A DNA stretch of 64,000 nucleotides. Source: a virus. Where the stretch lies: positions 1 to 64,000 of IMG/VR virus record IMGVR_UViG_3300051212_000701; one strand, 5' to 3'. Each line of letters opens with the position of its first letter. Position 1 is the stretch's first letter. A program made the position numbers and the translations under genes. Positions 1 to 64,000 of this stretch are shown here, piece after piece. The notes under the pieces are model-generated. The model had not been told where the DNA came from. It ran no database searches and worked only from the letters and a program-made list of their open reading frames with translations.

Positions 1-305
1 GGTTTATTCCTTGAAGAGTTTCCTCCAAGGGTAAATTTCTTTTCGTATTGTGGTAGATGATCAAATTCGAGTACCCAGTGTGGGTAATCTTCTTTGCAGT
101 CAGTACATTTTTTGCCTTGTTTAGCTTTTCTAATGTAGGCCCTATTGCGATGCCTGCTCTGCTTTCTTCTATTTGAAGTTTTTTCTTTTTGCCCAGAACC
201 GACGTGGTATGATATTGTTCCCTTTGACACGCCTAGTATTTTTTGTATTTGCCTATAGGACTTCCCCTCAGCATAAAGCTTAAGGATTTGTTCCTTCTTA
301 GTCAT
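1..305 (-). CDS. HTH-HNH endonuclease, 3' end cut by window
   Basis: The reading frame starts at ATG 305-303 and is still open after 101 codons at base 1. Residues 15-34 form a helix-turn-helix (KSYRQIQKILGVSKGTISYH), followed by a very basic linker, then CTDC at 67-70 and LEFDH at 79-83. That order matches phage HNH nucleases with a zinc-knuckle and an N-terminal HTH, which are often free-standing homing endonucleases. The second half of the HNH motif lies outside the window, so activity cannot be judged. A consensus promoter sits immediately upstream and would give a leaderless transcript. Family call fairly secure; homing role is inference. Confidence 0.75.
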   Translation of the reverse strand, partial: MTKKEQILKLYAEGKSYRQIQKILGVSKGTISYHVGSGQKEKTSNRRKQSRHRNRAYIRKAKQGKKCTDCKEDYPHWVLEFDHLPQYEKKFTLGGNSSRNK

Positions 306-340
306 GGTTCAATTATACATAAAATGTTGAACCATGTCAA
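304..340 (-). promoter_or_regulatory. Leaderless promoter with inverted repeat before HNH gene
   Basis: On the minus strand, -35 TTGACA (340-335) is followed by 17 bases and -10 TATAAT (317-312). Six bases later comes the ATG of the HNH gene, so transcription should start at or beside the start codon. A perfect 9-base inverted repeat, ATGGTTCAA (304-312) and TTGAACCAT (327-335), spans the promoter and includes the ATG. It is a candidate operator, possibly for the HTH domain of the gene product itself (inference). Confidence 0.75.
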
Positions 341-477
341 GGACCTACCTTGCAAGACTCCAATATAGTTGCTATTTTTTTAATTTCCTTATCATTCTTT
401 GTTGTAATAGCATTCCATGCCATAAAATTAACAACCAGAAGAGTGGCTAAGAATATAAGAATAATTTTATCTTTCAT
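337..477 (-). CDS. Small single-TM protein, 46 aa
   Basis: ATG 477-475 to TGA 339-337. The N-terminus MKDKIILIFLATLLVV is a basic start followed by a hydrophobic stretch of about 17 residues, then a short polar, lysine-rich tail. It looks like a one-pass membrane or signal-anchored peptide. It follows the 493-1188 gene by 15 bases and its stop codon overlaps the -35 box of the HNH promoter. No family recognised. Its size and the lack of a visible strong ribosome binding site keep confidence moderate. Confidence 0.5.
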   Translation of the reverse strand: MKDKIILIFLATLLVVNFMAWNAITTKNDKEIKKIATILESCKVGP

Positions 478-492
478 AAAATAAATTATACC

Positions 493-1188
493 CTATTTAT
501 ATTCTTTTCTATTCCAGTAGTTATTCTTGTAATAACCAGATATCTTAGATCTGCTTTTAATGTCCTGTATCATACCATGCTCGCTCAAAGATTCATCTAT
601 TTCAGTTTGCCATTTATCTCTTTTAAACGGTATGACTTGAATTATTGGGGTTCCCGCCTCAATGATCCCTTCAAAATCTTTTTTCAAAGCAAAAGGTTGC
701 TTGCCCCATACTCCCCATCTATCAGTGTCCATGACGCCTGTTGTTGTAATAAAAGGAAGATCAGTTCTATTAAATGGGTGAGTCAATATGCAGCTATATC
801 CTTTAGGGGTTTGTATACCCCAATAAGACTGCCATGAAAAAACAAAAGGATGAAAGTTTTCATAAATAGGCAAGTCGTTTATAGGGTCTCGCATAACAAC
901 CTCTGCCAAATTTTCATATGTGTGGTTCCAAGATAAGTAGGGTACTCCGTTAATATTTTTTACAAATATGTCTGCCCATAAATTAAACGTATAGCCCGTA
1001 GAATAGGAGTCTAAAAATGGAACACATCTTTTAACAGAATAGTTTGATTGCCCGTTAGATACATTTAGCTTTGTGTCACCATTTGTGAAATTAGATACAT
1101 CTTTAAACCACTGCGGGGGTCTAGAAGGCATGGGGTGTGGAATAACTTGCTTGACTAAGCTATTCATTGGGTAAAATTTTATCTTCAT
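493..1188 (-). CDS. Conserved phage protein, IPFKR family (copy A)
   Basis: 231 residues, unknown function. It shares with 1185-1889 and 16745-17443 a set of ordered motifs: P-x-P near the start, a PxW(F/Y)K segment (here PQWFKD), CVPF with a following GY, TPKGYSC, G-V-M-DTD, and QVIPFKRD near the C-terminus. There is no signal peptide or membrane segment, and the composition suggests an all-beta domain. The family resembles the DUF6065 type of phage and bacterial proteins; that label is from memory and unverified. It overlaps copy B by 4 bases, so the two are co-translated. Tandem duplication is the simplest origin. Confidence 0.8.
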   Translation of the reverse strand: MKIKFYPMNSLVKQVIPHPMPSRPPQWFKDVSNFTNGDTKLNVSNGQSNYSVKRCVPFLDSYSTGYTFNLWADIFVKNINGVPYLSWNHTYENLAEVVMRDPINDLPIYENFHPFVFSWQSYWGIQTPKGYSCILTHPFNRTDLPFITTTGVMDTDRWGVWGKQPFALKKDFEGIIEAGTPIIQVIPFKRDKWQTEIDESLSEHGMIQDIKSRSKISGYYKNNYWNRKEYK

Positions 1189-1889
1189 CTGTATTCTTTT
1201 CTAGACCAGAATAAGTTTCTGTATGCATCAAAAAGTTTTGATGCTACAGTTCTTTGATTTTTAAAGTTTTTTTCTTTGTCTAAGGGAGTTATACTCATCT
1301 CATAAGACTCTCTTTTAAATGGTATTACTTGAGCTATAGGGGTACCAGCTTCGATCATACCCTCAAAGTATTTATCTTTTAAATTAAATGGTAAGGCAAC
1401 TTTTTCGTAATACGTATCTGTATCTACAATACCAGGCAATATAATTATCTGGTTATCTCTGTGCATTGGAGGTAAAAACATGCATGAGTAACCCTTTTCG
1501 GTTTTAATTATCCAAGGGTTTTCTATTTTTAATTGATATCCTAAATTATTTTCAGGATGCTTTTGTGCTTGAAAAGGACTGTGACTGCTCAAAACATCTG
1601 TATCTTTTTGATTTTCGTTTTCTGATCTCCAATGAAAATACGGTCCGTTTTCTGTTTGTTCTATATAAAAATCTTGTTGCAAAACAATCATATATCCTGC
1701 AGTTAAAGCATCAAACACAGGAACACATTTTTTTATTGTACTGAATGCTTGATCTTTTGATGGCTTTTTAACATCGTTTGCGTAAGATTTGGCTTCTTTA
1801 TACCACTCTGGTATAAACTTACTTGAAGGGGCAGGGTTGTAAATACCCTCTGTATCATCATACCTTGAAAACTCAATTTTTTTAGCCAT
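1185..1889 (-). CDS. Conserved phage protein, IPFKR family (copy B)
   Basis: 234 residues, unknown function. Motifs in order: PAPSSKFIPEWYKE near residue 20, KKCVPVFD, TEKGYSC, GIVDTD, and EAGTPIAQVIPFKRE near residue 190. The stretch EAGTPIxQVIPFKR is almost identical to copy A (493-1188), while the first half has diverged. Both end in a similar WxRKEY C-terminus. The ATG is at 1889-1887. Neighbours give no functional clue beyond being accessory genes. The family is shared with 16745-17443 and more remotely with 3106-3879. Confidence 0.8.
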   Translation of the reverse strand: MAKKIEFSRYDDTEGIYNPAPSSKFIPEWYKEAKSYANDVKKPSKDQAFSTIKKCVPVFDALTAGYMIVLQQDFYIEQTENGPYFHWRSENENQKDTDVLSSHSPFQAQKHPENNLGYQLKIENPWIIKTEKGYSCMFLPPMHRDNQIIILPGIVDTDTYYEKVALPFNLKDKYFEGMIEAGTPIAQVIPFKRESYEMSITPLDKEKNFKNQRTVASKLFDAYRNLFWSRKEYR

Positions 1890-1895
1890 GTTATA

Positions 1896-1982
1896 TTATA
1901 GATCTATATCTAACTGTTTGTCAATAGCATCATCCATACTATATGGATGTTCTTTTGTACATTTACCGCACTCTTTACACAT
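1896..1982 (-). CDS. Very small CxxC protein, 28 aa
   Basis: ATG 1982-1980 to TAA 1898-1896. The sequence opens MCKECGKCTKEHPYS with cysteines at 2, 5 and 8, then an acidic tail. This could be a metal-binding knuckle. It lies between the terminator at 1989-2012 and copy B of the IPFKR family. It is short enough to be chance, but it fits the tight gene spacing and the many other mini zinc-ribbon genes here. Confidence 0.4.
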   Translation of the reverse strand: MCKECGKCTKEHPYSMDDAIDKQLDIDL

Positions 1983-1988
1983 AATTTA

Positions 1989-2012
1989 ATAAGGCCCCTT
2001 GCGGGGCCTTAT
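1989..2012 (-). terminator. Hairpin terminator after basic protein gene
   Basis: AAGGCCCC (1991-1998) pairs perfectly with GGGGCCTT (2003-2010) around a TTGC loop, and the flanking AT pairs extend the stem. It lies one base past the stop codon of the 2014-2238 gene. On the minus strand it is followed by TATTAAATT rather than a clean T run, so termination may be partial. Confidence 0.65.
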
Positions 2013-2013
2013 C

Positions 2014-2238
2014 TCATACCTTCTTTGGTCTTCCGCTTCTTTTTGGTGGCTGAACAAGACTTCTTTCTCTACGAATTCCGTGCTTATTCCTGTCAACAAT
2101 TATGCCAGATCTTTGGTTGTTGACTCCTGATTTAAACTTTCCTTGAGTTGGCTTTTTTCTACCAACTTCTTGAGAAGTTACTGCACCTGAAGCAGATGGA
2201 TTAACTGGCGAATCCATTCCTGTTCCATTATTACTCAT
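2014..2238 (-). CDS. Small basic hypothetical protein, 74 aa
   Basis: ATG 2238-2236 to TGA 2016-2014. The first 25 residues are Ser/Gly/Asn-rich and the rest is strongly basic, with RSGIIVDRNKHGIRRER and a C-terminal PPKRSGRPKKV that resembles an AT-hook core (GRPKK). DNA or RNA binding is possible but unproven. It overlaps the end of the upstream 2231-2380 gene by 8 bases and is followed directly by a strong hairpin. No family recognised. Confidence 0.6.
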   Translation of the reverse strand: MSNNGTGMDSPVNPSASGAVTSQEVGRKKPTQGKFKSGVNNQRSGIIVDRNKHGIRRERSLVQPPKRSGRPKKV

Positions 2239-2380
2239 TAATAAATCTTTCTCTTTGTTCTGGAGTTGCCGTCATTTTAAATGTAAGGCCTGACTCTCCA
2301 TCCTTTGAGACGTCATTAATGTTTACGCTAGCAATACCTGTTTCGCTGCCAACGCTTTCACATCCGCATTCTACGCACAT
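2231..2380 (-). CDS. Small cysteine-motif protein, 49 aa
   Basis: ATG 2380-2378 to TAA 2233-2231. It starts MCVECGCESVGSETG, with cysteines at 2, 5 and 7, and continues with an acidic domain ending TATPEQRERFINE. The N-terminal cysteine knuckle recalls 1896-1982. It begins one base after the stop of the 2382-2540 gene and overlaps the next gene by 8 bases, which supports translation as part of one small operon. No function recognised. Confidence 0.55.
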   Translation of the reverse strand: MCVECGCESVGSETGIASVNINDVSKDGESGLTFKMTATPEQRERFINE

Positions 2381-2381
2381 T

Positions 2382-2540
2382 TTACTTACCGCCGTTGCCT
2401 AGTCCTGCGCCATCCTGTGTGGACTTATCGGTAGCAGAAAAATTCTTATCTGGATCTGCTGCATACTGAACTCCACTCCAAGTTGTTGTTGTTACTGGCT
2501 TTGTTTCATTAAAGCCCTTCAAGTCTTTTCCGTCTGACAT
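2382..2540 (-). CDS. Small hypothetical protein, 52 aa
   Basis: ATG 2540-2538 to TAA 2384-2382. Polar and low-complexity, with a Thr run (VTTTTWSG) and a Gly/Asn-rich C-terminus (DGAGLGNGGK). A GGAG ribosome binding site lies upstream of the ATG, and an extended -10 promoter with a leader hairpin lies before that. It is the first gene of the group 2540 down to 2014. No family recognised. Confidence 0.55.
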   Translation of the reverse strand: MSDGKDLKGFNETKPVTTTTWSGVQYAADPDKNFSATDKSTQDGAGLGNGGK

Positions 2541-2564
2541 AATATATCTCCTATAGGGTTAATT

Positions 2565-2604
2565 TAGATGGGTCTAGAAGTCCATCCATCTATCAATTAT
2601 AGCA
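2565..2604 (-). promoter_or_regulatory. Extended -10 promoter and leader hairpin
   Basis: On the minus strand the extended -10 ATGCTATAAT ends at 2596. It is followed by a leader containing the inverted repeat CCATCTA (2586-2592) / TAGATGG (2565-2571), then GGAG and the ATG of the 52 aa gene. The -35 is not recognisable. The same ATGNTATAAT motif recurs at eight other gene starts in this window. Confidence 0.6.
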
Positions 2605-2622
2605 TTTGGTTGATTAGAATGG

Positions 2623-2745
2623 CTAAATTTTATATAACTTATGCCAGCAATCAGTACAAATGTCTATAATTCCGCCTTCTGGCTTCGCAGCTATTCTGGT
2701 AGCTTTATTATTGCATTCAGCCATTTGGCACATTTCATTAAACAT
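2623..2745 (-). CDS. Small zinc-ribbon protein, 40 aa
   Basis: ATG 2745-2743 to TAG 2625-2623. Cysteines fall as C6, C11, C32 and C35 (MCQMAEC and ICTDCW), a spacing compatible with a treble-clef or ribbon that binds one zinc. The start codon overlaps the stop of the lysine-rich gene in a TAATG arrangement, indicating coupling. Similar unattached ribbons are common in actinophage genomes; their role is unknown. Confidence 0.6.
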   Translation of the reverse strand: MFNEMCQMAECNNKATRIAAKPEGGIIDICTDCWHKLYKI

Positions 2746-2978
2746 TACTTTGCCTTCTTAGGAGCCTTTTTAGCGGTCTTCTTTACAGTCTTCTTTGCAG
2801 TAGACTTCTTGACTGGAGCCTTCTTGGCTGGAGCCTTCTTGGCTGGAGCCTTTTTGGTAGTCTTCTTAGCAACAGCCTTCTTAGCAACAACCGTCTCTAC
2901 AACTGGTGTTGAAACTAGTTCTGTATAAGATTCTTCGCTAATGCCCAAGAATTTCTTGATTGATTTTGAGATGCTCAT
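2745..2978 (-). CDS. Histone H1-like Lys/Ala-rich protein, 77 aa
   Basis: The first 25 residues (MSISKSIKKFLGISEESYTE) look like a short helical segment. The remainder is a run of KKAPAKKAPAKKAP-type repeats, as in the C-terminal tails of histone H1 and of bacterial HU/Lsr2-associated proteins. Such tails bind DNA non-specifically. In a phage the product could condense DNA or modulate host chromatin (inference). It overlaps its upstream neighbour by 4 bases (ATGA) and its downstream one by 1 base. The repeat length may vary between isolates. Confidence 0.75.
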   Translation of the reverse strand: MSISKSIKKFLGISEESYTELVSTPVVETVVAKKAVAKKTTKKAPAKKAPAKKAPVKKSTAKKTVKKTAKKAPKKAK

Positions 2979-3106
2979 ATATTTCCTTTCTTTATTATTT
3001 TAATTACGTATTTGATTACGTCTTTAGGACGCCACTCTGGTGGCAGCTCTAAACCTTCTATTTCTTTTACTATACGATCTCTGATTTGATCTTCAATATA
3101 ATCCAT
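2975..3106 (-). CDS. Small hypothetical protein, 43 aa
   Basis: ATG 3106-3104 to TGA 2977-2975. An amphipathic, charged N-terminal helix (MDYIEDQIRDRIVKEIEGL) is followed by LPPEWRPKDVIKYVIK. It is coupled to the upstream 3106-3879 gene by TAATG and to the downstream lysine-rich gene by ATGA. No family recognised. Confidence 0.6.
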   Translation of the reverse strand: MDYIEDQIRDRIVKEIEGLELPPEWRPKDVIKYVIKIIKKGNI

Positions 3107-3879
3107 TATATTAAGTTTTCTTTTATCTTTTTTAAGACTATATCTCTTGTTCTAGTCTTTCTAAATATATCATATGATTTTTGTAAAGGCATTTTATAAC
3201 CATACATATGCTTTGCATTAATACATTTTCTTGAGTATGTATCAATCTCTTTTGTAAGTTCAAATCTAATTAGATTTACTTTCTTATCAGTTAAGAAGTT
3301 AACATAAAATATTGGTTCATCTTTTTTAAAGTTTATTTCGCCTTCATTTCCATAGAGCTGAATTTCTACATTTAATGTTCTAAACCACTGACCAATATCA
3401 AATTGACCACTTGTAAGGAAGCCATATTTCTGATATTCTACCTGCTGAAGATATGGTCCAGTTAGCTGAACCTCCAGTGGTTCTTCAGCAAACATATGTA
3501 AACGATAGGCAAACTCAACACTAGGACCAATAGTCATTGTTTGATTTCTGGGTGGAGTTACAGCCATAAATGCATCTGTCGTTGGATAAATTTCTATTTG
3601 ATTAACATCGTATGACCCAGCCTTATATCTATAGCCACAGTCTATGGGCCAATTCCAGGCATACATGTTCTTTGATAGATTCTTAAATGCAGGACAATTA
3701 ATAAAAGATTGCTGCTCTTTATCTTTGGTATCTTTAATATCAAACTGTGTCCAATGTTTAAATACATTTACTGGATCATGATAAAGCATATTCCAATTTC
3801 CAATTGGACCTTCGTCTTCTGGTACAGAGTGTGATGCCCAATATACGTTGATTGACTTGCTATCCTTGTTTGATTTCAT
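3106..3879 (-). CDS. Hypothetical protein, divergent IPFKR relative
   Basis: 257 residues, no signal peptide. It has an INCPAFKN segment where the IPFKR family has its CVPF motif, a central PPRNQTMTIGPSVEFAYRL segment, and a C-terminal part (DEPIFYVNFLTDKKVNLIRF) placed like GTPIIQVIPFKR. I read this as a remote fourth copy of the family at 493, 1185 and 16745, but the identity is low and it could be unrelated. It is preceded by a hairpin (3901-3927) that separates it from the secreted surface protein gene. Function unknown. Confidence 0.7.
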   Translation of the reverse strand: MKSNKDSKSINVYWASHSVPEDEGPIGNWNMLYHDPVNVFKHWTQFDIKDTKDKEQQSFINCPAFKNLSKNMYAWNWPIDCGYRYKAGSYDVNQIEIYPTTDAFMAVTPPRNQTMTIGPSVEFAYRLHMFAEEPLEVQLTGPYLQQVEYQKYGFLTSGQFDIGQWFRTLNVEIQLYGNEGEINFKKDEPIFYVNFLTDKKVNLIRFELTKEIDTYSRKCINAKHMYGYKMPLQKSYDIFRKTRTRDIVLKKIKENLI

Positions 3880-3900
3880 AATTCTTTTCTATTAGTAGAA

Positions 3901-3927
3901 TGGCGGTAGGGGAATTCCCTACCGCCA
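3901..3927 (-). terminator. Strong hairpin after surface protein gene
   Basis: TGGCGGTAGGG (3901-3911) pairs perfectly with CCCTACCGCCA (3917-3927) around a 5-base loop. It lies 8 bases past the stop of the 3936-4997 gene on the minus strand. The T run lies on the plus-strand side (TCTTTTT after 3927), so it resembles a two-sided terminator more than a minus-only one. Confidence 0.65.
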
Positions 3928-3935
3928 TCTTTTTA

Positions 3936-4997
3936 CTACTTAAGTGTAGCTACCTTTGCCTTTGGGAACTTTGCATTCCACTTCTTGGCAAGAGCATTAA
4001 ATGCATCCTTGACGGCCTTCAATGCTGCTGCATTGTCTGCCTTAAGCTTTGCAATTTCTGCATCAGAAGCAGCCTTTGCATCTGCAAGAGCCTTATCTGC
4101 TGCAACCTTATCTGCTGCACGAGCAGCCTTTTCTGTTGCAAGAGCAGTTTCTGCTGTAGCCTTTGCAGCATTTGCTGCTGCAAGTTGTGCTGTAAGGGCT
4201 GTTACCTGTGCTGAAAGATCAGTTACGGCAATTACCTTTACTGCAGAAGATGATGGTGTGCTGAATCCAGTTACTGCTGTTGCCATATCTGCAGATGCAG
4301 CATATGCAACGATTGTTACTGGACCAGTTGCTGGTGCAACAAACTTAACGTCTGCTGTACCAAAATTTGTTAGACCAGACCCTGTTGTTACAGTATTTGT
4401 GTCTAGTGTTGCACCATTAGCAATTGCTGAAATTGACTTTCCAGAAATCTTGTTTCCGAATACGTCAACTGCGCCAATTGTTACAGTGACTGATGTACCT
4501 GCTGCTGCTGATTCTGCTCCTGCTAGAGTAAGCTTATCAATTGCGCCAGCAATTCCTTGTACGTAGTATGTTGTTGTGGTTCCGCCATTTGTAATAGCTA
4601 CTGAACCAATTGCTGTCGTTTTAGTATATACATAAAACGTTGCTGTTGTGCCTGTTCCAACATTCTGTGACCAAGTAGCAGATCCTGACGATGCTGTTAC
4701 TGGAGCAGTTGATGTTGCTACTGCTGGTACTACTGTTGCGTTTGTTGCGACTACTGAAACTACTGTTCCAGTATCTACTGTTACAACGAATTCGACTGTA
4801 TCTGCTGTATCAACAGAATTGTCTGTCGGTACTGGCAAAGTAATCGGTGTAGTTGCTGCTGTGCCAAGGGTAGTTGTTGTACCCGCCTTCTTCACAGAAG
4901 TAATTGACATAGGTGCAGCACTTGCAGATGTTGCAACAAGGGTGCTCATTGTCATGGCTGCAACCATGGCGAGAGCGATTTTCTTAAATGAGTTCAT
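3936..4997 (-). CDS. Secreted, host-like surface protein, 353 aa
   Basis: Residues 1-27 are a classical Sec signal peptide (MNSFKKIALAMVAAMTMSTL, cleavage expected after ASA-27). Residues 28-255 are Thr/Val/Ala-rich with repeated beta-strand patterns, as in Ig-like cell-surface domains. Residues 260-340 are an alanine-rich coiled coil (ADKVAADKALADAKAASD). It ends in a short basic tail. A good site AAGGAG lies upstream of the ATG. Composition and architecture look like a bacterial envelope protein rather than a virion part, so host origin is likely. Possible roles are altering the infected cell surface or blocking a receptor against superinfection (inference). Confidence 0.75.
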   Translation of the reverse strand: MNSFKKIALAMVAAMTMSTLVATSASAAPMSITSVKKAGTTTTLGTAATTPITLPVPTDNSVDTADTVEFVVTVDTGTVVSVVATNATVVPAVATSTAPVTASSGSATWSQNVGTGTTATFYVYTKTTAIGSVAITNGGTTTTYYVQGIAGAIDKLTLAGAESAAAGTSVTVTIGAVDVFGNKISGKSISAIANGATLDTNTVTTGSGLTNFGTADVKFVAPATGPVTIVAYAASADMATAVTGFSTPSSSAVKVIAVTDLSAQVTALTAQLAAANAAKATAETALATEKAARAADKVAADKALADAKAASDAEIAKLKADNAAALKAVKDAFNALAKKWNAKFPKAKVATLK

Positions 4998-5047
4998 TTA
5001 ATTTATTTCTCCTTATTTGTTTATCCACCCCTGATGAGCGTGGAATC

Positions 5048-5281
5048 TTATTTTGTGTACGAGTTCCGCCATTGTGACGGTGAGTGATTATTCTCAATTT
5101 CTTTTTTCATATCAATGTCTTCGTACATTCGAACAATATGCATGCAAGGGTCTTGACCTTCGTCAAACTCTTTCATTTCTTGTTCAGACATTGGTAGTCC
5201 GTCATGTGTGTAGCATACAGGCGGTCCGCACCAACCTTTTTTAATCCCGTATGACTGCCATTCATCAAAACTTAAATCCAT
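5048..5281 (-). CDS. Hypothetical protein, 77 aa
   Basis: Small acidic protein with MDLSFDEWQSYGIKKGW, a PPVCYTHDG stretch and two further well-spaced residues (C46, H48). It contains the pattern GLPMSEQEMKEFDEG seen in small actinophage proteins, but I cannot name the family. Its start overlaps the thioredoxin stop by 10 bases, so the two are probably co-expressed and may be functionally linked. Confidence 0.65.
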   Translation of the reverse strand: MDLSFDEWQSYGIKKGWCGPPVCYTHDGLPMSEQEMKEFDEGQDPCMHIVRMYEDIDMKKEIENNHSPSQWRNSYTK

Positions 5282-5583
5282 TGCTTTAACTCTTTCATAA
5301 GAGCATGCTTGGGCTTTGCGCCATGCACTATATGCACTGGTTTTCCATCAACAAATAATACCATAGTTGGTATTGTTTGTACAGCGTATTCCTTAGTTTT
5401 TTCTAAATTCTCATCAATATTTAACTTACCGATGAGTAGTCCAGTCTCTGATGAGATCTCGTCCAGTATTGGGGAGACCATTCTACATGGCCCGCACCAT
5501 TCCGCCCAGAAATCCACCAATATTTTTGTGCTGCTAGCAACAGCTTCATCAAAATTATTATCATTAAGCAACAAGCTTGCCAT
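5272..5583 (-). CDS. Thioredoxin
   Basis: 103 residues, full length for a single thioredoxin domain. The active site WCGPCRM places the redox cysteines at 30 and 33, preceded by LVDFWAEW. The cis-proline loop TIPTMVLF (P72) is also present. Thioredoxins reduce cytoplasmic disulfides. Phage copies can feed ribonucleotide reductase or act as polymerase processivity factors, but no reductase gene is visible here. The gene overlaps the glycosylase upstream by 20 bases and the 77 aa gene downstream by 10. Confidence 0.93.
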   Translation of the reverse strand: MASLLLNDNNFDEAVASSTKILVDFWAEWCGPCRMVSPILDEISSETGLLIGKLNIDENLEKTKEYAVQTIPTMVLFVDGKPVHIVHGAKPKHALMKELKQWI

Positions 5584-6064
5584 ATTTTACCTCATGAGTA
5601 GGCCAATAGTATTGACATTTATCGCAACATGGTTTGTTATATGGATCATTTACTGCAGAGGCAAATTCAGCATAAAAGATGGGATCTTTACGATATAGAT
5701 TTGCCTTATGCGTAGCATTTACACGCTTAATGATTGTAGGTGTAGAAGCCCAAATTGGAGTGTTGTCCTCCCACATTAAAGACTTACGATCACGAGACAA
5801 TGATTCTAGGTTAGATTTATTCTTGTCTGTTTTGATTCCACGCATATCTGCTAATACCACTGCAGTCATTGCGTAACGATAAAGTTCTGCTTCTGCCCCT
5901 TCCCACATTAACACAGCGGGATGATTGCGCCAAGCGTTAGACTTGGAGTTGCCAGTCAAAATATTTAATATCTGATAGCATTCTAAAATTTGTTTGTTGA
6001 GTCTTTTACTATCCAAAGCATCTAAGCTGTTACGCTTTGCTGGATGAGGTAGAAATGTTTGCAT
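5564..6064 (-). CDS. Pyrimidine-dimer glycosylase (DenV-like)
   Basis: 166 residues. The start MQTFLPHPAKRNSLDALDSK, then KRLNKQILECYQIL and WRNHPAVLMWEG, match the actinobacterial MSMEG_6728-type branch of the pyrimidine dimer glycosylase/endonuclease V fold. T4 DenV cuts DNA at UV-induced dimers. A C-terminal pair CCDKCQYYW is an extra possible metal knuckle. Promoter and ATG suggest leaderless expression (see 6071-6099). Family call is good; the exact lesion is not shown. Confidence 0.8.
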   Translation of the reverse strand: MQTFLPHPAKRNSLDALDSKRLNKQILECYQILNILTGNSKSNAWRNHPAVLMWEGAEAELYRYAMTAVVLADMRGIKTDKNKSNLESLSRDRKSLMWEDNTPIWASTPTIIKRVNATHKANLYRKDPIFYAEFASAVNDPYNKPCCDKCQYYWPTHEVKYGKLVA

Positions 6065-6070
6065 AGTCCT

Positions 6071-6099
6071 ATCTTACTAAATAAAAGGGGGCAAGTCAA
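6071..6099 (-). promoter_or_regulatory. Leaderless promoter for glycosylase operon
   Basis: Minus strand: -35 TTGACT (6099-6094), 17 bases, -10 TAAGAT (6076-6071), six bases, then ATG at 6064. The -35 lies inside the terminator hairpin of the upstream gene, so terminator and promoter share sequence. Drives glycosylase, thioredoxin and the 77 aa gene. Confidence 0.65.
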
Positions 6100-6112
6100 T
6101 ACTTGCCCCCTT
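6085..6112 (-). terminator. Rho-independent terminator
   Basis: GGGGGCAAGT (6087-6096) pairs perfectly with ACTTGCCCCC (6101-6110), loop CAAT, and the minus-strand exit reads TTTTATTT. It ends the subtilase/70 aa transcript just past the stop at 6116. Confidence 0.85.
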
Positions 6113-6115
6113 ATT

Positions 6116-6328
6116 TTAATTATCTTTTAAAGCTTCTGCTGCTGCATTAAATCTATTCATAAATTCTTGAATGACCCAAAAGGTTGTATCTGTTGCATTT
6201 TGTCTCAAAGCTTTTGATACTTCTTCTGTTTTTTGTTCAGCAGATCCCGCATTGTACCACTTTTGATATAACTCATTAGAGATATCAGTAATTATTCCCT
6301 CAAGAACAGTTACTTGTTTTTCACCCAC
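6116..6328 (-). CDS. Hypothetical helical protein, 70 aa
   Basis: GTG start at 6328-6326, overlapping the subtilase stop by 8 bases. Predicted mostly alpha-helical and acidic (VLEGIITDISNELYQKWYN, then a helix ending EALKDN). No membrane segment or signal. It is always co-transcribed with the protease by this layout and could be a partner or cytoplasmic inhibitor, though the sequence gives no direct support for that. Terminator follows directly. Confidence 0.65.
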   Translation of the reverse strand: MGEKQVTVLEGIITDISNELYQKWYNAGSAEQKTEEVSKALRQNATDTTFWVIQEFMNRFNAAAEALKDN

Positions 6329-7247
6329 GGATTGCTCCCTCTTGATTAATTAGTCTAGCGTTTTTAACCTTAGAATTGCTAGAAATTGTTGCAGTTTTTG
6401 CAATAAGATCGTACATTTGTGAGACTGTAAATCCTGGCTTTGAAGATTTAACTGCAAGCCATTGTGCTGCAGCAATTTGAATTGATGCAGAGGTCCCAGC
6501 AACAGGAACCTTCTTATTTCCTGGACCAAAGGTTTGTGTAGTTCCTTGTGCGTAGAAATCAATAAGCTTGGCGTCATAGTTTGAATATACTGCAACAGAC
6601 TTTGTTGGCATTGTTGCCCCAATTGCTATAGATTCTGGAAGACAGGCTGGCCAGTTAATTCTTGTTAAATCAAAATCATTTCCTGCTGGCAAGAATACTG
6701 GAATACCAGAGTCTAGGAGTGTTTTGATTTTAGATTGAGTAGTAGGTGTTCTAGGGCAGTAATCAGTTCCTGCAACAAAATTTCTTGCTGATTGAGCCAT
6801 AGTTACTGCTTGAATATTATATTTTGCGGAGTTATCAATTACCCATTGAAGAGCATTGAATACGGTTTGTTCAGTTGCTACTTGACGAATACCATCTGGG
6901 TTATTGCCAATAATACGAACGAATACAATGTTCATTTCTGGATTTGTAACAGCAGCAAGATAAGCCATTTGAGTGCCATGATCAAATCCATTTTTTGTAA
7001 TTAGATTTGCAGGAAGAGTTGCTGCACCTGGACCCTCTTGAATCTTTTGTCCGTTAGGACATGGTCCACGTTCAAGAACGCATACTTCTTGAATAATTCT
7101 ATCTTTGAAAATTGGTAAAGATGTGTCAATCGCTGTGTCCAGGATTGCTATCGAAGGTTTTAGATTATTATTCTTTAAAGAAGCATGTGCTGCTCCAGGA
7201 ATAATTAGAGTAAGGGCCACAAGGGCGGTTGTTAGTTTTTTATTCAT
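6321..7247 (-). CDS. Secreted subtilisin-like serine protease
   Basis: 308 residues. Residues 1-22 form a signal peptide ending in AHA. The S8 family catalytic triad is complete: D37 in AILDTAID, H90 in FDHGTQMA, S253 in GTSASIQIAA, plus the oxyanion asparagine N190 in PAGND. The mature domain is compact (about 285 residues) without an obvious propeptide. Cysteines at 56, 63, 164 and 202 could form disulfides, in keeping with export. A secreted phage protease could process the surface protein at 3936 or degrade host envelope proteins (inference). Expressed from a leaderless-type promoter. Confidence 0.88.
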   Translation of the reverse strand: MNKKLTTALVALTLIIPGAAHASLKNNNLKPSIAILDTAIDTSLPIFKDRIIQEVCVLERGPCPNGQKIQEGPGAATLPANLITKNGFDHGTQMAYLAAVTNPEMNIVFVRIIGNNPDGIRQVATEQTVFNALQWVIDNSAKYNIQAVTMAQSARNFVAGTDYCPRTPTTQSKIKTLLDSGIPVFLPAGNDFDLTRINWPACLPESIAIGATMPTKSVAVYSNYDAKLIDFYAQGTTQTFGPGNKKVPVAGTSASIQIAAAQWLAVKSSKPGFTVSQMYDLIAKTATISSNSKVKNARLINQEGAIRG

Positions 7248-7254
7248 AGAGTAT

Positions 7255-7282
7255 ATAATATCAAAAAACTTCTGGTTGTCAA
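7255..7282 (-). promoter_or_regulatory. Promoter for subtilase gene, near-leaderless
   Basis: Minus strand: -35 TTGACA (7282-7277), 16 bases, -10 TATTAT (7260-7255), seven bases, then ATG at 7247. No ribosome binding site fits in the gap, so a leaderless or nearly leaderless mRNA is expected. Confidence 0.65.
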
Positions 7283-7285
7283 TAG

Positions 7286-7462
7286 CTACTTATTGTTTAT
7301 TTTATCTAGTTTGTCTTTATACCACTTGCCTGCGTCTAGGCTGTTTATTTCTAAGCCCTGAGACTCTAGCAAATTATTTAAAGTTTGAGTGTAAAGCTCT
7401 ACCATCATTTCAAGTCTTACAACCTGCATTTCTAGTATTCTTAGTCTTTCTGACTTTCTCAC
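7286..7462 (-). CDS. Small coiled-coil protein, 58 aa
   Basis: GTG start 7462-7460 overlapping the upstream stop as GTGA; TAG at 7288-7286. Heptad-like leucine/valine spacing over residues 5-35 (LRILEMQVVRLEMMVELY) indicates a coiled coil, followed by a polar tail with KWYKDKLDK. No family recognised. Translational coupling to the membrane protein upstream suggests that they work together. Confidence 0.6.
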   Translation of the reverse strand: MRKSERLRILEMQVVRLEMMVELYTQTLNNLLESQGLEINSLDAGKWYKDKLDKINNK

Positions 7463-7848
7463 TCCATATCCTCTCTACGATCAATAGGCGTAGGCGCTGT
7501 AGCTACGCTTCCACAATTAACACATTCCATATCTAGCATGTAATAAGCAATTTGATAGTCATCAAAACTTACTTTTAAATTCCATATATCTGAGCCACAG
7601 GGGCAAACATGGGTAGGTGTTCCTCTTATATCCATTGCATGCTCGTAGCTTATTGGTTTAAACTTAACAATATCTGGGGCAGTTGCAAATGCTTCTGCTT
7701 CTTTTTTTAATGCTTTCAAATCTTCTTTTTCAAAAACTAAAACTTCATAGTATTTAAGAAAAGTTCTTATAAATCTTACTATCTTAAATGAATATATGAT
7801 TGCAAGTATTGTTACTGCTCCTATACCTGCATATATTAGGTTTTCCAT
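7459..7848 (-). CDS. Membrane-anchored zinc-ribbon protein, 129 aa
   Basis: Residues 3-24 are a transmembrane segment (IYAGIGAVTILAIIYSFKIV) followed by a short basic and charged helix. The C-terminal half carries CPCG and, 30 residues later, CVNCG, a rubredoxin-like zinc ribbon that would face the cytoplasm if the N-terminus is outside. Role unknown. It sits between the Ntn-hydrolase and a coiled-coil gene in one tight operon. Confidence 0.65.
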   Translation of the reverse strand: MENLIYAGIGAVTILAIIYSFKIVRFIRTFLKYYEVLVFEKEDLKALKKEAEAFATAPDIVKFKPISYEHAMDIRGTPTHVCPCGSDIWNLKVSFDDYQIAYYMLDMECVNCGSVATAPTPIDRREDME

Positions 7849-7849
7849 A

Positions 7850-8404
7850 TTATACCTGTATAAATGAATAAGGGGCGGAAACAGCCATATTAAATGTAGC
7901 TGCTGCTTCTAATGCCACTTTCATTCTTACCTTTGGGTTCTTTTGATTTTTAGTTGCATAAAGAGCACCTAATGCTAAGAAAGCTCCGCTTCCTTCTGCC
8001 ATATAATTAACTATGTTTTCTGCTATATGAAAATCTTCATCCATAGTAAAGATTCTTCCTTCAACCCCTATTAGGAATATTCCGCCTTCATCTTCTTGCC
8101 CCGAAACCTGGCTTCCGTATCCGTGTGCCCTGAAGGCATCTTTTACTGAATCAACAAACTTTGTTCTCATAAACTTGTCTAGTCCTGAGTTAGTTTTGGT
8201 TGGAGTATATTTTGGTGGGGTCCAGTTGTATTGAAGAATCTGTCCCATTCTAAAGGAATCTGTAAATGCAATTCCATATTGTCCTACTTTAAAAACTTTA
8301 GGATCTTTTCTTGCAAGAATCCATCCAGTCTTGTCATCTGAGGCTGCATGATCAGCCCCCATGTAAACTATTCCATTTTGGGCTATGGCTACAATACAGG
8401 TCAT
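7850..8404 (-). CDS. Ntn-hydrolase, proteasome/HslV-like
   Basis: 184 residues. The start MTCIVAIAQNGIVYMGADHA resembles proteasome beta and HslV subunits: removal of Met1 would expose Thr2 as nucleophile, with D18 in GAD and a lysine in DPKVFKVG as catalytic partners. A GxF/S-RMG helix (SFRMGQILQY) follows, as in uncharacterised phage and actinobacterial proteasome-like proteins. Whether it forms a barrel, joins the host proteasome or acts as a different amidohydrolase cannot be told. First gene after a leaderless promoter. Confidence 0.75.
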   Translation of the reverse strand: MTCIVAIAQNGIVYMGADHAASDDKTGWILARKDPKVFKVGQYGIAFTDSFRMGQILQYNWTPPKYTPTKTNSGLDKFMRTKFVDSVKDAFRAHGYGSQVSGQEDEGGIFLIGVEGRIFTMDEDFHIAENIVNYMAEGSGAFLALGALYATKNQKNPKVRMKVALEAAATFNMAVSAPYSFIQV

Positions 8405-8410
8405 AGTACA

Positions 8411-8439
8411 AGTATACTATTTAAAAATTCGAAAGTCTA
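8411..8439 (-). promoter_or_regulatory. Leaderless promoter for Ntn-hydrolase gene
   Basis: Minus strand: -35 TAGACT (8439-8434), 17 bases, -10 TATACT (8416-8411), six bases, ATG at 8404. The -35 overlaps the stop codon of the upstream gene (8437-8439). Confidence 0.6.
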
Positions 8440-8730
8440 GTCCCCTTCTTCTGGGTGACTAAAATGTAATAAACTGTGCTCAAGTTCAGCTTTAACCGAA
8501 ATTAATTCTTGTATAGTGGAGTAGTATTTTTGCTTCCACTCATCTAATTCTTTTTCCAGGGCATATAGCCTAATTTGACAATCTTTGAGCTCAAGCATTA
8601 GCCTATCGTGCTCACGCTCAGATTTTCTGACATTTTCTTTCTTAGTGTCTCTAAGGTAGGCTATTAGTCCAGTTACCAAGGCCCCCAACAATGTTGAAGA
8701 AATGGTAATAATTAGGGTCTCAGTATTCAT
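8437..8730 (-). CDS. TM plus coiled-coil protein, 97 aa
   Basis: Residues 5-27 are one transmembrane helix (LIITISSTLLGALVTGLIAY), then a basic patch and a long charged coiled coil (residues 35-90). This topology resembles small inner-membrane spanin-like or Rz-like proteins, but those are not expected in a monoderm or actinobacterial setting and it is 2 kb from the endolysin. A TATAAT box (8747-8742) precedes the ATG by 9 bases, with no clear -35. Function unassigned. Confidence 0.6.
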   Translation of the reverse strand: MNTETLIITISSTLLGALVTGLIAYLRDTKKENVRKSEREHDRLMLELKDCQIRLYALEKELDEWKQKYYSTIQELISVKAELEHSLLHFSHPEEGD

Positions 8731-8758
8731 GATAAACTAATTATACATGAAAATAAGT

Positions 8759-8995
8759 TTAAACTAATAGTTCTGAAGCTTTAATTTCCTCACCCAAATA
8801 GCGTCTTTTAACAATAAACTCTTTTACGGTGTCTGGTCCAGACTGTCTTCCTGCCAAAATAATTACCCATCTTGGTTCATATTTTTGCTCAATACAAGAC
8901 TGACACATAAACAAATTAATTGGCATTATGACAGACTTTTTTAAGTTTAGTTTATTTTTAGACTTACTACAAGAGTAGCACAAGATCTTTTCCAT
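8759..8995 (-). CDS. Zinc-finger protein, 78 aa
   Basis: Two cysteine pairs, CYSC at 6-9 and CQSC at 31-34, form a single treble-clef-like zinc site; the remaining residues are a basic beta-rich tail (WVIILAGRQSGPDTVKEF). Start codon overlaps the stop of the upstream gene by 1 base. No named family. Likely nucleic-acid or protein binding by analogy only. Confidence 0.65.
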   Translation of the reverse strand: MEKILCYSCSKSKNKLNLKKSVIMPINLFMCQSCIEQKYEPRWVIILAGRQSGPDTVKEFIVKRRYLGEEIKASELLV

Positions 8996-9192
8996 TAATC
9001 ATCTTCCTCTATATGCTCAAAGACTATCTCGTCCATGACTGTGAACTCATCATTTTCCATAAGCTCTTCTATTTCTTCCCCATCTTTTTCGTATTTAACT
9101 TTTGAAGCGTAAGTGCCCAAGCTCTCTACAGTTCCATATACTCTTTCTACATGCAAAAATACAACATTAACTACTTCGTAATATTTTTTCAC
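8995..9192 (-). CDS. Small acidic hypothetical protein, 65 aa
   Basis: Highly acidic C-terminal half (EKDGEEIEELMENDEF, EHIEEDD) after a beta-like N-terminus MKKYYEVVNVVFLHVERVYG. It overlaps its upstream neighbour by 26 bases. An acidic surface like this is seen in DNA-mimic proteins, but nothing else supports that. No family recognised. Confidence 0.55.
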   Translation of the reverse strand: MKKYYEVVNVVFLHVERVYGTVESLGTYASKVKYEKDGEEIEELMENDEFTVMDEIVFEHIEEDD

Positions 9193-9493
9193 TGGGTACC
9201 CCTTCTAGTTCGCATCTTACTCCGTAAGACTCGATTAACCTTTTAACTCTGTCAACATAATCTATAACCATTTCCTTTTTGGTTCCTTGATACTGTATAA
9301 AATTATCTTCATATAATCTTAAAGCTAAAAAATCTGGGTACTGCACCACATCCAGCATGAGATCTGGAACTGGTTTTTTTATTTCACGTACTTTAGTAGA
9401 CATCTCTTTAGTATAAAAAACTGGCTTGTTGGGCTCACCATTCCATAGGTTTATGCCGTGCTTAAAATGATCTTTATTTCCTATTAATTCCAT
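9167..9493 (-). CDS. Hypothetical protein, 108 aa
   Basis: Small soluble protein with MELIGNKDHFKHGINLWNGE and a segment DFLALRLYEDNFIQYQGTKK like those in small regulatory proteins of actinophages and mycobacteria. The KKEMVIDYVDRVKRLIESYG helix is amphipathic. It overlaps the WhiB gene end by 20 bases, so it is co-translated with the regulator and is probably regulated with it. No function recognised. Confidence 0.65.
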   Translation of the reverse strand: MELIGNKDHFKHGINLWNGEPNKPVFYTKEMSTKVREIKKPVPDLMLDVVQYPDFLALRLYEDNFIQYQGTKKEMVIDYVDRVKRLIESYGVRCELEGVPSEKILRSS

Positions 9494-9794
9494 TTTTAAC
9501 CCTAATCATTTTCCAAACCTCTGGAGTTTTGTGAATGTTTTTCATCTTATCTATTTCTCCGCTATTTAAATATATTCCGCCCCACACTCCATGCTCGTTA
9601 TTTTCTACTGCAGAATCATAACACATTCTAGCAACGGGACAAGATAGACACATTTCGTCTATATTTTTTGCAATATTTACATCAGATTCATATTTATCAT
9701 AGAATAGATTGGTATCCATTCCTCTACAAATAGATAAATGATACCAGCTAAACTCTTCTTGATCTGTTCCTAATTCACTTAAAATATCTGACAT
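9474..9794 (-). CDS. whiB: WhiB-family Fe-S transcription regulator
   Basis: 106 residues. The four cluster-binding cysteines are in the WhiB order: C23, then C49-x2-C52-x5-C58, followed by the GVWGG turn at 69-73 and a basic C-terminus. Typical WhiB features CRG and NLFY are also present. WhiB proteins carry a [4Fe-4S] cluster, bind the primary sigma factor and act on promoters. They are limited to actinobacteria and their phages, which identifies the host phylum. Phage copies (as in mycobacteriophage TM4) can shut off host WhiB regulation and superinfection. The gene is second in an operon with a palindromic promoter (10043-10093). Confidence 0.93.
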   Translation of the reverse strand: MSDILSELGTDQEEFSWYHLSICRGMDTNLFYDKYESDVNIAKNIDEMCLSCPVARMCYDSAVENNEHGVWGGIYLNSGEIDKMKNIHKTPEVWKMIRVKNGINRK

Positions 9795-10008
9795 ATTTAG
9801 CTGGTAGCTTCCAAATTCCTTCGTTATTAACAGATACTCTTTCTGCTATACCCCAATTATCTTTTCTATACATGCCTTTTATGCTAGTATATCCGCCAGA
9901 ATCTTGTTTCCAAATCATTAGATCATAGTTGTCCCAAAAGGATTCTTGTCTATTTGTTTGTGATTTTCTTATAAAAACCTCTACACCTTTTAATGTGAGA
10001 TTTAACAT
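9775..10008 (-). CDS. Hypothetical protein upstream of WhiB, 77 aa
   Basis: A small beta-rich protein (EVFIRKSQTNRQESFWDNYD, then GGYTSIKGMYRKDNWGIAER). It resembles short ssDNA- or antirepressor-like phage proteins in outline only. It is the first gene after the palindromic promoter and overlaps WhiB by 20 bases, so the two are made together. No family recognised. Confidence 0.6.
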   Translation of the reverse strand: MLNLTLKGVEVFIRKSQTNRQESFWDNYDLMIWKQDSGGYTSIKGMYRKDNWGIAERVSVNNEGIWKLPAKYVRYFK

Positions 10009-10042
10009 TTTATTCCTTGTCTAGTATGTCCGCCTAAACAGT

Positions 10043-10093
10043 AGGGCCGCAGCCCATATATATATTATACAGTAAGGATTGCGGCCCTGTCAA
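10043..10093 (-). promoter_or_regulatory. Consensus promoter with palindromic operator (WhiB operon)
   Basis: Minus strand: perfect -35 TTGACA (10093-10088), 18-base spacer, perfect -10 TATAAT (10069-10064). A 9-base perfect inverted repeat, AGGGCCGCA (10043-10051) and TGCGGCCCT (10080-10088), has one arm touching the -35 and the other about 10 bases past the expected start point. Its GC content stands out from the AT-rich surroundings. The placement fits a two-site operator. The downstream arm also forms a small hairpin GGGCTGCGGCCC in the RNA leader. Which protein binds is unknown. Confidence 0.75.
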
Positions 10094-10225
10094 TCAAATT
10101 TCTATATCATCTTCTGGAATTTTTAATTCCTCTATTTCTTTATCAATATCTAATATGGTTGGATCTTCTATTAATCCCTTAAACATTAATCTAAGCGTTT
10201 CTATATCTACCTTATTATCTTGCAT
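10094..10225 (-). CDS. Small acidic protein, 43 aa
   Basis: ATG 10225-10223 to TGA 10096-10094. Strongly acidic and probably helical (EDPTILDIDKEIEELKIPED). It overlaps the stop of the 118 aa gene by 11 bases, and its own stop abuts the -35 of the WhiB promoter. No family recognised. Confidence 0.5.
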   Translation of the reverse strand: MQDNKVDIETLRLMFKGLIEDPTILDIDKEIEELKIPEDDIEI

Positions 10226-10571
10226 TTTTTGGAATTAGGGTTTGTGGACCTTCTGTGCCAAATATTGATTTCTTAACTGGAACACAATTTGGAACTCGTC
10301 TTCCATTTTTTTCTTTCATTCCGACCTGCTTATACCCTGTCCAGCATGCCTTTTGCATGTTATCCCATTTATCTTCATCTTCATTATCAGACTCATATTT
10401 CTTAGAAATTTCTTCGTCGTCTTCTTCTTTATCTTCCTTTTCGTCCTCTTCTTCATCCTCATCGTCTTCTTCAATTTCAATTTCAATTGCTTTAGTTATA
10501 GGATTAACCACATCATCTAGCATGTCCTTGATTTCTTCTACTATCTCTTGCATTTCCAATGACTTTTTCAT
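10215..10571 (-). CDS. Acidic protein with phage C-terminal CxPGY-like motif
   Basis: 118 residues. Residues 30-70 are an almost continuous Glu/Asp run, disordered. Residues 75-100 carry ACWTGYKQVGMKEKNGRRVP followed by NCVP, a motif I know as a recurrent C-terminal tag (CWxGYxQxGxKxKNGRxVPNCVP) on phage proteins, often capsid maturation or assembly proteins. Here it occurs far from the head genes. The acidic run may act as a chaperone or DNA mimic. Function open. Confidence 0.65.
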   Translation of the reverse strand: MKKSLEMQEIVEEIKDMLDDVVNPITKAIEIEIEEDDEDEEEDEKEDKEEDDEEISKKYESDNEDEDKWDNMQKACWTGYKQVGMKEKNGRRVPNCVPVKKSIFGTEGPQTLIPKNAR

Positions 10572-10581
10572 ATTTTTCTCT

Positions 10582-10725
10582 CTATTTTTCCTTAACCTGA
10601 ATAACTTTAACAGACTTTACTTCGTCATCTGCTCCAAAAATATCATTAACATAATCCACTGCATCGTTCTCATCAAAAGCTTCTACTTCCGCATCAACTT
10701 CTATTTTGACCTTGTAGATTTTCAT
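10582..10725 (-). CDS. Small acidic hypothetical protein, 47 aa
   Basis: ATG 10725-10723 to TAG 10584-10582. The sequence KIYKVKIEVDAEVEAFDEND looks like one beta strand plus a short helix, with a final strand VKSVKVIQVKEK: a likely small beta-alpha-beta fold. It follows the endolysin gene by two bases. No family recognised. Confidence 0.55.
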   Translation of the reverse strand: MKIYKVKIEVDAEVEAFDENDAVDYVNDIFGADDEVKSVKVIQVKEK

Positions 10726-10727
10726 AT

Positions 10728-11324
10728 TTATTTACCGCAGGTTGGGCACTTTCCATCTGCTGAAGTTGGCTTAGAAGCAACATTCCCAACAGATTTAAAC
10801 TTAGGACGACCAAATCCTACAATTGAAACCATTACTCCTGCTTTGTTTTTCTTATATGCACGAAGTTGCTTGCAGCATTCTCCGCCATTACGCTGGCTTC
10901 CCTTTTTGTGTGAAGAAGTGTTGCCTTCAATACACCATACGGTCCCATCTTCATTATCTTCAATAACAATTCCGACATGAGAAATTCTATCGACACCGTC
11001 TGAAGGGAAATCAAAATAGGCAATATCTCCTGGCTCAGGATCAGCAATATCTCCATCAATCCAAGCGTTTGCTTTCTTGAATGCTGCTGCTCCTCCAGGT
11101 GTGTATACTGTGTTTGGAATCTTGACTCCTGCTTCGTTTGCACACCAATTTACAAAACTTCCACACCAAGGTTGGAAATTTGCCTTGGTGTACGCTCCAT
11201 ATTTTGTCTCGTTGTCTTTTGGTCCTTCGATATATCCTACCTGAGACTTAGCAACTTGAATTAAACGAGCAGCGGTTCCTGCTGGAGCCTTTGCTGTTTC
11301 TGCTGGTACTGGAAAGTCTGTCAT
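10728..11324 (-). CDS. Endolysin, CHAP-type amidase/peptidase
   Basis: 198 residues from ATG 11324. I prefer this start because AAGGA precedes it and it avoids overlapping the upstream gene; a longer frame to 11378 exists. The CHAP/NlpC-like catalytic cysteine is C54 in WCGSFVNW, the histidine H116 in ISHVGIVI, and N135 follows in IEGNTS. The C-terminus is a short CPTCGK. Such enzymes cut the peptide part of peptidoglycan to release progeny. No extra cell-wall-binding domain is visible. Adjacent membrane proteins are holin candidates. Confidence 0.85.
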   Translation of the reverse strand: MTDFPVPAETAKAPAGTAARLIQVAKSQVGYIEGPKDNETKYGAYTKANFQPWCGSFVNWCANEAGVKIPNTVYTPGGAAAFKKANAWIDGDIADPEPGDIAYFDFPSDGVDRISHVGIVIEDNEDGTVWCIEGNTSSHKKGSQRNGGECCKQLRAYKKNKAGVMVSIVGFGRPKFKSVGNVASKPTSADGKCPTCGK

Positions 11325-11325
11325 A

Positions 11326-11769
11326 TTAATCCTTATCCCAATCTGTATCAACTGGTTGTTCTGCTGGCATTGCGCCATCTGGCTTCGCAGCTAAACGTGC
11401 TCTAACTGCATCTAGCTCTGCATCAAGCTTATCTTCTGCCATTCTAATTTCTGATTCAAGCTTTTTATCTGCTTGAGTATTTTTTGCATCTACTTCTTTG
11501 TTATCAATCTGTGCTTTCATAATATCTTTAGCACCTGATTGTCCAATTAGAAGACCCGCCAAAGTTCCTGTGATAAATGTTGCAACTGAACCAAGCACGT
11601 TAAAGAACATCTTATCGTTTTCTGACTGCTGCCCAATTGGTTGTGATACGAACAATAGCCCGTATAAAATTCCTACTGATGTCAAAAGAAGAATTGTTCC
11701 AAGAGTCAATCCTAGAATAAATTTCAATCTTGCATCAAGATCCGCTGGTGTTAATCTTTCTTTAGCCAT
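11326..11769 (-). CDS. Two-TM membrane protein, holin candidate
   Basis: 147 residues. TM1 is about 16-37 (FILGLTLGTILLLTSVGILY), TM2 about 56-75 (VLGSVATFITGTLAGLLIGQ). The C-terminal half is a charged coiled coil (KLESEIRMAEDKLDAELDAV). It is immediately upstream of the endolysin with one base between, the standard position for a holin, although the coiled-coil tail is longer than usual. The alternative holin is 12002-12196. Confidence 0.65.
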   Translation of the reverse strand: MAKERLTPADLDARLKFILGLTLGTILLLTSVGILYGLLFVSQPIGQQSENDKMFFNVLGSVATFITGTLAGLLIGQSGAKDIMKAQIDNKEVDAKNTQADKKLESEIRMAEDKLDAELDAVRARLAAKPDGAMPAEQPVDTDWDKD

Positions 11770-11983
11770 TTTTTACCTTACTATTCTGATAGTCTGTCCA
11801 TATTTTTTCGCCAACAATATCTTTGCTGCACGTGCCTGTTGCATCACAAACTGGTGGATTACATTCTGCTTTATCCCAATTTGCTTGATCTTGGCAAGGA
11901 TAGCGGAAACTGCCCTGATACCCACACCCTGTGAGTGTTAGAACTAGCATCACGCTTGACAATGAGGCAATTATTTTTCTCAT
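11762..11983 (-). CDS. Small lipoprotein, 73 aa
   Basis: The signal MRKIIASLSSVMLVLTLTGC ends in a lipobox (LTGC, lipidated C20). The mature part is 53 residues with four more cysteines (C30, C41, C46, C52), probably two disulfides. Phage lipoproteins in lysis or entry-exclusion regions can block superinfecting DNA (as in Ltp from streptococcal phage); that function is inference. The start is six bases after a -10, so the transcript may be leaderless. Confidence 0.75.
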   Translation of the reverse strand: MRKIIASLSSVMLVLTLTGCGYQGSFRYPCQDQANWDKAECNPPVCDATGTCSKDIVGEKIWTDYQNSKVKNG

Positions 11984-11989
11984 ATGCCT

Positions 11990-12018
11990 ATTATAGCATT
12001 TCTATTCTTCTTTTCGAA
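11990..12018 (-). promoter_or_regulatory. Promoter before lipoprotein gene
   Basis: Minus strand: weak -35 TTCGAA (12018-12013), 17 bases, extended -10 TGCTATAAT with TATAAT at 11995-11990, six bases, then ATG at 11983. It combines the two promoter styles of this window and lies partly inside the end of the upstream 12002-12196 gene. Confidence 0.6.
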
Positions 12019-12196
12019 GGGGTATGGTTATTAGCCATATAACCGTAGCAACAATAGTAGCAATTCCGACTACATCTTGAGCGGTCCCAGTAAGGGTTAG
12101 CCAGGCAATAAAGAAGCCAAGAAGGGTCCAAACTTGGGCTATACTCTCTTTAACAGCCTCCCAAAGCCAGCTAAACAAGCCTTTGATTATTTTCAT
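12002..12196 (-). CDS. Small two-TM protein, holin candidate
   Basis: 64 residues: an amphipathic start (MKIIKGLFSWLWEAVKESIA), TM1 about 20-38 (VWTLLGFFIAWLTLTG), TM2 about 41-58 (VVGIATIVATVIWLITI), and a charged tail LRKEE. Size and topology are typical of class II holins. It overlaps the PA14 protein stop by one base (TAATG) with AGGAGG upstream. Membrane location is clear; which of the two lysis-region proteins triggers lysis is not. Confidence 0.7.
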   Translation of the reverse strand: MKIIKGLFSWLWEAVKESIAQVWTLLGFFIAWLTLTGTAQDVVGIATIVATVIWLITIPLRKEE

Positions 12197-14211
12197 TATG
12201 TCCTCCTTGTCATGGCTGCTGCCACAATATTACCTGCAATAATTACTGGCACAATTACTTCCTGCGCCTTTTCTCTTTGGTCATCAGTCATGTCTGACCC
12301 CCAATTTGAAATATCAAACAATTCTTCTAAATTAATATCTGTTAATGCTCCAATTGGATCAGCCAAAAATGCTTCTGTGGCAACTTCAGTAGTTGCATCT
12401 GCTAATGTATATGGCATAGGAGCCTGTGCATTATCTTTAATTCTATCACCGAATTCTTCAAGGGCTTTTGCAACTGTTGGTTCCGCCGCAGCCAATGCCG
12501 CAACCTTTGCTAATTCTTCTGATTTAATTCCAAGGCCCTCTGCCACCGCCGCTTTCTGTTCTGGAGTTAATTTAGTTAGTGTATCTTTACTAGTCAGATC
12601 TGCAATTAGATTTGCTGTTTCTTCTGTGATAACATTAGGCCGTGATGGTTCTTCAGAAGGTTCAGCAGGAGTTGGCTCTGGTTCAGGAGTTGGCTCTGGA
12701 TCTATATCCGATGGCAGAGGTGAAGGCTCTGGTGAAGTCTCAGGAGTGGGCTCTGGATCAACAGTTGGTTCTGGAGTCGGTTCATCTGTGGTATCAGAAC
12801 TTGGCTCAGGATTGGGATCGACTGGTTCAGTTTGCTCAGGCGATGGCTCAGGAGAAGGTTCAGGAGTTGGCTCAGTAGTAGGCTCAACAGTTGGTTCTGG
12901 TGTAGGCTGTGGTTGATTTGCCATAGCTGCGGCGATTGCTGCTTGAACTCTTTGCTGCTCTTCTATTTGCCAAGTAGAATTATATGAATCCCAAGCATCA
13001 TCTATTGCATTATTCATATCAATAACTGATTGATCATATGTTGCAATTGCGCTATTTTTATCTGATAATGCTGTTGTTAGGTTTGATTGAGCGGTTGTAA
13101 GGTTTTGCTCTTTTGTTGTAAGGTTTTGATTGGCAGTTGTTAGGTTTTGAACCTCTTGATTATATATAGATAACTTATCATTACGTACTGTTAATTTAGT
13201 ATTATAAGTTTGTTGTGCTGTAGATTGTGCTTGTTGGGCAGCAGTTAAATTATCTAATTGTTGTTGTGTTGCACCAGATCCATAAGAAAATGTATTAAGG
13301 TTACAGCTAAATCCTACTCCCCACCCACCAGTATAAGCACACCCTGCTGTAGTCCAGCCTCCAGGAATTGACCAACCAAGGAGGTAAGATCCTGGGCCTC
13401 CACCGTTATACCACCATATTTCTACATCTAAAGTTTTATCTTGGCTAACATTATATATTGGAGAGTATGGGCTCCATGTAACACCTTGTTCTACCCAATT
13501 ATCAACAGCTAGTTGTCCATCAACATACATTCTAAATCCGTCGTCTGTGTAACCCGCAAAGTACACACCTGTCCAATCTGATGGTACTGTAATTTTTCCA
13601 GTAAATTTAACAATAATATCTGAATAGTGTCCACAAACTGGAAGGTTCATAGAAGCGGAATTCCAAACACCAGTACATATAACAGAGCCAGGTACTGCTA
13701 TATGTTGTCCATTAACATATCCATCTCTTAATAAGTGGTAAACAGTATATTGTAGTCCTGCTGATCCAGCACTATTTACTGCTGATTGAGCTGTTTGAAG
13801 ATTTGAATTTGCTGTATTTAAATTAATTGTCGCTACATCTAGCTCATCTTGAGCATTATTTTTATTTGTTAATGCGGTAGCAACTGTTGCAGTTTGACCA
13901 TCTACTGCATTTTGTGCTGCTGTTTTTTCAGATAAGGCTGTTGCTTCAGCCTCAACTGCAGCATCATAAGCAGTAATTTTGCTATCTCTATCTGCTTTTG
14001 CAGCAACCGCTGAATCGTATTTAGATTCTGCTATATCTATTAAATCTTGTGTGGCTTGCTCTTCATTAAGGCTGCCAACTTTTTCATTTAATTCCGCTAT
14101 CTCTTGAGCGGCTATGCTTAGCGGATCATCGCTATAGGCAGGTGTTAGGAATAGCCAACCAAACCCTAAAATGGCTGCTAATGATAATCTCCATGTTTTA
14201 GTCCTAGTCAA
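12196..14211 (-). CDS. Exported PA14-domain surface protein, 671 aa
   Basis: TTG start at 14211 with GGAG six bases upstream. Residues 1-27 are a signal peptide (ending PAYS). A first coiled coil covers 30-148. Residues 155-285 look like a PA14 carbohydrate-binding domain (YTDDGFRMYVDGQLAVDNW, then LDVEIWWYNGGG). A second coiled coil runs 310-430, a Pro/Glu/Thr-rich linker about 437-525 (PEPTPEPSPEPSPE), and a helical domain closes with a hydrophobic end (VIIAGNIVAAAM). It is either an exported envelope protein or a fibre-like adhesin. The location next to lysis genes and the signal peptide favour the former. Confidence 0.75.
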   Translation of the reverse strand: MTRTKTWRLSLAAILGFGWLFLTPAYSDDPLSIAAQEIAELNEKVGSLNEEQATQDLIDIAESKYDSAVAAKADRDSKITAYDAAVEAEATALSEKTAAQNAVDGQTATVATALTNKNNAQDELDVATINLNTANSNLQTAQSAVNSAGSAGLQYTVYHLLRDGYVNGQHIAVPGSVICTGVWNSASMNLPVCGHYSDIIVKFTGKITVPSDWTGVYFAGYTDDGFRMYVDGQLAVDNWVEQGVTWSPYSPIYNVSQDKTLDVEIWWYNGGGPGSYLLGWSIPGGWTTAGCAYTGGWGVGFSCNLNTFSYGSGATQQQLDNLTAAQQAQSTAQQTYNTKLTVRNDKLSIYNQEVQNLTTANQNLTTKEQNLTTAQSNLTTALSDKNSAIATYDQSVIDMNNAIDDAWDSYNSTWQIEEQQRVQAAIAAAMANQPQPTPEPTVEPTTEPTPEPSPEPSPEQTEPVDPNPEPSSDTTDEPTPEPTVDPEPTPETSPEPSPLPSDIDPEPTPEPEPTPAEPSEEPSRPNVITEETANLIADLTSKDTLTKLTPEQKAAVAEGLGIKSEELAKVAALAAAEPTVAKALEEFGDRIKDNAQAPMPYTLADATTEVATEAFLADPIGALTDINLEELFDISNWGSDMTDDQREKAQEVIVPVIIAGNIVAAAMTRRT

Positions 14212-14217
14212 CTATAA

Positions 14218-14257
14218 CTCCTAAACAAACGATTTGCTTGTTTAGTTAATTATATCA
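14218..14257 (-). promoter_or_regulatory. Extended -10 promoter, inverted repeat, RBS
   Basis: Minus strand: TGATATAAT with TATAAT at 14254-14249, then an 8-base inverted repeat CTAAACAA (14221-14228) / TTGTTTAG (14238-14245), then GGAG (14221-14218) six bases before the TTG start. The repeat covers the expected transcription start and touches the ribosome binding site, so it could be an operator or a translation-blocking hairpin. Confidence 0.6.
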
Positions 14258-14262
14258 TTGAA

Positions 14263-14445
14263 CTATTTAGGATTATCTGTTTTGTAAAAGCCCGTTCCTT
14301 TAAACTGAATACCAAATGAGCCATACTGCTTTATCATTGCAGCACCGCATTTTTCACAAAGCTCAGTCATTGATGCTTCACTTATTGGCTTATTAATCTC
14401 TTTAGTGTGTTCACATATAATACACTTATAATCGTATGATGGCAT
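14263..14445 (-). CDS. FmdB-like zinc-ribbon protein
   Basis: 60 residues. Starts MPSYDYKCIICEHTKEI, with CIIC (8-11) and CEKCG (30-34), the exact pattern of the FmdB/CxxC_CxxC-SSSS family of small putative regulatory proteins. These are widespread in actinobacteria and phages; biochemical role not established. ATG overlaps the stop of the IMPDH-like gene by one base. Confidence 0.8.
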   Translation of the reverse strand: MPSYDYKCIICEHTKEINKPISEASMTELCEKCGAAMIKQYGSFGIQFKGTGFYKTDNPK

Positions 14446-15452
14446 TACTTTTCCAATCTATGATATGACTCTTTAAGGCTTGCGCTTGAAACCTTAATAA
14501 ATTCTGCATCTTTAGCAAGATCTGAAAGGTTCTTTACTCCGCCGTAAGAGCAACCACTAGATATTGAATTTTTTATAGAGTTTAATGTGTCTAGTACAGT
14601 TCCTTTATGTGGCACCTTGCCCTCTTCTCCTTCTGTATATGGATTTGCAATTCCCATTTCTTTTTGAAGACCTTCCGATGCTAAACCTCTAAACACTCCT
14701 GGATCCCCGTCGCACTCATTATGCCCTGCAAACATTGAACCCATCATAACTGCACTTGCTCCAGCTGCAAATGCTTTTACTATATCTCCATTACTTTTAA
14801 TTCCGCCGTCTGCAATAATTCCATTTACACTATCATCCTTAACCTTTTGATATATATCAACTATGGAAGAGAATACTGGAACCCCAAACCCTGTCTCAAT
14901 TCTTGTCATACAGGCTGCACCACCGCCTATTCCAACTCTGACTGAGTCAGCGCCAGCGTCCATTAAGTTTTTATATGCTCCGTAAGAAGACACATTTCCA
15001 ACCATTATATGCACTTCGTCAGGTACAAGAGATCTTAATTTTTTAACACCATTAATAGCCTCATCTGTATGTGCAAATGCAGTATCTATTAATATAACAT
15101 TTACATGATTTTCTAATAAGTAGTCTATATATTTTTTGGTTGAGCAATCGCTTATATTAATTGATACTCCAGCATTGTTTTTTAATAATTCTATTTGTTT
15201 ATGCTTTGAAGATATACTTTGATGTCGTTGAACAAATCCTAGTCCGCCTTTATAAAATATAGACTTTAACATTTCTGTACTACTTATATATTCCATAGGC
15301 GCAATCATTATTGGTAAAGAAAACTTTTTCCACGCTTTAGGATTATTTGGATTCCCTAAGATCATTGAGGTGTCAACCAATGATCTACTTTGAACCTTAC
15401 TGTTGTCAGCTGGAACTATTAATACATCATCATAACATAATGATTCTTGCAT
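14445..15452 (-). CDS. IMP dehydrogenase / GMP reductase-like enzyme
   Basis: 335 residues, a TIM barrel without the CBS domains of bacterial IMP dehydrogenase, hence GMP-reductase-sized. Motifs: LCYDDVLIVP at the start, LPIMIAPMEYIS at 46-57, GIGGGAACMTR with the catalytic cysteine C181, IADGGIKSNGDI for phosphate binding, and the flap-like EEGKVPHKGT. The GGGAAC loop departs from the usual GPGSxC. It interconverts IMP and XMP or GMP; the direction cannot be told. In a phage it would shift the purine pool during replication. ATG overlaps the nuclease gene stop. Confidence 0.85.
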   Translation of the reverse strand: MQESLCYDDVLIVPADNSKVQSRSLVDTSMILGNPNNPKAWKKFSLPIMIAPMEYISSTEMLKSIFYKGGLGFVQRHQSISSKHKQIELLKNNAGVSINISDCSTKKYIDYLLENHVNVILIDTAFAHTDEAINGVKKLRSLVPDEVHIMVGNVSSYGAYKNLMDAGADSVRVGIGGGAACMTRIETGFGVPVFSSIVDIYQKVKDDSVNGIIADGGIKSNGDIVKAFAAGASAVMMGSMFAGHNECDGDPGVFRGLASEGLQKEMGIANPYTEGEEGKVPHKGTVLDTLNSIKNSISSGCSYGGVKNLSDLAKDAEFIKVSSASLKESYHRLEK

Positions 15453-15859
15453 TACTTGCCGCTTTGTTTTCTTTTTTCAGCTAAGGCAGCAAAATCTTTG
15501 ACCTTAGTTTCTCCCATATAATTCCAAGCATAGCCGTCTTCTATCATTTGCTCATTGATAGACTTTGTTGATCCGTTTATATATACCCACCCTAAGATTC
15601 TTCCATATTTTTCAGAAGAGTCTGGTAGTTCTGTTTTAATAACTATATCTGTTGCATCCTTTAGCTTTGACTTTACATATTCTTTTGCTTCAAGGCCAAG
15701 GGTTTTTTCAAATCTATCTTTGGTTCTTGATTCTGGAGTATCAATGCCAGCAAGGCGTACTCTTTGCGAATAAGACACATTAAATCCTAGGTCTATGTCA
15801 ACATCAATAGTGTCTCCGTCTACAACCCCTACAAGCTTTTTTACACGATACTCGTACAT
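15452..15859 (-). CDS. Thermonuclease (SNase)-like nuclease
   Basis: 135 residues from ATG 15859, chosen because AGGAGA sits just upstream; an in-frame extension to 15895 has no such site. Motifs VVDGDTIDVDIDLG and RVRLAGIDTPES contain the calcium-binding and catalytic Asp/Arg/Glu of staphylococcal nuclease, and YGRILGWVY with DGYAWNY completes the fold. There is no signal peptide, so it acts in the cytoplasm, possibly on host DNA or RNA. Preceded by a promoter and leader hairpin. Confidence 0.88.
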   Translation of the reverse strand: MYEYRVKKLVGVVDGDTIDVDIDLGFNVSYSQRVRLAGIDTPESRTKDRFEKTLGLEAKEYVKSKLKDATDIVIKTELPDSSEKYGRILGWVYINGSTKSINEQMIEDGYAWNYMGETKVKDFAALAEKRKQSGK

Positions 15860-15909
15860 AATTCTCCTAAATTTTAATGAGCAGTTTAGCCGCATGCTCA
15901 GGCGGATCC

Positions 15910-15938
15910 TGGGCAGCGATGCCCACGATACTATTATA
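15910..15938 (-). promoter_or_regulatory. -10 box and 5' leader hairpin before nuclease
   Basis: Minus strand TATAAT at 15938-15933; a perfect 6-base stem TGGGCA (15910-15915) / TGCCCA (15920-15925) with GCGA tetraloop would lie at the very 5' end of the RNA, about 50 bases before the ATG. A 5'-terminal GNRA-type hairpin usually stabilises mRNA. No convincing -35. Confidence 0.5.
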
Positions 15939-15940
15939 CC

Positions 15941-16360
15941 TTATTTAATTTTGATTGTTTTTGGTTTCTTTTCTTCGGGAATGTTTCTTTCCACAAAGAC
16001 ATCAAGAATGCCGTCTGCCATTTCAGCACGATCAACCTCCATATACTCTCCAAGAGCAAAGGTGCGTGTGAATTTTCTTGCGGCGATACCCTTATGAAGA
16101 ACTTCATGAGAAGTATCTTCGGCTTTTTCACCCTTGATTACTAAACTTCCATTATCCACAGAAACCTCTACTTCGCTCTTGCTAAAACCAGCAATAGCTA
16201 AAGATAGTTTATAGGTGTCTTCGTCAATCTTTACCAAATTATATGGTGGGTATGATTGATGAGTTGCCTCACGATGGATATGTGAAAGACGGTCCAACTC
16301 TCTGTTGAAACCAATAAAGAACGGATCATTAAAAAGATCCAATGCAAAATGTGTTACCAT
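15941..16360 (-). CDS. Hsp20 small heat-shock chaperone (IbpA-like)
   Basis: 139 residues. Start MVTHFALDLFNDPFFIGFNR, alpha-crystallin domain about 38-130 (KIDEDTYKLSLAIAGFSKSE, then VEVSVDNGSLVIKGEK), conserved ADGILDVFVERNIPEE, and the C-terminal I-x-I type motif IKIK. Class A IbpA type. It holds unfolding proteins for refolding; T4-like cyanophages and some actinophages also carry one, perhaps for virion assembly. AGGAGG lies upstream of the ATG. Confidence 0.92.
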   Translation of the reverse strand: MVTHFALDLFNDPFFIGFNRELDRLSHIHREATHQSYPPYNLVKIDEDTYKLSLAIAGFSKSEVEVSVDNGSLVIKGEKAEDTSHEVLHKGIAARKFTRTFALGEYMEVDRAEMADGILDVFVERNIPEEKKPKTIKIK

Positions 16361-16392
16361 TTTATTCCTCCTATTAAGCGAATAAATTAATT

Positions 16393-16429
16393 TATGAACC
16401 CCGATTGGCGGTTCATAATTATTATACCA
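16393..16429 (-). promoter_or_regulatory. Extended -10 promoter with leader hairpin (hsp20)
   Basis: Minus strand: TGGTATAAT with TATAAT at 16426-16421. Then the inverted repeat TATGAACC (16393-16400) / GGTTCATA (16410-16417) and a 30-base AT-rich leader ending in AGGAGG before the ATG. The repeat overlaps the expected start point, so it may be an operator rather than an RNA element; a thermosensor role is speculative. Confidence 0.6.
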
Positions 16430-16437
16430 TATTGCAG

Positions 16438-16510
16438 AGCCCCGTAACAGAATCGAACTGTTGACCTACGCATTACAAGTGCGTCGCTCTACCGTCTGAG
16501 CTAACAGGGC
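16438..16510 (-). tRNA. tRNA-Thr: tRNA-Thr (anticodon UGU)
   Basis: 73 bases. Acceptor arms GCCCTGT and ACGGGGC pair with one G-U, anticodon stem ACGCA/TGCGT holds loop CTTGTAA, and the T-arm AACAG-TTCGATT-CTGTT is complete. No encoded CCA. It reads ACA, a codon frequent in the collagen-like fibre genes. Confidence 0.93.
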
Positions 16511-16511
16511 T

Positions 16512-16585
16512 TGGAGCGGATGACGAGAATCGAACTCGCACCATCTGCTTGGAAGGCAGAAGCACTACCATTATGCAACATCCGC
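16512..16585 (-). tRNA. tRNA-Gly: tRNA-Gly (anticodon UCC)
   Basis: 71-base body (16515-16585) plus an encoded CCA (16514-16512). Acceptor GCGGATG/CATCCGC, anticodon stem TCTGC/GCAGA with loop CTTCCAA, T-arm GCGAG-TTCGATT-CTCGT. Reads GGA, the dominant glycine codon of the fibre repeats. Confidence 0.93.
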
Positions 16586-16589
16586 ATTG

Positions 16590-16662
16590 CTGGACCACCA
16601 GGGCTCGAACCTGGGACCTAGAAGTTAACAGCTTCCCGCTCTGCCGACTGAGCTATGGTCCA
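16590..16662 (-). tRNA. tRNA-Asn: tRNA-Asn (anticodon GUU)
   Basis: 73 bases. Acceptor TGGACCA/TGGTCCA, anticodon stem GGAAG/CTTCT with loop CTGTTAA, T-arm CCAGG-TTCGAGC-CCTGG. No encoded CCA. The unusual 5' T agrees with the pairing of the 3' arm. Confidence 0.92.
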
Positions 16663-16666
16663 TTTG

Positions 16667-16739
16667 CGCCTTTGGCAGGAGTCGAACCTGCGACCAAGAC
16701 CTTAGAAGAGTCCTGCTCTGTCCTCTGAGCTACAAAGGC
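16667..16739 (-). tRNA. tRNA-Arg: tRNA-Arg (anticodon UCU)
   Basis: 73 bases. Acceptor GCCTTTG/CAAAGGC, anticodon stem GGACT/GGTCT (with G-U pairs) holding loop CTTCTAA, T-arm GCAGG-TTCGACT-CCTGC. Reads AGA, the main arginine codon of this AT-rich genome but often rare in actinobacteria. Confidence 0.93.
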
Positions 16740-16744
16740 AATTT

Positions 16745-17443
16745 TTATTTATCTCTTTGTCTTTGCCATTTCCTATAAGTTCCGTTTGGCACAAATTTAG
16801 ACATTATATCTAAATTTTTATTTCTAAATAACTTTATATCTTTCTCTGTTTGATATCTAATATTTAAATTTAATTTGTTATCTCGCTTAAATGGAACGTA
16901 TAAGACAAATGGATCTCCTCTATTAATTTGCACAGGCTCTCCATTGCCATGATACAAAACCTGTTGATTAATTTCATGATGTATGTCTGTGTCAATAACT
17001 CCAGGTAACACAGAATATTCTTTGTTGAAATGATAAAACAAAGGTAACTGTAATACAGACCAGCCTTTAGGAGTTATCATTCTCCATGGGCATTCTGCTT
17101 TAAAAACAAACTCTGATTCAGAACCATTAAATCTAACCTGAGTATGATCAATTAGTTGGCCTCTGCCGTGCATATTCCAACTAAAGTCTGGCGCTGCGGT
17201 TTCCCAAAACCAATCTGTTGTACCTGGCTTGTGGGAAAGCTTTGTATCTGTCCACATAGGAACAATATACCCCAAAGAAAAATAATCTGGAAAAGATGGA
17301 CAAACTTTTACTGTGGACAAATTTAATCCAGTTGCTGGCATATCTTTAAACCATTTAGGTATAAAGTGTTTTGCTGGTTTAGGCAGACATTCTTCTATGC
17401 TCTCTAACCCAGGCACTGTGCTAATAAAAGTTATTTTACTCAT
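16745..17443 (-). CDS. Conserved phage protein, IPFKR family (copy C)
   Basis: 232 residues. Shares LPKPAKHFIPKWFKDMP, KVCPSF, TPKGWSVLQLP, GVIDTD and YVPFKRD, in the same order, with 493-1188 and 1185-1889, from which it is separated by 15 kb. It is clearly more distant from those two than they are from each other, so the split is older than the tandem duplication. It lies between tRNA genes and an uncharacterised gene. Function unknown. Confidence 0.8.
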   Translation of the reverse strand: MSKITFISTVPGLESIEECLPKPAKHFIPKWFKDMPATGLNLSTVKVCPSFPDYFSLGYIVPMWTDTKLSHKPGTTDWFWETAAPDFSWNMHGRGQLIDHTQVRFNGSESEFVFKAECPWRMITPKGWSVLQLPLFYHFNKEYSVLPGVIDTDIHHEINQQVLYHGNGEPVQINRGDPFVLYVPFKRDNKLNLNIRYQTEKDIKLFRNKNLDIMSKFVPNGTYRKWQRQRDK

Positions 17444-17751
17444 TAGTTGTTTGGTATATCTTCAATATCATCTGGAAAATCTATTAGACCCATTTGTTTA
17501 ATAGCCATCTTGCCTTCTGCGGAAACTTCAATTAAAGCTTCTAAATTTTCATTATAGGTAACGTTTATTAATCCTTGCTCTAGCAGAGAAACTAAAGTTT
17601 TGTCTATATGTTCTTGATGTGCCATCCATAGCTCTGGAGCTACATCTTGACAGGTCTCAGATATTTTAAAAATCATTTCTCCGTCTTTATCTACGCCAAC
17701 TAGTTCTACCGCTCCTATATCTAAATAGTATTGAAACTTATCTTCTTCCAT
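17443..17751 (-). CDS. Hypothetical protein, 102 aa
   Basis: Acidic soluble protein with a wHTH-like outline: helices around 45-65 (LWMAHQEHIDKTLVSLLEQG) followed by strands LINVTYNENLEALIEVS and helix AEGKMAIKQMG. It might be a small winged-helix regulator, but there is no basic recognition helix. Start overlaps nothing upstream except the short gap to the tRNA-Met; its stop overlaps copy C by one base. Confidence 0.6.
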   Translation of the reverse strand: MEEDKFQYYLDIGAVELVGVDKDGEMIFKISETCQDVAPELWMAHQEHIDKTLVSLLEQGLINVTYNENLEALIEVSAEGKMAIKQMGLIDFPDDIEDIPNN

Positions 17752-17763
17752 TTTTCTCCTTTG

Positions 17764-17837
17764 TGCAACAGGTAGGACTTGAACCTACGATAGCCGAATT
17801 ATGAGTTCGGGGCCTTAACCAACTTGGCTACTGTTGC
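17764..17837 (-). tRNA. tRNA-Met: tRNA-Met (anticodon CAU), elongator or Ile2
   Basis: 74 bases. Acceptor GCAACAG/CTGTTGC, anticodon stem CCGAA/TTCGG with loop CTCATAA, T-arm GTAGG-TTCAAGT-CCTAC. It lacks the three G-C pairs of initiator tRNA. A CAU anticodon could also be lysidine-modified to read AUA (Ile), which would make sense in an AT-rich phage; sequence alone does not decide. Its 5' 23 bases overlap the end of the 17815-18096 gene. Confidence 0.9.
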
Positions 17838-18096
17838 CAATGGTTAATTGTAACGTACCGTCTTCGTTTTTGTCAATAGTTTGTTCGACTATTTGTTGTA
17901 CGTAATCAGAAAAATGTTTTCTAATATTCCCTGGTGGCCTTGAGCCTAAAGACTTCCATAGTCTTTTATATTCAACTATATTAGCAAAAGTTGTTGGACA
18001 AACAGTTATTCCATTATATTCTTTTAATGTAGTCGGAAGTGGAACATGTTTACCGCAACACTTGCACTCTTTAGCTTTTTCTTGATATGTGCTCAT
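17815..18096 (-). CDS. Zinc-binding hypothetical protein overlapping tRNA
   Basis: 93 residues with CKCCGKHVPLP near the start (CxCC), and C33, so at most a partial zinc knuckle. The middle (EYKRLWKSLGSRPPGNIRKH) is basic and helical. The last eight codons, GNSSQVG and stop, are read from the 5' end of the tRNA-Met gene. Coupled to the terminase gene by an ATGA overlap. Small proteins next to terminase often assist packaging, but nothing here shows it. Confidence 0.65.
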   Translation of the reverse strand: MSTYQEKAKECKCCGKHVPLPTTLKEYNGITVCPTTFANIVEYKRLWKSLGSRPPGNIRKHFSDYVQQIVEQTIDKNEDGTLQLTIGNSSQVG

Positions 18097-19892
18097 AGTA
18101 TTTTCATTCCTTCCATATATTCTTTTAAGTGTTCAGGCATCCTTGGAGCACGTATCATGTTATATTGATTTGTGTCTTGGTCCGTTTTATTAAAATCATC
18201 ATCATAAGAATAAGACTCATAAGTATGAATTGAAATTTCATCATTATTATTTGGCCTAGTGTTACCAATAGCGTTAAATATTGATCCGCAGACAGCATCT
18301 GCTAAGTCTTTAGAGCCTTTTCTTGGGTGATCTACTTTATCTCTCATAATTTTTAATTGCAATAATTCATCAATAAGCAAAGGAATATGAGGTCCCTTTA
18401 GTCTCTCTTCTAATACTACCATTGCCATATCATCATAATGCTTTTTAGCAACAGATAATGTTTCTGTATTAATTCCATACTGCTTTAACTGTTGCATCAT
18501 ATCATGAGAATTCCATCTGTCAAAAGTACAAAGTCTAATTTTAAATCCTGCAGTTCTTAATGACAATATATAATCTCTTACTTCTGCAAAATCAACAGAC
18601 TTATCTGGAGTAGGTGTCCAATATCTAACTGCATCAACCTCTACAATTGGAGCAGGCTGTGAGTATGTGTCAGTTACTTTTACATTAACCCATTTTTTAA
18701 CATGGGCCATCGCAACAGCACAATGGTCATGTTTTTGTGCTAGGTCAACATGTATAAAATATTCTTTATCTTCTTCTGGTTTAAACCAAGGCTCTAGTCT
18801 TCCGAATCCATCTACCGCCATGGCCATATTGCTAAAAGCTTTTTCAATTTTTTCACGAGACTTAAAAAATGCATCAACTGCATCTGAGGGCATGCATGCA
18901 AAACGACTTAAAGCATCAGGCATATTTTTATAAAATTCTACCTTAAAGTCTTCTATTTTTTTTGTTGGATTGATCTCCCAGGTAGGTCTTTTAAGTGCAT
19001 ATACTCTAGGTATCTTGTATGATATTATATGGTCCTCTTCCCATTCAACCAGAACTTCGTTTCCTGGAATTCCATCTGGTAAATCATTATCCATCTTCAA
19101 TAATTTACTTCTAACTATAGTTTCTTTTTCAGCAATAGCAGAATCATAAAACTTTTGTATTGGATCATTTTTAAATCTAGGGAATGACAAAAGAATTACT
19201 TTCCCGTAGTCTGGAAAACGAGATACTACGGACCCACGATACATATCGTATATTGCGTCCGCAGTCTTTGCTTGATCATGTCCTGTAGTATTTTCTGTTG
19301 CAAATCCTGATATTTCATCAAGAATAACAGCAATTACGTTATAGCCCTCAAACGCTTCTCTTTCTGAGTGTCCAGAATATACATTGATGCTTTTATCAAA
19401 TCTAATTTCAGAAGCTTTAGGATCATATTTACCTGCAAACCACGGGCACCTATCTATTCTGGTTTTAAATCCTTTAAAAAAAACATTGTTTGCTTGCTGA
19501 GCATTTATAGCAATGTTGATGACATCTATTGTGTCTCCTGGAGGCTTACCATAATACGAAGCAGGATCTTTTAAGCATAACAGTAAATAAACTATATAGG
19601 CCACTGAAATTGTAGAACAGTAATCTTTTCCGCTACCTTTGCCTAATTGTGCAATAACTTCATTACAAGTTTGCTTAAACATTCTTCTACCCTCTTCTTC
19701 ACCGAAGAGTTTAATTAATGTAGATTCTTTATATATTGTAGAACTTTTTTCAATTAGTGTATATTGATAATCGGAAAGTGGAGGAAGTCCTAAATAGTCT
19801 GGATGAGTGACAAATGTCTTTAGATCGACGGGTCTTTCATCAAACTCTTCTCCGTCGAGTATATCTATAAGATCATTAAAATTAAGCTCCAC
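18093..19892 (-). CDS. terL: Terminase large subunit
   Basis: 599 residues, GTG start. ATPase: a Walker A-like GKGSGKD at 84-90 (one residue different from the usual GxGKT/S) and Walker B VILDE at 189-193. Nuclease: D383 in FIHVDLAQKHDHCA begins an RNase H-type site, with a later SKDLADAV. The enzyme powers DNA into proheads and cuts the concatemer. It overlaps the small subunit by 11 bases. It is 36.5 kb from the portal in this map, unlike most siphoviruses in which the two are adjacent. Confidence 0.92.
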   Translation of the reverse strand: MELNFNDLIDILDGEEFDERPVDLKTFVTHPDYLGLPPLSDYQYTLIEKSSTIYKESTLIKLFGEEEGRRMFKQTCNEVIAQLGKGSGKDYCSTISVAYIVYLLLCLKDPASYYGKPPGDTIDVINIAINAQQANNVFFKGFKTRIDRCPWFAGKYDPKASEIRFDKSINVYSGHSEREAFEGYNVIAVILDEISGFATENTTGHDQAKTADAIYDMYRGSVVSRFPDYGKVILLSFPRFKNDPIQKFYDSAIAEKETIVRSKLLKMDNDLPDGIPGNEVLVEWEEDHIISYKIPRVYALKRPTWEINPTKKIEDFKVEFYKNMPDALSRFACMPSDAVDAFFKSREKIEKAFSNMAMAVDGFGRLEPWFKPEEDKEYFIHVDLAQKHDHCAVAMAHVKKWVNVKVTDTYSQPAPIVEVDAVRYWTPTPDKSVDFAEVRDYILSLRTAGFKIRLCTFDRWNSHDMMQQLKQYGINTETLSVAKKHYDDMAMVVLEERLKGPHIPLLIDELLQLKIMRDKVDHPRKGSKDLADAVCGSIFNAIGNTRPNNNDEISIHTYESYSYDDDFNKTDQDTNQYNMIRAPRMPEHLKEYMEGMKIL

Positions 19893-20424
19893 TGACCTGC
19901 TCTGAATCTATTACTACTGGCTCAACTACCCCAGTTATTTGAGATAGTCTTTTTGCAACTTCTAATTTACATTTTGAACAGCTTGAAGTAACTTCTTTTA
20001 AAATTTTTACAAGGATATCTTGTTTTCTTTCTGTTTCAGCAAGTTGAGATGCAAGTTCATTATTCTCTAGAACACCTATAGACTGTAGCATGCCTATTCT
20101 TTTTGCTTCAATGTCTGCAATAAGTTTTAATGCTCCAGATTTTACACCTAGTTGCCCAGACTGATCGGCGTCTTCTACTGTCTTCCATGCTTCTTTAATT
20201 AGCATGGCGTAGTGCTGGTCTGCTCCAGATATGGCTTCTTTTGCCCTATCTCTTATGTTGCTGTCATTATGAACAACTTGCTTCCAGTCGTCTATAAGCT
20301 CAAGAACTTCTTTTCTTTGTAGCCCTGTTGCCGTTGCAATTTGAGTAGGGCTATTGCCCTTTAGTAATTCTTCGACAACTTTATTCATTCTGTCAAAGCG
20401 TTCTGATAATTCTATTTCGCTCAT
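19882..20424 (-). CDS. Probable terminase small subunit
   Basis: 180 residues. Residues 20-45 (GNSPTQIATATGLQRKEVLE) form a helix-turn-helix; residues 65-145 are long helices including GALKLIADIEAKRIGML, as in DNA-recognition subunits that oligomerise. A late CSKC pair is at 147-150. Position directly before terL supports the call; no direct sequence signature was matched. Transcribed from a leaderless promoter with its ATG six bases after the -10. Confidence 0.75.
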   Translation of the reverse strand: MSEIELSERFDRMNKVVEELLKGNSPTQIATATGLQRKEVLELIDDWKQVVHNDSNIRDRAKEAISGADQHYAMLIKEAWKTVEDADQSGQLGVKSGALKLIADIEAKRIGMLQSIGVLENNELASQLAETERKQDILVKILKEVTSSCSKCKLEVAKRLSQITGVVEPVVIDSEQVSGA

Positions 20425-20430
20425 TAATAT

Positions 20431-20459
20431 ATTATACTTCTAGTCGACTAAAAAATCAA
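20431..20459 (-). promoter_or_regulatory. Leaderless promoter for terminase operon
   Basis: Minus strand: -35 TTGATT (20459-20454), 17 bases, -10 TATAAT (20436-20431), six bases, ATG at 20424. The spacer contains the palindrome TAGTCGACTA. The -35 overlaps the stop codon region of the upstream gene (20456-20458). Confidence 0.7.
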
Positions 20460-20788
20460 CTGGATTGTTGGCTTTTTGCAATCTTTAATAGGACTAAATA
20501 TCCAATTAAATCGTCAATATCATTATCTCCTGGATAATCTGTGCCCTTCATAAGCCTATTTAATTTATCATCAATTCTGACATGAAGCTGTTCTCTTGGT
20601 CCCGCCTTTGAAAATATACGCACAGGGTCAAGAGCAGAATTGCCATAAGCAATATTTTTCTTGATCAGCATGTGTGCAATTTCATGACAGGTATGCCAAA
20701 TTTCTTTACCTGCTTCTGTTCCTACTGTAAGTAAATATAGATCTTCGCACTTAAAGTCTATAGAGTCTGGGAATACTGGTTCTAACAT
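20456..20788 (-). CDS. DUF1599-like nucleotide modification protein
   Basis: 110 residues from ATG 20788, which overlaps the stop of the HTH gene as TAATG; the longer frame to 20854 uses a GTG with no good site and covers the HTH gene. Core KNIAYGNSALDPVRIFSKAG and RIDDKLNRLMKG and DIDDLIGYLVLLKIA match the DUF1599 'nucleotide modification associated' domain common in phages. These proteins are thought to act in hypermodified or protected nucleotides, but activity is unproven. Confidence 0.7.
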   Translation of the reverse strand: MLEPVFPDSIDFKCEDLYLLTVGTEAGKEIWHTCHEIAHMLIKKNIAYGNSALDPVRIFSKAGPREQLHVRIDDKLNRLMKGTDYPGDNDIDDLIGYLVLLKIAKSQQSS

Positions 20789-20934
20789 TACCGCCTCTTT
20801 ATCAATCCAAATTGTTCTAGGTATCTCTGTATGGTCATAGCAGAGACTTTGCACTCCGTTGCAATTTCTGTAACGGTTTTCTTTTGAACTACATATCTTC
20901 TATATAGCCAATCTTTACTTTGATACAACTTCAT
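20788..20934 (-). CDS. Small HTH DNA-binding protein, 48 aa
   Basis: ATG 20934-20932 to TAA 20790-20788. Almost the whole protein is one helix-turn-helix: KDWLYRRYVVQKKTVTEIAT, then ECKVSAMTIQRYLEQFGL. Such minimal HTH proteins are common in actinophages and act as local regulators or replication helpers. The start overlaps the RuvC-like gene stop (ATGA), and its stop overlaps the next ATG, which supports both starts. Confidence 0.8.
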   Translation of the reverse strand: MKLYQSKDWLYRRYVVQKKTVTEIATECKVSAMTIQRYLEQFGLIKRR

Positions 20935-21497
20935 CTTTCTGTTAACACCGTATTCGAATAGTGTGCGATTCCGAAAGCATCTGCAACATCAAAATCATCT
21001 AACTGTAAATTATACTTTTTATTAAAGTAATCTACCGTTCTTTGCTTTCTTATTTCTCTCATCTTTGCTTTATACCAAGAGTCAGCATGTCCTGGATTTT
21101 CAAACCTAAGCGTGTCTTTCTCCAACTTTGTTGGGTTTTTATTTCCAATATATGCTTGCCAAGAAGTAGGAGATATAGTGATAACACTAGCCCCACTAGA
21201 CATAAGCTCAGCAATGACAACACCGTATACATAAGACAATTTTATCACAGCATCAGGGGATTTGACAAATACTGCTCCTTCAACAACTATATAATCTGAT
21301 TTAAGTTCATTAAGCATAGCATGCATTTTAATTTTTGCATCGTGAATTTTATGATAAATATCTTCTCCAGATAGCTCTATTTTACCCCATTTAATGGGTT
21401 TATCATTTTCCATTAAACAAAATGCGATTGAATTGGTTGAAGCATCTATTCCCAATACCCTGTTTGCTTTTGTTTTAACTAAATCAGCTAATGTCAT
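20931..21497 (-). CDS. RuvC-like Holliday junction resolvase
   Basis: 188 residues. Acidic residues of the RuvC fold in order: D18 in VLGIDAST, E73 in YIVVEGAV, D170 and D173 in DDFDVADAFGIAHY. PTSWQAYIGNK and the KKYN/DxADA end match phage and bacterial RuvC relatives. It would resolve branched DNA before packaging and sits one gene group away from RecA and terminase. Overlaps the upstream zinc-protein gene by 14 bases. Confidence 0.88.
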   Translation of the reverse strand: MTLADLVKTKANRVLGIDASTNSIAFCLMENDKPIKWGKIELSGEDIYHKIHDAKIKMHAMLNELKSDYIVVEGAVFVKSPDAVIKLSYVYGVVIAELMSSGASVITISPTSWQAYIGNKNPTKLEKDTLRFENPGHADSWYKAKMREIRKQRTVDYFNKKYNLQLDDFDVADAFGIAHYSNTVLTER

Positions 21498-21762
21498 TTA
21501 GCATACCTAGTATCTTGTTTTTTACATTTAAATCTGTTGAACGGTGGCAAGAAGAGCATAGACTATTCTTATTATATCTACTTAATTGTGCACCACATTT
21601 TTTACATGGCCTCAATGCTCCATTTTTTATTGCCTTGTTCTCATAATACTTTTCCATGATCCTTCTATTGGTTTCAATTCTACAGCACTCTGCAACACAA
21701 TATTTTTGATTATGAGTTTTAGGCTCAAACTCTTTCTTGCATGTTTGATTAGCACATATCAT
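21484..21762 (-). CDS. Zinc-binding protein with HNQKYC motif, 92 aa
   Basis: Start chosen at ATG 21762, which overlaps the previous stop as ATGA (a longer frame to 21840 lies inside the nuclease gene). Motifs: CANQTCKKEF, KTHNQKYCVAEC, CKKCGAQLS and CSSCH, i.e. two zinc sites. The first half resembles HNH-associated or DksA-like ribbons with the FxPKTHNQKYC signature common in phages. DNA or RNA binding is likely; function unassigned. Confidence 0.7.
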   Translation of the reverse strand: MICANQTCKKEFEPKTHNQKYCVAECCRIETNRRIMEKYYENKAIKNGALRPCKKCGAQLSRYNKNSLCSSCHRSTDLNVKNKILGMLNDIS

Positions 21763-22556
21763 AGTCCAGCGTACGCCTCTATCTCTATGGTTCCCTCTTC
21801 CGCTTTCCAGCAGTCTTTTCTTATAGGGCAATTCTTGCATGAATAACTAGTTTTAATAAATGGCCTTACTGGAATCTCTCCTTCTTTAAAGTTATCCCAG
21901 ACTTTGCATAACCATTCAAATAGGTTATCAATTATTTTTTTATTCTTTTCATTCATCTGAATAGGTATTAACAATATCTCTTGTGTATTTTTATTTTCAT
22001 ACAAAAAGAATGCTTCTTTAACATTTCTTAATTTCATGTATGTTAAAAGCTGAAGCATATGATTGCTTGATGGAGCCATTTCTGCCTGTCTGCCATCCCA
22101 TACTTCTTGTTTAGCAGTTTTAATTTCACCTAAGACTTCTTCGTCGTTCCAGTTAATAACTAGGTCTATAAATCCCCTTATTGGAGGATATTCATTTGTA
22201 ATTTCAATTTCAGTCTTTACATCTTTTAAAGAGTTTTGCTTAAATAAATCTGAAGATTGATTTGATATTAATTTCTGAAGTCTATCATGTGCTTGTGTTC
22301 CATATGCCATATTGGCTATTGCCTGTGCACCGTTGTTATCAATAAAATTTGCACCACTGAATGCCATATACCAATATCTAGGGCAATTGCCGTGCCCATA
22401 TCCAAAGCTGCTAGGGCTAAATGATTTCTTTGTCATTTCTCCGTCTGGTCTTTTAGTAGCAAGATATGCGTCATCAAGCATTTTAGCAAACTCTTCTACG
22501 TTAAATTTACCATCATACTTTTTAAATTTTAAATTTTTTACTATTTCTTTAGCCAT
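21759..22556 (-). CDS. Cas4-like PD-(D/E)XK exonuclease
   Basis: 265 residues from ATG 22556, which overlaps the previous gene by 8 bases; earlier in-frame starts exist and are not excluded. Nuclease core: D131 in IRGFIDLVI, E144 and K146 in GEIKTAK. Fe-S ligands: C58 in GNCPRYWYM and C240, C243, C249 in SYSCKNCPIRKDCW, the Cas4/RecB pattern. Phage Cas4-like enzymes process DNA ends for recombination or counter host CRISPR. No CRISPR array or other cas gene is present. Confidence 0.85.
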   Translation of the reverse strand: MAKEIVKNLKFKKYDGKFNVEEFAKMLDDAYLATKRPDGEMTKKSFSPSSFGYGHGNCPRYWYMAFSGANFIDNNGAQAIANMAYGTQAHDRLQKLISNQSSDLFKQNSLKDVKTEIEITNEYPPIRGFIDLVINWNDEEVLGEIKTAKQEVWDGRQAEMAPSSNHMLQLLTYMKLRNVKEAFFLYENKNTQEILLIPIQMNEKNKKIIDNLFEWLCKVWDNFKEGEIPVRPFIKTSYSCKNCPIRKDCWKAEEGTIEIEAYAGL

Positions 22557-22887
22557 TATAACGAACGACATACTTGAGGGCATCCACAAGTTTATCTATC
22601 GACTCCTTTGCCGAATAATATATATTCTTTTTATTGTTGTTTACTGTTCCAGCTTTGTCTTTGGCAATAGTAGAGTATACAGAAGCCATCATAGAGAATT
22701 TAGTTGACATTGCTTGCAACTCAATAATTAAATGAGGAGCTTTTGCCGCAGGAACATCTGGATTCATTAAAAGTTTTACAACAATTGCCAAGGCCCTGTC
22801 CAGTTGCTCGTCTTTCATGTATTCATGCAGATCATTAAATTCAGTAATCTGATTAATTAATTCTAACGTATTTTTATCTTCCGCCAT
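22549..22887 (-). CDS. Hypothetical helical protein, 112 aa
   Basis: Predicted all-helical: ELINQITEFNDLHEYMKDEQ, LDRALAIVVKLLMNPDVP, and a long C-terminal helix rich in Lys. Found immediately before the Cas4-like nuclease, with an 8-base overlap, which suggests an accessory role in recombination. No named family and no catalytic motif visible. Confidence 0.65.
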   Translation of the reverse strand: MAEDKNTLELINQITEFNDLHEYMKDEQLDRALAIVVKLLMNPDVPAAKAPHLIIELQAMSTKFSMMASVYSTIAKDKAGTVNNNKKNIYYSAKESIDKLVDALKYVVRYNG

Positions 22888-22987
22888 CTTTATACCTCTT
22901 ATCTAATTTATTAATAAATAATCCAAATGGATATCCGATCACAAATCCTATTCCTATTCCCATCATCAAAATTGCAATAGTGTTCAT
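22874..22987 (-). CDS. Very small one-TM protein, 37 aa
   Basis: ATG 22987-22985 to TAA 22876-22874. MNTIAILMMGIGIGFVIGYP is a glycine-zipper-like transmembrane helix, followed by a basic tail (INKLDKRYKDGGR). The start overlaps the XapX gene stop as TAATG and its end overlaps the next start by 14 bases, so a real gene is likely. Function unknown. Confidence 0.6.
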   Translation of the reverse strand: MNTIAILMMGIGIGFVIGYPFGLFINKLDKRYKDGGR

Positions 22988-23142
22988 TATATAATCCTTG
23001 TTACTAAAGCATAACCAATCCAGAGACCAACAATGCCCATCAATCCAGCAAATACTGGGGGCGCTGGAATAGGCAATTTAAATGCACTAAATACGCCACC
23101 AACCACTGCGCCTACCAAAGTTGTCATAACAATGTCTCTCAT
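22987..23142 (-). CDS. XapX-domain (DUF1427) membrane protein, 51 aa
   Basis: ATG 23142-23140 to TAA 22989-22987. Two short transmembrane helices frame the signature LPIPAPPVFAGLMGIVG, with GGVFSAFKLPIPAPP as the hallmark of the XapX family. The family is common in bacteria, its role unknown, and I do not know of an established phage function. It could be a small channel or an alternative holin, though the lysis cluster is 11 kb away. Coupled to its neighbours by ATGA and TAATG overlaps. Confidence 0.8.
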   Translation of the reverse strand: MRDIVMTTLVGAVVGGVFSAFKLPIPAPPVFAGLMGIVGLWIGYALVTRII

Positions 23143-23288
23143 TTTTTACTATCCTTAGAATCTTTTTCTTTAGGCCATGGCCCTAGGTCAGCTTTAACTG
23201 TACCATCTTTTCTAAGTCTTACAATTCTTCCATTCTTAATTTGAGTGTCATTAAATGGATAGCTTGCTCTTCTTTGCCCACTAGACAT
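23139..23288 (-). CDS. Small basic hypothetical protein, 49 aa
   Basis: ATG 23288-23286 to TGA 23141-23139. Basic and polar: MSSGQRRASYPFNDTQIKNG, then RIVRLRKDGTVKADLGPWP. Overlaps the nuclease gene by 8 bases and the XapX gene by 4. No family recognised; the RIVRLRKDG segment might contact nucleic acid. Confidence 0.55.
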   Translation of the reverse strand: MSSGQRRASYPFNDTQIKNGRIVRLRKDGTVKADLGPWPKEKDSKDSKK

Positions 23289-23589
23289 TATTATTTTCCC
23301 AACATTCTACTAGTTGTTCAAGCAGTGACCATTCGATTACTGCAAGTCTCGTTTTGCTATTGTCTTTGCCAAGGACGAGTTTGAGTACAGGATATTTATC
23401 CCTACTAACCTTAAAAGTGTCTGTACATATTTTTGACCACATAGTTTGCGAAACAGAGATTGTTTTTTCGTACTCTTTATAATCCACCACAAAAGTTCGC
23501 CACTGAGCGTCACCCTTCTGATAATTACCACGTCCACTATTTTTTTGTTGTTTTGCGCCATCTCGTTTTGCTTCCGATCTTTCTGACAT
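23281..23589 (-). CDS. Probable PD-(D/E)XK nuclease, Hjc-like
   Basis: 102 residues. AKRDGAKQQKNSGRGNYQKG then DAQW and FVVDYKEYEKT give the arrangement GD(27)-x8-D36-Y-K38 expected of a small PD-(D/E)XK resolvase core; the first residues ERSEAK supply a possible upstream glutamate. It overlaps the next gene by 8 bases and sits in the RecA/Cas4/RuvC group. This would be a second resolvase next to the RuvC-like one. Fold assignment moderate, substrate unknown. Confidence 0.6.
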   Translation of the reverse strand: MSERSEAKRDGAKQQKNSGRGNYQKGDAQWRTFVVDYKEYEKTISVSQTMWSKICTDTFKVSRDKYPVLKLVLGKDNSKTRLAVIEWSLLEQLVECWENNNV

Positions 23590-23777
23590 TATCCTACCTT
23601 AAATTGATTAGCGTGTCCATCTGGACACGTCCAAGAAATTATTAATGTGGCAGGGTCCCAGAAAGCTTCTTGAGCGTCTTTGTCACATTTACCACATGGC
23701 TTTATACCAGGGATGTTTTCTAATTCTGCTCTATGAATTATTTCTGGCTTGTTAAAAAACTCATTAAGATTTGGCAT
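23589..23777 (-). CDS. Zinc-ribbon protein, 62 aa
   Basis: Acidic helix followed by CGKC (28-31) and, after a loop, CPDGH (51-55), a C2CH-type ribbon. Its start overlaps the RecA stop by 14 bases, and its stop touches the nuclease start. No family recognised beyond the ribbon. Confidence 0.65.
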   Translation of the reverse strand: MPNLNEFFNKPEIIHRAELENIPGIKPCGKCDKDAQEAFWDPATLIISWTCPDGHANQFKVG

Positions 23778-24768
23778 TTATTTCTTTCTTTAGCTTGTCG
23801 ACGATATCTGGATTATCACGAAGGTATTGCACTGCCTTTGCCCGTCCTTGTAATCTTTCCCCATCCACGGTGTACCAAGCGCCACCTTTTTCCACGACTC
23901 CGCACATTTCGGCAACATCAAGAGTTTCTCCGACACCATCTACACCAACATTCTCACCTTGGTAGTAGAAGTCGTATTGCCCCGAAAGATTAGGGGGTGA
24001 GACTTTGCTGTAATCAACAATCCAGTTAACTGGTCGTCCGACTCTTTGTTCGATAATTTTGTCGCCAACTTTAACGCCAGCTTTAATAGCATTAGCCTCA
24101 GCTTCAGACGACCATAGTTTAACGACAGTGGTACTGAAGAACTTGACAGCCATTCCACCTGTGGGGATGTGACTAGCATGCATAGATCCAAACTGATTTC
24201 GTTGTTGTGAGATGAGAACAAGTAGTGTGTTTTTGTTTGCATAATTTAACATTTTGACTGCGTGAGTCATATCCTTTGCTTCAGCGCCGATCTGCTTAGT
24301 ATCTTGCAGATCTTTTAATTCATTACCGTCTTTTTCAAAATAGATTGCAGGAAGCAATGCTGAAATAGAATCAACAACAATTAGATCTACATCCGCTTCC
24401 ATTAGTTTAGTAGCAACATCAACCATATCATTTACTGTTTTGGCTGGAGAGTAAATTAATTTTTCTGAATCTACTCCTAATTGTTCTGCCCAAGCTGGAT
24501 CATATGATGCTTCTGCATCAATCCATGCACAAGTCTTTCCTTCTTTTTGTGCTAATGCAATCATCTGTAGGCAGAAAGATGACTTGCCAGCAGACTTGTT
24601 TCCCCAAACAAGAACTTGACGACCATACGGCAAGCCTCCACGCAACGCCATGTTAAGACCTATGCTGGGCGTGGCCTGCTTGTGTACCTGCACTTCTTGT
24701 GCTGACTGAACTCTTGCTCTTGTTTTTGGATCTAGTTTTGCTAAGACATCGTCTAATACTATTGTCAT
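23764..24768 (-). CDS. recA: RecA recombinase
   Basis: 334 residues. Walker A GNKSAGKS at 56-63 and Walker B LIVVDSIS with QIGAEAK loop follow the RecA order, and the C-terminal part (GETLDVAEMCGVVEKGGAWY) matches the bacterial RecA C-domain. The usual loop motif is present as RNQFGSMHASHIPTGG. It pairs homologous DNA in recombination-dependent phage replication and may also trigger the host SOS response. Preceded by an extended -10 promoter, ribosome binding site weak (AAAAGA). Confidence 0.95.
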   Translation of the reverse strand: MTIVLDDVLAKLDPKTRARVQSAQEVQVHKQATPSIGLNMALRGGLPYGRQVLVWGNKSAGKSSFCLQMIALAQKEGKTCAWIDAEASYDPAWAEQLGVDSEKLIYSPAKTVNDMVDVATKLMEADVDLIVVDSISALLPAIYFEKDGNELKDLQDTKQIGAEAKDMTHAVKMLNYANKNTLLVLISQQRNQFGSMHASHIPTGGMAVKFFSTTVVKLWSSEAEANAIKAGVKVGDKIIEQRVGRPVNWIVDYSKVSPPNLSGQYDFYYQGENVGVDGVGETLDVAEMCGVVEKGGAWYTVDGERLQGRAKAVQYLRDNPDIVDKLKKEINAKS

Positions 24769-24792
24769 TTATTTATCTTTTCTCTTTCTACC

Positions 24793-24801
24793 ATTATACC
24801 A
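24793..24801 (-). promoter_or_regulatory. Extended -10 promoter before recA
   Basis: Minus strand ATGGTATAAT with TATAAT at 24798-24793, 25 bases before the recA ATG. No clear -35. Confidence 0.6.
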
Positions 24802-24802
24802 T

Positions 24803-25150
24803 TTAGAACAGGTTGCCGTGAAGTCTTGGCCTGTCTTTATTTATATTTATTTTTTTATCAAGTATTTCGTCTAAGCTGTGCTCTACAGCATTGTTGTTTC
24901 TCATAGCGGCATACAGATCAAGCGTTCTAATAAGAATGTCAGCAATTTCTTCTACAATGTGTTCTGAACCTTTGCTTTTTCTTATTGCTTCTAGTACCTC
25001 TGTTACTTCAGAATGAATTAAGGCAAGCTTGTTTCCAACCTTATCATTAGAATAATCTCCGTCCCAAAATCCTTTTTCAATTGCAGTTTCATGCAATATT
25101 GCAGACAGGGCGTCTAGTCCATACTCTGTTAATATATCATTCTGATTCAT
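24803..25150 (-). CDS. MazG-like nucleotide pyrophosphohydrolase
   Basis: 115 residues from ATG 25150, overlapping the upstream gene by 14 bases. Helices carry E48, E51 and the EEIADILIR motif (E67, E68, D71), i.e. the metal-binding EExxD pattern of the all-alpha NTP-PPase superfamily. MazG-type phage enzymes hydrolyse (d)NTPs and may lower ppGpp in starved hosts. Substrate unproven. Confidence 0.8.
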   Translation of the reverse strand: MNQNDILTEYGLDALSAILHETAIEKGFWDGDYSNDKVGNKLALIHSEVTEVLEAIRKSKGSEHIVEEIADILIRTLDLYAAMRNNNAVEHSLDEILDKKININKDRPRLHGNLF

Positions 25151-25427
25151 TAGGTAGCTTTTCATCCATAGCATCATCAAAGTTTGCATTATACTCAAGC
25201 TCTTCAGGCTTAGGAAGTCTAAAAATAAAATTTGGTCCAGTCTCGTCGTAGTCTACGACAAGCTCTTTATCTTTATTGTTTGCCTCAAATAATGTTCTAG
25301 TAGGCACACTTACCTGACCAATAGTTTCCAGTATTGAGATCAGAACTTTGCTTGCCGTAAGCTGTGCCTGAACTTCATTAACATCAAACTCTGGTTCTTG
25401 TTGTATAGTAATTTGTTGTTCACTCAT
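25137..25427 (-). CDS. Hypothetical protein, 96 aa
   Basis: Acidic protein: long N-terminal polar segment, a helix (EVQAQLTASKVLISILETIG), then strands VPTRTLFEANNKDKELVVDY and an acidic tail EELEYNANFDDAMDEKLPNE. It overlaps DnaE by 4 bases (ATGA). Placement suggests a polymerase accessory protein; no motif shows it. Confidence 0.65.
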   Translation of the reverse strand: MSEQQITIQQEPEFDVNEVQAQLTASKVLISILETIGQVSVPTRTLFEANNKDKELVVDYDETGPNFIFRLPKPEELEYNANFDDAMDEKLPNESE

Positions 25428-28400
25428 TTTATTTCCTTTATCATTAGGGTTCCATCGTCCAACTTGGACAGAACAGCCCTACAATTCATACCCTCTCGCA
25501 TTTTTGCAAGGGACATCTTATACATACTTGGGAAAGCAATTGCACGTGTAAGATCTTTATCTTTATTAGACAAAATAATATGGCTCATTGTTTTGCCAGC
25601 CTTTGTCACATAAGGAGTAAAGTTTACCACAAAATACTCGTCTTCCGCAAGGTCATACTGCTTTCTATATAAATAATCTACAAATATATCTTTTGAGTTT
25701 GGATCTACATCAGATACTTTTATATATCTAGCAATTCTATTATCGCCTACTAAAACAAAATACATCTGTCCTGTTTCTATTTGAGTTTGCTCATTATGAA
25801 AAAGACCTATAGATCCTGTTTCATCTACAAGTTCTACTCTTGCCCAACCGTTTCCTCTTTTAATTGATTTAACCATTCCAAACATTACGAAAGAACCTAG
25901 GTCGTCAAACTCTTCGATTGGTCTGGCTTGAGCTTTGATCCTTGGAGGTATTCCTTCCAAATTAAATGTAGGTATACCTAAATATTCATAATAATTATCT
26001 TTTTCGTTACCAGTTCTTTTGTTATCATCAAATGCTGCTGCGCCAATTGCATTCAATGCTGATACTGCTCTACTGTTAATTCCACTGCCCTTCTTAGAAG
26101 CCTTGTCTATAAAATCTGAATAATTTTTAAACGGCCTTAGAGCAAGTATTTTATTTGCAATGCTGTCAGATATAAACTTAATTTCTGCTAATCCAAAAAC
26201 AATCCTGTCTTCTTTTAAAGAAAAATATAGATCTGATTCGTTTATATGAGGCAAAGAAACACGAAGACCCAATCTTTTTGCTTCAATTAAGTATTCTGTT
26301 CTGGCGTCTTTATCATTTTCGTTTTTAAGAATTGAAAACATGAACTCAAGAGGATAATACTTCTTAAGCCAAGCAGTGTAATAAGATAGAAGGGAGTAAG
26401 CAACAGCATGACTACGATTAAAGGAATAGCCAGCGTGAGCCTCAAACATATGCCAAAGCGTCTCTGCTTGTTTCTTAGAAATGTGTTTTGAAGCCCCATC
26501 AATAAACTTATCCTTGAACTGGTCAAATTCTTTTGCATCTTTCTTTTTACCAATGATCTTGCGAACCTTATCAGCTTCAGACCAAGTCATCCCTCCTAAG
26601 TGTACGCAGGCTTGCATAACCTGCTCTTGATATATAATAACACCATATGTATTTTCGGTAAAAGGACGCATAATAGGATGAATATACTGTACTGCTTCTT
26701 CCCCATGCTTTCTCTTAATATATGAAGACCCCACAGTATTCATAGCTCCTGGCCTAACCAACGCATTTGATGCTGCTAAATCTTCAAACTTATCTACTCC
26801 CATTTTAATCAGGAGATTAGTATATGGGGTTGCTTCTGCTTGAAAAATACCCTTTGTATATCCATCGCTTAATGTTTTATATACAGAATCATCATCTAGT
26901 TTTAGTAAAGACAGGTCTATGTCTTTACCAGTTCTTTGCTTAATAGACTTTAATGTATCTGATATAACGGATAATGTTTTTAATCCAAGGGCATCTAACT
27001 TTATAAGACCTATATCTGCAACTGTATCCATGTCATATGCCACAACTGGAATTCTTCCAGACACTTTGTCCTGTGCGTCTTCACGAGATTCAATTGGAGC
27101 GTATTTTCTAATATCATCTTTAGCTACAACAACTCCTGCGGCGTGTACTCCAACTGATCTAATGCGACCTCTTAGTCTTTCAGCAAGCCACGTCACTTCT
27201 GGGTACTTCATTCTAAATTCTTTTGTGTTTGGAGACTCAAGATAATCTTCAAACGTATCAACCTGCTTTAAGGCACGGTTAACATCAGACAATGGCACCA
27301 TAAATACACGAGCAGCATCACGAATAACCCCTTTATCCTTAAAATAAGTAAATGTAGAAATAGATGCAACGTGCTTAAACTTTTTCTTAAGATAATCTTT
27401 TACTTCTTTGCGTCGACGATCTTCAAAGTCTGTATCAATATCAGGAAAATCATTACGCTCAGGATTAATAAAACGGAAAAATAGCAAATCATATTTAATT
27501 GGATCTACATCTGTAATTCCTAGGGCATAGCAGACTAGAGAGCCTGCTGCCGATCCACGGCCTGGGCCAACCATTATGCCTTCAGTCTTAGCCCAGTTAA
27601 TCATATCTGCTACTACCAGAAAGTAACTAGCAAAGTTTTTAGACTTAATAACTGATAGCTCTTCCTCTAAACGGGCCCTGTAGACCTCATCAGAAGCCTT
27701 CTGAAGCCTCTCTAAGCCCTTTTCAGCCAACTCTTGTAGTCTCTTATCAGCATCAGTTTTAGGAACTGGCAAAAGGTCTAATCCTCGATTAAAATCATAT
27801 TCTTCTACCTTATTTGAAATTTCAATTGTATTTTCAAATATATCGGCTCTATTTATGCCAGCCTTTTTAAAATCAGACTCAATTTCTTCTCGTGACTGAA
27901 TAAATAAATTATAATTTTGAAACGATATCTTTCTATCTGGATATAGATAATTTAATCTTTCTCCAATATCTTTAATATTTCTAGACATATCTATGTCTGC
28001 ATCTTTATCCATTTTAGGGGATGTAGATAAAATAAGCATAGCTTCTTCTAGAACTCTATCCTCTTCATTAGCAAAATGAGCATCGCCAGTAGCAACCGCC
28101 TTAATTTTTAATTCGTCTGCTAACTCTAAAAGTTTTTCATTTATTTCTTTTGGATTGTGAGATTGGACCTCAACGTAAAAGTCTTTGCCAAAAGTTTTAG
28201 CAAAATCTTTGAGTATAAGTTTTGCTTCTGAGAATTCCTGTTTTTCAATAGCCTTACTAACAATACCATTAAGGCATCCACTAAGTACAATAATGCCTTC
28301 CGCATATTCTTTTAATATCTCTCTATCAATACGTGGCTTATGATAAAAGCCTTCGTTCCATGCTAGCTCTTGTAGTGCATGGATATTGTCTAATCCTTTT

Positions 28401-28693
28401 TGATTTTTTGCAAGCAAGATTATATGATTATATGCTTGAATTGATTTATCTGTTTTTGATGACCTGTCAAATCTATCTGTTGGAGACAGATATGCCTCAA
28501 CTCCAAGTATAGGTTTTACTCCTAGATCCCTGCATGCTATCTGCATTTCTCTATGTGAAGATAAAGTGCCATGGTCTGTTATGGCTATTGCTGTTTGTCC
28601 AGCATCTTTTGCTGCTTGTACGAGTTCGGCAGGAGAGTTAAGCCCATCCATGAGAGAATAATATGAATGCACATGAAGATGTGTAAATGACAT
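25424..28693 (-). CDS. dnaE: DNA polymerase III alpha-like (DnaE) polymerase
   Basis: 1089 residues, near full length for bacterial DnaE (about 1160). N-terminal PHP domain: THLHVHSYYSLMDGLN and ITDHGTL. Polymerase core: GPGRGSAAGSLVCYALGITD and the catalytic FPDIDTDFEDRRR. Fingers and helix-hairpin-helix follow (IYQEQVMQACVHLGG), and a C-terminal OB fold (GMVKSIKRGNGWARVELVDE). It replicates the phage genome; no other polymerase is in the window. GGAGAG precedes the ATG. Confidence 0.94.
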   Translation of the reverse strand: MSFTHLHVHSYYSLMDGLNSPAELVQAAKDAGQTAIAITDHGTLSSHREMQIACRDLGVKPILGVEAYLSPTDRFDRSSKTDKSIQAYNHIILLAKNQKGLDNIHALQELAWNEGFYHKPRIDREILKEYAEGIIVLSGCLNGIVSKAIEKQEFSEAKLILKDFAKTFGKDFYVEVQSHNPKEINEKLLELADELKIKAVATGDAHFANEEDRVLEEAMLILSTSPKMDKDADIDMSRNIKDIGERLNYLYPDRKISFQNYNLFIQSREEIESDFKKAGINRADIFENTIEISNKVEEYDFNRGLDLLPVPKTDADKRLQELAEKGLERLQKASDEVYRARLEEELSVIKSKNFASYFLVVADMINWAKTEGIMVGPGRGSAAGSLVCYALGITDVDPIKYDLLFFRFINPERNDFPDIDTDFEDRRRKEVKDYLKKKFKHVASISTFTYFKDKGVIRDAARVFMVPLSDVNRALKQVDTFEDYLESPNTKEFRMKYPEVTWLAERLRGRIRSVGVHAAGVVVAKDDIRKYAPIESREDAQDKVSGRIPVVAYDMDTVADIGLIKLDALGLKTLSVISDTLKSIKQRTGKDIDLSLLKLDDDSVYKTLSDGYTKGIFQAEATPYTNLLIKMGVDKFEDLAASNALVRPGAMNTVGSSYIKRKHGEEAVQYIHPIMRPFTENTYGVIIYQEQVMQACVHLGGMTWSEADKVRKIIGKKKDAKEFDQFKDKFIDGASKHISKKQAETLWHMFEAHAGYSFNRSHAVAYSLLSYYTAWLKKYYPLEFMFSILKNENDKDARTEYLIEAKRLGLRVSLPHINESDLYFSLKEDRIVFGLAEIKFISDSIANKILALRPFKNYSDFIDKASKKGSGINSRAVSALNAIGAAAFDDNKRTGNEKDNYYEYLGIPTFNLEGIPPRIKAQARPIEEFDDLGSFVMFGMVKSIKRGNGWARVELVDETGSIGLFHNEQTQIETGQMYFVLVGDNRIARYIKVSDVDPNSKDIFVDYLYRKQYDLAEDEYFVVNFTPYVTKAGKTMSHIILSNKDKDLTRAIAFPSMYKMSLAKMREGMNCRAVLSKLDDGTLMIKEIK

Positions 28694-28714
28694 TAACTCT
28701 CCGCCTCTACTCTA

Positions 28715-29386
28715 TTACCAGTCTACGCTGCTGCTAGATGCAGTAGTTTCGTCTGACTGTCCGCCTTCACCCATGTAAAAGGCTTCTTGTTCTGCATAAG
28801 GTACATGTCGTACTGCAGTTTTTTCTAGGTCATACAATTCTAGAGATGAGAAATCAAATGGTGACTCATCTTTTGCTAGAGGGATAATTGTATAACTTGT
28901 GTCTGTCTTAGAACCATTACGCTTGATTCTCCACATCAAGTTTGTAATGCTTCCCATTTCGCCAGCGTATTCAATTAAGGTAGGTGTAATTGTTTTGCCG
29001 CTAGTTCCTTGTGATAGGATTGCAACATACGGATCATTCTTTCCGTCATCAACTAGTACGTTGATATATAGGCGAGTTCTTGCCTTCCAACCAGCCTTTG
29101 GATCCTTGCGATGTTGTTCGTGAGCCCAATCTCGTCCTTCAGTCTCCATTGTATCAAGAGCCTTGCGACGGTAATCTTTTGGGTTTGTGTGCTCTAGTGC
29201 GATAAAACCGCATCCAAGCTTATCATTATAGTTTGGTGAATCTGGATCAAGCTCCTGTAGGAACCTAATTTTTACGCTTTCGCCGTCTTCAATCTTAAGC
29301 CAGCGACCTTTGTTTTCTTCTCCGCCTGAATACACAGGCTTATCAAGTGCTTTGTTGAGGTCCTTTAGACCCTTTACTATGCTCAT
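28715..29386 (-). CDS. ssDNA-binding protein (gp32-like)
   Basis: 223 residues. Basic/aromatic N-terminal half (GGEENKGRWLKIEDGESVKI), conserved GFIALEHTNPKDYRRKA, a probable OB-fold core RLYINVLVDDGKNDPYVAIL, and an acidic, Ser/Thr-rich C-terminus (EGGQSDETTASSSSVDW) as in phage single-strand binding proteins that recruit partners by an acidic tail. Position between polymerase and primase supports the role. Good RBS (AGGAGA). Confidence 0.75.
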   Translation of the reverse strand: MSIVKGLKDLNKALDKPVYSGGEENKGRWLKIEDGESVKIRFLQELDPDSPNYNDKLGCGFIALEHTNPKDYRRKALDTMETEGRDWAHEQHRKDPKAGWKARTRLYINVLVDDGKNDPYVAILSQGTSGKTITPTLIEYAGEMGSITNLMWRIKRNGSKTDTSYTIIPLAKDESPFDFSSLELYDLEKTAVRHVPYAEQEAFYMGEGGQSDETTASSSSVDW

Positions 29387-29404
29387 TATTTCTCCTTTAT
29401 AGTT

Positions 29405-29439
29405 GACGGTATAGATCCGTCTGTATTTTCATTATATCA
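29405..29439 (-). promoter_or_regulatory. Extended -10 promoter and leader hairpin (ssb)
   Basis: Minus strand TGATATAAT with TATAAT at 29436-29431, then hairpin GACGG (29405-29409) / CCGTC (29417-29421), then AGGAGA and ATG at 29386. The hairpin is in the leader just 5' of the ribosome binding site and could modulate translation. The promoter lies beside the end of the primase gene. Confidence 0.55.
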
Positions 29440-30435
29440 TGAGTTCCAGGATCTGTATTCAATGTCGGATACAGAATTTTTTATACAGGTCTTTATTTCT
29501 TCATCAGTCATATCACCTGCATCTTTTGCTTGATGAGGATATATCTTACCATATTCGTAAGAAGCCCACAAGATGTCTTTAAATTTTAATCTTTCAGTAA
29601 TGCTTTTACCTAGCTCTCTGCCTGCCTGGTCTGCATCTGTCATAATAATAATTTTATTAAAATGTCTATTTAATATATTCTGCTGGTCTACAGACAGGAA
29701 TCCACCTAGTGTGGCTACAACATTAGGAAATCCTGCTTGATGAATTCTAATTGCATCAAAATTTGACTCAACAACTATAACCTGATCACCAATCTTTTTT
29801 GCTCTGTGTATATTAAATAAAGTTTTGCTCTTTGCAAGATTAGTACTATTTTTAAATGACTTGCCCTCAATAGATCTTCCAACTAGTCCTATAGGGGTTC
29901 CGTCTGGACTGTGAACTGGTGTTGTTACCATGTTCATATTGCTAGAATATCCTAGATTAAAGTAATCAATAGAATCTTGATTAATACCTCTTGAATTTAA
30001 ATAAGCAATTGCTTCATTGCTTACCTTTATATTGTTGTGTAACTTATCAAGAGTTTCTTGTGAAAACTCATCGAACTCTGGCTTCTCTTCAAATAGATTA
30101 GACATGATGTCATCAAAGTTATTTAAAACTTCTGTTTCTTGTGCGGATATAAATCTCATTGCTTCAAAGTCATTTTTATGTAACACTCTTCTTACCAGCT
30201 CAATTAGTGTGCCTGACTCTCCGCATGAAGGATTAAAGCATAGCCAAGCACCTGTGCTTTTATTAATGCAGCAAGAAGCTGTGTGTCTGTTGGAATGAAA
30301 TGGGCAGTAGAACATAACCTCATTACCTGGTTCCGCCGTAATATCAAGACCTAATCCCTTTATGATTGATTTGATATGGTTGGGCGCATACTGCGTGGAA
30401 TCAATTTTCCTTGCGTTATACCCTCTGACTGCCAT
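29437..30435 (-). CDS. DNA primase (CHC2 zinc finger + TOPRIM)
   Basis: 332 residues from ATG 30435 (AGGAAAG seven bases upstream; an in-frame GTG at 30486 is less likely). Zinc finger: C, H, C, C in MFYCPFHSNRHTASC and LCFNPSC. TOPRIM: IVVESNFDAIRI with its glutamate, and IIMTDADQAGRELG with the DxD pair. It primes lagging-strand synthesis with the adjacent DnaB-like helicase. Overlaps the 100 aa gene by 76 bases. Confidence 0.92.
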   Translation of the reverse strand: MAVRGYNARKIDSTQYAPNHIKSIIKGLGLDITAEPGNEVMFYCPFHSNRHTASCCINKSTGAWLCFNPSCGESGTLIELVRRVLHKNDFEAMRFISAQETEVLNNFDDIMSNLFEEKPEFDEFSQETLDKLHNNIKVSNEAIAYLNSRGINQDSIDYFNLGYSSNMNMVTTPVHSPDGTPIGLVGRSIEGKSFKNSTNLAKSKTLFNIHRAKKIGDQVIVVESNFDAIRIHQAGFPNVVATLGGFLSVDQQNILNRHFNKIIIMTDADQAGRELGKSITERLKFKDILWASYEYGKIYPHQAKDAGDMTDEEIKTCIKNSVSDIEYRSWNS

Positions 30436-30662
30436 GCCTTTTTCTTTCCTACGTATACTCCGTAAAGTGTCATTAAGAACACCCACGTTTGACCATCGAA
30501 TTCTACAGAAAAGTTAGTGTCTATGTCAAGAACCCTTGCATAGCCTTTGCCTCTCATGTCATGAGTTAACAAGTTTTCATATTGATACTTTAATCTTGGG
30601 ATTCCAGCATCGTCATCGAACTCAACTCTTACTTGAAATCTTTTGATCTGCTTGTGATTCAT
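30360..30662 (-). CDS. Hypothetical protein between helicase and primase
   Basis: 100 residues, beta-rich (FQVRVEFDDDAGIPRLKYQY, FSVEFDGQTWVFLMTLYGVY). It overlaps the helicase stop by 41 bases and the primase start by 76, an unusually large double overlap, yet the protein looks coherent. Possibly a helicase-primase adaptor by position only. No family recognised. Confidence 0.6.
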   Translation of the reverse strand: MNHKQIKRFQVRVEFDDDAGIPRLKYQYENLLTHDMRGKGYARVLDIDTNFSVEFDGQTWVFLMTLYGVYVGKKKAWQSEGITQGKLIPRSMRPTISNQS

Positions 30663-31887
30663 TTTGGAATGGATTCTCGTAAATTTCTTTTACAATGCCT
30701 CGATTAATATCCCAATCTAAATAGAAATTAAAATCATGACCATGTCTATTTTTTCTAGAAACAATTTCAATCATATTTGTTTGTGGGTATCTATGCACAG
30801 CAAGTGCCATATCTGCATCGTACTCGATAGCCTTTGACCAAGCAACTTGACTCATCATTGGCGGATTGTCCTGGTCCGATATATCGTCTGCCGTTGCAGC
30901 GGTAATGTCGATAATCGGAATATTATTTGACACAGCAAGCATCTTGAATTCACGAGAAACATTTCTATTTCTTTCAACTTCAGAATTGCTGCGCTTATTA
31001 TCGTTAAATAATTGATGATAATCTAAAATAACTAAATCTGGCTTATGCTGATCTATCTTTCCTTGTATTGTTGCAGGAGTTACTTCTGCAGCACCTTCAT
31101 TTGAAACAAGAACAAAGCTATTTTTTCCCTCAAACTTTTTATTACCCCATGATCTGAAATCGTCAATGTTAATATCTCCTTTAGACAAATCTGAGGCACG
31201 GAATATTCCAGATCCTAACATTGTAAAGATACGGTCACGCATATTTTCAGGAGACATTTCAAGAGAAACAATCATTGGCTTGAAGCCTTGCTCCCATGCT
31301 TTACATGCTAAATATGATGTAAACCATGTCTTACCACGACCTGGCCAACCAATAGCAACAATTAAATGTCCAGGGGCCATTCCTGTAGGATATGCTTTAT
31401 CTATAGCGCTAAATCCAGTAAGGATTCCTGGGGCACCGCCCATTACAGATGAACGCTCTTTAACTGCCTCATAATGTCTAGCGGCATTCTCTACGTCAAT
31501 GATGTCTAAGTCACGAACATTATTTGTAAAACGACTTAAGTTAGCAAGGTCGCTTTGCATTTGTGCAAGTACTCTAGAAGCAGCATCTTCTTTTAATGCT
31601 GAACCCCCACGTATAATAATAGACTTTAATTTGCCAGAGATGTATTCGTTTTTAAGTTGATCTAAATAGTATCCAGTTTCTGCTTTAACTTCTGTAGGTT
31701 CAAAATCTTTATGACGCTCAACTAAAACGCCTGCTTCTGGTACAGCTTTAAACTTATAATAGTATGACTTCAAGCTTTCCCAAATATCTCTATGGGAAAT
31801 AAATAGCTCGTCTACATTTTCGGCAAGTAGTGTGCTGATATCTTTATTTTTACATACAGCAGATATAACAGTTGCTTCTATATTCAC
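30622..31887 (-). CDS. Replicative DNA helicase, DnaB-like
   Basis: 421 residues. An N-terminal helical domain (1-140), Walker A GWPGRGKT at 180-187, Walker B PDLVILDYHQLF, the DnaB motif 3-like SREFKMLAVSNNIPIIDITA, and a late SRKNRHG arginine finger-like motif. The C-terminus NESQADQKISSKS is disordered. It unwinds the fork for the DnaE polymerase. Start overlaps the stop of the upstream gene by 4 bases. Confidence 0.92.
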   Translation of the reverse strand: MNIEATVISAVCKNKDISTLLAENVDELFISHRDIWESLKSYYYKFKAVPEAGVLVERHKDFEPTEVKAETGYYLDQLKNEYISGKLKSIIIRGGSALKEDAASRVLAQMQSDLANLSRFTNNVRDLDIIDVENAARHYEAVKERSSVMGGAPGILTGFSAIDKAYPTGMAPGHLIVAIGWPGRGKTWFTSYLACKAWEQGFKPMIVSLEMSPENMRDRIFTMLGSGIFRASDLSKGDINIDDFRSWGNKKFEGKNSFVLVSNEGAAEVTPATIQGKIDQHKPDLVILDYHQLFNDNKRSNSEVERNRNVSREFKMLAVSNNIPIIDITAATADDISDQDNPPMMSQVAWSKAIEYDADMALAVHRYPQTNMIEIVSRKNRHGHDFNFYLDWDINRGIVKEIYENPFQNESQADQKISSKS

Positions 31888-32201
31888 TCTTCGCCCTCAA
31901 CCATTCTTCTTGTTTGATCCAGCAGTATGCTGCGATTAATCTTGTCTTTTTCAATCTCTTTGTGCAATACATCTATCTTGTCAAAATTATTATAGAAGAA
32001 ATTTAAAGGATGGCCTAGCTTGTTAGTAGAAAAATAATAAACAAGCAGCTCCTTAGCACGGTCATATCCTACACTATCTATGACGTCTTGCATAGCCCAC
32101 TTTTCACGAAACTTATTAATGCGTGGTTTCTTGTCATACTTTTCTTTGTATAAATTCTCATACACCCCAATAAGTACGTAGGGAGCTCTCTCATTTGCCA
32201 C
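31884..32201 (-). CDS. Hypothetical protein, 105 aa
   Basis: Basic, helical protein (YKEKYDKKPRINKFREKWAM, then DVIDSVGYDRAKELLVYYF) with a C-terminal acidic helix. It resembles small HTH-like or loader-type proteins that precede DnaB helicases in actinophages; a helicase-loader role is plausible from position but is inference. Overlaps helicase ATG by 4 bases. Confidence 0.7.
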   Translation of the reverse strand: MANERAPYVLIGVYENLYKEKYDKKPRINKFREKWAMQDVIDSVGYDRAKELLVYYFSTNKLGHPLNFFYNNFDKIDVLHKEIEKDKINRSILLDQTRRMVEGEE

Positions 32202-32394
32202 GCTTTAGCTCTTCCTCTACCTCTCGTGTTTTCTGCACAAGCTTATCTTCTACAAACTTATAAACACGCTCTGTTGCTAAATCAACATTTTCTCCAGCCC
32301 TGACATCGTCTTCTACGCCTATGCCAATCTTTATGCTTTCGTAGTTACCCAAGTTTCTAGTAAAAGACAAATCAACCTTTACCTTCGTTGTCAC
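32191..32394 (-). CDS. Hypothetical protein, 67 aa
   Basis: One beta-alpha unit: strands TKVKVDLSFTRNLGNYESIK and a C-terminal helix (VEDKLVQKTREVEEELKRGK). Similar short proteins occur in many actinophage replication clusters; function unknown. Overlaps its downstream gene by 11 bases. Confidence 0.65.
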   Translation of the reverse strand: MTTKVKVDLSFTRNLGNYESIKIGIGVEDDVRAGENVDLATERVYKFVEDKLVQKTREVEEELKRGK

Positions 32395-32501
32395 TTGTGT
32401 TCCGCCTTTCTATGTCTTGAGAGCGCATCGTGTCCAAATATTCCCCAGCGCAATTCTATTTCTTTACTGCATATACTACATACAACAACTCTGCTAGCCA
32501 T
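32391..32501 (-). CDS. Minimal zinc-finger protein, 36 aa
   Basis: ATG 32501-32499 to TGA 32393-32391. C8 and C11 (VCSICSKE) plus histidines at 24 and 30 (GHDALSRHRKAEH) form a C2H2-type finger. Both ends overlap neighbours (TAATG, ATGA), which supports that it is translated. Probably DNA binding by analogy. Confidence 0.6.
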   Translation of the reverse strand: MASRVVVCSICSKEIELRWGIFGHDALSRHRKAEHK

Positions 32502-32983
32502 TATTCCGCCTTCCATACTGGTACAAAACCGTTATCGGTCTTAGTATACAATATAATGTTGTGTTTGAAAAGACCTAATAATTCTGCCTTAGAAGGTATA
32601 TTGCTTGAATGTCCAGCATCTAATATATATTGGTGTATGTCCAATATGTCCGATTCGCTAAACAAATATTTAGACCAATTTTTATTATCTGGATTACTAA
32701 TTGAATATATCTTTTTAGGCTGGCGCACCTTGCCTTCAAGAATATAATCTTCAATTGTAATCCTATGTTTGTTTAACATAGAAGAAACTTCAGATATAGA
32801 ATATGCTTTTGACATATTTTTTTCAACCTGAGAATATGAATACAGAACTCTTTTTTTGCTTTCATAGTGCCAGGCAATAACTTCATCTTTAGACCTTGAT
32901 GCCTTAAGAACTTTATGTATTTGATCGTTTAAGAAGAAATACCGTAGTTCTTTGAGTTTTGATTTTCTACGTTTTCTAGCCAT
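32501..32983 (-). CDS. HTH (MerR-like) DNA-binding protein
   Basis: 160 residues. Basic N-terminus, then AYSISEVSSMLNKHRITIED at about 60-80, the recognition helix pattern of MerR/excisionase-type winged helices, with EGKVRQPKKIYSIS as the wing. The C-terminal half (LFSESDILDIHQYILDAGHS) resembles the effector-free phage proteins annotated as HTH. Likely a replication-region regulator. Start codon overlaps the 32929-33117 gene by 55 bases. Confidence 0.72.
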   Translation of the reverse strand: MARKRRKSKLKELRYFFLNDQIHKVLKASRSKDEVIAWHYESKKRVLYSYSQVEKNMSKAYSISEVSSMLNKHRITIEDYILEGKVRQPKKIYSISNPDNKNWSKYLFSESDILDIHQYILDAGHSSNIPSKAELLGLFKHNIILYTKTDNGFVPVWKAE

Positions 32984-33117
32984 CTGCCAAAAGCACTCGT
33001 TTCTTTATTAATCATATTTCTTTTGCCACATAGTATGCAAAACAACTCAACATGTAGTTTTTGAGAAAAAACTCTATCAACAAAAACTCTTCCATTACAT
33101 TTACCACAAGTCATCAT
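32929..33117 (-). CDS. Zinc-ribbon protein, 62 aa
   Basis: CGKC at 4-7 and CILCGK at 27-32 make a four-cysteine ribbon (MMTCGKCNGRVFVDRVF, then LFCILCGKRNM). Coupled to the metallophosphoesterase by an ATGA overlap. DNA-binding ribbons like this often sit beside phage replication enzymes; no further clue. Confidence 0.7.
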   Translation of the reverse strand: MMTCGKCNGRVFVDRVFSQKLHVELFCILCGKRNMINKETSAFGRWLENVENQNSKNYGISS

Positions 33118-33917
33118 AGCTTAAATAACTTCCCATCTACCACACAAGAATAATCTGGTGATACGTGGATCATCTGAATGTGTGGATATTCTCCATTTTC
33201 AATATGAGCAATAGCAAAACCTTTTTGCCAGTCGTGGTGCTGAGTATACTTCATTCCTGGACCCTTTTCATCACACATATGTCCAATCTCATAGCCTCTT
33301 AATGTTTCACCATTACCGTTATTTCTTAGCTCATAAGTTACCATGTGTGAAGCAATTCTATGGGAGTGACCACGAATTAAAGATACCTGCATGTCTTCCA
33401 TATCTTTTCTAACTGATCCTGTAGCAGAAATTGAAATTCCATGATGGACATGGATATCTCCAAATCTACGTTTAGGTAAAGAGTCGTAATATATATATTC
33501 ATAGCCTAAAGAATCAAGAGACCAGAGAGCTTCTGGAGTTACCTCGTTAATATAATCTGGCAACTTAGAATCTACATAGTTAAAGATTCTTACATCGTGA
33601 TTACCTAAAGCTGAAAAAAGTTGAGCGTCTGGAAGCATGTCTCTTGTTTTAGCATAAAAATCTCTTGCACCTTTTGCTTCATGACGCATTGTCGGAACAA
33701 TTAAATCTTTACTGTCTGTCTTATGAAGATTTAAAAATTCTGCTGAACGACCTTCAGTATATTTGCTATAGCATGCCTGATCGTCAGTGTCGCCCAGATA
33801 ATCTACAACATCTGGCTTAAACCATTTCATTACCTTAAACCATAGTTCGATCATCTTGTCATCTTGATATGGAAATTGCTGATCAGATGATAGCATCCAT
33901 TTTAAATCGTTTGTCAT
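33114..33917 (-). CDS. Calcineurin-like metallophosphoesterase
   Basis: 267 residues from ATG 33917 with AAGG upstream. An in-frame ATG at 33950 exists but lies inside the terminator hairpin loop. Metal ligands in order: D12 (SSDQQFP), GDTDD at 42-46, GNHD at 105-108, HHG at 158-160, GHSHR at 183-187, the full Mre11/calcineurin pattern. It could be a nuclease or phosphatase used in replication or repair. It is the first gene of the replication module, after a promoter with an operator-like repeat. Confidence 0.85.
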   Translation of the reverse strand: MTNDLKWMLSSDQQFPYQDDKMIELWFKVMKWFKPDVVDYLGDTDDQACYSKYTEGRSAEFLNLHKTDSKDLIVPTMRHEAKGARDFYAKTRDMLPDAQLFSALGNHDVRIFNYVDSKLPDYINEVTPEALWSLDSLGYEYIYYDSLPKRRFGDIHVHHGISISATGSVRKDMEDMQVSLIRGHSHRIASHMVTYELRNNGNGETLRGYEIGHMCDEKGPGMKYTQHHDWQKGFAIAHIENGEYPHIQMIHVSPDYSCVVDGKLFKL

Positions 33918-33936
33918 TAAATACCTTAATACGTAA

Positions 33937-33958
33937 AAAGTCGCAGGCATGCGACTTT
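33937..33958 (-). terminator. Rho-independent terminator or attenuator
   Basis: AAAGTCGC (33937-33944) pairs with GCGACTTT (33951-33958), loop AGGCAT, and the minus-strand exit is TTTTTACG. It lies past the tail genes but downstream of the promoter at 33970-33997, so it would also act on transcripts from that promoter, about 30 bases after their start. Confidence 0.8.
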
Positions 33959-33997
33959 ATGTTACAGTAATTGTAACATAATGTTTTGGATTGTCAA
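33957..33997 (-). promoter_or_regulatory. Replication-module promoter with operator-like palindrome
   Basis: Minus strand: -35 TTGACA (33997-33992), 16 bases, -10 TACAAT (33975-33970). A perfect 9-base inverted repeat, TTATGTTAC (33957-33965) / GTAACATAA (33973-33981), covers the -10 and the start point, the classic site for a repressor. The terminator at 33937-33958 follows directly. Confidence 0.65.
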
Positions 33998-34000
33998 TAC

Positions 34001-34459
34001 CTATTCTGTTAAACTTGCAGTATTTCCTGAAGCAGTCCAATGGATCTTGGCTGTTGTAACAGACTTAGTTCCTTTTGGAGCTCTGCATACTATATTAAAC
34101 TTATCTTTACTTGCGTTAATAATATACGGAGTATACAAAGCCACGTCTGCGGATGCAGCATATTCAATAGTAACATTAATTGTTGGTGTCTCAATAAATC
34201 CTATTGTAGAAAAGTTTACTGAAAAAGACTTCATGTCTGTTTTTAAAGTCTTGCCAGCAATGATCCCGCCAATTGTTGTGTTTAATCCCTTTGCCTCAAT
34301 TACCTTTCCACCATTAATTGTTGTGCTTTCAATTTTAACTGGAGTAACAGTTTCGCCTTTAGCAATAATATTAATATTCTCAACAATTTTACGCAAGACG
34401 TCAGCTGTTACTGGATCACCATCTCCGATGGTTACTGGTGTTAGGTTATTAAAGGCCAT
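34001..34459 (-). CDS. Hypothetical tail-region protein, 152 aa
   Basis: Beta-rich, Thr/Ile/Val-rich protein without signal peptide (ILGGKVIEAKGLNT region, then INVTIEYAASADVALYTPYI), similar in composition to structural proteins of tail tips. It is the last gene of the structural operon. N-terminus MAFNNLTPVTIGDGDPVTAD resembles baseplate or fibre-attached proteins of the window. Structural role inferred. Confidence 0.6.
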   Translation of the reverse strand: MAFNNLTPVTIGDGDPVTADVLRKIVENINIIAKGETVTPVKIESTTINGGKVIEAKGLNTTIGGIIAGKTLKTDMKSFSVNFSTIGFIETPTINVTIEYAASADVALYTPYIINASKDKFNIVCRAPKGTKSVTTAKIHWTASGNTASLTE

Positions 34460-34461
34460 TT

Positions 34462-34611
34462 TTACTCCTCAGTTTTTTTTAATGAATTTAATTCATCATT
34501 AAGCGTTGTAATTTCTGCTCGCAAGACAGCAGACATTGTCTCATATTGTGAGACAATTTCGCCAATTCTTTGCTGTAAAGCGGCTATGATTAAATCAGTT
34601 TTTTCTGTCAT
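34462..34611 (-). CDS. Small coiled-coil protein after tail fibre, 49 aa
   Basis: ATG 34611-34609 to TAA 34464-34462. One long helix with heptads (MTEKTDLIIAALQQRIGEIV, then SQYETMSAVLRAEITTLNDE). Its ATG overlaps the stop of the S74 fibre (TAATG). It could be a trimeric coiled coil that attaches to or assembles the fibre; this is inference. Confidence 0.6.
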   Translation of the reverse strand: MTEKTDLIIAALQQRIGEIVSQYETMSAVLRAEITTLNDELNSLKKTEE

Positions 34612-37600
34612 TATATACCCTTCAGTGTATTTACTTCTTCTTGTAATGATTGTACCATATTAGATAGTTCTTGTACAGCCTTTACTAGTGGGGATATAAA
34701 TTCAGCATATCGTAAATTTTGTCTAGAGTCTGGGTCAGTATGATCGTCTAGCACCCAGCCAGCAAATGAATCTCCAACGCCAACGGAATCCAAAGCTTCC
34801 TTGACTTCTTGAGCAACAAATCCATAATGAGATCTTATACCCTCTCTAGAGGTTGTTTCAATAATATCTTTTCCGTTTTCATCTTGTCCTATAACTTTAG
34901 GAACTAAAATTGGTTGCTCTTCTTTTTCATCTCCTACCGTATTAATTATCTGTACTCCTTCCTCCATTACTTCTTTGATGGAGGTTTCTTTCCATTTATA
35001 CGATACTGGCCTCAATAGTTTAATAAAACTTAATCCTAAATTAGAATCACTAATATCTTTTTTAAGTCTTTCATCAGAGCTGTTTATGGATGTATCAACT
35101 GCCCAAACATCTGTCCATCTTCTTGATGACAAACCTAAAGATTGACCGTTATCTGTTCTTGGAGACCAGTCTGATGTTACTCCATAGCCTCCAGATACTC
35201 CGTATCCATTTAAATATGCATCTGCGCTGCCGTTTATATAATATGTTGTTCCATTAGCAAAATATGCATTGCTGGCTAAATACAACTGATTCCAGCTGAA
35301 TGAAGAAGTTCCTAAGCTGTAACCTGCATCAGACCAGGGGTAGCATGAGGTTGTCCATCCAGAGTTCGATGAGCTTGCATGGCCAATGGCCTTAATAACC
35401 ATTGTGGTGACTCCGCCTTTGGATGCATTTGTATTTATATACCCAGTGCTTCCTTCATCTGCGCCAATTGTGATAGTTCCACCAGTTATTGTTGCTCCAG
35501 TAACGTTGCCAGCAAAAGTTGCATTTCCGTCACTAGCAATTGTAAGTTTAGGAACTCCATTATTCCATGCTAATATTCCGTCTGCATTAAATGTAATTCC
35601 ACTATTAAATCCATTATTGCTTTGAGCGCCTTTATATACAGTAATTCCTGTCGTATCAATTGCTGTTAAGTTTCCAGTGCTGTTTGCTATTGCATACGAT
35701 GTTGCATTTAACTTACTGTTTAAATCTGTTTTTGTTGCATATGCACCATTTGTTCTTTTTGTCCATGAACCAGTCCCAGCCGCACCAGCTGTATATATTT
35801 CATTGTTGTCTCCGCCATTAACCCACAAATCTCCAGCACGGTTTGCGGAAGGAGCGGTGCTATCACTTGTATAAAAAGTTGTATTTTTTGTTGCTAATCC
35901 GTTATTAACAATTGTTGAAACTTGACCTGAAGTTTGATAACCAGCATTTTCTATGTTTGTTACTCTACCTGCTATAGCTGTTACATTTGCAGCCTGAGAT
36001 GTTGCTGCTGTTTTTACGTCGCCTAAAGTACCTCCATCTGATAATGCTGATCCTACACTCAGAGTTCCAGAGAAGCTTGAGTTTCCAGATATCACAGCTC
36101 CTGACGCATATAATACACCTTCTTTTGTAACCTTAAATGGTGCAGTAGATGATGAATTTCTTCCAATCCACATTCTATAGGTAGCATCGTTTGCATCAAG
36201 TCTAATAATATTATCTGTCCCAGAGGAACCCAATTCAATGTACCCTGTACTGTCTAGTCTTGCATTGTTTTTTGCTAGCTGGGTGCCGCTTAGTGTCCAT
36301 TGTGCAATTTGTCCTTTTGTTGCAGTCATTAACCCATCTGAGGACTGAAGCTTAAACGTTTCACCACTTGCATCGTACCCAAAAATACCTTCGCTATTAA
36401 ATCTTACTCTAGTTCCACTTGTAGGGGATGATCCAGCATACAATGTACCGCTTGTTGTTGAGCCGTCTGGTATTGCTAATTGAACATTGCCTGTAAACTT
36501 TCCACCTGTGGCATTAATATTTCCAGTTAAATATAAGTTAGTTCCATTCCAGTACATGAACTCAGTAGGATTTCCAACTCTAAATTGTCCTGTTGTAAGC
36601 CAAAAATTGTTACCTACGTTTGTTGTAGATTTATTTAAAATTATTCCATGATAAGTACCTGAAGTTAAACTTGGACTTGTAAGTGGATCTGTATTTAAAT
36701 TAATAGATTGAGATATGCCTGTTCCTATTTTAAATAAATCCTGTGATGCACCTCCAATTGCAATATAAGACTTTAGTCTAGCTAGGGCTCCCGCTGCTGT
36801 TCCATCTGCATCAGATGCTATAAATGTACCAGATGCGGCACCTGTCCAATTTACAACATCGTATGGTGTTGTAGATGCTACTTGATAATAATATGTTGTA
36901 TTTGGTATTAATCCTGTTGCCGTAAAAGATGTTGTTGCTCTTCCAGATACGGATGCGTATTCCCATAAAGGTGTTGGTACGCTTGCTGGATTATCTGTAG
37001 ACCATCTAATAGCATAACCTGCAGTTTTAGTATCTGTAGACTGAGCCCATGTAATATTTGATACAAGACTAAATCCACTTAAATCTTTCGGATCAATAGA
37101 TGCTGAAGCAGAAGTAGAGCCTGGATTTGCAACAGTAAAAGTTGTATCTGGATCAGCAGTTTTTATTGTTATTGGGCCAGCTACTGTTCCCTTTTTATGA
37201 GCTTCCCTAAATATATCTCTATGAACTACATAAACCCATTTATTGTTATAATCAGAAGTAATAACACTGCATTGATTATCAGTTCCAACAAATACAACTT
37301 TAGATGACGAGTTAAATGAATTTGTATCACTTTCATATACAATAGTGTCACCATATGTTTTAAATGTTGGTTTATCCCATGATACCGTGTAAGAAGAAAC
37401 TCCTCCTACCGCCACAACATTTGTTGGTGCTTCAGACAAATCTGGTATTGTTAATTCAATTGAGTATGTTGCTGAAGGTGGTCCAACTACTGGGGTTGTT
37501 TGAGTATCATCTGGATTCTTATAGTAATAATTAAATACAAAATTATATTTACCTACAAGCTTTACTGGCAAGTTTTCAATTGTGACAGAATATGAATCTT

Positions 37601-37700
37601 TAGACAACACACTATTTGACGTATCTACGCCTTGTGCATTATTTTGTAAGTCTGGTGTACCTACTACTTTATCGTCTAAGCCATCGTAGTCTGGTCTCAT
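34611..37700 (-). CDS. Large tail fibre with Fn3 domains and S74 chaperone
   Basis: 1029 residues. The N-terminal third has fibronectin type III-like repeats (PDLSEAPTNVVAVGGVSSYT, then SWDKPTF and a second WAQSTDTKTAGYAIRW). The middle is a glycine- and serine-rich beta shaft with repeated 'GxxxYxxG' turns. The last 130 residues are an intramolecular chaperone of the S74 family: SSDERLKKDISDSNLGLSFI, YKW, HYGFVAQEV and YAEFISPLVKAVQEL. The chaperone trimerises the fibre and is usually cleaved just before SDERLKKD by the Ser. Receptor-binding role likely. Confidence 0.9.
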   Translation of the reverse strand: MRPDYDGLDDKVVGTPDLQNNAQGVDTSNSVLSKDSYSVTIENLPVKLVGKYNFVFNYYYKNPDDTQTTPVVGPPSATYSIELTIPDLSEAPTNVVAVGGVSSYTVSWDKPTFKTYGDTIVYESDTNSFNSSSKVVFVGTDNQCSVITSDYNNKWVYVVHRDIFREAHKKGTVAGPITIKTADPDTTFTVANPGSTSASASIDPKDLSGFSLVSNITWAQSTDTKTAGYAIRWSTDNPASVPTPLWEYASVSGRATTSFTATGLIPNTTYYYQVASTTPYDVVNWTGAASGTFIASDADGTAAGALARLKSYIAIGGASQDLFKIGTGISQSINLNTDPLTSPSLTSGTYHGIILNKSTTNVGNNFWLTTGQFRVGNPTEFMYWNGTNLYLTGNINATGGKFTGNVQLAIPDGSTTSGTLYAGSSPTSGTRVRFNSEGIFGYDASGETFKLQSSDGLMTATKGQIAQWTLSGTQLAKNNARLDSTGYIELGSSGTDNIIRLDANDATYRMWIGRNSSSTAPFKVTKEGVLYASGAVISGNSSFSGTLSVGSALSDGGTLGDVKTAATSQAANVTAIAGRVTNIENAGYQTSGQVSTIVNNGLATKNTTFYTSDSTAPSANRAGDLWVNGGDNNEIYTAGAAGTGSWTKRTNGAYATKTDLNSKLNATSYAIANSTGNLTAIDTTGITVYKGAQSNNGFNSGITFNADGILAWNNGVPKLTIASDGNATFAGNVTGATITGGTITIGADEGSTGYINTNASKGGVTTMVIKAIGHASSSNSGWTTSCYPWSDAGYSLGTSSFSWNQLYLASNAYFANGTTYYINGSADAYLNGYGVSGGYGVTSDWSPRTDNGQSLGLSSRRWTDVWAVDTSINSSDERLKKDISDSNLGLSFIKLLRPVSYKWKETSIKEVMEEGVQIINTVGDEKEEQPILVPKVIGQDENGKDIIETTSREGIRSHYGFVAQEVKEALDSVGVGDSFAGWVLDDHTDPDSRQNLRYAEFISPLVKAVQELSNMVQSLQEEVNTLKGI

Positions 37701-38644
37701 TAGAACGTCAATCCTATTCTATACTCAATATCCATTTCTCTGCCGTAAGATTTAGATATTGCATTTGTTAAAACAGATCTACTAATAATAGAAGCAGAAG
37801 AATTAAATGAATCTTCATCATTTATTCTAAGTCCGTCAAGAAGAACGGTAGTGCTTCCTGAGCTTTTAGCCTGAGCCCCTACAGAAACCTGTATAATAGA
37901 TTCTGCATCTGGAGTTCCTGCCCCATATCCTGATGCATATAAATTGTCTAATGTTTTTGCAACAATCTTATTGTCTGTAGATGAGTCTCCAGGGTATCTT
38001 ATTTCAAAATAACTATTTGTTGTGCTATAAAATCTTACAAAAACATAATCAAGATTTGTGTCTTGTTGTTTAAAAGCTAAGGTTAAGCTATCATTCTGAC
38101 TGTAACCAGAGAGGTCGAAGTTTGTCAATAAATTATATTTTGTAGACTGGTTTGCAGGAGATGTTAAGCTAAACCAGGTATTTCCTATTCTTGGAGCTGG
38201 AGAATACGTTGTTACTGCTGGAGAACCTGCATCATTTAGCCAGCTAAGATTGTTTTCAAATGTAGAAATAAATCTACTTGAATAATCTGTGTTGCCTTCT
38301 GTTGCACTTGCAAACAAACCAACTTCTTTTATGCTTCCGACAATATCTGTTGGCAATGTTGTTTTATATACTACTGCATATGTAGATGCCTGTGTGCTTG
38401 GATTTGTTTGAATATCTATGCTTCCCAAACTAACTGCTGATCGATAAAATTCAAAATCAAGTTGAGTGTTATTTACAGATGGAGTACTGTTACCTATTCC
38501 AACTGCTATGCTTTTATTGTCAAAAGTAACTGCTCCAGCAAGATAAGAGGTTAAAAATCTTTTACCAAATCTTGTTAGTATGTTTGACTGCTTGCATATT
38601 TCTTTGCCATTTTCATAAAAAACATATTCTCCTACGAGATTCAT
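37700..38644 (-). CDS. Tail protein, 314 aa
   Basis: Start at ATG 38644 with GGGAGG seven bases upstream; the longer frame to 38671 has no such site. Beta-rich: MNLVGEYVFYENGKEICKQS, AVGIGNSTPSVNNTQLDFEF, and a middle region SGYSQNDSLTLAFKQQDTNL with concanavalin-like features. It looks like a baseplate or tail-tip protein upstream of the fibre. Coupled to it by a TAATG overlap. Confidence 0.7.
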   Translation of the reverse strand: MNLVGEYVFYENGKEICKQSNILTRFGKRFLTSYLAGAVTFDNKSIAVGIGNSTPSVNNTQLDFEFYRSAVSLGSIDIQTNPSTQASTYAVVYKTTLPTDIVGSIKEVGLFASATEGNTDYSSRFISTFENNLSWLNDAGSPAVTTYSPAPRIGNTWFSLTSPANQSTKYNLLTNFDLSGYSQNDSLTLAFKQQDTNLDYVFVRFYSTTNSYFEIRYPGDSSTDNKIVAKTLDNLYASGYGAGTPDAESIIQVSVGAQAKSSGSTTVLLDGLRINDEDSFNSSASIISRSVLTNAISKSYGREMDIEYRIGLTF

Positions 38645-38645
38645 T

Positions 38646-38999
38646 TTAGCCTCCCTTTCCATATACACCAATTACATCGTCTCCGACACTATTTTTAACA
38701 TTAAAAATAAATCTTGCTCTTGGTATATTTTTTTGATCAAAATATATTTCAGATTTTACAACTGTAATATCTTCAAGGTTTGGAGCTTTTAGCTTATCCT
38801 TATTTGGATCATCTTCTTCGCTTTCATTATCATCTCCAATATTTACTTCAAAAGTAAATTTATCTTTTGGAAGTGTAGATGCTGCACCTTCATCAAGCTG
38901 AAATGTAAAAGGATCAACAAGGTCCCAGTGTTCCTTTTTAAGTACCTTGGTTAGTGGGTCATCTTCGAAAAGCTTTAGCTTTGGGTTGTTTTTTGCCAT
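38646..38999 (-). CDS. Small structural-region protein, 117 aa
   Basis: Acidic, with NPKLKLFEDDPLTKVLKKEH and an acidic linker (NIGDDNESEEDDPNKDK), then beta strands (KSEIYFDQKNIPRARFIFNV) ending in GVYGKGG. Located between the minor tail protein and the 314 aa protein with tight spacing. Probable tail-tip component, no family named. Confidence 0.65.
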   Translation of the reverse strand: MAKNNPKLKLFEDDPLTKVLKKEHWDLVDPFTFQLDEGAASTLPKDKFTFEVNIGDDNESEEDDPNKDKLKAPNLEDITVVKSEIYFDQKNIPRARFIFNVKNSVGDDVIGVYGKGG

Positions 39000-39016
39000 A
39001 TTAACATTCTACCATT

Positions 39017-42000
39017 TCAGCCAACATAAATCGACCTACATAAAATCTTTGTTGATGGTCCATCTACCCAGTCGTGATTCATGTCAAGCACTATATATTT
39101 GCCTGCTGAAAACCCTGAAGGAATAGAAGAGTCTTCGCTAGAATACAGTCCAGCTTTAGGATATGATATTTCTACTACGTCTCCTATTTGTAAAAGCGGA
39201 TTAAAGAAAATAGACATTTCAACAATAGTTTGTTGTTTTGACCATTGGGTTTTCATCCATTCAGCCAAAGCTTTTGCTTCTGATTCTTTTTGTATCCAAT
39301 TAGAGTCAAAAGCAAATTGCTCTTGTTTTTCTTCTTGGGTAAGATTAGGATCCATGTATTCAAATGAATCTGATTTTACTATACTGTCACCTATAACCTT
39401 AAAGAATTTTGTTTCTCCGTCGCTCAACATCGTATAAGTTCCAGAGTTATTCATTACGTATGCTTCCATGGTAAATGCATCAATATTTGAACCAATAATT
39501 GTTGCAAAAGGATTCATGGTTATAACAGGGTACCTTGGTATAGCTGGAGTATTATCTCCAGATGTTATTCTGGAAGAAATTTTAATTATCTCTCTTGCTA
39601 CTGGACCAAACTCTTCCATATACCCAATTTCTTCTGTAACAGAGCTTTTTGAAAGCACAAAGTTAGAAAACTGCTTTACAAGAAATGAATTTTGTCCTAA
39701 ATATCCTTTATACGGATTATATACCTCTTTAGTATTAAACTCTTCATCTGTTATGGGAGAGGTATACATATAGTCATATCTTACTGTTCCTATTCCCGCC
39801 ACCAGTCCAGCAACGTTTGTGGTTGCTATAGGATCTTTATCGATTGCCAATATCTCTGTATTATCAATCATAAGTTTAAAGGTTTTAAATGTTTCTGTAT
39901 TATTTGTAGTTGTATTAACCTTTAATTGAATATTATACATTTTGCCGCCCTGAATACTTTGAAACTGATTTTGATCAGTTTGGCTATCAGGAAGGGTTGT
40001 TGCTACCCCATTTACGACCTTAATAATCTTAACACATCTTTCCTTAAGGTCTCTAGCTACGGCGCTCTGTACTGGCTCTACATGGACGATATAACCTGTT
40101 GTATGAGCAGCATTAAGACATACAGCCATTCCGCCTACGCATATCTGATTTCCACTTGATGTACCATCTGAATTTTTAGCAATTGGAAAATACATGCTTG
40201 TACTTACAACAAAATTATTATATCCAGATTGAATAGTTTTTGCTGTTGTGCTGCTAATAGTATATTTGGTTGGTGATGTAGCGGTAGGAGTTGCTGTTAT
40301 TAAAGAATTAACTGTCAGCATAGATCTTGGAGTCTTAAGACCATTTGAATCTGTTGACTCTAGCGTCATTAAATTATTATTTAAAGTTGTTGTTTTAGCA
40401 TCCTTATCGTACACATAAGTTGACCATCTTGATTTAATTGCTGCAAGATTAACTTCATGTGTTACTGGAGCTGGTAATAATCCAAACGCATTTCTTTGTT
40501 TAATTCTAAATTCACCTGTTGGCTTAAATGTTCCTGGTTGAGAAAGACCTTGATATTTAGCTATGTCTACATCTGATGTAATCCACTGTTCTGCTGTTGT
40601 ACTCTGACCAGCTAGCTGATAAATATATTTAATTGCATCAAATTCTATAATTTCTTTATTAATTAATAAGAAGCCAGCCTTTTGATAAAATACATGGTCT
40701 ACTGCTGATTCATATACAGAAACAGGCTCTGTAAATATTGACCCACCTGCTCCAGTTGATGCATCCAAAGTTTTAACGAGTGCCGCTGCCCCTAGCTTTA
40801 TGATTCCTGATTCATAAACTGGATCTGCTGAATATGTATATTGAGATGTAAGTTGTGGTGTGTACCTAACTTTAACTGCTTTTGCAGATGGAACAATAGT
40901 TTTTTTAAGGTCTATTATATTTGGAAGATTTTCTCCACTAGTTCCTTTTGCATCATATCTAAACTTAAATACTGAGTCTTTATTTTGAAATAAATATTCT
41001 CTTGTGTAAAACTGAAGAACATCATATTCATCAAAAACAGCAATCATTTGAGTATCATTACATAAGTCTTGAATGTGTTGCCACATTGTCTTTGTGCTAT
41101 CTGTATAATAAAACATTGGTGTAACAGTAGAAGAATCTGTTGTAGCAGTATTAAAATTATAATTAGTAAACCCTACACTATCAAGTAGCCTTCTTATAAT
41201 TGCTTGTGATGAGTAATCTCTCATAAGAATATCTGGAGCCATAATTTTTTGTAGGTATCCTGCGCCATCTAATGCTGATATGCTTATATCGCCATACTCG
41301 CTTAGGCTAAATTCTTCTGTTGAATAAAACACTCCATAAGGAATTTTATCTGAATTTTCAATTGTAATAAAAGGCTCAACGACTATATTTTTATACAAAT
41401 TTATTTTATTTTTATCAAATGGAAATGTTTTGTCATAGACAAAACCTGTGCCGTCATAACAATTTAAATCTAGGGAGAGTGAGTTTGCTGTAACCATTCC
41501 AACTGGTGTTATGCCGTCAGATGAATTTGATGACTGTTTTCTAACATCAAAAGTAACTAGTCTGTCTGTAACATCTTTTACATACTTAGCTGCTATTTCA
41601 ATTATTCCCAGGTACTCGTTTGCAATGCTAACTGATGTAACCTCAACTTTTATTTCAGATATGCCTACTGGTTGAGATGGCACAGCAAATTTTGTTGTAG
41701 TCCATTGTGCGCCATCGTAGTATAGATCTACAACACCATTGTTTGGAACAACAACATTAGTTGCAATTGTTGATTCTACTCCACTTAAATTTTTTATCTT
41801 GACAGTCCAAGCAGTTGGCTTTGAGTGTGAAGTTTCAAACTTAATTGTTATTTTATTTGATGCAGCTGTTTTAGCAACTGGATATGCTACTGTCAACATG
41901 CAGCCAGACAGCGATGTTCCAACCGCTCTCTTACTTACCCAATATTTATATTCTGTTTTTTCTCCTGGGTAATAAAGTCTGTATGTTTGATTTGTTGAAG

Positions 42001-42277
42001 TAGAATAAACTGTTGGATACTGATTTACACTATTATTAAGAATTAAGTATTTAATTCCAGCCGACTTTGGTCTTCTTGGATCAATTATAGACTTGACTGG
42101 GAAAAGTTTTTTAAAAGGTAGCGTATCCCCCGAAGATGATGTAACATCTGTTGACGCTGTAATATTAACGCCATCAATTAAATCGTTCATATTATACTCA
42201 AGCCAGCATCCTGGGACAGAAGTGTATGATATAGATTTATTTATAGCATTAAGTGCAGATGTATACCCAGATAGCAT
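39017..42277 (-). CDS. Large minor tail protein, 1086 aa
   Basis: Start ATG 42277 overlaps the previous stop as TAATG; an in-frame extension to 42310 is rejected. Long beta-rich protein typical of the tail tip downstream of the tape measure. Recognisable segments include SKIPYGVFYSTEEFSLSEYG-type blocks and a C-terminal domain IQKESEAKALAEWMKTQWSK then VVEISYPKAGLYSSEDS. Likely the tail-tip protein that carries the baseplate hub; assignment by position and size. Confidence 0.8.
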   Translation of the reverse strand: MLSGYTSALNAINKSISYTSVPGCWLEYNMNDLIDGVNITASTDVTSSSGDTLPFKKLFPVKSIIDPRRPKSAGIKYLILNNSVNQYPTVYSTSTNQTYRLYYPGEKTEYKYWVSKRAVGTSLSGCMLTVAYPVAKTAASNKITIKFETSHSKPTAWTVKIKNLSGVESTIATNVVVPNNGVVDLYYDGAQWTTTKFAVPSQPVGISEIKVEVTSVSIANEYLGIIEIAAKYVKDVTDRLVTFDVRKQSSNSSDGITPVGMVTANSLSLDLNCYDGTGFVYDKTFPFDKNKINLYKNIVVEPFITIENSDKIPYGVFYSTEEFSLSEYGDISISALDGAGYLQKIMAPDILMRDYSSQAIIRRLLDSVGFTNYNFNTATTDSSTVTPMFYYTDSTKTMWQHIQDLCNDTQMIAVFDEYDVLQFYTREYLFQNKDSVFKFRYDAKGTSGENLPNIIDLKKTIVPSAKAVKVRYTPQLTSQYTYSADPVYESGIIKLGAAALVKTLDASTGAGGSIFTEPVSVYESAVDHVFYQKAGFLLINKEIIEFDAIKYIYQLAGQSTTAEQWITSDVDIAKYQGLSQPGTFKPTGEFRIKQRNAFGLLPAPVTHEVNLAAIKSRWSTYVYDKDAKTTTLNNNLMTLESTDSNGLKTPRSMLTVNSLITATPTATSPTKYTISSTTAKTIQSGYNNFVVSTSMYFPIAKNSDGTSSGNQICVGGMAVCLNAAHTTGYIVHVEPVQSAVARDLKERCVKIIKVVNGVATTLPDSQTDQNQFQSIQGGKMYNIQLKVNTTTNNTETFKTFKLMIDNTEILAIDKDPIATTNVAGLVAGIGTVRYDYMYTSPITDEEFNTKEVYNPYKGYLGQNSFLVKQFSNFVLSKSSVTEEIGYMEEFGPVAREIIKISSRITSGDNTPAIPRYPVITMNPFATIIGSNIDAFTMEAYVMNNSGTYTMLSDGETKFFKVIGDSIVKSDSFEYMDPNLTQEEKQEQFAFDSNWIQKESEAKALAEWMKTQWSKQQTIVEMSIFFNPLLQIGDVVEISYPKAGLYSSEDSSIPSGFSAGKYIVLDMNHDWVDGPSTKILCRSIYVG

Positions 42278-42735
42278 TATACTTCTTCCAGACCTATGCT
42301 GACATCCCAAAATTCTTGAGCAGCATCTGATGACTTAGACTTAACATTTCTTTTTACAAGTGTATGACTACACTCAGAAAATACAACATTAATAACTTCA
42401 TCTCTTGCAGTAACTGCATTATAAGAAATTTTTAACTTAAAAGAACCTTTCCCCTTGTTATGATAAAAAGTTTTTAAATCTACTGCTCCATATCCACCAT
42501 CTATTGTCATTGAGCTGTATGAAGGTAGCATGCGCCAATTTGTAGAAATTGTTTTTTTGTCAGCAGTAAATAGTTTACGCATAGTTCCATTTGCCATTCT
42601 TTGCTGTTTTTCAATTCTATTATTTCCTATACTTACTGGCTCTCTGTTGTGCTCAGTTAATTTAGTCCATGTCGGATTGTCGTCAGTTGATGTATCTATA
42701 TATAATACAGAACCTACTGGTAATGTTATTGCCAT
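42277..42735 (-). CDS. Small tail protein after tape measure, 152 aa
   Basis: 152 residues with PTWTKLTEHNREPVSIGNNR and a DxxD turn near the start, then KTISTNWRMLPSYSSMTIDG and SHTLVKRN. Immediately after the tape measure, where distal tail or tail-tube-tip proteins lie; one-base overlap with the tape measure stop. Beta-rich. Dit-like role plausible, not demonstrated. Confidence 0.7.
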   Translation of the reverse strand: MAITLPVGSVLYIDTSTDDNPTWTKLTEHNREPVSIGNNRIEKQQRMANGTMRKLFTADKKTISTNWRMLPSYSSMTIDGGYGAVDLKTFYHNKGKGSFKLKISYNAVTARDEVINVVFSECSHTLVKRNVKSKSSDAAQEFWDVSIGLEEV

Positions 42736-45700
42736 TATGACCTCCTTGGACCCATTTCTGAAATAGATCTTCTATTTCCTTTTTCTAGAACTTCTATCGT
42801 GGCTGTTGTAACTTTTCTTACTAGAGCATCCATATTCTCTCCTTCAGACTGCATAATTGTTTGGTTTAAAACAATTGGCTGTTGAGGTGTTGATTGCGCT
42901 GCCAGACCTGCAAAACTCTTTTGTCCAGACTGAACATTGTATGTTGGAGTTGCATATGGAATATTATTTAAGTCTGGAATAACCATATTACCATACAGTA
43001 ATTCTGGACCCTTATCTCCAACTATAGTAGGAACTGTTGGATCTATTGATGTAATTCCATATCCAGCTTTTACTACAGAGAATCCAGCATATCCAGCTTC
43101 TCCTGTAACCCGCCATCTTTGTCCATTTTTATCTGTAAATGTAGAACCTACCCACGTTCCAGTTCTATCCCCAGCTCCTCTAAATTGTTTTTTAGCTCCT
43201 GACTTTTCTAATTCTGATGCTGTTACATATGTTCCTCCAGCATACTGACCAGACTTCTTTGGGTCATCAGAAAACTTAACTGGAGTTGCTGGTGTAGGAC
43301 CTGCTGAGGCTTTCATGTAATCGATATAATCTTTTCCGCCAATAATAAGCCTATCTGCAGTTATTGACTTAGATGCTAGATCTCCTGCTTGGTTTGGCTT
43401 GCTAGAACCACCATTTGGCAAACCATACCATTGACCATTAGCACCCTTCTTTGGCCCCAAATTAACTCCTGCGGCTTCTGTAGGAGCAACTAATCCCGCA
43501 AGCAAATATTTTCCAGTCTCGGTTTTTCTAAAGTCTGCTTCTGTCATTCCTGGATTTTCATCTAAATATTTTACAAGATTTAAATTATAAGCAGTTTGAG
43601 CAGCATTTAAACCATCAATAGTTTTATTTAGTGCAGCTATCTTTTTATCAAGTGTTGCTAGGCTCTCTCCAGCTGTAGCTGCTGCATCTGCAAGCTTTTG
43701 ATTTGCTGCATTAATCTTTTCAATTTCAGCAATAAGAGGAGCATTTGCTTTATCTCTTGCTGCTTCAATTGCTCTTGTTTGTCCTACTGTTTGAAGATTT
43801 TGTACAGCAGACTCATATCTAAGTCTTGCTTGCGCTGCCTGTTCTGTATTGCCAGTAGACTCTGCAAACTGTAATTCAAGTCTTGCTGACTCCATTTCAC
43901 GATTAAGATCAGCATCTTCTTTTGCTGCATTAAGAGCCTTTATACGTGCATCAGCTAATTTATTTGTAGCATCAATCTGCTTTTGAAGAGCTTTAATTCT
44001 ATCTCTTGCAGATATTTGATCTTTAACGTTTTGTCCCTTTGCTTGAATTGCAAGTTTTTCTCTTTGAGCCTGTAGCTTTCCTAGCGCAGAGTATTCATCA
44101 GCCAAAGCCCCGCCTGCTGACTTATTAGCATCAATAACCTTTTGCTGTATAAGCATTCCCATGTTATACAAGGCTTGAGTTTGAGCAGCGTTAAGTTGAG
44201 AAAGATCTCCTTGTAGTCCTAAAGCTTGTAGTCTTAACTTTTGCCATACGCTTACTACTGTATCTGATGTATTGGCAAGCTCTTTAATTGCTGGATTAGC
44301 TTTTGCCATTTCTTTAATGGTTGCTGCAGTTAAAGTAGTTTGTTTGTACTGGCTCTGATTCAAATAATCCATCATTTGAATTTCAGCTTGGTACATACTA
44401 ATTTTTTCAGTTTTTCCTGTTTTATCTTTCTTTGCAGCATCTTCGCTCTTTTTAATAATTTCTTCGATTCCAGCGTCTACTGCGGTTAATGCAGTATTTA
44501 ATGCCGCTGCTTGTGACTGAGCATTGCCAAGTCTTGCTGCAGTGTTATATGACTTAAGTGCACCCATAGCGGCGCCTTTGGCATCTTGCATAGCATTAAA
44601 ATCTTTGTTTTGAACAGTAGCTGCAGCTGCCATATCTGCATTTTTAGATAGAGCAAACATTGCATAAATTTTCTTTGTAGCTTCATCTGCAGACATTCCC
44701 GCAGCAATAAACTGTTGTTTAAATCTAACTGCCAAGTCGCCAAGCTCTGCTTTTTTAGTAGAATTAATTAATTTAATTTGTTCATCAAAAGCACCCTTAA
44801 CTTCTTCTTTAAGCTTACGATATTCAGTAATAGTCATCTTGATAGGTATGCCTGCTTGAGTCATACTTTCGTATGCAAGCTTATTTGCTTCCATTAGGTC
44901 TTTTGATCTTTGAATGCTGTCTTTAATCTTTTGATTATAATCTACAAACTTAATTCCTGCTTTTTGAGCAGCTTCTGCTGTAAGTCCGTACCCTAAAGCA
45001 TTAAGTTTTTGTTGTTCTTGATATTTTTTAAATACAGTAAATCCTGCAGTTAATGCAGTTGTTATTCCAGTAATTGCTAATCCTAATGGAGTAGCTGACG
45101 CAAGAACTCTTCCAAGAACTGGACCAAGCTTTGACATAACAGCTCCTGCTTGAGAACCTGCTTTACCCATATTAATTAAATTAGCTGAAGTTTGAGCTAA
45201 TGGTTTAAGTGTTGATGTTGCAGATTGAGGAAGCTTGCTTGTAACACCTCTTGTCATTCCGCTCATTGCACCCATAGGAAGTAAGAATGGAAGGATGTTT
45301 GATACATTGCTTATTGCAGCTCCAGGAGTTCCTCCTACCTTGTCGCCCAACATATTGCCAAGCAAAGGTATTCCCATCGCTGCTAATAGTCCTGCTACTA
45401 AACCTCCTCCACGATAACCCTTAACTGGACCACCATTTGCATACCCCATTGGGCCGTTGCCTGAACCTACGTATCCACCTGAAGCATATCCTCTTCTCCA
45501 CTTTCTATCAAGCATTTTACTTTCATAAGTGGTTGGAACACGTCTTGTATTTAATCTTCCGCCTAATAATCTAGGATCTGAAAGTATTCCCTTTCTAAAC
45601 ATTTTACTTCCACCAGTTGTTACTGATTGCTTTTTACCAGATTCGTCTGTTATAACTACTGTTGTTTTTCCACCTTTTCCTGAAGCAGATGTTGGGCTAG

Positions 45701-48700
45701 TATAAAAGAATGGATCAGAACCTGAAGCAGCTTTAGCTTCAGCAGCTGTCATAACTGGAAGATCTTGTCCACCTGTGTATGCTTTAAAACTTGCTGGCCT
45801 AAATCCTTTAGGCATGTTTGCTATTGTCATTGCTGTCTTAAAAGATTCTCTTTCTGACATAGGAAGAGTTCTAAGAGTATCTTTTCTTGCAAACTGATAA
45901 ATTTGTGCTAGTGCGTCATCATGATAGACTCTGCCTTCAGACAATCCTTTTGCTGCTTCAAGAAGTCTTCTTTTAAATACTTTTTTCTGTGCTTCATTTA
46001 ATCCTGGAAGATACCTAAATAACCTATCGTTTCTTGCAGCAAGAGCTCTAATTAATTCAGATCTAGTTAGTCCTCTTTTACCCATTCGTAATGCTTGGTT
46101 TTCTTCTGGATAAAGCCCAAGTATATTTCTGTCAAAAACTTCTACTGGATGATTTGGAAGTGCTCTTGCAAATGATTCTGTTCCTTTAGGAAGATGTTGT
46201 CCATAAACATCTGGTAGTTCATGTGCATACATCGCCATTGGAAGGCTTGCATGTGCTCCAACTGGGCCCCTCGTCATATCAATCTTTAGATCATTTAGTT
46301 TATCTAAGAGAGGAACACCTAGCTTATCTACAGCTTCTTTACGTAGTACATATTCACCCTCAGTAAGCCAAGCTGGTACTGTGTCTGTTCCGCTTGGACC
46401 ACCGCCAGCCATATAGACTGGGCCACCAGTTGCCATACGACGTGGGCGTGTTGTTTCAATGCTGTATGGAGCACCAAATGTTTTTACCTTAAGATTTTGT
46501 GCAATTCTATTTAGTAGACCTCTAGTTCTTCCAGGTCTAGCTAGTTCTTTCATATTACTTTTGCCAGTAACTGGATCAACTACTGGCTGATTAAGCAATG
46601 GAACATTTGTAAGATTAATACTTCTTCCTTGAGCTCCTGCAATATCTGTTGCTGCGCCAGCCATCATGGCTTCTATCTCTGCATTTAAAGCAATTATTTT
46701 TGATCTTGCTTGGTCTACACTTATTTTTCCAGCCTGTAGGTCAGCAACTATTGCAGCTGAGGCTTGTGCAGCGTTTGCAGTTAGCTCTGTCATCTTTGGC
46801 AACAAAGCTTGATAAGAGTCGGAAAGTTCTGATGTAATTAATCCTGTTCGCCCTACTTCTGTTTTTAATGCCTTTATTTCTGCATCAGACTGCATGGCAA
46901 GGGCTGCTGTCATGGCATGCCATCTAGCTGCTTCTTCTGCAACAATTCCAGTTGAAACTCCCTTGATTGATGTAAGACCTTCTATCTTTGGCAAATCTCC
47001 AGACATATACATCTGTGGATTTCCACCAATTTTTTGATTAACTTTAGGAGCTCCAGGAACTGTTCCAAATATTGTCTGTGTCATTCTTTCATCTGTTGTC
47101 ATTCCAGAAACAGGGTTTAGATGTGACATTGATCTTGTGTCTGTTGGGCTAATTAAAGGATGTGAAGGGTTTACTTGTCTGCCAGCAACAATTGTTCCAC
47201 CCATTGTTGTAAACATAGGTGTGCTTGATATTTGACCAGTTTTAGCCTTTGCTTCTAATATTGATAGTTCAGCTATCAGTCCTTCTATTGCAGTTTTTAA
47301 TACTGTTGCTGCCTTTGCGTCACTATAAAATGTAGACTCAATTAAAGATCCAGCTTTTTGTGCCGCCATCATTTGTGGCGTTAACATCTTCCAGCCTTCT
47401 CCGCCCTTGAAAAAAGCTTTAAATGCAGCTGCGCCTTTAACTATATAACCAAAAAAGTTAGCAAGAACACCAGTTAGCATAATTATAGGACCTATAACTG
47501 CTGTAAGACCTGTAACAAATGTTAAAATTGTTTTAACTGGTCCAGGTAGTTTATTTACGAATTGCACTATGCTATCTACAACATTAACAAAGAATGTTTG
47601 TACCTTAAGGAATTCTTCTCCTATACCTGCAAGGTTAGCTTTTAAAGACTCGACTGCTCTCTTGTATCGTCCAGATGCTGACTCTGTAACAAGCCTTAAT
47701 TCTCGCTCTGCTACTGATGCTAGGTCCTGAGAGCTTGCTTTCATTAGATCTAAAACTTGTAAAGTTTGGCTTCCTTCTTTTCCTAGATTTTCAAACAATG
47801 CCTGCATTCTTGCAAACTGAAACTTTCCGAAAAGTTGTTCAATTGCCTGTGATTTTTGTAAAGGATCGAGATTATCTAAAGCGGCTTGCAAATCCATAAT
47901 CATTGCTGTTAGGTCGCCAGCGTTGTCTGTTACTATACCTTTTAGATCAATTCCCATTTCTGCAAATTTTTCTGTTGCAACTTTTGTTGGGTTAATCAAA
48001 GAAGCAAGTGCCGACTTAAGTGCATTTGCGCCTTCTGTTGCGTTAACTCCGCCTTCACGCATAGCTGTTAGATATAATGCTAAATCTTTAACACTTCCGC
48101 CTAAACCTTGTATTACTGGACCAGCTTTAGGGATCGCTTCAATTAAATCTGCTAGGCTTGTTGAGGTTTGGTTTTCAACTGAGTTTAAAAAGTTAATAGA
48201 TTCTGTTAGCTGATCTGTGTTTTGTTTAAAAGCTGTTTGAATTGCTAAAGTTGCTTTCATAGCATCTTGTCTGTCAACTTCACCAAGTACAGCAAGACGG
48301 CTTGTTTCTTTTACAGAGCCTATAAGCTCTGCACCTTGTTGTCCTGTTGCTGCAATATCAGCAGCTAACTGTATTGTTTCTTTAAATGATGTTCCATATG
48401 CAGCCGATAACTCTTTTGCCGTAGAAGAAACATCTCTTCTAATCTTTGCAAGGTCTGCAGCAGATGTTGCTGCAACTCCACCATAAACCTTTGTTAATCT
48501 TGTAAGTTCTGCATCTGCTTCTCTAAAAGCTTTTGCTGCGGCAGCACCCATTGCTGCTAATGGGACAGTCAATCCTACAGTTAACTGACGACCTGCCCAC
48601 TGAGTATTTTTACCCCAGTTAATTAGTTGAACTCCGCCATCTTGAATAACCTTATTCATAATAGCAAGCTCTTGTCTTGCTAAAGCTGTTTTATTTTTTA

Positions 48701-49139
48701 CCGCATCTAAGCCTTGTGGAATATGAACATTGTATTGCATAAGCCCTTGAGCATTTTTGCCCAAGGGTTGCACAACTGCGTTTTGTAAAGCTACCTGCTG
48801 TTTTGCAAGCTCTCTAATTAGTCCGCCTGAAGTTTTTGTATGCTCTTGAAAAGTTCTAAAGTAATCTCTTAGCTTTAATTTTCCAGAGTCTAGGTTTTTG
48901 CCAAACTTTTCTACATCTGAAGTTAAGGTTACAAAGTGTGTTGAAAACTGCCCAGTTCTTCTTAAATTTTCTGCAAATGATCGATTCATTACAGCAATCT
49001 GATTTGCTAATTTTGCATCAGATTGAATTAACTGAGCCTGTAATTTAGATAGAGAAGCTGTTACCCTATTGACATCTGCAATAAGATTTGAAAAATCAGC
49101 ATTGGCAACTATATTAGTTACAATGTTTTCATCAGCCAT
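42735..49139 (-). CDS. Tape measure protein
   Basis: 2134 residues, by far the largest gene, sitting between tail chaperones and tail-tip genes, as in all siphoviruses. N-terminal coiled coil about 20-110; phage tail tape-measure core around residues 185-480 (GLTVPLAAMGAAAAKAFREA; AMREGGVNATEGANALKSAL); hydrophobic helices about 530-560 and 1240-1340 (GLVAGLLAAMGIPLLGNMLG); and a Gln/Lys/Ala-rich coiled coil about 1440-1720. Its length would set a tail of roughly 300 nm if 1.5 angstrom per residue holds. Also has a Gly-rich segment near 1200 and a C-terminal DxG-rich domain. Confidence 0.93.
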   Translation of the reverse strand: MADENIVTNIVANADFSNLIADVNRVTASLSKLQAQLIQSDAKLANQIAVMNRSFAENLRRTGQFSTHFVTLTSDVEKFGKNLDSGKLKLRDYFRTFQEHTKTSGGLIRELAKQQVALQNAVVQPLGKNAQGLMQYNVHIPQGLDAVKNKTALARQELAIMNKVIQDGGVQLINWGKNTQWAGRQLTVGLTVPLAAMGAAAAKAFREADAELTRLTKVYGGVAATSAADLAKIRRDVSSTAKELSAAYGTSFKETIQLAADIAATGQQGAELIGSVKETSRLAVLGEVDRQDAMKATLAIQTAFKQNTDQLTESINFLNSVENQTSTSLADLIEAIPKAGPVIQGLGGSVKDLALYLTAMREGGVNATEGANALKSALASLINPTKVATEKFAEMGIDLKGIVTDNAGDLTAMIMDLQAALDNLDPLQKSQAIEQLFGKFQFARMQALFENLGKEGSQTLQVLDLMKASSQDLASVAERELRLVTESASGRYKRAVESLKANLAGIGEEFLKVQTFFVNVVDSIVQFVNKLPGPVKTILTFVTGLTAVIGPIIMLTGVLANFFGYIVKGAAAFKAFFKGGEGWKMLTPQMMAAQKAGSLIESTFYSDAKAATVLKTAIEGLIAELSILEAKAKTGQISSTPMFTTMGGTIVAGRQVNPSHPLISPTDTRSMSHLNPVSGMTTDERMTQTIFGTVPGAPKVNQKIGGNPQMYMSGDLPKIEGLTSIKGVSTGIVAEEAARWHAMTAALAMQSDAEIKALKTEVGRTGLITSELSDSYQALLPKMTELTANAAQASAAIVADLQAGKISVDQARSKIIALNAEIEAMMAGAATDIAGAQGRSINLTNVPLLNQPVVDPVTGKSNMKELARPGRTRGLLNRIAQNLKVKTFGAPYSIETTRPRRMATGGPVYMAGGGPSGTDTVPAWLTEGEYVLRKEAVDKLGVPLLDKLNDLKIDMTRGPVGAHASLPMAMYAHELPDVYGQHLPKGTESFARALPNHPVEVFDRNILGLYPEENQALRMGKRGLTRSELIRALAARNDRLFRYLPGLNEAQKKVFKRRLLEAAKGLSEGRVYHDDALAQIYQFARKDTLRTLPMSERESFKTAMTIANMPKGFRPASFKAYTGGQDLPVMTAAEAKAASGSDPFFYTSPTSASGKGGKTTVVITDESGKKQSVTTGGSKMFRKGILSDPRLLGGRLNTRRVPTTYESKMLDRKWRRGYASGGYVGSGNGPMGYANGGPVKGYRGGGLVAGLLAAMGIPLLGNMLGDKVGGTPGAAISNVSNILPFLLPMGAMSGMTRGVTSKLPQSATSTLKPLAQTSANLINMGKAGSQAGAVMSKLGPVLGRVLASATPLGLAITGITTALTAGFTVFKKYQEQQKLNALGYGLTAEAAQKAGIKFVDYNQKIKDSIQRSKDLMEANKLAYESMTQAGIPIKMTITEYRKLKEEVKGAFDEQIKLINSTKKAELGDLAVRFKQQFIAAGMSADEATKKIYAMFALSKNADMAAAATVQNKDFNAMQDAKGAAMGALKSYNTAARLGNAQSQAAALNTALTAVDAGIEEIIKKSEDAAKKDKTGKTEKISMYQAEIQMMDYLNQSQYKQTTLTAATIKEMAKANPAIKELANTSDTVVSVWQKLRLQALGLQGDLSQLNAAQTQALYNMGMLIQQKVIDANKSAGGALADEYSALGKLQAQREKLAIQAKGQNVKDQISARDRIKALQKQIDATNKLADARIKALNAAKEDADLNREMESARLELQFAESTGNTEQAAQARLRYESAVQNLQTVGQTRAIEAARDKANAPLIAEIEKINAANQKLADAAATAGESLATLDKKIAALNKTIDGLNAAQTAYNLNLVKYLDENPGMTEADFRKTETGKYLLAGLVAPTEAAGVNLGPKKGANGQWYGLPNGGSSKPNQAGDLASKSITADRLIIGGKDYIDYMKASAGPTPATPVKFSDDPKKSGQYAGGTYVTASELEKSGAKKQFRGAGDRTGTWVGSTFTDKNGQRWRVTGEAGYAGFSVVKAGYGITSIDPTVPTIVGDKGPELLYGNMVIPDLNNIPYATPTYNVQSGQKSFAGLAAQSTPQQPIVLNQTIMQSEGENMDALVRKVTTATIEVLEKGNRRSISEMGPRRS

Positions 49140-49146
49140 TTGCTAT

Positions 49147-49814
49147 CTACTCCTTAACATATCCTAGTCCTGCTCCTATGCCAAAGCCAGCTTCTTGAGC
49201 TAGTTGTCCTTGCAAAGACAATATGTCACTGTCATCTGCATTTATACCTAGAGCTCTCTTTCTGACTTCTTCAAAACTAGAACTGTTTTCTTTTTCTTCA
49301 TCATCCTCTAAATTAATTCCTTTTAGGCTTGCAGTAAACTTTCTGTTTTCTGATTCCTTTTTAGACATTGATTTTAAAGTTTGAATAAGTTCTGGCATTG
49401 AGAGATTTGATTCTAGTTCATCGTAGTTCCGCCAATGTCCTAGAAGGAATACCTCTCCCTCTAAGGCAGCTAGATCTAGTTCATCCCAGCTAGAACCGCC
49501 GCCTGAGTTAAATTTGCGTTATCTTCATCCATCTTAATTCCTCCACAGACTTCTAGAATTCTGTTGATTGTTGGAATGTCAAGTGCTGCTTCTAACGCAT
49601 CTCTGTCTTTTACCAGGTTCGGAAGTTGGCCTTCAAGCGCCACTCCGCATGCCTCAATTAACAGATCAAGCGATTGTGATTGTTCTGTAACATCTGCAGT
49701 TTTGGTAATGACTGCCATAAACTTTCTTAGTTCTTTAATAGATAACGGCTTCAATTTTGCTATTGAGCCATCTTGTAGAGTAACTTCTTCTACGTTATAT
49801 ACTGTAGTTGCCAA
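49147..49814 (-). CDS. Tail assembly chaperone, frameshifted G-T fusion (222 aa)
   Basis: Made by -1 slippage at 49515-49509 from the 49476-49814 frame into the 49147-49509 frame, with no stop in between. The joined protein is residues 1-102 of the short chaperone, then NSGGGSSWDELDLAALEGEV, a FLLGHWRNYDELE motif common in T domains, and a C-terminal half PELIQTLKSMSKKESENRKF. The T extension recruits the tape measure for tail assembly. The frame from 49398 (ATG) alone would lack SD and miss the GHWRNYD segment. Confidence 0.82.
49476..49814 (-). CDS. Tail assembly chaperone G, 112 aa
   Basis: TTG start at 49814 with AAGGAGG six bases upstream. The body MATTVYNVEEVTLQDGSIAK, then LKPLSIKELRKFMAVITKTA resembles gpG-like chaperones; the C-terminus NLTQAAVLAGMN is encoded just past the slippery site. 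Produced in excess over the fusion and needed for tail length control. Own stop at 49478-49476. Confidence 0.85.
   Translation of the reverse strand: MATTVYNVEEVTLQDGSIAKLKPLSIKELRKFMAVITKTADVTEQSQSLDLLIEACGVALEGQLPNLVKDRDALEAALDIPTINRILEVCGGIKMDEDNANLTQAAVLAGMN
49509..49515 (-). promoter_or_regulatory. -1 frameshift slippery site AAATTTA
   Basis: On the minus strand the frame-0 codons are GCA AAT TTA, so A-AAT-TTA fits X XXY YYZ exactly at codons 100-102 of the chaperone. The stop of frame 0 follows ten codons later. GC-rich bases just downstream (GGCGGCGGTT) could pause ribosomes. Confidence 0.85.
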
Positions 49815-49840
49815 TTTATCCTCCTTGGATAGTCTTAATT

Positions 49841-49849
49841 ATTATAGCA
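49841..49849 (-). promoter_or_regulatory. Extended -10 promoter before tail chaperones
   Basis: Minus strand ATGCTATAAT with TATAAT at 49846-49841; the chaperone TTG follows 26 bases later after AAGGAGG. The promoter lies between the major tail protein terminator and the chaperone gene. Confidence 0.55.
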
Positions 49850-49874
49850 TAATGATATTACAGACACAATAACA

Positions 49875-49896
49875 AAGCCCCCTAAAAAGGGGGCTT
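49875..49896 (-). terminator. Terminator after major tail protein
   Basis: AAGCCCCCT (49875-49883) pairs with AGGGGGCTT (49888-49896), loop AAAA, exit TTTGTTATTG on the minus strand. It separates the very highly expressed tail tube gene from the chaperones. Confidence 0.8.
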
Positions 49897-49912
49897 AGTT
49901 ATCTTAATTTAA

Positions 49913-50596
49913 TTAAGCTGGGGTCCAAGTACGGTCAATAATCTTTCCGTACTCTGATCCTACGTAACCTGCGTCTGGAAGAAGACGGAATGTTACTGGG
50001 AAAGATGTTGGTGTATTACGAGCAAGTGAGAATTGTGACTGTTGTACAGACAATACACGACGTGCATAGTAAATACGCTCTGAGTTAGGTGTTGAAGTTG
50101 TTGGAGCTTGTCCAATAGCTACGAGCTGACGCTCTGTAGGAGCAACACCAAGAGATCCTGCCTCAAGGCCGAGAGTTGTTCCTCCACCTGTAAGTGTTGA
50201 TTGTCCCTGTCCGAAAACTACAAGAACGTTCTCTAGTGTTCCTTCTGCCATTTCTGTTGCGATCATAACTTCCATCGCAGACTTAAATAGCTTTGCTGTA
50301 TCAAGCAACTGGTCTACAGTCACTGAATCGTATGTTGGGTTATAAGTGATCTGAAGACCATTGTTAGTAAATCCAACGTTACGATAAGCATTGTTTGCTG
50401 TTGACTGTGCAGCGTCTAGTGTTGTACGATACGAAGTAGTTGAAGCAAATGCTGGAACGCCATCCTTTGCAGATGTACCAGTTCTTGCTACTCCTGGCTC
50501 TGTATTTTCAACATATCCCGCTACAGTAGAGTCAGAATTCGAGATGTAGAGCGGTGAAGCTCCCACAAGAATATTTTTGGCTGAGTTAAATGCCAT
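49913..50596 (-). CDS. Major tail (tube) protein
   Basis: 227 residues, no signal. MAFNSAKNILVGASPLYISN, then IATEMAEGTLENVLVVFGQG and a C-terminal VQQSQFSLARNTPTSFPVTF fit the beta-sandwich phage tail tube family; the FPVTFRLLPD strand near the end is typical. Own promoters on one side and a terminator on the other suggest separate high expression. Preceded by AGGAGG about 10 bases before the ATG. Confidence 0.82.
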   Translation of the reverse strand: MAFNSAKNILVGASPLYISNSDSTVAGYVENTEPGVARTGTSAKDGVPAFASTTSYRTTLDAAQSTANNAYRNVGFTNNGLQITYNPTYDSVTVDQLLDTAKLFKSAMEVMIATEMAEGTLENVLVVFGQGQSTLTGGGTTLGLEAGSLGVAPTERQLVAIGQAPTTSTPNSERIYYARRVLSVQQSQFSLARNTPTSFPVTFRLLPDAGYVGSEYGKIIDRTWTPA

Positions 50597-50622
50597 CTTT
50601 GTTTTTCCTCCTGTTTCAAAAA

Positions 50623-50651
50623 AATATATATATATATTTTGTTGCTGTCAA
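50623..50651 (-). promoter_or_regulatory. Proximal promoter of major tail gene
   Basis: Minus strand: -35 TTGACA (50651-50646), 17-base spacer of alternating AT, -10 TATATT (50628-50623). The start would lie in the AT run just before AGGAGG and the ATG at 50596. Confidence 0.6.
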
Positions 50652-50693
50652 TCTTTGAATCTTTGGCTGGCTAGGCCCTTCCCTCTATATCCA

Positions 50694-50722
50694 ATTATAG
50701 AGAATTATGCCCCTTAAGGCAA
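50694..50722 (-). promoter_or_regulatory. Distal promoter of major tail gene
   Basis: Minus strand: -35 TTGCCT (50722-50717), 17 bases, -10 TATAAT (50699-50694). About 71 bases upstream of the proximal promoter; the pair would give two transcripts of the same gene. The region between the tail terminator protein gene and here contains no other coding signal. Confidence 0.6.
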
Positions 50723-50723
50723 A

Positions 50724-51245
50724 TCAATAAAATCTGCCTGCTGTGTCAACATTACGGGCATATTTAACTTCTAGGATAACGTCTGAAGAGAAAAATCCAG
50801 CCAGTTCCTCGGAAGGGGTGGTAGGAGATATATCTGCTATAAATACGCTATAGAACTTAAATTTTTCAGACAATACCATATCTCTGTTTAAATCATTGGC
50901 AGACTCGTCCATTCGCCTATATGTATCGGTCATCATATTCCTAATTTGAGCAATTTCAGAGATGTCTGTAGAGTATATTGTAAATAAAATTTGCTCGCAG
51001 CATACAACCCAATTCTCTTCATAAGAAAGGCCTATTTTGTCATAAACAATATGCGTCTTGCCATTTAAAAACTGATTCATTTCTGGAAGCTGCTGTACGG
51101 GGATTATTGGAATGAGTTCTTCTCCTATATTATCGCTATAGTAGTCTGATCCTTCAAATAATCCAGCGCTTGTTAGCTCTTGCCATAGGTGTGCTCTTAA
51201 ATCGTACATTACATCATACTTATATTTATTGTTTACTGGACTCAT
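50724..51245 (-). CDS. Tail terminator-like protein, 173 aa
   Basis: 173 residues: MSPVNNKYKYDVMYDLRAHL, AGLFEGSDYYSDNIGEELIP and DTYRRMDESANDLNRDMVLS. Size and place (between neck protein and tail tube) match phage tail terminators that cap the tube. Overlaps the neck gene by 4 bases. Confidence 0.65.
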   Translation of the reverse strand: MSPVNNKYKYDVMYDLRAHLWQELTSAGLFEGSDYYSDNIGEELIPIIPVQQLPEMNQFLNGKTHIVYDKIGLSYEENWVVCCEQILFTIYSTDISEIAQIRNMMTDTYRRMDESANDLNRDMVLSEKFKFYSVFIADISPTTPSEELAGFFSSDVILEVKYARNVDTAGRFY

Positions 51246-52024
51246 GAGATTCCTCCAAATGCTGTAGATACTGCTGATGATGCTTGCATATCAACTGTAT
51301 TAGGTGAAAAAGAATATTTTACTTTTTTAATATCAACTGGAAGCCTCATAGCTTTTGTAACAGATGAATTAAATATTTGCTGAAAACCAGATTTTTTAAT
51401 AGAAAGATTTACAAGATTACTAGTAAAGAATCTTGCATAAGCAATTTGGAATCTATTAGTTGCTTTACCGCCACCAGGCTTTTTTACTGTTACTGGAGCA
51501 CCTTTAGGCATTCTAATTACACGTCCGTCTATTTCAAATACTAATCTTTCTGCAGCACGAGGTCTAATTACAACTGGTTCTCCAGCTTCCATTACCCTTG
51601 CTTTATTTCTAAACACATGACGAGAATTGCCATAATTTGTTGGAACCATTGACTTTGAGTCTTTAAAAGAATATCCTATTCTAAAAGACAAGCCTATTGA
51701 TTCTTTGATATCTAAAGTAAAAAGTCTTGCATTTTTACTTCCCGTCTTTTTCCATTCATACACATGATGAAGTGTAGATGGATTTAGTCTTGCCTGTGCA
51801 TCTATATACTCACCAAAATCTTTTTGAATTTGAGAAAATATAACACTACGAAATTTTTCTTGAAACTGTTTATTTGTTGTCAGCTTAGACATAACCTTAG
51901 ATTGATAATACACTGCTGCAGAAATTTGTGCAACTGTACTATCTTTTAAAACAATACCAGTAGTACCAGACATGTACTTATGTAGTCCGCTGGCTGCTTG
52001 TACCAATACTGCACTAGAGTCCAA
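51242..52024 (-). CDS. Head-tail joining (neck) protein
   Basis: 260 residues, TTG start at 52024 (weakly supported; a later TTG or ATG is possible). Contains LDIKESIGLSFRIGYSFKDS, PVVIRPRAAERLVFEIDGRV and a basic C-terminus. The HK97 gp10-like neck role is inferred from position in the head-to-tail series. Overlaps the upstream gene by 11 bases. Confidence 0.6.
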   Translation of the reverse strand: MDSSAVLVQAASGLHKYMSGTTGIVLKDSTVAQISAAVYYQSKVMSKLTTNKQFQEKFRSVIFSQIQKDFGEYIDAQARLNPSTLHHVYEWKKTGSKNARLFTLDIKESIGLSFRIGYSFKDSKSMVPTNYGNSRHVFRNKARVMEAGEPVVIRPRAAERLVFEIDGRVIRMPKGAPVTVKKPGGGKATNRFQIAYARFFTSNLVNLSIKKSGFQQIFNSSVTKAMRLPVDIKKVKYSFSPNTVDMQASSAVSTAFGGIS

Positions 52025-52442
52025 TTACCTGGTTCTCCGATCTTTTAATTGTAGTGTTATAACCAACAACCACTCCAAACAAATCTGTTATAGGTGTTGT
52101 TCCCATAACTTCAAAAACAGTAGGTGTATCGGTTGGAAAGTTTTGTTCTACCCATATTACTGTTCCTTCTGCGTCACGTAAATTAGTTATTTTTTCACGA
52201 TATCCAATTTTGCCTATTGTTCTAATTTGTATGATTTGCTCATTAGTATATTTATTACTTAAAACTTGCTTGTCTCCGCTTCTAGAAGAAGAAGAATTAG
52301 ATATGATTCCTTTTGCATGACAAGGCATACTTCTATCATATTGCCATTCTTTTTTTAATTGTCCGCTGTCAGGATCTTGATAGTCTATTTGTTTATAGAC
52401 GTCCATATTCATGCTTAATATAGAATCTATTAAGTCATTCAT
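52014..52442 (-). CDS. Head closure/stopper-like protein, 142 aa
   Basis: 142 residues: IDYQDPDSGQLKKEWQYDRS, TNEQIIQIRTIGKIGYREKI, VFEVMGTTPITDLFGVVVGY. Size and location match stopper proteins that seal the connector; sequence similarity was not confirmed. One-base overlap with the connector gene. Confidence 0.6.
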   Translation of the reverse strand: MNDLIDSILSMNMDVYKQIDYQDPDSGQLKKEWQYDRSMPCHAKGIISNSSSSRSGDKQVLSNKYTNEQIIQIRTIGKIGYREKITNLRDAEGTVIWVEQNFPTDTPTVFEVMGTTPITDLFGVVVGYNTTIKRSENQVIGL

Positions 52443-53416
52443 TATATTACTACCATTTGGCTTAGCACGTAATCTGCAAGCAAATTATCAACATATAGAT
52501 TTCCTGTTGTTTTATGTGCATCTGGTGTATATTCAAAATCCCAGTCAAATGTTGATATTGATTTAATATATTTATTTCTCCAGATTCTATCTTTTGAGAA
52601 ATAGTCTTTCATGAGCTCTATACATGCTGTTTCTATATCATTTGGAACATGTGTCCAGCCAAATCTTCCTTCAATTCTGTAAGCCTGATCTTTAACAAAT
52701 GCTCCTTGATATGAATCATTGATAGAAGGTGGCACTAAACCGTTAGCTGAATATACCAAATTATCCAGCGAGCTTGCTCTATTGATTCTAACTCCAAATC
52801 CAGATTCTGATATTTGTGTTTGATATATCCAGTTATTAGAGTTGCTTATATTATCTAAAACAAGAACGTCGTTTTGATATATTCTATGTATTGTGCTAAT
52901 TTTTGCTGGCAAAGGAAGAACATCTGATCCAGAGCCGTATACGGTCACAGTGTCTAGATATGGATAAAATTTTTGAGTTGTAAAACTTTCAATTGTTTTT
53001 CTTGCATATCTTTCTGCTTGAACAATTTGAAAATATGTTTTATAGTTAGGGTCTGAAGGATCTGAGCCTAAACCTAGCTCTTCCCCAGCCTGTGTTATGT
53101 CTACATATGGAGTTACAACAATAAGGTCATCTGTTTTTTCTAAGCTTTCTCCGTTTACAGAATACTCCCATTTAATAACCATTCTTCTATCTCTATTTAC
53201 AAGAGAAATTGGTGGATATACTTCGTAAACTCCAACATCTGTTTCAATTTTTGTAGCAACAAGGGTAGACAAAACTGTTCCTGGATTAATATTGTAAAGA
53301 GGATCTAAACTTACATCATATATCTTAGCTGTAGGTGCAGAGTCAGCATCTGACGGAGCACCTCTCCAATATACTTTATGCTTTATTGGCGCATTAGTCC
53401 CTACTAATATTTCCAT
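52442..53416 (-). CDS. Head-tail connector protein, 324 aa
   Basis: 324 residues. Segment EELGLGSDPSDPNYKTYFQI followed by VQAERYARKTIESFTTQKFY is the helical connector (gp6/adaptor) motif, and FGWTHVPNDIETACIELMKD its C-terminal part; the first half is beta-rich. Adapters join portal to tail. The beta part may be a lineage-specific addition. Confidence 0.75.
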   Translation of the reverse strand: MEILVGTNAPIKHKVYWRGAPSDADSAPTAKIYDVSLDPLYNINPGTVLSTLVATKIETDVGVYEVYPPISLVNRDRRMVIKWEYSVNGESLEKTDDLIVVTPYVDITQAGEELGLGSDPSDPNYKTYFQIVQAERYARKTIESFTTQKFYPYLDTVTVYGSGSDVLPLPAKISTIHRIYQNDVLVLDNISNSNNWIYQTQISESGFGVRINRASSLDNLVYSANGLVPPSINDSYQGAFVKDQAYRIEGRFGWTHVPNDIETACIELMKDYFSKDRIWRNKYIKSISTFDWDFEYTPDAHKTTGNLYVDNLLADYVLSQMVVI

Positions 53417-53426
53417 TTAGTAAAGA

Positions 53427-53834
53427 TTATCCGTAGTACTCCTGAACTTCCTTTGGGGTAGCTAAACGGAAACCTTCCTCCTTGTCAAAAATTTCTTGAG
53501 CTTGATCTTCGCTCATTGCAACAAACGGGTGTTCTTTTGTAAAAGTAAATCCTAGAATATCATATCTAAAATTTTCTCTAGTCATTCTAACCAAAACTGT
53601 GTCCTCTGCATTTATTGCTTTAGTATCTAGTCTTGGAAGAACCTCTTCGCTTAAAAATGCGTCTTCGCTTGCTTCTTTAATTGTATCTAGTGTCTTTTGA
53701 TAAACCGACCAGGTTACGCCTTCTTCTGCTAATGCGGCAATAATATTTGCCTTGCTTTTAATTCCATCAGTATCTACTGCAAAGTTCTCTGCAATTTCTC
53801 TGAGTTCTGCGACTTTTAATGTCTCAAATGACAT
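53427..53834 (-). CDS. Small protein with SAP/Rho-N-like domain
   Basis: 135 residues. LKVAELREIAENFAVDTDGI, then KSKANIIAALAEEG resembles a SAP/Rho-N helix pair (about residues 6-40), often DNA or head binding. The second half is VLVRMTRENFRYDILGFTF with a KEHPFVAM loop. Located just after the capsid gene, so a head-stabilising or neck protein is possible. RBS AAGGAG, promoter with extended -10. Confidence 0.7.
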   Translation of the reverse strand: MSFETLKVAELREIAENFAVDTDGIKSKANIIAALAEEGVTWSVYQKTLDTIKEASEDAFLSEEVLPRLDTKAINAEDTVLVRMTRENFRYDILGFTFTKEHPFVAMSEDQAQEIFDKEEGFRLATPKEVQEYYG

Positions 53835-53862
53835 GTATTGCTCCTTCTACTAGGTACTAACA

Positions 53863-53871
53863 ATTATAGCA
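53863..53871 (-). promoter_or_regulatory. Extended -10 promoter before SAP-like gene
   Basis: Minus strand ATGCTATAAT with TATAAT at 53868-53863, plus a possible -35 TTTTCA 17 bases upstream. It drives the head-completion genes after the capsid terminator. Confidence 0.5.
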
Positions 53872-53886
53872 TTGTTAAATTAAAAT

Positions 53887-53921
53887 GAAAAGCCCCCCAA
53901 AAATTTATTCTGAGGGGCTTT
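53887..53921 (-). terminator. Terminator after major capsid gene
   Basis: AAAAGCCCC (53887-53895) pairs with GGGGCTTTT (53913-53921) around an AT-rich loop; the minus-strand exit reads CATTTTAATTT. Capsid transcription ends here, ahead of the neck genes. Confidence 0.75.
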
Positions 53922-53943
53922 TAGCAGATCTAAATCCTATATA

Positions 53944-54996
53944 TTAGGAAGCGACCTTAACGTTCTTGACAACGACCCAGCAGTCTGCCTGCTCGATTTG
54001 TACTCCAACACGAGTATACATTGTGTACTCGATAGAGTCCTTACGTGGCCAGAAGAATCTGTAGACGGTTACGTCACGCTTGATACCAATAACAATGTTA
54101 TTTGGGAATGTCAAGTGTAGATCTCCGTGTTGTCCTGATGCTCCAGTGTGAGTTCCTGTTTGTGCTTCTGGAAGAAGTGGAACTTCGACAATTGGAATAC
54201 CAAATGCGAATGGTGCAACGAATCCTGCTGGACCACCGAGACCTGGTTGAGTTCCACGGATAACGCTTGAAGCGATATCTTGTGGGTTAGCTGAACCGTA
54301 GTCACCCAACTGTGATGTTGAGTATAGGTAATCCTGGATCAAGTTTGAACCAGAAAGGAAGCGAAGGTCTGCACGGCGCTGCTTGTACTTACGTGGCATT
54401 GCCTTAAGTGCTGAGTTAAATACTGCACGAGAAATATTTGCTCCTGCTGCATCAACTACACGACCTGTTCCCTTTGCCTTCTTTACAACGCCATCAAATG
54501 ACTTGTAAAGTGCATCTCCTGTTAGGGATGTATCTCCATTGAGGACTACGTCTTCAATGTCGTTTCCTGCTTGCGTTGCCATCAAACGTGCAATATGATC
54601 TTCTAGATCTGCACCTTCGATGTTGTCCTCAAGGGACTCTGTTGAAAGCTCCCAGTCCATGCGGAGTTTCTTTGTTGTAATTGAGATCTTAGAGAAAGTT
54701 ACTGCAGAGTTTGCTGCTGTATCTTCTCCTTCAGTTGCAAGCTTCATAAGCTTCTCGCCAACTGACATGCGATCAATTTCTGCTGTATCTGCCTTCAATC
54801 TTACTGTACGTGCGACCTTGCCGATTACGGTTGCGTCGAACATATAGTCAAGGAAGCGAGCAGATTGCTCTGGGTTTAGAAGACCACCATTGCCAGCTTC
54901 AGCAGCACGGTGTACTCCACCAGCTGTTGTATTAGAGGCAAATGTAGCAGTGCTTGTAGCTCCTGCGGCAGCTTTTTCTAATAGTTCATTGCTCAT
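53944..54996 (-). CDS. Major capsid protein (HK97 fold)
   Basis: 350 residues. N-terminal helix region GLLNPEQSARFLDYMFDATV, spine-helix-like LDYM..., then ISITTKKLRMDWELSTESLE and LEDHIARLMATQAGNDIEDV in the E-loop/P-domain region; C-terminal PNNIVIGIKRDVTVYRFFWP and VVVKNVKVAS. All fit HK97-type capsids of siphoviruses. Translation RBS AGGTAGG. Codons are clearly optimised (GTT, AAC, CGT) versus neighbours. Confidence 0.88.
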   Translation of the reverse strand: MSNELLEKAAAGATSTATFASNTTAGGVHRAAEAGNGGLLNPEQSARFLDYMFDATVIGKVARTVRLKADTAEIDRMSVGEKLMKLATEGEDTAANSAVTFSKISITTKKLRMDWELSTESLEDNIEGADLEDHIARLMATQAGNDIEDVVLNGDTSLTGDALYKSFDGVVKKAKGTGRVVDAAGANISRAVFNSALKAMPRKYKQRRADLRFLSGSNLIQDYLYSTSQLGDYGSANPQDIASSVIRGTQPGLGGPAGFVAPFAFGIPIVEVPLLPEAQTGTHTGASGQHGDLHLTFPNNIVIGIKRDVTVYRFFWPRKDSIEYTMYTRVGVQIEQADCWVVVKNVKVAS

Positions 54997-55011
54997 TGTT
55001 TTTTACCTACC

Positions 55012-56358
55012 TTAGTTAAATATTTCGTTCACGGAACCGAGGAAAGAACCGTTCCATTTAGATTTCTTGATTGTTACCTCTTCTGATCGGCCAAGATCGG
55101 AAGACTTCTTAATTGCTGTTTCTGCCTCAACGGCGTCTACACGCTTTTGTACTCCTGAAAGAGTACCTTTTACTTCATTTACAGCATTTGATAATGCTGT
55201 GTGTTGTTCTGCCAACTCTGTAATTCTAGCATCTACGCTCTTGCTGAATGTCTCAACTGTTTCCTTAATTGATGCAACTTGAGCAGCATTTGATTCGGAT
55301 GCCTTTGTCAAAGTATCCGAGAAAAAGCCTTTTAGTTCGCCCAACATTTTTGCAAAATCAGGTTCTGCATTGACCTCAACTTCTGATACGTCGGCTGCTT
55401 TCTCCAGAGTTTCGGCAGGAGCGTCTTCTGCAGGTGCTTCTGCTGCTTCTGCGGCTGGAGCCTCTGCTTCAACTGCAACTGCTTCGGCTGGAGCCTCTGC
55501 AACTGGAGTTGTCTCTTCTGCAGCTACAGCAGTCTCTTCGACAACTGCTACTGCTTCTGTATTTTCTGACACTTCATTACCTCCTTCTGCGTTTGCCTGT
55601 TTTGCTAATTGTGTATCAGGCAACGTAAATCTTGATTGCTTATATGCATCAAGAATCTTATCTATCTCTTTTGACTTATTTACATCTGAGCTTTCAACCC
55701 ATCCAATAAGTTCCGCTGGCTTTCCAGATACTGGAGAGTCATATGTTTTTTCTGTTGAGATAAAAACAGAATCACTTTCTTCACAATAAAAAATATTTTC
55801 AACTTTTGTTTCTGCAGCAATTCCTTTAAAAACAAGCTGACCATTCATTTTTTGAATTGACAAAATGTTGCACAGCTCGTTTGCTGGAGAATCAACAATT
55901 GAAAGCTCAAGCAAAGAATATTCTTTAATAAATCTAGTTGATTTACCTGTTGATTTATTTACTTCATTATCAGATTCAATTATTTTTCCGCCAATAGAAA
56001 ATCCAGACAATGTTCCGTCAAGAACTTTTTCCCATGTGTCTTGTGCGCCCTTAGATATGTATGCGTCTACATAAACTCCATTATAAAATTCTTTTGTTGT
56101 TGGATCATAAAAGGTTTCTGGCTTAAAAGAAATCATTTTGCCTACGGCATTTGATCCGTGCATCTCACGAATGTTTCCACGAAAAGATTCAAAAGCTTTG
56201 ATGGATGCTTCTGCTGTTACCACATCACCTGTTTGATCTAGGTTATCTAGTGTGGCAAATCCAGATACAGTTCTCTTTTCACGGTTTACCTTAGTAAAAG
56301 GAACCGAAAGAGAGATGCTGTTTCCATCGCTGGACCATAATGATTTTTCAATATTCAT
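55012..56358 (-). CDS. Capsid maturation protease with scaffold-like C-terminus
   Basis: 448 residues. Residues 1-170 are an XkdF-like/S78 prohead protease: FTKVNREKRTVSGFATLDNL, IREMHGSNAVGK with H67, LSGFSIGG with the catalytic serine (S118 or S121), LLELSIVDSPANELC. Residues 255-330 are Ala/Glu-rich and disordered (EAPAAEAAEAPAEDAPAE), then a coiled coil to the end that would act as scaffold. Self-cleavage releases the scaffold during maturation. ATG is 7 bases after a -10, near-leaderless. Confidence 0.85.
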   Translation of the reverse strand: MNIEKSLWSSDGNSISLSVPFTKVNREKRTVSGFATLDNLDQTGDVVTAEASIKAFESFRGNIREMHGSNAVGKMISFKPETFYDPTTKEFYNGVYVDAYISKGAQDTWEKVLDGTLSGFSIGGKIIESDNEVNKSTGKSTRFIKEYSLLELSIVDSPANELCNILSIQKMNGQLVFKGIAAETKVENIFYCEESDSVFISTEKTYDSPVSGKPAELIGWVESSDVNKSKEIDKILDAYKQSRFTLPDTQLAKQANAEGGNEVSENTEAVAVVEETAVAAEETTPVAEAPAEAVAVEAEAPAAEAAEAPAEDAPAETLEKAADVSEVEVNAEPDFAKMLGELKGFFSDTLTKASESNAAQVASIKETVETFSKSVDARITELAEQHTALSNAVNEVKGTLSGVQKRVDAVEAETAIKKSSDLGRSEEVTIKKSKWNGSFLGSVNEIFN

Positions 56359-56365
56359 ATGCTTA

Positions 56366-56394
56366 ATTATAGGTTTTTATATATCAAAAGGCAA
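56366..56394 (-). promoter_or_regulatory. Near-leaderless promoter for protease/capsid
   Basis: Minus strand: -35 TTGCCT (56394-56389), 17 bases, -10 TATAAT (56371-56366), seven bases, ATG at 56358. The same -35 TTGCCT occurs at 50717-50722 before the major tail gene, suggesting a common late class. Confidence 0.65.
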
Positions 56395-56411
56395 ATAGTA
56401 GTTGAGTGAGG

Positions 56412-57995
56412 CTAGTCGACCTGTCTTCCATCCCCTTTTGCATTTCTGCCTTCCCCTGAAACATCTGGGGCATTTGCCTGTCTATCTTGAGACCTTTGTC
56501 TGGTATTTAAAGCCTGAGATTTAATTTCTGCTGCCTTTGCTTGAAGGTCTACCACTTCGTCTCCGCCATCAATAGGAATCATTCCCTTTCTAATTCTAAC
56601 TTCATTAGGGGTAATTACCTGCATTCTAAGGTATCTTTCGTCAATCTTAGACTGAGTATCTTCATCGGTCAATGTTAATTCATTGAATTTAAGAAGAAGA
56701 GCGTCTGTTTTTTCTTCAAATATTCTATTAATTTTCTTTTCAAGAATCATTTGTGCTGGACGGCAAACTTGCTCCTTAAACATTTTATCTGCATCACGGG
56801 CTACGGCTAGGTTGACCCCTTCTGGAGTTCCTATTTTATTGATTGGCACACGATGGGCAAGCAATATTTCATCTCTATTAGATTTACGATATTTTTCAAA
56901 AGAACCTTCTTGGCTACCAGCTTCAATTGGGTCCATTTTAAATTCAACCTTAGAGTCAGGAGAATCGGCTGGCAACGGAACATATAGAGATCTATGGTTT
57001 TTGCCCTTTAGGCCAACCTGGAAAAATTCTAGAAGTTTTCGTTCTGACTCTGCAGAAAGCTTTGCACCCTTTACCGTAATGATATATCTTGGTACAGCCT
57101 TGTTTTCAAAATAATCAATATTGTATCTACCAGATAACTCGTTACCTGCTAACGCTACCTGCGCCGCAATAATGTCTGGAACCCCGTAATAATTATTCAT
57201 AGGAGTGTATTTCTTTAGATGAATAATTTCATTTGGTCTTTCTTCTTGACTTCCAATCGGATTCTCTGTTTCTGTATCACCAAAATTACGGAAGAATACT
57301 GCTTTGCCATATAGTAATTGAACGAAGCCATCACGAAGTCTACGAACACGCATTGTTTTTGCTGGAATGTGTCCTATATAGCCTATGTTACCTGCTGTAG
57401 TTCTTCCTATTTCAATATAGCCATTTCCAGTTGCTTCGAGATCTGTATATGCTTTAATTAAAGTTTGAGTAAATGTATCTTCTTGATTTGTTGAATCTAC
57501 CCATAAATGCATATCTTGTCTTAGCTTATTGAGTTTTCTGCGAGCTCTTTCTAGCTGCTTGTCGTCTGTAATAGAATCAAATGCATCATTAGTTTTTTTA
57601 GTTTCAATAAAGTCATACCCAAGACCTACAATGTTTGCAACTTTTGCATTTATAGCTGCATAGTTATATGTAGAAATTTCATATACTTTAGAAAGATATT
57701 CAAGATTATATGGAGGCTCAATTAAATCAAATAATGCATAACCAGTAATAGCCTGAGCCAACTGTATCTGCTGTGTTTTTGTATCTTCGATTCCATCAAA
57801 AGACTTAGCCAGCTCTCTATTAACTTTTCTTCTAAATGCTGGTCCTAGGCCTCTAACCTTTTTTAAATCTTCTAAGCCTGCGGCAAATGGGTCATTACTT
57901 ACTTGAGTTTCTTTTTTAAAAGAAAACCAATCTGAGTTGTTTGTAATTTCAACTATGCTGTCTGAGTTGTCATCTTCAAGAAACTCTACTGTCAT
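56412..57995 (-). CDS. Portal protein
   Basis: 527 residues. VRGLGPAFRRKVNRELAKSF near the start, DLIEPPYNLEYLSKVYEIST, LKKYTPMNNYYGVPDIIAAQ and the C-terminal LLAHRVPINKIGTPEGVNLA match phage portal proteins (SPP1/HK97-type); the C-terminal tail PDVSGEGRNAKGDGRQVD is disordered. It forms the dodecameric DNA entry ring. 36.5 kb away from terL in this map. ATG overlaps the 113 aa gene stop. Confidence 0.88.
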   Translation of the reverse strand: MTVEFLEDDNSDSIVEITNNSDWFSFKKETQVSNDPFAAGLEDLKKVRGLGPAFRRKVNRELAKSFDGIEDTKTQQIQLAQAITGYALFDLIEPPYNLEYLSKVYEISTYNYAAINAKVANIVGLGYDFIETKKTNDAFDSITDDKQLERARRKLNKLRQDMHLWVDSTNQEDTFTQTLIKAYTDLEATGNGYIEIGRTTAGNIGYIGHIPAKTMRVRRLRDGFVQLLYGKAVFFRNFGDTETENPIGSQEERPNEIIHLKKYTPMNNYYGVPDIIAAQVALAGNELSGRYNIDYFENKAVPRYIITVKGAKLSAESERKLLEFFQVGLKGKNHRSLYVPLPADSPDSKVEFKMDPIEAGSQEGSFEKYRKSNRDEILLAHRVPINKIGTPEGVNLAVARDADKMFKEQVCRPAQMILEKKINRIFEEKTDALLLKFNELTLTDEDTQSKIDERYLRMQVITPNEVRIRKGMIPIDGGDEVVDLQAKAAEIKSQALNTRQRSQDRQANAPDVSGEGRNAKGDGRQVD

Positions 57996-58333
57996 TTTAA
58001 ACCACCTAATTTTTTCATTTCGTCTTTATAGTTTCCGATATCTAACGGGTCTGGAATCAATCCCCATTTTAATCTTTGTTCTTGTTCTGCGTATTCTTCA
58101 TCAGTAATTTTTCGTCTTGCTGAAAGAAATTTAGGCCCGCCCTCATATATGCCGTACGAGCGAACTTCTCTAGCCAAAGCATCGATTCTGGATCTATTGC
58201 CTTTTTTTGACGTAACCGAAAGATAATTGCCCTCATCGTCACCAATCCAGCGTCCGTCTGGCATTTCCCAGACGTATACCCCTAGAACGCTTTCTTCTTC
58301 TAAAGTCTTATAGCTTACCTTATTCATATCCAT
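57992..58333 (-). CDS. Small protein before portal, 113 aa
   Basis: 113 residues: LEEESVLGVYVWEMPDGRWI, GDDEGNYLSVTSKKGNRSRI, and AEQEQRLKWGLIPDPLDIGN with a KKLGGLK end. The pattern PDGRWIGDDEGNYLSV is one I associate with proteins coded beside actinophage portals; function unknown. Two candidate ATGs, 58333 (used) and the nearby codon 3. Confidence 0.7.
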   Translation of the reverse strand: MDMNKVSYKTLEEESVLGVYVWEMPDGRWIGDDEGNYLSVTSKKGNRSRIDALAREVRSYGIYEGGPKFLSARRKITDEEYAEQEQRLKWGLIPDPLDIGNYKDEMKKLGGLK

Positions 58334-58354
58334 ATGTCTTTATTTTACCATTAT

Positions 58355-58382
58355 TATTTACACAAGTCCAGAGTTTTGTCAA
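58355..58382 (-). promoter_or_regulatory. Promoter at start of head module
   Basis: Minus strand: -35 TTGACA (58382-58377), 16 bases, -10 TAAATA (58360-58355); start about 15 bases before the ATG at 58333. The -10 is imperfect. Confidence 0.5.
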
Positions 58383-58399
58383 TCAGAATGACAAAAAGT

Positions 58400-60223
58400 T
58401 TAAATGCTAGCAGACTGATATTCAGTATTATTGATTAAATAGGCTGTTCCGTCATTACCTAGGTCAGATTCGGATAATGATATTGAAGAATCTGTTACAG
58501 ACAAGACATACTGATGGGTATATAGCTGGTAATGATTTGTGGCTTGATCAGAGGTCAAGGCATCTGGATATAAGGCTATATTGCTATAAAGATTGTCTCC
58601 GCCTGAAACTGAGCCATTTTGATTATAATTAAATCTAATATTACTTGTAGCAGCAGAAGATAGGATAAGCACTATATGGTGTGGCATTCCTTTTGTTAAA
58701 AATTCAGATATATTGGTTGCTGAAGAGTGGTTTACTCCATTTACATATATGGCAGATATACCAGACTTATTTATAACCCCTGTAGATGACCATTCAAATA
58801 TTTTGCTATTACTTGAAAACAATACATTTTGTGTTGTTCCCATACTTGGGGTAAAAATTAATTCTAAAGATCTTACTGAATTTGCTGAGTCTATATTAAA
58901 TCCGCCGCCGTTATACATTCTAAGTCCATTATAATCGTTATAAGAAATTATTGGATGATTGTATCTAGATAAAGAATAATCACTTAATGAATAAATTCTG
59001 TCTGAAGAATTGTCTGCATAAAAATCATTATTAGAAAAGAAATCAAGAGACAAAGACTTTAATATTGGCAAATCTTTAGATGTATCTGAAGAAGACATTG
59101 TTACACGTAAATAAACAAGTCCGCTTGTTATTCCATCATTTTTATTAAAAAATGGTATTGGGCTATTATTTTTGCAGTTTTGCCAAGCTGTGCCGTCTTG
59201 ACTTACTTGAACAATTATATTGTCTACGTCGTCTTCCCAAGATATTTGAGATGTTACTACGTCTAACGAGCTTGGAATAATGATTGTTTCTGTAAAAGAA
59301 AATGTTTTTGTTCCTGAAGTATTAGTTTTAGCAAATGTAATATACGATTGATCAGTTGACATAACTGCATTTTCATTAATAACTTCAGACCAAAGCTTTG
59401 TGCCTGGGTAATAGTATCTTGCTACTGGTCTCATTTTAGAATGATTTAAACTAAATATGGATCCTCCGTCAGGATAAACAATTTGAGAATAGTCTAATTC
59501 TTTAATTCCTTCAGTATAATGTTTTGCTATTTTTAAACTACTTAAAACATATCTATAAAAAGATACAGAATCAACTACAAAATATTTGTTTGCAAGAGAT
59601 GGTCCAGTTGTCCAGTCTGTATCGGTTTCTGTAAACACAAAATTATCTAAAGGAACTGAAGAAACCCTATTACCATTTATATATAAAGATATTGAATTTT
59701 TTGTATATGTGCATACAATATGTATTGCTTTATTATTAGAATACTTATATCTTAATTCATTAGAATAAACCTTAAAAACAATATCTCCATTTTGATAAAA
59801 TAAACCTATATTTTTAACTGGATCGCCTAATATTGTTACTTCAGAAGAACTTGTATTTGGTAATTTTACCCATATTTCTAAAGAGAATGAGTTGTCTGAA
59901 TAATATTTATTTGCAAGTCCTGGAGCATTATATGTTATTGTTGTTTCATCAGAAATTAGTGTTCCATAAATTCCGCCTGCAACTAGAGGCATTATCTTAG
60001 ACCCAGATATTCCTGATACCGTTCCATTATTTATATTTCCTGAATAATCTAAAACTGCTTGTCCTGATATCTGATCGTATGAACTAAATGCGTCTCGTAC
60101 AGCTTGATATGTTGGATAGTTTGAAAGTATTTGATTATAATAGTCAAATGTTCCAGACTTTACTTCATCTAAAGTGTAGTATGATATTGGAGAATCAGCC
60201 AATACAGTTCTAAAATATGACAT
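58400..60223 (-). CDS. LamG/concanavalin-like fibre protein, 607 aa
   Basis: 607 residues. First block: KYYSDNSFSLEIWVKLPNTS then NGDIVFKVYSNELRYKYSNN and TYTKNSISLYINGNRVSS is a LamG/laminin-G concanavalin domain. A second domain is centred near 460-560 (GGGFNIDSANSVRSLELIFT, HHIVLILSSAATSNIRFNYN). Concanavalin-like proteins often bind host surface sugars. Strong RBS (AGGAGA). Confidence 0.75.
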   Translation of the reverse strand: MSYFRTVLADSPISYYTLDEVKSGTFDYYNQILSNYPTYQAVRDAFSSYDQISGQAVLDYSGNINNGTVSGISGSKIMPLVAGGIYGTLISDETTITYNAPGLANKYYSDNSFSLEIWVKLPNTSSSEVTILGDPVKNIGLFYQNGDIVFKVYSNELRYKYSNNKAIHIVCTYTKNSISLYINGNRVSSVPLDNFVFTETDTDWTTGPSLANKYFVVDSVSFYRYVLSSLKIAKHYTEGIKELDYSQIVYPDGGSIFSLNHSKMRPVARYYYPGTKLWSEVINENAVMSTDQSYITFAKTNTSGTKTFSFTETIIIPSSLDVVTSQISWEDDVDNIIVQVSQDGTAWQNCKNNSPIPFFNKNDGITSGLVYLRVTMSSSDTSKDLPILKSLSLDFFSNNDFYADNSSDRIYSLSDYSLSRYNHPIISYNDYNGLRMYNGGGFNIDSANSVRSLELIFTPSMGTTQNVLFSSNSKIFEWSSTGVINKSGISAIYVNGVNHSSATNISEFLTKGMPHHIVLILSSAATSNIRFNYNQNGSVSGGDNLYSNIALYPDALTSDQATNHYQLYTHQYVLSVTDSSISLSESDLGNDGTAYLINNTEYQSASI

Positions 60224-60230
60224 GTTTCTC

Positions 60231-61502
60231 CTAGTTAGTTTGCTCTAAAGCTGCCACTCTTGCGGATAGCTCTTGTACCGCCTTAATTAATGGTGCAATA
60301 AATTCACCATATCTTAATCCTTGTTCTGAATTAGGGTCTGAAGGATCCATGAGAATCCATCCAGCAAAATCATTTTGTGTGTGTAAATCTACTGCCTGCT
60401 TAACTTCTTGAGAAACAAGTCCGTAGTGATATCTTATGCCTGGTTGTGGCTCAAATGTTGGCTTACCATTTTCATCTAAAACAGGGTTTCCGTTTTCATC
60501 TACAACTTCTTTATTTTGACCAACAATAAATCTATATGATACTGGATGAAGATCATTTATAAAAGCTAATCCTAGATCTGATGTAGCAATATCTTTTTTC
60601 TGTCTTTGATCAGAAGTATTAATTGTTGATACACGGTTATAAATATTATTCCACTTATAAGTTGATGAGCCAAGATTATATGTAGTGTCTGAGAATGGGA
60701 ACCAGTTTCCGCATCCAGAAGTTGATGCGCTTCCCATTGATGTAAATCCAGCTAAAGTTGCTCCTTCTAATGTCCAGCTATACAAAGGATTTGATACAGT
60801 TCCCGCTGGACCTGTTGGTCCTGCTGGGCCTTGTGGACCTGTTGGGCCAGCAACTGTTGAGGCTGCGCCTGCTGGACCTTGTGGTCCTTGAGGGCCTGTT
60901 GGTCCTGCTGGGCCTTGTGCTCCAGCAGATCCTGCCGTTCCTTGTGGGCCTTGTGTACCTTGTGGACCTTGTGGTCCTTGAGGTCCTGTTGGTCCTGTTG
61001 GTCCAGCAACTGTTGATGCGGCTCCTGTAGCACCAGTAGCACCAGTGGCACCTGTTGGGCCTGCTGGGCCTTGGGGTCCAGCAACTGTTGAGGCTGCGCC
61101 TGTAGCGCCAGTAGGGCCTGTTGCTCCTGCTGGGCCTGCTGGGCCTTGGGGTCCAGCAACTGTTGATGCTGCTCCTTCTGGACCTGTTGATCCTGTTGGA
61201 CCTGTTGATCCTGTTGGGCCTGCTGGGCCTTGTACGCCTTGTGCGCCTGTAGCGCCTGTAGGGCCTGTTGGACCCTGTGGTCCAGCAACTGTTGAATCTG
61301 CGCCTGTGGCGCCAGTGGCACCTGTTGGTCCAGTTAGTCCCTGTGGGCCTGTTGCTCCTGCTGGGCCTTGTGCTCCTGTGGCGCCTGTTGGGCCTGCTGG
61401 AATTCTAACAAGAGTCCATGCAACTCCATCCCATTTCCAGGTATTGCCTGCAAATGAGTACTCTTGGTTTAAAGATGGCGATGATGGAAATGTAATTGTC
61501 AT
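60231..61502 (-). CDS. Collagen-like tail fibre with S74 chaperone, 423 aa
   Basis: Residues 1-35 are a short attachment domain with a [11 protein letters not shown] carbohydrate-type turn. Residues 36-240 are about 65 Gly-x-y triplets ([13 protein letters not shown]), a collagen-like triple helix. The C-terminal 130 residues are an S74 chaperone: [49 protein letters not shown]. The S74 domain nucleates the trimer and is likely cleaved before TSDQR. Same C-terminal type as 34611-37700, so the two share a common chaperone module. Confidence 0.9.
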
Positions 61503-61522
61503 GTTTCTCCTGTTCTTCTTTT

Positions 61523-61531
61523 ATTATACCA
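61523..61531 (-). promoter_or_regulatory. Extended -10 promoter before collagen fibre gene
   Basis: Minus strand ATGGTATAAT with TATAAT at 61528-61523, followed 21 bases later by the ATG and AGGAGA. Confidence 0.6.
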
Positions 61532-61831
61532 TTAAGGTATTGATTTTTCCCATAGCCCAGTGTCTTCATTTAGCACTGAGCCATCTTCTGGGTCTGGATA
61601 TATAAAAGCATCAATGTCTTCTCTATATATCATACCTGGTTTTGCAAAATTTTTTCTTAGAGGTTCTTGATCATAGATATGAACTCCTCCTTTTGTATTA
61701 TAAGAAGTCTTAATCCATGTACCGCCTAAGTTGTCTATAATCCATTGATAGCCTTCATCAACATGATCGTTGTTTCCTACTATTACTCTTAAAACAATAT
61801 TATTTTCATCTATTTCTGCCCAATGTGACAT
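61532..61831 (-). CDS. Conserved fibre-region protein, 99 aa
   Basis: 99 residues: MSHWAEIDENNIVLRVIVGN, NDHVDEGYQWIIDNLGGTWI and HIYDQEPLRKNFAKPGMIYR. I recognise the MSHxAxIDENNIV..VIV..GGTWI pattern from a short protein carried by cyanophages and other marine/freshwater phages near tail fibre genes. Function unknown; may be a fibre tip or chaperone. Placed between two fibre genes. Confidence 0.8.
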   Translation of the reverse strand: MSHWAEIDENNIVLRVIVGNNDHVDEGYQWIIDNLGGTWIKTSYNTKGGVHIYDQEPLRKNFAKPGMIYREDIDAFIYPDPEDGSVLNEDTGLWEKSIP

Positions 61832-61832
61832 A

Positions 61833-62729
61833 TTACACCGCTGACTTTAAATATCTAATTATTACAATTCCAGAAGCTCCTGAACCTGCAAAAAAAGCTG
61901 ATTGTTGATTATATGCATTTGATCCTCCGCCTCCACCACCGCCGCCGCCTGTGTTTGCTACTGCATCTCCAAACCAACCGTTAGGACCTGAAAAAGAATT
62001 ACTTGTTCCATCATTTAATGCCCATCCGCCTGCTCCGCCTACTGAAGATCCACCAGGTGCTGAGTAGGTTGTGCTTACACTTCCACCACCGCCGCCGCCT
62101 GCATAATATCCATTATAACCTGTAGAGGTTGCTGTAGCCCATGAAATATATGCTTGAGTACCTGGTCCGCCTGCGCCACCATTATTTGATCCTCCACCTG
62201 AACCACTACCTGCAGCTCCTCCGCCGCCACCATTTGCACTTGTTGTTCCACCACCGCCTGAGCCTCCATTATACCCTTGTGCTGGAACTACTGATGGAAC
62301 ATTTCCTGCGCCTGCGCCCGCAGACACTCCCCAGCTTACTCCACCACCGCCTGAGCCTCCATTTTTATTTCCATTCCAGTTTCCAGTTCCTCCACCTGCT
62401 GCAGAAAATGAATTGAATGATGAAGCTGTATCTTGTCCGCCAACCACTACTGGATAAGAATTTGGAGTCAATGTAAATGAAGTACTACGAACTCCTCCTG
62501 CGCCGCCACCGCCACCGCCGCCTCCGCCTGAGCCGCCGCCGCCAATTACTAAAACCTCTACATTTAAATTTGAATTGGATAGAAGAAAAGTATCGCTTGA
62601 TTTAAATGTTCTGTAATAATATGTAGAGTCAGATGTTAATACGCCACCAGAAATTTCTGCTTGTTTTTTCCCCCAAGCACCAAAAGCTCTTGATGAAAAG
62701 CTTGACCATGCTGTTACTATTGGACTCAT
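61833..62729 (-). CDS. Glycine-rich tail protein, 298 aa
   Basis: Start at ATG 62729, which overlaps the collagen-like fibre stop (ATGA); the longer frame to 62849 is rejected. Residues about 50-290 are polyglycine and Gly/Ser/Ala-rich ([17 protein letters not shown] at about 70), with conserved patches [20 protein letters not shown] and a C-terminal [15 protein letters not shown]. The IIRY ending and glycine sandwich are typical of phage fibre tips (T-even gp38-like polyglycine adhesins). Confidence 0.8.
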
Positions 62730-64000
62730 GCAAATTTTACCATTGATGCAAAAACATAAAAAGAAGCATCTGCTGTTTTTGTAATGGTAAATGAGTATGC
62801 ATCTACTGAAGATGCATTTCCAGCCGAAGGAGCTGTTCCATTTTGCCATTTAACTGTTGTACTTGCACCATCAATTGTTAATGATGTCATATATCTTGGC
62901 GTAGCATCATTTGTGTTTAAAAATAATATTGTTGCAGATTGTCCTGCTGATAAAATTGAATTTAATGTTGTTGTTGAATCACCTCTAACATTTAATATAA
63001 AGTTTGAAGTTGATGGAAGAATATAATACATAAAGCTAGAAGTTTTAAAGTTTATATTTATTGTCCCGCTTGCTCCAGCACTAACGATTGTTGTGGTTTC
63101 TGTTGCTGCAGTTAAATTACTATTAGTAGCCAGTACTCCAGTTGCGCCTGTAGGACCTGTTGGTCCTGTTGGTCCTGGAACTATTGAGTCTGCCCCAGTT
63201 GCTCCTGTGGCACCTGTAGCGCCTGTAGGACCTGTTGGTCCCTCTGTGCCTGTAGGACCTGTAGCACCTGTTGGTCCAACTATTTGTCCTGAAGAAGACC
63301 ATGAAGATCCGTCCCAAATATAAAGGTCTCCGTCTGCATCTACTATTCTTGCATCATTAACTGAGTTTCCTGTAAGTGGTAGTGTTGCAATAGTTGGTGC
63401 GCTAGCTTTTAGATTTATAGAAAGTCCTTGTGGGCCAGTTGGACCTACTGGTCCTGTTGGTCCTGTTGGTCCTGCTAAAGAGCCACCAATTTCTACCCAA
63501 ACAGAATTGTAGTAAATATACTCTCTTCCTGTTGCAGAATTAAACCAACCTTGTCCTTCATAAGGATTAGATGGAGGATTTTCTGATGTTATAGAAAATG
63601 CTCCTGCTGAACCAGTTGAGCCTGTTGCACCTGTTGGACCTGTAGGACCTGTTGGTCCTGTTGGTCCAGCAACTGTTGAATCTGCGCCTGTGGCGCCAGT
63701 AGGTCCTGTTGGTCCTGGAACTATTGAGTCTGCTCCTGTTGGACCTTCTGGACCAGCAACCCCTGTGGCACCTGTTGGACCAGTTGCTCCAGTTGCTCCT
63801 TGTGGACCTTGAATTGTTCCTACATTTTCCCATTGAGAATTAGCCTGAGACCAAACGAATAGGGATCCATTAATTAAATATCCGTCACCAACATTTCCTG
63901 TAGGGTGTGCAGATTGTAAACTTGATAAAGATGGATAAGAACCTAATATTGTTACTGCAGTTCCTGTAGCACCTGTTGAGCCTGTTGCTCCTTGTGGACC
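62726..64000 (-). CDS. Collagen-like tail fibre, 5' end cut by window
   Basis: An open frame runs from 64000 to TGA 62728-62726, 424 residues visible, no stop. It alternates collagen-like ([20 protein letters not shown]) with globular inserts that share a [12 protein letters not shown] or [19 protein letters not shown] unit (Trp-rich, lectin-like). The visible C-terminus is a non-collagenous beta domain from about 310 ([20 protein letters not shown]). A separate small gene starting at ATG 63031 is not needed. The upstream start lies beyond the window. Confidence 0.85.

Follow-up and report, generated by a model that had tools for sequence, protein, structure and literature searches.

A leaderless promoter layout recurs before genes of a phage family related to Streptomyces phages

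Introduction

At the beginning of the virus record examined here a TATAAT hexamer ends six nucleotides before an ATG on the minus strand. Would an mRNA from such a promoter begin at its start codon, and does the phage use this arrangement as a class? An earlier note, made from the sequence alone, had listed seven such starts and answered both questions with yes. Leaderless mRNAs are familiar from actinobacteria. In Mycobacterium smegmatis initiation requires no more, and no less, than a 5'-terminal ATG or GTG, and single leaderless genes are known from the phages lambda and P2 (PMC4633059). Gene 90 of mycobacteriophage Adephagia is predicted to be leaderless (PMC11373665), and another paper comments that leaderless transcripts are frequent in phages (PMC5312081). 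In the literature covered, which was thin in subscription journals, we found no paper on a phage family using leaderless genes as a class; because of this thin coverage the absence of papers is no proof of novelty.

The window is the whole stretch of DNA that was analysed, i.e. 64,000 nucleotides, positions 1 to 64,000 of the 85,950-bp record IMGVR_UViG_3300051212_000701. The remaining 22 kb were read as loci. GC content is 37%, and 99 of 105 called genes are on the minus strand.

Results and discussion

Promoter-like elements next to start codons

The number of nucleotides between a -10 hexamer and the start codon is called the gap. A -10-like match is a promoter candidate, not proof of a promoter, and the term leaderless is used below as a prediction from this spacing. 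The candidates and their genes in the window are:

312-340, minus strand: promoter of gene 3-305; TTGACA 335-340, 17-bp spacer, TATAAT 312-317, 6 nt, ATG 303-305
3-305, minus strand: leaderless gene for a helix-turn-helix protein, running to the window edge; C-terminal part HNH-like by eye
485-490, minus strand: TATAAT, gap 7 to ATG 475-477; weak -35
337-477, minus strand: predicted 46-aa ORF with leaderless layout and hydrophobic N-terminus
1895-1924, minus strand: promoter of gene 1185-1889; TTGACA 1919-1924, 18-bp spacer, TATAAT 1895-1900, gap 5
1185-1889, minus strand: gene leaderless or nearly so; DUF6065 match weak and below cut-off
6071-6099, minus strand: promoter of gene 5564-6064; TTGACT 6094-6099, 17-bp spacer, TAAGAT 6071-6076, gap 6
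6079-6110, minus strand: terminator-like hairpin, GGGGGCAAG-TATTGA-CTTGCCCCC plus TTTTATTT; loop and stem contain the -35 of the 6064 promoter
5564-6064, minus strand: leaderless gene, pyrimidine dimer DNA glycosylase (PF03013)
7255-7282, minus strand: promoter of gene 6321-7247; TTGACA 7277-7282, 16-bp spacer, TATTAT 7255-7260, gap 7
6321-7247, minus strand: leaderless gene, subtilase (PF00082) with signal-peptide-like N-terminus
8411-8416, minus strand: extended -10 (TAG)TATACT, gap 6 to the ATG of gene 7850-8404; -35-like TAGACT 8434-8439
7850-8404, minus strand: leaderless gene, HslV-family peptidase (family by PHROG)
8740-8745, minus strand: TATAAT, gap 9 to gene 8437-8730; predicted leader about 3 nt
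11990-11995, minus strand: extended -10 TGC-TATAAT, gap 6 to the ATG of gene 11762-11983
11762-11983, minus strand: leaderless gene, 73-aa predicted lipoprotein (LTGC)
20431-20436, minus strand: TATAAT, gap 6 to the ATG of gene 19882-20424; -35-like TTGATT 20454-20459
19882-20424, minus strand: leaderless gene (phrog_9507), directly upstream of the large terminase gene
56366-56394, minus strand: promoter of gene 55012-56358; TTGCCT 56389-56394, 17-bp spacer, TATAAT 56366-56371, gap 7
55012-56358, minus strand: leaderless gene, head maturation protease

The seven starts of the earlier note were recovered exactly, all on the minus strand: a gap of six at 305, 8404, 11983 and 20424 as well as at 6064 (TAAGAT), and a gap of seven at 7247 and 56358. 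For most of them it also gave a recognisable -35 at a spacer of 16-17 bp, which was correct in part. The box is strong at 305, 6064 and 7247. At 8404 (TAGACT), 11983 (TCGAAA), 20424 (TTGATT) and 56358 (TTGCCT) it is weak, with 4/6 matches to TTGACA at a spacer of 16-17. The starts at 477, 1889 and 8730 were absent from the earlier list, and two others are located beyond the window, at 64354 (gap 6) and 85920 (gap 7).

The hairpin at 6079-6110 forms a very compact fusion of terminator and promoter, and relatives show similar arrangements. The phage subtilase is conserved in many relatives. The HslV-like protein had no sequence match among solved structures. A dyad, TGGTTCAA-N14-TTGAACCA (303-340), flanks the -10 of the helix-turn-helix gene; autoregulation by this protein is possible.

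The spacing exceeds chance at gene starts

A -10 was scored when at least 5/6 positions matched, with TA...T fixed, and when the gap was 6 or 7 nt. This was the case at 9 of the 99 minus-strand starts, compared with 1.1 expected from internal ATGs (binomial P = 2e-6); 38999, whose TAGAAT may be a chance match, is among the nine, and 6064, where TAAGAT has 4/6 matches, is not. Dinucleotide shuffles of the upstream regions gave a mean of 1.5 and a maximum of 7 in 1,000. Exact TATAAT at gap 6/7 was present at 6 starts versus 0.24-0.35 expected. Thus, the claim that the spacing is above chance holds at gene starts (9/99 against about 1.1-1.5).

The earlier note had proposed a raw scan against shuffled sequence. 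Regardless of gene starts, the whole window contains a weak excess of TATAAT-N6-ATG (7 vs 1.8) and TATAAT-N7-ATG (4 vs 1.6), and none of TANNNT-N6-ATG (67 vs 68). Such a scan is a poor test, since most ATG triplets do not start a gene and the signal is confined to those that do.

Kinship and host of the phage

With Streptomyces phages of the Stanwilliamsviridae the record shares 54-64% identity in two proteins, the portal (54-58%) and the terminase (60-64%). The cultured members compared are Muntaha, Faust and Gilson; the record itself is possibly incomplete. They have 120-134 kb and soil Streptomyces hosts; here we have an 86-kb contig of 37% GC with many relatives from environmental metagenomes. 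A megablast of the record against cultured phages gave no match. The phage encodes a WhiB-family protein (whiB, 9474-9794), a family matched in only 1 of 14 control genomes (Corynebacterium). Together with this WhiB, the relation to Streptomyces phages backs the earlier idea of an actinobacterial host and makes an actinobacterium the most likely one. A freshwater host would be a guess from the sample types that hold relatives. Among cellular contigs the terminase was encountered in two only, in MAG bins labelled Cytophagaceae and cyanobacterium, which likely is binning noise.

Orthologues retain the layout and lack a Shine-Dalgarno sequence

Orthologue starts were fixed by homology from residue 1-3. 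For the subtilase (7247) a -10 at gap 6/7 was present in 78 of 81 distinct upstream regions, none of which had a Shine-Dalgarno (SD) sequence. The same spacing was seen in 92/96 orthologues of the HslV-like gene (8404), in 31/32 of the head protease (56358; 30/32 at gap 7) and in 7/9 of the terminase-adjacent gene (20424), and all 27 lipoprotein orthologues (11983) had gap 6. The glycosylase (6064) differed: 23 of 65 orthologue upstream regions had the -10 at gap 6/7 and 31 had no -10; those of the latter that were read are operon-internal copies. The layout is therefore not universal for a given gene. SD frequency was 0-2% in five leaderless orthologue sets and 15% in that of 6064. Gene 8437-8730 kept its gap of 9 in 19/24 orthologues, with no SD.

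Leadered control genes of the same phages had an SD in 92-100% in 6 of 8 sets with orthologues, the other two having 67% and 30%. For control gene 53834 the -10 was mostly at 25-28 nt, and the only control with a -10 at gap 6/7 was 17751. This gene (17443-17751, after a tRNA) is leaderless-like in 6 of 10 orthologues and has an SD in the others; across loci L024, L029, L044 and L047 it alternates between a leaderless promoter and a leader with an SD, the latter in many cases downstream of a tRNA. It is a possible case for how one start mode turns into the other.

Between -10 and ATG the length was held while sequence conservation was low in three of four genes; the protease promoter was conserved throughout. 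A fixed gap of variable sequence is what a fixed transcription start site predicts.

A peak at gap 6 across relatives

About 400 IMG/VR loci were collected with terminase, head protease and three leaderless genes as queries. The first 160 loci gave 1,018 dereplicated starts; TATAAT stood at gap 6 before 46 of them, and the remaining gaps between 0 and 44 had 0-11 cases each. In this set leaderless-like starts had an SD in 2.7% versus 42% of the others, and 72 of 74 were ATG, the remaining two GTG. Compared by start codon, 59/60 leaderless-like and 685/905 other starts were ATG (P = 4e-6), although longest-ORF starts among the latter partly confound this difference. A larger set had gap 6 in 156 of 1,909 dereplicated starts and about 15 (5-33) at other gaps. 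When proteins were clustered and each of 314 families was given a weight of one, gap 6 scored 16.6 and other gaps about 2.7, with 47 families contributing; hence, the peak is not made by a few gene families. Muntaha, Faust and Gilson also have a visible gap-6 peak and the leaderless layout, in particular before the capsid protease (in Muntaha TTGGCT-17-TATTAT-6-ATG). T4, analysed in the same way, had no gap-6 peak.

The histogram of exact TATAAT is low at gaps 11-16 and rises modestly again at about 23-27, as would fit genes that have either no leader or one with room for an SD. Measurements in Lactococcus gave a comparable bimodality (PMC10986495). The median distance to the upstream stop codon was 32 nt for leaderless-like starts versus -1 (overlap) for SD genes. 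By this measure the leaderless genes are heads of transcription units. A simple count of upstream terminators (6.9% versus 3.2% for SD genes) was too weak for use. In all, about 10% of the phage genes have the layout, mostly at such heads.

Start codons and promoter type

At every site an in-frame stop is present 6-45 nt upstream, and within 50 codons downstream no SD-preceded in-frame start was found at any of them. In the HslV-like protein residue 2 is threonine in 96 of 96 orthologues. In HslV-type enzymes the N-terminal threonine is the nucleophile. This makes a different position of the ATG very unlikely. We regard the annotated start codons of the leaderless genes as secure.

The TATAAT-like -10 boxes correspond to those of housekeeping sigma promoters (SigA/sigma-70 type). 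A TTGACA-like -35 (at least 5/6, spacer 16-18 bp) was present in all 81 orthologues of 7247 and in 94% of the -10-bearing orthologues of 6064, compared with 0-21% in five others. In these two the -35 is near consensus and the -10 is mostly preceded by TAG. The promoters of 8404 and 11983 have poor -35 boxes; at 8404 TAG precedes TATACT in all 92 orthologues with a -10, and 11983 often has TGC-TATAAT. The pattern fits a housekeeping sigma factor that uses either a -35 or an extended -10. That the phage WhiB aids the -35-poor promoters is a guess.

Mechanism and alternatives

We consider it very probable that these are leaderless genes of an actinobacterial phage, transcribed by the host polymerase and translated from a 5'-terminal AUG. 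The sequence-level comparisons all agreed with the proposed class of leaderless transcripts: the spacing, the lack of an SD, near-exclusive ATG, the fixed gap, the orthologues, the separate leadered class and T4. Host RNA polymerase with a housekeeping sigma factor would bind a -10 ending 6-7 nt before the ATG, recognising the promoter by a consensus -35 or by an extended -10 with a weak -35. RNA synthesis would start at the A of the ATG or within about 1-2 bases of it, at most a few; these 5' ends are predicted from the -10 spacing. The host 70S ribosome would then initiate on the terminal AUG without an SD, as in mycobacteria and Streptomyces. Operon-internal genes and some operon heads would use ordinary SD leaders. 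Longer transcripts from upstream promoters could carry the leaderless-layout genes too.

The promoters might be real and the start sites shifted, with a short leader or another start codon and a mis-called ATG next to the -10. Longest-ORF starts are indeed often wrong, and gaps of 8-9 do occur (8730), giving leaders of 2-3 nt. The upstream stops, the lack of a later SD-preceded start, orthologue conservation from residue 1 and the Met-Thr needed by the HslV-like gene all contradict mis-calling, and two other genes open with signal-peptide-like sequences. We rate this as very improbable. Highly improbable is that the AT-rich hexamer is a translation element (S1-type, as in Bacteroidetes) in genes read from upstream promoters. 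The genome is AT-rich, and AT-rich non-SD ribosome-binding sites (RBSs) are known in other phyla (PMC9581028); yet exact TATAAT rather than general AT richness is seen, and its gap is fixed at 6. Moreover, a TTGAC(A/T)-like box is located 15-19 bp upstream in every promoter-bearing orthologue of 7247 and 6064, the terminator-like hairpin overlaps the 6064 promoter, leaderless-like sites come after intergenic gaps, and TATAAT is also found 18-35 nt upstream of SD genes at about three times background. A Bacteroidetes-type promoter or RBS was ruled out because the motif is TATAAT with TTGACA.

Chance proximity of TATAAT-like hexamers to ATGs in an AT-rich phage would agree with the flat TANNNT scan of the window. 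It is contradicted by the enrichment at gene starts, the gap-6 peak in relatives, the conservation in orthologues and the lack of a peak in T4, and we treat it as already refuted. Leaderless genes read by host polymerase and ribosomes thus remain our preferred explanation. As an unlikely extension, the two start modes might constitute a regulatory division: leaderless heads would stay translated when infection or stress alters host initiation, e.g. when anti-SD function is lost or initiation factors are changed, and expression of SD genes would be lowered.

Relation to known systems

The layout resembles that of leaderless mRNAs in M. smegmatis, M. tuberculosis and Streptomyces avermitilis in the -10 by the start, the lack of an SD and the preference for ATG. 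Likewise, the genes are a minority mixed with leadered ones: about 10% here, about 14-25% in mycobacteria (about 14% when genes are counted, close to a quarter when transcripts are; PMC7148126, PMC4633059) and 22% of mRNAs in S. avermitilis, where AUG is strongly preferred (PMC8780764). Mycobacteria also use GTG, whereas GTG is nearly absent here, in a phage family whose transcription start sites are predicted. As in lambda, P2 and Adephagia a phage mRNA would run from its start codon, by prediction in Adephagia as well as here. Those cases concern single genes. In this phage the layout stands before many unrelated genes over the genome, those for virion and packaging functions among them, and it is conserved across the family.

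In Muntaha, Faust and Gilson the protease gene has -35, 17 bp, -10, 6 nt and ATG, similar to the record. As the same layout is present in these phages, it has probably been kept since a common ancestor with these cultured Streptomyces phages.

The mechanism is a known one and ordinary for actinobacteria; in this phage family its predicted use is conserved and phage-wide. The label class is right for the phage family; the idea itself was already known from actinobacteria and single phage genes. Hundreds of relatives retain the layout, and cultured Streptomyces phages have it too. It provides a clean comparative case of phages taking up the leaderless habit of actinobacterial hosts genome-wide and across gene families, and one directly testable in the laboratory. 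Gene finders that expect an SD may miss or shift about one tenth of the starts in such phages. For uncultured phages the leaderless pattern may serve as a sequence hint to the host phylum.

Small ORFs and the whiB operon

A leaderless mini-ORF candidate is present at 2589. Another, TATAAT-N6-ATG followed by the 7-codon ORF MGCGPTV (10055-10069), lies within the leader of the whiB operon; it was rejected as a leaderless gene since MGCGPTV was not kept in the relatives read. The TTGACA/TATAAT promoter of gene 9775-10008, which is followed by whiB, has its -10 between the inverted-repeat arms AGGGCCGCA ... TGCGGCCCT (10031-10093). Of 52 upstream regions with this promoter 40% had arms of at least 7 nt, versus 2.6% in shuffles. 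The left arm is located upstream of the start site, so that the repeat resembles a diverging operator in the DNA more than a hairpin of the RNA. Among relatives the arms co-vary: CCGCAGCA, CCGTAGCA, CCGCAACA.
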